From assembly GCA_013696905.1 (NCBI GenBank), contig JACCXP010000200.1:1-12164 (forward strand): a stretch of DNA of 12,164 bases, given 5' to 3'. The position numbers were made by a program, and so were the translations under genes. The DNA is from Thermoleophilaceae bacterium. GTDB taxonomy: Bacteria; Actinomycetota; Thermoleophilia; Solirubrobacterales; Thermoleophilaceae. This document shows, in pieces, positions 1 through 12,164 of this stretch. Within the stretch, counting starts at the first letter, position 1, and each line of letters begins with the position of its first letter. The notes beneath the pieces were generated by a model. The model did no database searches and was not told where the DNA came from. It worked only from the letters and a program-made list of their open reading frames with translations.

Positions 1-64
1 AGGCGCCCGGCCGCCGAGGACCTCTTTCGCTGAGGTACGCGCGCGCCACCATATCCCCTGCGGC

Positions 65-70
65 TAGGGT
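65..70 (+). promoter_or_regulatory. Candidate -10 box for a leaderless mRNA of the beta-propeller gene
   Basis: TAGGGT matches the actinobacterial TANNNT -10 pattern. It ends exactly 6 nt before the ATG at 77, so transcription would start at or next to the start codon. There is no convincing Shine-Dalgarno sequence in the intervening GCGCGC. No TTGACA-like -35 is evident 16-19 nt upstream. Similar spacing occurs before larC and fbiC in this window. The role is inferred from position and pattern only. Confidence 0.45.
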
Positions 71-76
71 GCGCGC

Positions 77-1081
77 ATGCAAACCGTCGCCAGCGGCCTG
101 CGTCGCCGTCTCCCGCTCCTCACCGCCGCTGCGGTCGCGACCGCCGGCATGCTCGCGACGGCGGCCCCGGCCTCGCACAATCCTCGCCCGACGGTCGCCT
201 CCTACACGCTGCCGGGCCAAGCCGTGTTCCCGGAGGGGGTCGCGGTTCAGGACGACTACTACTACGTCACGAGCACCGCCACCGGCACGATCTTCCGCGG
301 CCGCCTCGACCGCCCGCGCGCAAGCGTCTACCTGGCCGGCGGGGCGAATGGCCGCACGACGGCGATCGGGCTCGAGGCGGTGCGCAAGCGGCTGATCGTG
401 GCCGGTGGCGCGACGGGGCGCGTGTTCGTCTACAGCACCGCCACGCGCAACTTCGTGCGCGACTACACGACGGGCCCAGCCCCCGGCCGGCCCACCTTCG
501 TGAACGACGCCACCGCCGCTCCGAACGGCGACATCTACGTGACGGACTCGCTGCGGCCGATCCTCCATCGCATACCCGCCGACTCGATCCGCCACCGCAG
601 CACCAACACCGACGCGCTGTCGGTCTTCCTCGACCTCACCGGCAGCGCATTCCAGCAGCAGCCGGGCAACAACGCCAACGGCATCGAGGCGACGCCCGAC
701 GGGCGCTACCTGCTCGTCGTCCAGTCGAACACCGGCAAGCTGTTTCGGATCGGGATCGCCGACCGCTCGGTGACCGAGGTCTCGCTCGGCGCGGAGACGT
801 TGCGAAACGGCGACGGGCTCGAGCTCCAGGGTCAGCGACTCTACGTCGCCCGCAACCGCGACGGGATCGTCGTGCGCGTCGACATGAGCCGCGACTACGC
901 GTCGGGCCGCGTCGTGCGCGCGATCACAGGGCCCCCCTTCGGCTTCCCCACCACGCTCGCCGGGTATGGGCGCCGCCTGCTCGTCGTCAACTCCCAGTTC
1001 GACCGGCGCGCGATGGCCGGTCAGCCCGCGCCCGCACCGCCCGTCGAGCCGTTCACCGTCTCGAGCGTGCGCAGGCACTAG
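77..1081 (+). CDS. Secreted SMP-30/gluconolactonase-like beta-propeller protein
   Basis: This 334-residue protein begins with a typical export signal: arginines at about residues 8-11 (RRR), a hydrophobic Ala/Val/Leu stretch at about 13-30, and a likely cleavage site near ATAAPA|SHNP (about residue 33). The mature part has repeated short blades with phrases such as FPEGVAVQDDYYYV, NDATAAPNGDIYVTDS, NGIEATPDGRYLLVV and RNGDGLELQGQRLYVAR. These resemble the SMP-30/gluconolactonase/LRE-like six-bladed propeller superfamily. In that fold the Asn of the NDATAAPNGDIYVTDS blade is often a metal or substrate ligand. The substrate is unknown; a lactonase or a binding role are both possible. The protein should act outside the membrane. 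The ATG is preceded by a TANNNT box and not a ribosome binding site. A truncated GMC oxidoreductase gene follows 46 nt downstream on the same strand. The fold assignment is fairly safe, the function is not. Confidence 0.75.
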   Translation: MQTVASGLRRRLPLLTAAAVATAGMLATAAPASHNPRPTVASYTLPGQAVFPEGVAVQDDYYYVTSTATGTIFRGRLDRPRASVYLAGGANGRTTAIGLEAVRKRLIVAGGATGRVFVYSTATRNFVRDYTTGPAPGRPTFVNDATAAPNGDIYVTDSLRPILHRIPADSIRHRSTNTDALSVFLDLTGSAFQQQPGNNANGIEATPDGRYLLVVQSNTGKLFRIGIADRSVTEVSLGAETLRNGDGLELQGQRLYVARNRDGIVVRVDMSRDYASGRVVRAITGPPFGFPTTLAGYGRRLLVVNSQFDRRAMAGQPAPAPPVEPFTVSSVRRH

Positions 1082-1118
1082 GTGAGCGCCTCCATCGAAT
1101 AGCGGGCCACAGCGGCCG

Positions 1119-1125
1119 AGGAGGG
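1119..1125 (+). promoter_or_regulatory. Strong Shine-Dalgarno of the truncated GMC gene
   Basis: AGGAGGG lies just upstream of the ATG at 1128 and fixes that start. Spacing from its core to the ATG is short. It contrasts with the SD-less starts of the beta-propeller, fbiC and larC genes, and shows that this genome uses both kinds of initiation. Confidence 0.6.
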
Positions 1126-1127
1126 AG

Positions 1128-1373
1128 ATGAGCGACACCAACTACGACTACGTCGTCGTCGGCGGCGGCTCGGCCGGGAGCGCGCTCGCCAACCGGCTGT
1201 CGGCGGACCCAAGCAACCGCGTGCTGGTGCTCGAGGCCGGGCGGCCCGACTACCCGTGGGACGTCTTCATCCAAATGCCCGCGGCGCTCGCGTTCCCCAT
1301 CGGGAGCCGCTTCTACGACTGGAAGTACGAGTCAGAGCCCGAGCCGTTCATGGGCGATCGGCGCATCTATCAC
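1128..1373 (+). pseudogene. GMC-family FAD oxidoreductase, N-terminal fragment cut at codon 82
   Basis: The first 82 codons are a clear glucose-methanol-choline oxidoreductase N-terminus. The Rossmann FAD motif [16 protein letters not shown] spans residues 9-22, LVLEAG follows, and then [20 protein letters not shown]. In complete family members (about 530-560 residues: choline dehydrogenases, alcohol dehydrogenases) the next residues are ARGK-LGGSSSIN. Here resemblance stops dead after Tyr-His at 1368-1373. The reading frame stays open to 2075, but that continuation is antisense to a short soxB fragment and to fbiC, so it is not GMC protein. The catalytic C-terminal half (His-Asn/His pair) is missing. 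Either the gene is broken by rearrangement or the sequence is a chimeric join. The start is well supported by AGGAGGG. The fragment could still be translated into a hybrid polypeptide of 315 residues, but that would not be an active enzyme. Confidence 0.85.
1369..1373. other. Breakpoint joining two inverted gene fragments (5-bp microhomology)
   Basis: On the plus strand GMC homology ends in ATC-TAT-CAC. On the minus strand soxB homology ends in GAC-GTC-GTG-ATA. The five bases ATCAC (GTGAT on the minus strand) fit both genes, so they could be shared at the join. The Tyr codon TAT and the Ile codon ATA, both A/T-ended and uncommon in sequence this GC-rich, sit exactly on the breakpoint, as expected if each is completed by the other gene's bases. 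That the two proteins are truncated is seen directly; the cause is not. Confidence 0.75.
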
Positions 1374-1427
1374 GACGTCATAGCTCGGCTTCGGGTCGGG
1401 GTTGCGCCAGAGTCGCTCGGGGTGCAT
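1369..1427 (-). pseudogene. soxB: Sarcosine oxidase beta-subunit-like gene, first 20 codons only
   Basis: Reading on the minus strand from the ATG at 1427 gives a 20-residue peptide ending [14 protein letters not shown]. This is the characteristic start of heterotetrameric sarcosine oxidase beta subunits, in which [29 protein letters not shown] leads into the FAD-binding Rossmann fold. Homology stops before the glycines, at the breakpoint at about 1369. The start is well fixed: the fbiC stop TGA lies in the same frame nine bases upstream, with no other start codon between. No Shine-Dalgarno sequence is visible. It would be the last gene of the minus-strand run, directly downstream of fbiC. 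The peptide is too short for a fully secure call. The match to this N-terminal signature is specific enough that another FAD-dependent DAO-family enzyme is the main alternative. Confidence 0.6.
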
Positions 1428-1436
1428 CGCGAGATA

Positions 1437-3614
1437 TCAGTACGCGGCGAGCACGCGGTAGAGCGTGTCGCGCTGGGCCGCCGGGCGCCCGGCGGCGTGG
1501 GCTGCGCCGATCAGCTCGTCCGGGGTCAGCAGCGTGCCGTGCTCGGCGCCCGCCATGCGCGAGATCGATTCCTCCATCAACGTTCCGCCGAGGTCGTTGA
1601 CCCCCCAGTCGAGCGCCTCGGTGGCGGCGTCGAGGCCCATCTTGACCCAGCTCGCCTGCAGGTTCGCGATCGTCTTGCCGAGCGCGAGCCGAAACACCGC
1701 GGTGTGCTTGAGGTTCTCCGCACGCGAGATCTCCTCGATCCCGTGCGTGCGCCCGAGCAGCGTCTGGTACGGGACGAACGACAGCGGCACGAACTCCGTG
1801 AAGCCACCCGTCCGCTCCTGGAGCGCCCGCACGACGCGCATGTGCTCGGCGAGCTCCGAGGGCTCCTCGACGTGGCCGAACATCACGGTCACCGTCGAGC
1901 GCAGGCCGGCCACGTGCGCGGCCTCGATGATCTCGACCCAGCGCGCCACCGGCAGCTTGTTGGGCGAGATCCGCTCGCGCACGCCGTCGTGGAGCACCTC
2001 GGCAGCGGTGCCCGGGGTCGAGTCGAGCCCGGCCGCGCGCAGTCGCTCGAACACCTCACGCGGCGAGAGCCCTGACGTCGCGCACATGTGGTCGACCTCC
2101 ATCGCCGAGTAGGCGTGCAGGTGCACGTCGGGCGCGATCTCCTTGGCGAGTCGCAGCCAGCCCTCGTAGTCCGCGAGCCGCCAGTCGGGATGGATACCCG
2201 ACTGCATGCAGATCTCCGTCGCGCCGAAATCGAGCGCATCCTCGACGCGTCGCACGAACTGATCGCGGTCGTGCTCGTAGGCGTCGGGTGAGCGCCGGCC
2301 CTGCCCGAAGCCGCAGAACGCGCAGCCGACTACGCACACGTTCGAGACGTTGATGTTGCGGTTGACCACGAACGTGACGGTGTTCCCGGCCAGCTCCGCG
2401 CGCAGCTCGTCGGCGGCCTGGCGGATGTCCTCGATCGCCTCGGGCCGGCGCTCCGCGAACAGCGCGGTCAGCTCGTCCGCCGACAGGCGCTCGCCCGCGC
2501 GCCCGCGAGAGATCGCCGCGGGCACGAGCTCGGTGCGAAGCGAGCGTGCGTCGCCGCGGCCCGACCCTCGACTCGGTATGAAGCTCCAATAGCGGGCCTT
2601 GACCACGTCGAGCACGCCCTGCTCGAGCCACTCGGGCGCGAGGTAGCGCGGGTAGACGCACAGCCGCTCGGTCAGCGCGTGGCCGCGCGCGGCGAGCTCG
2701 CGGCGCATCCGGTGCGGCGAAGGAAAGGGGTGCTCCGGCGAGATGTGGTCGCCGTTCGCCGACAGGCCGCCGAGGTCGGTCGCTCCCTCGTCGACGAGCA
2801 CCGGCCACCAGTCCGACAGGTTCGGCGGGATCTGGACGCCGACGTCCGGCATCAGCTCGCGCGAGGCCCGCACGAGCTCGCGCATGTCGTCGAGCGAGAC
2901 CGGCGTCGCCCACGCCGGCGCGGGCGGGGGCTCGAAGGCGCGCTGGGAGCGCTGCGCCGAGTCGGCGATCTCGCCGAGCTCCTCCCCGTAGTAGGACGGA
3001 TGCGGGACGTAGCTCTGCAGGATCACCTCCTGCAGGTGGCCATGCTCGGCGTGGATCTCGGCGAGCGCCTCGAGCGAGGCGAGCCGCTCGGCGCGCGTCT
3101 CCCCCACTCCGACGAGGATGCCGCTCGTGAACGGGATCCGAAGCTCGCCAGCGGTCCTGATCGTCTCGAGCCGGGCGGCCGGGTGCTTGGTCGGCGAGCC
3201 GGCGTGGACGGTCTCCATCAGCCGCTCGGAGATCGACTCGAGCATCAGCCCCTGCGAGGCTGTCACCTCGCGCAGCCGTGCGAGGTCGGTGCGCGGCAGC
3301 ACGCCGAGGTTGGTGTGCGGCAGCAGCCCGCGTGCGAGCGCGCGCTCGCACGCCCACGCCACGTAGGAGGTGAAGTCGGCGTGGCCGTGGCGCTCCAGCC
3401 GCGCCGCCACCTCGGCGTTCACCTCCGGGCGCTCCCCCGTGAGCACCAGCAGCTCCTTGGCGTTGCGCCGCACGGCCTCGTCGAGCAGGCGCTCGACCGC
3501 TTCCGGTGCGTGCAGGTGCGCGCTGTGGGTGGCGAACGAGCAGTACTTGCAGTAGCACCGACAGGTGCGCGAGAGCGACAGCGTGAAGCTGCGCGAGAAG
3601 GTCACCCGGCGCAT
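1437..3614 (-). CDS. fbiC: FO synthase, CofG-CofH fusion (coenzyme F420 biosynthesis)
   Basis: This 725-residue protein carries two radical-SAM domains. It makes the deazaflavin FO, the chromophore of F420, from 5-amino-6-(D-ribitylamino)uracil and tyrosine. The CofG half has its [4Fe-4S] motif at C18-x3-C22-x2-C25 (CRCYCKYC), followed by the family phrases [14 protein letters not shown] and [13 protein letters not shown]. The CofH half, from about residue 345, has C427-x3-C431-x2-C434 (CVVGCAFC) after NRNINVSN, then [19 protein letters not shown] and [18 protein letters not shown]. It is shorter than the mycobacterial protein (about 856 residues) but both domains are complete. I chose the ATG at 3614 because CofG homology begins there; the open frame upstream (to 4280) is a shadow of the acyltransferase gene. 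There is no Shine-Dalgarno sequence, but a TANNNT box lies 7 nt before the ATG. The acyltransferase gene ends 29 nt upstream and the soxB fragment starts 9 nt downstream. Confidence 0.96.
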
Positions 3615-3621
3615 GCCGGCG

Positions 3622-3627
3622 AGTCTA
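3622..3627 (-). promoter_or_regulatory. Candidate -10 box for a leaderless fbiC mRNA
   Basis: On the minus strand TAGACT (TANNNT pattern) ends 7 nt before the fbiC ATG, and the bases between (CGCCGGC) are not a ribosome binding site. Transcription would start at or beside the start codon. The box lies in the 29-nt gap after the acyltransferase gene, so fbiC could be expressed apart from the upstream genes. No clear -35 is seen. Confidence 0.45.
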
Positions 3628-3643
3628 GGTGGCCGCTGCGTGC

Positions 3644-4429
3644 CTACCGAGCACTCGACGCGGCCAGCGCCGCCACCGCCTCGGCCGCCCGCGCCATCAG
3701 GTCGAGCGGGTCCTCGTCGGGCGAGGGGTAGACGGGGCGCCCGAAGGCGACGGTCGTCTTCCCGCGCTGGATCACGCCGCGCCCCTTCGGCATCAGCAGC
3801 GCCGTCCCACCCACGTGGACCGGGATCAGCGGCACGCCGGCGGCGACGCAAAGGCGCGCGACCCCGGAGCGGAAGCCCTCCATGCCCGATGTGCGCGTGC
3901 CCTGCGGGTAGAGCAGGACGTTCCAGCCCTCGCGCAACAGCTCGGCGGCATCCGCGAGCCCGCGCGACTCGCCGCCGCGGTCGAACGGCACGGTGTTGAT
4001 CCAGAGCCCGGCGGCGACCGCGTAGCGGCGCCTGCGGTAGAAGCGGTCGCTCGCGGCGCCGATCACCGTGCGCGTGCGCCAGGCGCGCGGCAGGGCGGCG
4101 AGCACGAGCGGAGTGTCCATGTCGCTCGCGTGGTTCGGGGCGAGCACGGCCGGCTGGGGCACGTGCATGAGATCGGCGGCGCCGATCACGCGCGGGTGGG
4201 CGACGAAGCGGGTCACCGGGAAGAGGACCGTCTGCTGGAGGGCCTCGCGGGCGAGCGCGGGGCCGGGACGGCGCAGCCACGCCTGGTCAGGCACCTCGAC
4301 CCCCTCAGACCAGGGGTCGATGCCGCTTGCGACTGTGCGCCAGCGGGCGGGCACGCGCGTGGCGCGGCCGGGCTTACCTCCCGCTCCGGCGAGGCGCTCG
4401 AGCGCGCGCCCGCCGGCGGCGAACCTCAC
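3644..4429 (-). CDS. PlsC-type 1-acylglycerol-3-phosphate acyltransferase family protein
   Basis: This 261-residue protein has the LPLAT/PlsC motifs in order: block I N99-H100-ASDM-D105 (the NHx4D catalytic His and Asp), block II around GLWINTVPFDRGGES (about 141-155), block III YPQGTRT (174-180) and block IV VPLIPVHVGG (199-208). Such enzymes move an acyl chain from acyl-CoA or acyl-ACP to a glycerolipid or related hydroxyl at the membrane face. Block III has Gln where the usual motif is EGTR. The first 60 residues are not conserved acyltransferase. I chose the GTG at 4429 because it overlaps the LarA stop as GTGA, a translational-coupling arrangement; no better start lies downstream before the domain. 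The gene ends in TAG at 3644. Linkage to the LarA homologue suggests its substrate may come from that pathway, but ordinary phospholipid synthesis is an equally simple reading. Confidence 0.88.
   Translation of the reverse strand: MRFAAGGRALERLAGAGGKPGRATRVPARWRTVASGIDPWSEGVEVPDQAWLRRPGPALAREALQQTVLFPVTRFVAHPRVIGAADLMHVPQPAVLAPNHASDMDTPLVLAALPRAWRTRTVIGAASDRFYRRRRYAVAAGLWINTVPFDRGGESRGLADAAELLREGWNVLLYPQGTRTSGMEGFRSGVARLCVAAGVPLIPVHVGGTALLMPKGRGVIQRGKTTVAFGRPVYPSPDEDPLDLMARAAEAVAALAASSAR
4296..4320 (-). repeat. 8-bp inverted repeat inside the acyltransferase gene start
   Basis: TCGACCCC (4296-4303) and GGGGTCGA (4313-4320) are perfect reverse complements around a 9-nt loop. The hairpin falls at about codons 37-45 of the acyltransferase, in its poorly conserved N-terminal part. 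It could act in RNA folding after the LarA-acyltransferase junction, or be a by-product of GC-rich coding sequence. No T-run follows, so it is not a standard terminator. Confidence 0.35.
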
Positions 4430-6087
4430 TCGACCTCGCAATAGAAGAGCGGCGGGCAGTGGAAGTGGGTGAGCGAGGGGCTGCGTCCCACCACCTGCTC
4501 CGCCATCTCGAGCGCATCGCGCATCGTGTCCGCGCGGCGGAAGCCCATCCGCCGGCACGCCTCGGGGTGGCCGCCGACGAAGATCACCTCGCCGACGTGC
4601 TCGAGCGCGTGCGCGCCCCAATACCACATGTAGAACGGGTGTGCGCCGTGGTAGGCGTAGCTCGTGCGGAAGAGGTGGCGGTACCACTCGTCCTCGGCGT
4701 AGGAGCGCTCGAAGCGCCGCTCGACCTCCGCCGGGTCGGTCGTCTCGGCGAGCACTTCCTCGTAGAAGTCGATGTAGGAGGGGTGGTGCACGGGGTGGAA
4801 GTCGCGCTCGACCGGGTGGGTGAAGATCAACACGCCGCCGGGGCGCACGAGCGGCTTGCCCTGGTAGAGGTTGAAGAAGTAGCCGAGCGCCGTGCTCATC
4901 ACGAGCACCGGGTTCATGATCGAGTTGACGTTGTAGGGGGAGATATAGGGGATCCCCGCCGTCACGATGTCGGCCTGGCCGCGCACGAGCACCGACTGCT
5001 GCGCGGCGCACAGGTCGAGCGACACCTCGTGCGCCGCGTCGGCGGCGCCGGCGCTTACGCCGATCACCCCGTACGGCGAGGCCGTGCGCTGGAAGAGCGT
5101 CCGCCGCGTCCGCGCGGGCGCACGGTCGGTGAGGCGCTTGACCCCGGCGAAGATCGCCTGCTCGCGGCCCGACCAGCGGGCCTCGGGCTTCGCGAGGAAG
5201 CCGAGTGGATCGGCGTACATCTGGTTGTTGAGGGTCGCCTCGACGTGGAAGACCGGCACCGCAGCCTCGACGACGTCGCCCTGGCGGAAGGCGGAGTGGT
5301 GGAGCGCCGAGTGCTCGGGGTCCATGAAGGAGCGCGAGTGGCGCAACGAGTGCACGTTGTGGTGCGCCGAGATCGAGCGGTAGCTGCCGAGCCCGATCGC
5401 GGGCGACTTCTTGCCACCCTGGAGCGTGGCGGTGATGACGTGCACGTAGACGAGCAGGTCAGACTCCGCGGCGCGGCGGTTGAGCGTGACCGGCTCGCCG
5501 TCTGAAGTCGGGCCGAGCTCGACGTTTCCGTCTGGATCCTCGGCGTCGTGGTTGTAGAGGCGGTCGGGATGGAAGGCGTCGAAGACGGCGGAGCCGACCG
5601 TCCGCCGCAGCTCGGCGGGGGTCATGCGGCGGTGGATCGCGAGCGCGGCGATCAGGTGGATGTCCTCGACGCCGGCGCGGTAGGCGCGCTCGAGCACCTG
5701 CTCGATCACGCGCTGGCGCACGTCGGGGAGCTGCATCGGCGGCAGCGGCACCGACAGGTCGTCGAAGGCGATCGTCAAGCGCATGCCCGGGCGCAGCAGC
5801 GAGTCGAGCGGGTCCATCTCATGCGGCGCGTCGAGCGCGGCCGCGATGCCGGACTCGACGTCGGCGAGGCCCTTCATCGGCGGCGGCGGGTAGACGACCC
5901 GCGAGCCCACCGGCAGGCGCTCGAGCCGGAAGGACTCGCCCGCCTGGAAGACCGTCGGCGGCGACTTGTCGGTGACCTCGACGACCGACGCCTCGCGCTC
6001 GGCCGCAGGACGACGGCGCGCGAGCCCGCCGAGGCGCTCGACCACCGTGCCCCGCACGGGCTTCGCCGGCCGGCCGGTGACGCTCAC
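4426..6087 (-). CDS. larA: LarA-family nickel-pincer racemase/epimerase homologue, extended form
   Basis: This 553-residue protein belongs to the LarA (DUF2088) family, whose members racemise or epimerise 2-hydroxy acids by hydride transfer with the nickel-pincer nucleotide. The family phrases are AFDDLSVPLPP (107-117), AIHRRMTPAEL (150-160, His152 matching the catalytic His108 of Lactobacillus LarA), YNHDAED (178-184) and HVITATLQGGKKS (216-228). His216, Lys226 and His242 have exactly the spacing (+10, +16) of His174, Lys184 and His200, which bind the cofactor and nickel in the lactate enzyme. It is over 120 residues longer than lactate racemase (about 425), with about 45 unconserved residues at the N-terminus and a long C-terminal part rich in aromatic residues and His. 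It is therefore unlikely to be plain lactate racemase, and the symbol marks family only. The GTG start overlaps the dehydrogenase stop (GTGA) and its own stop overlaps the acyltransferase start (GTGA), so the three are probably co-translated. Substrate unknown. Confidence 0.88.
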   Translation of the reverse strand: MSVTGRPAKPVRGTVVERLGGLARRRPAAEREASVVEVTDKSPPTVFQAGESFRLERLPVGSRVVYPPPPMKGLADVESGIAAALDAPHEMDPLDSLLRPGMRLTIAFDDLSVPLPPMQLPDVRQRVIEQVLERAYRAGVEDIHLIAALAIHRRMTPAELRRTVGSAVFDAFHPDRLYNHDAEDPDGNVELGPTSDGEPVTLNRRAAESDLLVYVHVITATLQGGKKSPAIGLGSYRSISAHHNVHSLRHSRSFMDPEHSALHHSAFRQGDVVEAAVPVFHVEATLNNQMYADPLGFLAKPEARWSGREQAIFAGVKRLTDRAPARTRRTLFQRTASPYGVIGVSAGAADAAHEVSLDLCAAQQSVLVRGQADIVTAGIPYISPYNVNSIMNPVLVMSTALGYFFNLYQGKPLVRPGGVLIFTHPVERDFHPVHHPSYIDFYEEVLAETTDPAEVERRFERSYAEDEWYRHLFRTSYAYHGAHPFYMWYWGAHALEHVGEVIFVGGHPEACRRMGFRRADTMRDALEMAEQVVGRSPSLTHFHCPPLFYCEVE

Positions 6088-7235
6088 GCCGCCTCGCGCA
6101 GGTCGAAGACGGTCTTCACGCGCCCGCTGCGGGCCGCGCGGGGGGCCTGCTCAAGCGCGGAGCGGAAGTCGCGCAGGTCCCACCCGCGCGCGACCAGCCG
6201 CCCGGGGCGCAGGCGCAGCGCGAGCTCGATCGCGTCGGGGAAGTCGCGCTGGTAGCCGTAGGCCCCGCGCACCACGATCTCGCGCTGCCAGGCGATCGCG
6301 AGGTCGGCCGAGATGGTGCTCGGCATGCCCGCAAGCACGACGGTGCCGCGCGGCCGGGTGGCGGTGATGGCCGCCTCGATCGACGCGCCGGAGCCGACGC
6401 AGTCGAGCACGGAGTCGAAGCCGCCGAGCAGGAGCTCGCGGCCCTGGTGGCCGACCAGCCGCCGGGCGCCGGTGATGCGCGCGCCCTCGAGGTGGAAGGA
6501 CTCGGGCGCCGCGGTGTGGTCGGCTCCGAGGCGGCGGGCCTCGTGCGCCTGCCCCGGGTGCTTCGCGACCGCCAGCACCGTCGCGGCGGGAGCGAGCTCG
6601 CGCAGCGCCGCCACCGCGAGCAGGCCGATCGTCCCCGCTCCGATCACGGCGATCGCCTGCCCGGCGGCGGGCTCGAGCTCGCGCACCACGTGCATCGCGC
6701 AGGCGAGCGGCTCCACGAAGACCGCGTCCTCGTCGCTCAGCTCATCGGGCACCCGGTGGAGCTGCGAGTCGTGGGCGACGAGCCCCTCGCTCCAGCCGCC
6801 GCCCGTGTCGCGGCAGAAGCCGACCTGAAGCCCCGCCGAGACGCTGCCGTCGACGACGTTGCGACAGAGCGCCTCGAAGCCCTCGGAGCACTCCGGGCAC
6901 GGCGGGTCGATCGCGCGCGCCGTGCACCCGAGCGCGGGCTCGACCACGACCCGCTCGCCCCGCCGCGGTCCCGACGCGACCCGCCCGACGACCTCGTGAC
7001 CGGGCACGAACGGCCCGGAGGTGACCGAGGCGAGATACGGCGACGCGGCGCCAGACACGAGCGCCTGGTCCGAGCCGCAGATGCCGGCGAGCAGGGGACG
7101 CACGGACATCCAGTCACTCGCGGGCAGCCGCGGCGGGCGCGTCTGCGTGAGCCGCAGCGCTCCAACGCCCGATCGCCGCGACACGCGCGCCGCGACGTGG
7201 CGCGCAAGCGTCGGTGTGTACTCGAGCGCCAGCAC
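6084..7235 (-). CDS. Zinc-dependent MDR-family alcohol/polyol dehydrogenase
   Basis: This 383-residue medium-chain dehydrogenase has the expected catalytic zinc ligands: Cys53 in GICGSD, His80-Glu81 in PGHEVVGRV and Glu175 in VEPLACAMHVV. A structural-zinc loop with Cys104, Cys113, Cys116 and Cys124 has its first Cys set further away than in the classic Cx2Cx2Cx7C arrangement. The Rossmann motif VIGAGTIGLLAVAAL is at about 197-209. It should oxidise an alcohol or reduce a carbonyl with NAD(P). The Glu ligand and motif style recall sorbitol, threonine and glucose dehydrogenases, but the substrate is not readable. The GTG at 7235 follows the fusion gene by 15 nt, with GGAG as a plausible ribosome binding site. 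Its stop overlaps the LarA start by 4 nt. That coupling suggests it shares a metabolite with the LarA homologue, for example oxidising one stereoisomer, which is inference. Confidence 0.9.
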   Translation of the reverse strand: MLALEYTPTLARHVAARVSRRSGVGALRLTQTRPPRLPASDWMSVRPLLAGICGSDQALVSGAASPYLASVTSGPFVPGHEVVGRVASGPRRGERVVVEPALGCTARAIDPPCPECSEGFEALCRNVVDGSVSAGLQVGFCRDTGGGWSEGLVAHDSQLHRVPDELSDEDAVFVEPLACAMHVVRELEPAAGQAIAVIGAGTIGLLAVAALRELAPAATVLAVAKHPGQAHEARRLGADHTAAPESFHLEGARITGARRLVGHQGRELLLGGFDSVLDCVGSGASIEAAITATRPRGTVVLAGMPSTISADLAIAWQREIVVRGAYGYQRDFPDAIELALRLRPGRLVARGWDLRDFRSALEQAPRAARSGRVKTVFDLREAA

Positions 7236-7250
7236 AGCCAGGGCTCCGCC

Positions 7251-9548
7251 TCAGGCCTCGATCGCGGCCGGTGGCGCGCTGCGCGCCCCGGGCTCGGTCT
7301 TCCACTCGAGCAAGGCCCAGCCGCGGCGGCGGGCCTCGCGCGCGAGGCGGAAGTCCGGGTTGACGGCATAGGGGTGGCCGACGGCCTCGAGCATCGGCAG
7401 ATCAGACACCGAATCGCCATAGGCGTGACAGTCCGCGAGCTCGACACCGTGCTCGACGGCGAGGCGGGCGGTCAGCGACGCGCGCCCGTCGGCGGACAGC
7501 GGCGGCTCGGCGAGCTCGCCCGTGAAGGCTCCCCGGCGCTCGATCAGGCGGGCGGCGATCAGCTCGTCGGCGAGGTGCTCGAGCGGCTTGACGAGGAAGT
7601 CGAGCGCGCCGGTCAACAGCACGACGCGGTCGCCGCGGCGGCGGTGGCGACGGATCCGGCGCACGGCCTCCTGCTGCACGTGCGGCAGGATGAACTCGGA
7701 CAGCACGCCGGCCGCCTGCTCGCGCAGCTCGGCGGCCGGGAGATCGCGGTAGTTGCGGTAGAAGCGGCGGTTGAAGTCGACGCGCGAGCGGCGGTCGGAG
7801 GCGATGTAGCCGGGCGCTCGCGCGGCGAGGCCAAGCGTCCACAGCAGGCGGTCGGGTACCGGCATCTCGCGCGTCCGAAGCCAGGCGTAGAAGTGTGCGA
7901 CGGTCGTGTCGAGGACGACGCCCTCGACGTCGAAGAAGGCGAGCGCGGGCGGCCCCTCGGCGATCGCGCCGAGCTCGTCGCTCGCGACCCGTGGAGCGCT
8001 CGACGCCTGCCAGGGGCGGATCACCTCGCGAAGCGCGGGCAGGTGGATCTCGGTGAGGTAGCTCGGCCAGTCGATCCGCTCGACGTCGAAGGAGAAGCGC
8101 TCGGCGTCGTCGGGGTGCAGGGAGTCGAGCAGCTCGCGCGTGTAGCGGTCGTCGAACATGCAGTCGAGCTCGACGTAGGGGCCATAGATCTGCGCCAGGC
8201 GGCGCAGGCGCTCGAGTGCGCGGCGCTCCTGGTGCAGGCGCCGATCCACGGCCTCGCCGCCGAGGAGGGGGATACGCGCCGCCAGCCGACGTCCGATCCG
8301 GATCGCCTGGTCGCCGCGGTCGAGCGCCTTGAAGACGCGCGTGCTCGTGGAGTACTTCCAGTCGGGCACCTCGACGGGATAGCCGTCGTCGTCCGGCAGC
8401 GGGCGCTCGCGAAAGTAGGAGACGATCTCCTCGGCGGCATCCTCGAGCAGCAGCGGGTTGCGGGCGCCCGAGGCCACGTTCATGGTGCGCGGGCCGCCCT
8501 CTGGTGGATGCGCGGCTGCGGCGATGCAGGCGTTGGCGACGATGTCGACCGGCACGAGGTCGAGCCGCACCGAGCGATTGCTCGGGAAGCGGGTGATGAT
8601 CCCGCGCCCGTAGGCCAGGATGATCGGGTCGGCCACCTTGACTCCCTCGATCCAGCCGGGGAAGGGGTCGCGCAGCGCCGACTCGATGATCGTCGGGCGA
8701 ACGATCGTCAGCGAGGAGATGCCCTCGGCGAGCAACGCCCGCTCCGTCAGCGCCTTGGACAGGCCGTAGGCGTCCGACCACCCGAGCGCGCGCGAGCGCT
8801 CGCGGCCGCGCTCGGATAGCTGTGTGCCTACCCACCTGCGGCGGGCCTGCTCGGCGCGCGCGCCGATCGCCGGCGCACCCGCCGGGCCGACCTCCTCGCG
8901 AGCCTCGGCGACGAAGCGGTGCTGATGCTCGGGCAGGCGCGACTCGATCTCGATGTCGCGCCGCCACGCACGCGCGACGTCGAGCTCCGCGCCCATGTCC
9001 ACCGCCGGCTCTGCCGGAGCCTGGCCGGACGGACGCTCGAGCACGAGGCCCGTGCGCATGCCGGCGGCATACGCCGTGGAGACGTGCACGAAGTTTGGCT
9101 CGGAGCCCGACCGGCGCAGCGCCTCGACGATCGCGAGCGTGCCGAGCACGTTCAGCTCGAGCATCTCGTCGAGCGGCTGCTCGAACGACACCGAGGCCGC
9201 GCAGTGGATCACGGCGTCGACGTCTGAGAGGTCGAGCGGAGCCTCGCGCCCGAGGCCCGGGGCGGTGACGTCGCCCGCGAAGGCAGACAGCCGCCCGGTC
9301 TCGAGCGTCAACTCGGTCTCGACGCTTCGCCCGCCGTCGAAGGCCCGTGCGCCGAGCACCTGGTGCCTGAGCCGCTCTGTGGCGGCCTCGTCGCTCGGAG
9401 CGCGCAGCAGCAGGCGGATCGCTCCAAGCTCCGGCAGCTCACGCAGGCAGGTAGCGAGCACGGCCTTGCCGAGGAAGCCCGAGGCGCCGGTGATGAGGAG
9501 CGTCTTGCCGGTCAGGCGCTCGGCGATCGTCTGGGATGGGCCGGGCAC
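7251..9548 (-). CDS. Fatty acyl-CoA reductase-like SDR fused to HAD-IB phosphatase
   Basis: This 765-residue protein joins two enzymes. Residues about 14-480 are an extended SDR of the fatty acyl-CoA reductase type: NAD(P) motif TGASGFLGK (20-28), FVHVSTAYAAG, the catalytic Y261-GLS-K265, then a C-terminal FAR (male-sterility-like) segment with IYGPYVELDCMFDD and SFDVERIDWPSYLTEIHLPALREV. Residues about 530-745 are a HAD-IB (phosphoserine-phosphatase-like) domain: motif I FDVEGVV with Asp540, motif II VVLLTGA, and motif IV AYGDSVSDLPML. The second acid of motif I, normally Asp and the general acid/base, is Glu542. Acyl-CoA reductases of this kind make fatty alcohols or aldehydes, so a role in lipid or wax formation is likely; what the phosphatase acts on is unknown. 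The start is GTG at 9548, the first in frame, with no good ribosome binding site. The next gene, the dehydrogenase, starts 15 nt after its stop. Confidence 0.85.
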   Translation of the reverse strand: MPGPSQTIAERLTGKTLLITGASGFLGKAVLATCLRELPELGAIRLLLRAPSDEAATERLRHQVLGARAFDGGRSVETELTLETGRLSAFAGDVTAPGLGREAPLDLSDVDAVIHCAASVSFEQPLDEMLELNVLGTLAIVEALRRSGSEPNFVHVSTAYAAGMRTGLVLERPSGQAPAEPAVDMGAELDVARAWRRDIEIESRLPEHQHRFVAEAREEVGPAGAPAIGARAEQARRRWVGTQLSERGRERSRALGWSDAYGLSKALTERALLAEGISSLTIVRPTIIESALRDPFPGWIEGVKVADPIILAYGRGIITRFPSNRSVRLDLVPVDIVANACIAAAAHPPEGGPRTMNVASGARNPLLLEDAAEEIVSYFRERPLPDDDGYPVEVPDWKYSTSTRVFKALDRGDQAIRIGRRLAARIPLLGGEAVDRRLHQERRALERLRRLAQIYGPYVELDCMFDDRYTRELLDSLHPDDAERFSFDVERIDWPSYLTEIHLPALREVIRPWQASSAPRVASDELGAIAEGPPALAFFDVEGVVLDTTVAHFYAWLRTREMPVPDRLLWTLGLAARAPGYIASDRRSRVDFNRRFYRNYRDLPAAELREQAAGVLSEFILPHVQQEAVRRIRRHRRRGDRVVLLTGALDFLVKPLEHLADELIAARLIERRGAFTGELAEPPLSADGRASLTARLAVEHGVELADCHAYGDSVSDLPMLEAVGHPYAVNPDFRLAREARRRGWALLEWKTEPGARSAPPAAIEA

Positions 9549-9558
9549 GGAAGCGCGG

Positions 9559-9564
9559 ACCTTA
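9559..9564 (-). promoter_or_regulatory. Possible -10 box before the reductase-phosphatase fusion gene
   Basis: On the minus strand TAAGGT (TANNNT) lies 10 nt upstream of the GTG at 9548, just after the G/C hairpin. With the usual 6-7 nt to the first transcribed base, the mRNA leader would be only about 3 nt. No ribosome binding site is visible, which fits near-leaderless expression. The spacing is looser than at the other candidate boxes in the window and no -35 is clear. Confidence 0.3.
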
Positions 9565-9570
9565 GCGCCT

Positions 9571-9588
9571 ACCCCCCGAATGGGGGGT
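9571..9588 (-). terminator. G/C hairpin between larE and the fusion gene; possible terminator or attenuator
   Basis: ACCCCCC (9571-9577) and GGGGGGT (9582-9588) form a perfect 7-bp stem with a 4-base loop in the 63-nt gap after larE. On the minus strand the RNA would fold as a very stable hairpin 23 nt past the larE stop. There is no U-run after it, so it is not a textbook intrinsic terminator. It could cause pausing or Rho-linked termination, protect the 3' end of the cofactor mRNA, or separate two transcription units. Confidence 0.45.
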
Positions 9589-9611
9589 TCTGCAGGGCCT
9601 CGCCCAGGCCC

Positions 9612-10451
9612 TCACGCTCGCGAGGCCTGCGGCATCCGGAGCGTAAGCGCGTCGTTGAGGCGGCCCGACCGGAACGGCTCCCTGTCGATCTCGGCGCGCT
9701 CGTAGCCGGCCGATCGGATCGCCGCCTCGAGGGCCGTGCTCTCGCCCGGCTCGAGCGCGCGCTCGAGCTCCGGCGCGCCGAGCTCGAGCCGGCCCAGATC
9801 GCCGTGGTGGCGCACGCGCAGCTCCCGGTAGCCGAGGGCGCGGGCAGCGCGCTCGGCGCGGTCGACGCGGTCGAGTGTCGACGGATCGACGGGCGTCCCG
9901 TAGGGCACGCGCGAGGCCAGGCACGGGCTTGCGAGCTTGTGCGCGCTCGGCAGCCGCAGCCGCTCGGCGAGCGCGCGCACCTGCGCCTTGCCCACGCCGG
10001 CCTCGAGCAGCGGGTGCACGACGGCGTGCTCGGCGGCGGCGCGCAGGCCGGGGCGCCAGTCGCCGGTATCGTCGGCGTTCGCCCCCGACAGCAGCGCGGC
10101 GTATCCGCGCCTCGACGCGAGCGCGGCGAGCGTCTCGTAGAGCTCGGTCTTGCAGTGGTAGCAGCGGTCGGGGTCGTTGCGGCGGTAGCCCTCGCGCGCC
10201 AGCTCGTCCGTGGTGACGGTCTCGTGGCGGATCCACGCCGCCGCGGCCACCGCGCTCGCTCCGGCGAGCTCGCCCGCGGCGAGCGCCGGTGAGACGGCCG
10301 TCACGGCCAGCGCGCGGTCGCCGAGCGCGCGCGCGGCCAAGGCGGCGACCAGCGACGAGTCGACGCCGCCCGAGAAGGCGACGACGACGCTGTCGAGAGC
10401 GGCGATGCGGTGCTCGAGGCCCTTCTGGAGAGCGGCGAGATGCCGGCTCAT
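9612..10451 (-). CDS. larE: LarE, sulfur transferase for nickel-pincer cofactor synthesis
   Basis: This 279-residue PP-loop ATP pyrophosphatase adenylates the pyridinium carboxylates made by LarB and replaces their oxygen with sulfur, giving the dithio-acid that binds nickel. The PP-loop SGGVDSS is at 27-33. Other family phrases are DRCYHCKTELY, LLSGANADDTGDWRPGLRAAAEH, HPLLEAGVGKAQVR and SPCLASRVPYGTPV. The length matches the family. It has exactly three cysteines, Cys97, Cys100 and Cys177. Cys177 corresponds to the sacrificial Cys176 of Lactobacillus LarE, while the three together match the type that can hold a [4Fe-4S] cluster and transfer an extra sulfide catalytically. The ATG at 10451 overlaps the larC stop (ATGA), so it is translationally coupled to larC. 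The stop is followed by a strong hairpin. Confidence 0.95.
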   Translation of the reverse strand: MSRHLAALQKGLEHRIAALDSVVVAFSGGVDSSLVAALAARALGDRALAVTAVSPALAAGELAGASAVAAAAWIRHETVTTDELAREGYRRNDPDRCYHCKTELYETLAALASRRGYAALLSGANADDTGDWRPGLRAAAEHAVVHPLLEAGVGKAQVRALAERLRLPSAHKLASPCLASRVPYGTPVDPSTLDRVDRAERAARALGYRELRVRHHGDLGRLELGAPELERALEPGESTALEAAIRSAGYERAEIDREPFRSGRLNDALTLRMPQASRA

Positions 10452-11629
10452 CGCCTCACCTCACGCTCCGCGGCGGCGAGCGCGGCCGCCCACACGGACT
10501 TCACGGTGTGACCGCTGCCTAGCGCGACCCGCATGCAGTCGTCGTGCTCAGGCGCGAGGTTGAGCAGCTCGCCACCGAGGCGCCCGACCTTCACGCGCAC
10601 CGGCTCGCCGTGCACGCGCACGACCTCGAAGTCGCGTTCGAGCTCAACGCGCTCGAGGTGCGCGATCCGCAGCCCCAGTGCCGTCGTCGTGCGCAGGATC
10701 GCGTCGGCCACGGGGCGCTCGGCCTCAGGCCGCGCGAGCGCGGAGATCACGAGGCCGGGGCGCCCTTTCTTCATCTGCGCAGGCGTCGTCCACACATCGA
10801 GCGCGCCGGCCGCGAAGGCGGCGTCGGCGGCGTCCGGCACGAGCTCGGGAGCCATGTCGTCGAGGTTGGTCTCGATCAGCGACACGACCGCGTCCGCCCG
10901 GTCGCCGAGCCACTCGCCGACCAGTACGCGCACGAGGTTCGGCCGCTCCGCGAGCTCCCCCGAGCCGGCGCCGTAGCCGACGGCCTCGAGCTGCATCGGC
11001 GGCAGCGGCCCGTAACCCTCCGCAAGCGACGCCACGAGTGCGGCGCCGGTGGGGGTCACGAGCTCGGCCGACACGTCGACGCCGTGCAGCGGCGCGCCCT
11101 TCAGGAGCTCGAGCGTGGCGGGCGCGGGCAGTGGCAGCCTGCCGTGGGCGGCGTCGACGAACCCGCGCGGAGCCGGGAGCGGCGAGCACACGAGCCGCTC
11201 GATGCCGAGGTCCTCGAGCGCGAGTGCTACGCCGCAGACGTCGGCCAGAGCGTCCAATGCGCCGAGCTCGTGGAAGTGCACGTCCTCAGGCGCGACGTCA
11301 TGCACCGCCCCCTCGGCCTCGGCGAGCCGCCGGAACGTCTCCTGGGCACGCACCCGCGCGCGCTCGGGGAGGCCCGCCGTGTCGATCAGCTCGCGCACCT
11401 GGAGCCAGCGCCGGGGCGTGTCCTCGACCGGGGCGATCACCTCGAGCCGCGCGGCGGCTATGCCATGGCGCTGGGTGCGCGACAGCTCGAGTCGCAGGCC
11501 GTCGACGGCGAGCCCGCCGAGGCCGGCGCGCACTCCGTCGGCGTCGGCGCCTGCGTCGATCAGCGCGCCGAGCAGCATGTCCCCGGCGACACCGGCCACG
11601 CAGTCGACGTAGAGCAGGCGACCTGGCAT
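10448..11629 (-). CDS. larC: LarC, nickel-insertion cyclometallase for the pincer cofactor
   Basis: This 393-residue protein is a full-length LarC, which uses CTP to insert nickel into the dithio precursor and form the Ni-C and Ni-S bonds. Family signatures are VDCVAGVAGDMLLGALIDAG at the N-terminus, HFHELGALDALADVCGVALAL, GFVDAAHGRLPLPAPATLELL, VGYGAGSGEL, ETNLDDMAPEL and TTPAQMKKGRPG. The gene is one uninterrupted frame, unlike Lactobacillus plantarum, where a programmed frameshift joins larC1 and larC2. The ATG at 11629 is forced as the earliest start by an in-frame TAA 9 nt upstream. No ribosome binding site is present, but a TANNNT box ends 6 nt before the ATG. The larB gene ends 73 nt upstream, and larE overlaps the 3' end by 4 nt. 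Confidence 0.95.
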   Translation of the reverse strand: MPGRLLYVDCVAGVAGDMLLGALIDAGADADGVRAGLGGLAVDGLRLELSRTQRHGIAAARLEVIAPVEDTPRRWLQVRELIDTAGLPERARVRAQETFRRLAEAEGAVHDVAPEDVHFHELGALDALADVCGVALALEDLGIERLVCSPLPAPRGFVDAAHGRLPLPAPATLELLKGAPLHGVDVSAELVTPTGAALVASLAEGYGPLPPMQLEAVGYGAGSGELAERPNLVRVLVGEWLGDRADAVVSLIETNLDDMAPELVPDAADAAFAAGALDVWTTPAQMKKGRPGLVISALARPEAERPVADAILRTTTALGLRIAHLERVELERDFEVVRVHGEPVRVKVGRLGGELLNLAPEHDDCMRVALGSGHTVKSVWAAALAAAEREVRR

Positions 11630-11635
11630 CGAGCG

Positions 11636-11641
11636 AGATTA
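11636..11641 (-). promoter_or_regulatory. Candidate -10 box for a leaderless larC mRNA
   Basis: TAATCT on the minus strand (within the overlapping GATAATCT) ends exactly 6 nt before the larC ATG, the same spacing as TAGGGT before the beta-propeller gene at 77. An in-frame TAA and the lack of any Shine-Dalgarno sequence support initiation at the 5' end of the mRNA. It lies in the AT-richer 73-nt gap between larB and larC, so larC-larE may have their own promoter besides any read-through from larB. That gap also holds a weak TGCAG/CTGCA inverted repeat (11663-11676). No good -35 is visible. Confidence 0.45.
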
Positions 11642-11702
11642 TCGAGGGCTCAGGAGGGAGATTGCAGGGCACTGCACAACTCAAATCGCATGCGCGTGCA
11701 CC

Positions 11703-12164
11703 TCACTGCGCGCCCCCGGCGGCGCGGGCGATCCGCGCGGCGATCGTGCCGGCGCCGAAGCCGTCGTCGATGTTGACGACGGCCACCCCGGCGGCACAGG
11801 AGACGAGCATCGACAGCAGCGCGGAGATGCCACCGAAGGCCGCTCCGTAGCCGGTGCTCGTGGGCACGCCGATCACCGGCGCTGCGACGAGGCCACCGAC
11901 CACCGACGCGAGCGCCGCGTCCTGCCCGGCCACGACGACGACGCAATCCGCGCGCCCGAGGTCCGCGAGCGCTGGCGCGAGCCGGTGAAGCCCCGCGACG
12001 CCGGCGTCCTCGTGCAGCGAGACGGTCGTGCCGAGCAGCTCGGCACGCACGCGCGCCTCGTGCGCCACGGGCCCATCCGAGGTGCCGCCCGAGACGATCG
12101 TCACCTGACCGCAGGCCGCCGGCAGCGCACGCGCCACCCAGGCGAGGCGCGCGCGCGCGTGCTC
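11703..12164 (-). CDS. larB: LarB, pyridinium-3,5-biscarboxylic acid mononucleotide synthase (5' end outside window)
   Basis: The last 153 codons of larB are present and the frame runs open through the right edge, so roughly 100 N-terminal residues are missing. LarB carboxylates the nicotinate ring of nicotinic acid adenine dinucleotide and releases AMP, the first step of nickel-pincer cofactor synthesis. It shares the AIR-carboxylase (PurE-like) fold. Signatures seen are VSGGTSDGPVAHEA, VVAGQDAALASVVGGLVAAPVIGVPTSTGYG, ALLSMLVSCAAGVAVVNIDDGFGAG. The conserved Cys in the SCAAG segment is the residue implicated in covalent intermediate formation in characterised LarB. A GTG at 12137 is an internal Val codon, not the start, since the residues before it also fit the family. 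The gene leads the cofactor run and ends in TGA 73 nt before larC. Confidence 0.93.
   Translation of the reverse strand, partial: EHARARLAWVARALPAACGQVTIVSGGTSDGPVAHEARVRAELLGTTVSLHEDAGVAGLHRLAPALADLGRADCVVVVAGQDAALASVVGGLVAAPVIGVPTSTGYGAAFGGISALLSMLVSCAAGVAVVNIDDGFGAGTIAARIARAAGGAQ

Follow-up and report, generated by a model that had tools for sequence, protein, structure and literature searches.

The closest described systems are the lactate racemase lar operon, the single-His LarA homologues and the alcohol-forming fatty acyl-CoA reductases. In canonical two-His LarA, R75 binds both the phosphate of the cofactor and the carboxylate of the substrate. LarA groups 14 and 15 are reported to lack an equivalent of His174 (PMC12611868), and the LarAH14 protein of Frankia is listed with none of the seven tested activities in Table 1 of PMC7583248; the accessible portion of the main text of that paper does not describe a fatty acyl-CoA reductase-HAD fusion (FAR-HAD), an MDR dehydrogenase or a PlsC-type acyltransferase as partners of LarAH14. 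Our literature search found no paper in which 'lactate racemase' and 'fatty acyl-CoA reductase' are mentioned together, one that names LarAH14 and none that names the reductase structure 7EOZ.

The whole stretch of DNA analysed here (12,164 nucleotides, the window) carries such a combination, with profile matches placing seven genes on the minus strand in the order larB, larC, larE, FAR-HAD, zinc MDR, LarA homologue and PlsC-type acyltransferase. The larB gene (11703..12164) is cut by the window end, and its C-terminal 153 residues match NF033503 at 184.5 bits (cut-off 175); larC (10448..11629), for nickel insertion, holds LarC1 and LarC2 in a single frame and scores above cut-off for TIGR00299 and NF052512; larE (9612..10451), the sacrificial sulfur transferase of nickel-pincer synthesis, reaches 295 bits against TIGR00268 (cut-off 150). 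The remaining genes encode the FAR-HAD fusion (7251..9548; PF07993, PF03015 and PF12710), a polyol/ketose reductase-like zinc MDR dehydrogenase of 383 residues (6084..7235; PF08240 and PF00107), a LarA homologue of 553 residues from the LarAH14/15/16 family (4426..6087) and a PlsC-type acyltransferase of 261 residues (3644..4429; PF01553). The DNA shows 4-nt overlaps at larC/larE, MDR/LarA and LarA/PlsC, the last between the LarA stop and the GTG start of PlsC, so that profiles and DNA together bear out the seven genes, their order, the single strand and the three overlaps of the original prediction. The gap of ~63 nt between larE and FAR-HAD contains a perfect 7-bp hairpin (9571..9588, minus strand) with the loop ATTC and without a T run, possibly a candidate regulatory site or transcript boundary; because of this gap and hairpin, larBCE and the remaining genes may be separate transcripts. 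The fbiC gene (F420) that follows PlsC at 1437-3614 was rejected as a core member, as it exceeds 150 bits only in the window (L084) and in L002 among loci L001-L111; it lies ~2.6 kb beyond PlsC in L002, and in L141 fragments of fbiC were found on the opposite side.

Among 396 Actinomycetota genomes, 88 carry the LarA homologue, 91 the FAR-HAD fusion and 84 both (raw counts, shared ancestry included), and in 71 of these 84 the two genes are adjacent on the same strand. The neighbourhood was to be regarded as incidental if related genomes had LarA and lar genes without the reductase-phosphatase, dehydrogenase and acyltransferase, and these counts show the reverse. Gene-order comparison around LarA homologues in Actinomycetota agrees: where related loci extend far enough to judge, FAR-HAD lies upstream of LarA in every case (61/61) and PlsC downstream in all but one (68/69). 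Of 61 loci, 21 have no MDR between HAD and LarA. The expected co-occurrence of partners holds for FAR-HAD (84 of the 88 LarA carriers) and for the MDR, for which 78 of the 80 carriers checked have a match at E <= 1e-50, but only partly for PlsC, matched in 50 of the 80. Since no PlsC match was found in the other 30 carriers, 27 of which make up all the family f23 genomes checked (0/27), acylation by the PlsC gene is not essential. Likewise, the proposed linkage of the cofactor genes to the oxidoreductase and acyl-lipid set is true of the window, where they are adjacent, but does not extend to the conserved core, as only 10 of the 35 loci whose flanks are long include larC. The gene arrangement is thus beyond chance, and its conserved core is FAR-HAD, MDR and LarA, usually joined by PlsC, with larBCE often elsewhere.

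Other genes near this core were mostly named by eye. MurF-like (39 loci) and aconitase-like (29 loci) flanking ORFs among the 80 loci were taken as shared synteny. In three f23 loci, protoglobin-, GAF- and MOSC-like ORFs lie between MDR and LarA, and the f23 locus L126 adds amidohydrolase-, Rieske- and permease-like ORFs at the same place; we took all of these as incidental. The surroundings of related LarA subfamilies that lack FAR-HAD, inspected for a hint of the substrate, had no common theme: they include a CoA-transferase III at L133, whose 87% identical relative adjoins LarA in L136, a glycyl radical enzyme at L135 and a B12 radical SAM protein at L114.

The LarA homologue of the window reaches 819.1 bits against NF052592 (LarAH14/15/16), above the curated cut-off of 740, and 69.1 bits against the lactate racemase model NF033504, below its cut-off of 460. 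This agrees with the earlier suggestion of a departure from classical lactate racemisation and, judged by its sequence, the protein is an orphan LarAH14/15/16 member with a nickel-pincer active site of the single-His type, not a classical lactate racemase. The equivalents of the thioamide lysine K184 and the nickel ligand H200 (K227 and H243), and those of the first catalytic histidine H108 and of D72 (H152 and D110), are kept in 81 of 81 aligned rows, though four more distant homologue rows lack them. In the alignment the position of the second catalytic histidine, H174, falls inside a 4-residue deletion that leaves the loop four residues shorter, and no His is conserved there: residue 216 is Asn in 78 of the 81 rows, with His in the window protein and two relatives. 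No Arg was seen at the R75 position, where 78 of the 81 rows have Leu and the other 3 have Val (V113 in the window), and where three of five f23 rows have Cys (L128, L130 and L132); another pocket residue, Y486, is replaced by Thr in four f23 rows and in L131. With neither the carboxylate-binding Arg nor the second catalytic His present, it is doubtful that the protein racemises ordinary 2-hydroxy acids, and the earlier option that LarA inverts an ordinary hydroxy acid is disfavoured.

The FAR-HAD fusion consists of a fatty acyl-CoA reductase (about residues 1-515), which matches structure 7eoz at 232 bits, and an HAD-IB phosphatase-like domain (about 530-750), and the two occupy a single ORF in all 74 loci where both were found. 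The NAD-binding TGxxGF and SDR Y-x3-K motifs of the reductase are at least 97% conserved in 75 rows. HAD phosphatases carry a nucleophile Asp and a general-acid Asp at +2; here the nucleophile, D540, is present in 75 of 75 rows, and the +2 residue is Glu in 68, including the window, and Asp in 7, so that phosphatase activity of the HAD domain is uncertain. The MDR, whose best solved relative is the ketose reductase 1e3j, resembles sorbitol, ketose and idonate dehydrogenases by profiles and structure match, and its C53, H80, E81 and E175, at least 97% conserved in 48 rows, are presumably equivalent to the catalytic zinc ligands Cys/His/Glu of polyol-type MDRs. The H-x4-D motif of PlsC/LPLAT proteins (H105 and D110) is at least 97% conserved in 74 rows of the acyltransferase, which scores 33.5 bits against the 1-acylglycerol-3-phosphate acyltransferase model TIGR00530, below the cut-off of 102.95. 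Two apparent gene fusions, P0183 (MDR-LarA) and P0228 (LarA-PlsC), were taken as frameshift artefacts because their junctions are Arg-rich and out of frame, and were not used as evidence.

Many actinobacteria share this gene row, in which an unusual nickel-cofactor enzyme stands next to enzymes acting on fatty chains and sugar alcohols, so the row is probably part of a pathway that has not yet been studied and that may yield an unusual lipid; we infer the lipid product solely from the families of FAR and PlsC. Our preferred reading, to which we give slightly less than an even chance, is a self-contained Actinomycetota pathway: FAR-HAD, MDR and PlsC would form, oxidise and acylate a polyol or lipid intermediate, and the single-His LarA would alter one of its secondary alcohols. 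The larBCE products, from the same locus or another place, would supply the cofactor, and LarAH14 would load the nickel-pincer nucleotide on K227/H243 and, with H152 as its sole acid/base, abstract the C-H hydride of a secondary alcohol in a non-carboxylate polyol or polyol-phosphate intermediate. Return of the hydride would invert the carbon or move the carbonyl, and the MDR, of sorbitol/ketose reductase type, would use NAD(P)H to convert these hydroxyl and keto forms into each other. FAR would convert acyl-CoA to a long-chain alcohol or aldehyde, the fused HAD domain would remove phosphate, and PlsC would esterify the product to an unusual polyol-based or ether/diol-type lipid. Several observations count against this reading: some LarA carriers show neither LarC nor LarE, PlsC and the MDR are missing from part of the carriers or loci, the HAD domain mostly has Glu as its general acid, and some pocket residues of LarA differ in f23.

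It would be tempting to go further and regard LarAH14 as a C2 epimerase of glycerol phosphate or acyl-glycerol phosphate, converting sn-glycerol 3-phosphate to sn-glycerol 1-phosphate (G1P) via a DHAP-like ketone that stays hidden; the MDR would act on the same ketone and PlsC would acylate the product. The absence of the carboxylate-binding Arg, the single His, the polyol-type MDR and the adjoining PlsC make this compatible with the locus, but we consider it very unlikely. If true, such an epimerase would give bacteria a new route to 'archaeal' G1P stereochemistry; in the accessible part of PMC13400652 the only bacterial source named is G1P dehydrogenase (AraM; archaeal pathway in FCB bacteria), and unknown mechanisms behind that stereochemistry are called for.

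A somewhat unlikely alternative to the polyol-centred pathway is that LarAH14 acts on a hydroxylated fatty chain to give long-chain diol lipids, with LarA and MDR setting or erasing the C2 stereocentre and FAR reducing 2-hydroxyacyl-CoA, either to a 2-hydroxy aldehyde or as far as a 1,2-diol. The Sterile domain of the FAR family and the hydrophobic Leu/Val at the carboxylate-binding Arg position of other LarAs are consistent with this, and MDR and LarA as two routes over one keto form would fit the MDR-less loci. Diol lipids occur in Thermoleophilum; a literature search on Thermoleophilum diol lipids found no relevant paper. However, some carriers are actinomycetes that are not known to contain diol lipids, the many polar residues of the C domain that are invariant across 81 rows (Y385, N386, H480 and H483) suit a polar substrate better, and the closest solved LarA relatives are located in carbohydrate loci (PMC12611868).

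It is rather improbable that the unit instead degrades a chiral polyol derivative or sugar acid and makes no lipid at all, FAR and PlsC having been co-opted to handle different acyl substrates. Acyl-CoA reduction is usually biosynthetic and the FAR motifs are kept, and the conserved row has no transporter, kinase or aldolase inside. The similarity of the MDR to sorbitol, ketose and idonate dehydrogenases does fit catabolism, as do a divergent cluster of TetR-type ORFs upstream of half the loci (40/80; Pfam confirms the type for one member, L009), an MFS transporter-like ORF, named by eye, that recurs ~8 kb upstream (10/80 loci), and the role in catabolism suggested for other LarA homologues in the Discussion of PMC7583248.

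We consider it improbable that LarA has drifted into a non-catalytic or non-nickel protein in a unit working without the cofactor. This would fit the loss of the R75 and H174 equivalents, the seven negative results listed for Frankia LarAH14 and the 11 of 88 LarA carriers that show no LarC, seven of which also lack LarE over cut-off; two of these seven, G538 (98% complete) and G566 (96%), have LarA proteins that keep the cofactor residues. However, the four equivalents are invariant in all 81 rows although distant homologues without them do exist, and LarC is enriched among LarA carriers in the genome set. That the neighbourhood is incidental is extremely improbable given the co-occurrence and gene-order counts, which only shared ancestry would soften, and no support for it remains.

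About one fifth of the sampled Actinomycetota genomes (88/396) thus carry this orphan LarA branch, and because it is tied to one fixed partner set, concrete candidate substrates can be named: polyols, hydroxy-lipids and glycerol phosphates. The role of single-His LarA homologues becomes directly testable in cultured carriers, with named records from Actinomadura livida, Actinoallomurus spadix, Solirubrobacter deserti and Actinopolymorpha alba, and the FAR-HAD fusion provides a sequence tag for the pathway.

Among known systems, the window LarA is alike to LarAH14 of Frankia sp., the family of NF052592. In both sequence and fold, its nearest solved structures are LarASp and LarABw (PDB 9q2u, 9q3k and 9q3j), which like LarAH14 have one catalytic His and lack the second. 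Their loop contains an Asn and their R75 position is occupied by Lys, whereas in LarAH14 the loop is shorter by four residues, the R75 position holds Leu, Val or, in some f23 members, Cys, and P384 stands in place of H306. The genes of LarASp and LarABw lie in carbohydrate loci (PMC12611868), whereas LarAH14 lies beside FAR-HAD and PlsC. The lactate racemase lar operon has the cofactor synthesis genes and the N-domain cofactor site in common with the window set, but the window LarA has other partners, lacks two defining residues and falls far below the lactate racemase cut-off. Alcohol-forming fatty acyl-CoA reductases such as 7eoz share the reductase and Sterile domains and motifs with the window FAR, which differs from them in its fused HAD-IB domain and in being tied to LarAH14.

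Pfam and NCBIfam models bore out the seven-gene row of the original prediction, which lies on the minus strand of the window. It begins with larB (truncated where the window stops), larC and larE, followed by a fatty acyl-CoA reductase fused to a HAD-IB phosphatase-like domain (FAR-HAD), a zinc MDR dehydrogenase, a 553-aa LarA homologue (LarAH14; model NF052592) and an acyltransferase of the PlsC type. The DNA likewise shows all three 4-nt overlaps. Because larE and FAR-HAD are separated by ~63 nt that include a GC-rich perfect 7-bp hairpin (9571-9588), a single transcript is uncertain. The source genome, an 86% complete draft (434 contigs, 2.24 Mb in total), has only one Lar_N match at E ≤ 0.001. 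Beyond PlsC, the next gene on the same strand is fbiC (1437-3614); in the 712-aa piece of it that was scanned, the CofG and CofH models exceed their cut-offs and the full-length CofGH model scores 635 bits vs a cut-off of 1018; elsewhere among loci L001-L111, fbiC was found only in L002, ~2.6 kb past PlsC. An ~82-aa N-terminal piece of a choline dehydrogenase-like GMC oxidoreductase (1128-1402), whose match ends just before the fbiC end, reflects either gene truncation or a junction in the assembly, and a SMP-30/gluconolactonase-like gene (77-1081, plus strand) falls under the Pfam cut-off (23.6 vs 26.3).

A contig scan with the window LarA protein gave at least 580 confirmed relatives, the best 80 of which were used for locus comparison (79 loci counted, since L004 and L005 come from one strain). 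Among these 79, where the flank was long enough, FAR-HAD lay upstream of LarA in 61 out of 61 loci, with MDR between them in 40, and PlsC lay downstream in 68 out of 69 (exception L066); larC occurred anywhere in the locus in 10 out of 35 with long flanks. FAR and HAD formed a single ORF in all 74 loci showing both. LarA pairwise distances correlated with those of FAR-HAD, PlsC and MDR (Spearman 0.87, 0.85 and 0.76, respectively), some of which kinship alone would give.

Since these loci were picked by likeness to the window LarA, 396 evenly drawn Actinomycetota genomes were also searched. NF052592 matched 108 of them at E ≤ 1e-60; after exclusion of 20 with more distant homologues or contig-edge fragments (e.g. 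G425, G428, G551), 88 LarA carriers remained, 86 over the curated cut-off and two with large fragments (G386, G560). FAR-HAD (E ≤ 1e-60) was found in 91 genomes and together with LarA in 84 (Fisher p 5e-72, kinship ignored), leaving four genomes with LarA only (G435, G496, G649, G655) and seven with FAR-HAD and no counted LarA (G336, G358, G428, G535, G580, G612, G620), of which G428 holds one uncounted LarA fragment. The two genes were neighbours on one strand, FAR upstream and starts <4.5 kb apart, in 71 out of the 84, farther apart on one contig in seven and on separate contigs in six. Among 80 carriers searched for the other partners, MDR (E ≤ 1e-50) was present in 78, immediately upstream of LarA in 66, and had no match in G515 and G359, both of family f23; PlsC (E ≤ 1e-20) was present in 50, immediately next to LarA in 49, and had no match in all 27 f23 genomes and G304, G305 and G445. 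These counts define a core of FAR-HAD, MDR and LarAH14, which PlsC joins in most lineages outside f23. The association is firm, and the predicted unit is real and conserved.

None of 13 genomes (families f26, f32, f40) whose LarA belongs to a related subfamily, scoring 506-540 bits, was among those with FAR-HAD. A second subfamily (L133-L136; 39-42% identity) has the cofactor residues and no FAR match near LarA, and adjoins CoA-transferase III in L133 and L136 and a glycyl radical enzyme in L135. LarA-like proteins in L090-L111 and L117-L123 (24-29% identity) match NF052592 strongly; as four aligned (L091, L093, L109, L123) are without H108, K184 and H200 equivalents, the model probably extends to proteins without the nickel-pincer cofactor.

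LarA of the unit, a fixed gene set, keeps the cofactor ligands and has lost the carboxylate-binding and second acid/base residues. FAR retains TGxxGF and Y261-x3-K265, PlsC H105 and D110, MDR C53, H80, E81 and E175, and the HAD domain D540 (nucleophile), T646 and D712/D716. The HAD general-acid position is Glu in 68 out of 75 rows and Asp in seven, which makes phosphatase activity uncertain. The nearest solved proteins by sequence are 7eoz (FAR), 3fvv and phosphoserine phosphatases (HAD), ketose/sorbitol dehydrogenases (MDR) and 5kym (PlsC).

We tentatively propose that these enzymes could form one pathway. The nickel-pincer cofactor of LarA would take hydride off a secondary alcohol, with H152 as sole acid/base and a substrate without a carboxylate in the usual place; MDR may work on the same keto form, FAR may provide a long-chain alcohol or aldehyde, the HAD domain may take off phosphate, and PlsC may add an acyl group. 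A tail-chemistry variant of this mechanism seems unlikely, a catabolic one quite doubtful and a cofactor-free one improbable. As for cofactor supply, LarC (E ≤ 1e-20) was found in 77 out of 88 carriers vs 170 out of 308 other genomes; the other 11 carriers still had no match at E 0.001, and four of these had LarE over cut-off. G538 and G566 (98% and 96% complete; loci L140 and L142) had neither, and their LarA cofactor residues are intact; draft gaps, divergent genes or loss may be the cause.

The literature listings and the freely available article texts consulted held no description of the FAR-HAD/MDR/LarAH14/PlsC unit; nor is it mentioned in the excerpts of PMC10351704, which describes wax-ester gene clusters, and LarA group 14 is absent from those of PMC11770544 and PMC11796402. 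Both glycerol phosphate enantiomers are reported to be accepted by PlsY and PlsC, and G1P origin in most bacteria is described as an open question (PMC13400652); purified Frankia LarAH14 was inactive in all seven activities tried (PMC7583248), and partner genes of the unit may already appear in Table S1 of that paper, which gives LarA group contexts by COG. LarA groups 14 and 15 are reported without the His174 equivalent, and LarASp, whose gene is close to carbohydrate genes, bound a 316-Da ligand of unknown identity (PMC12611868).
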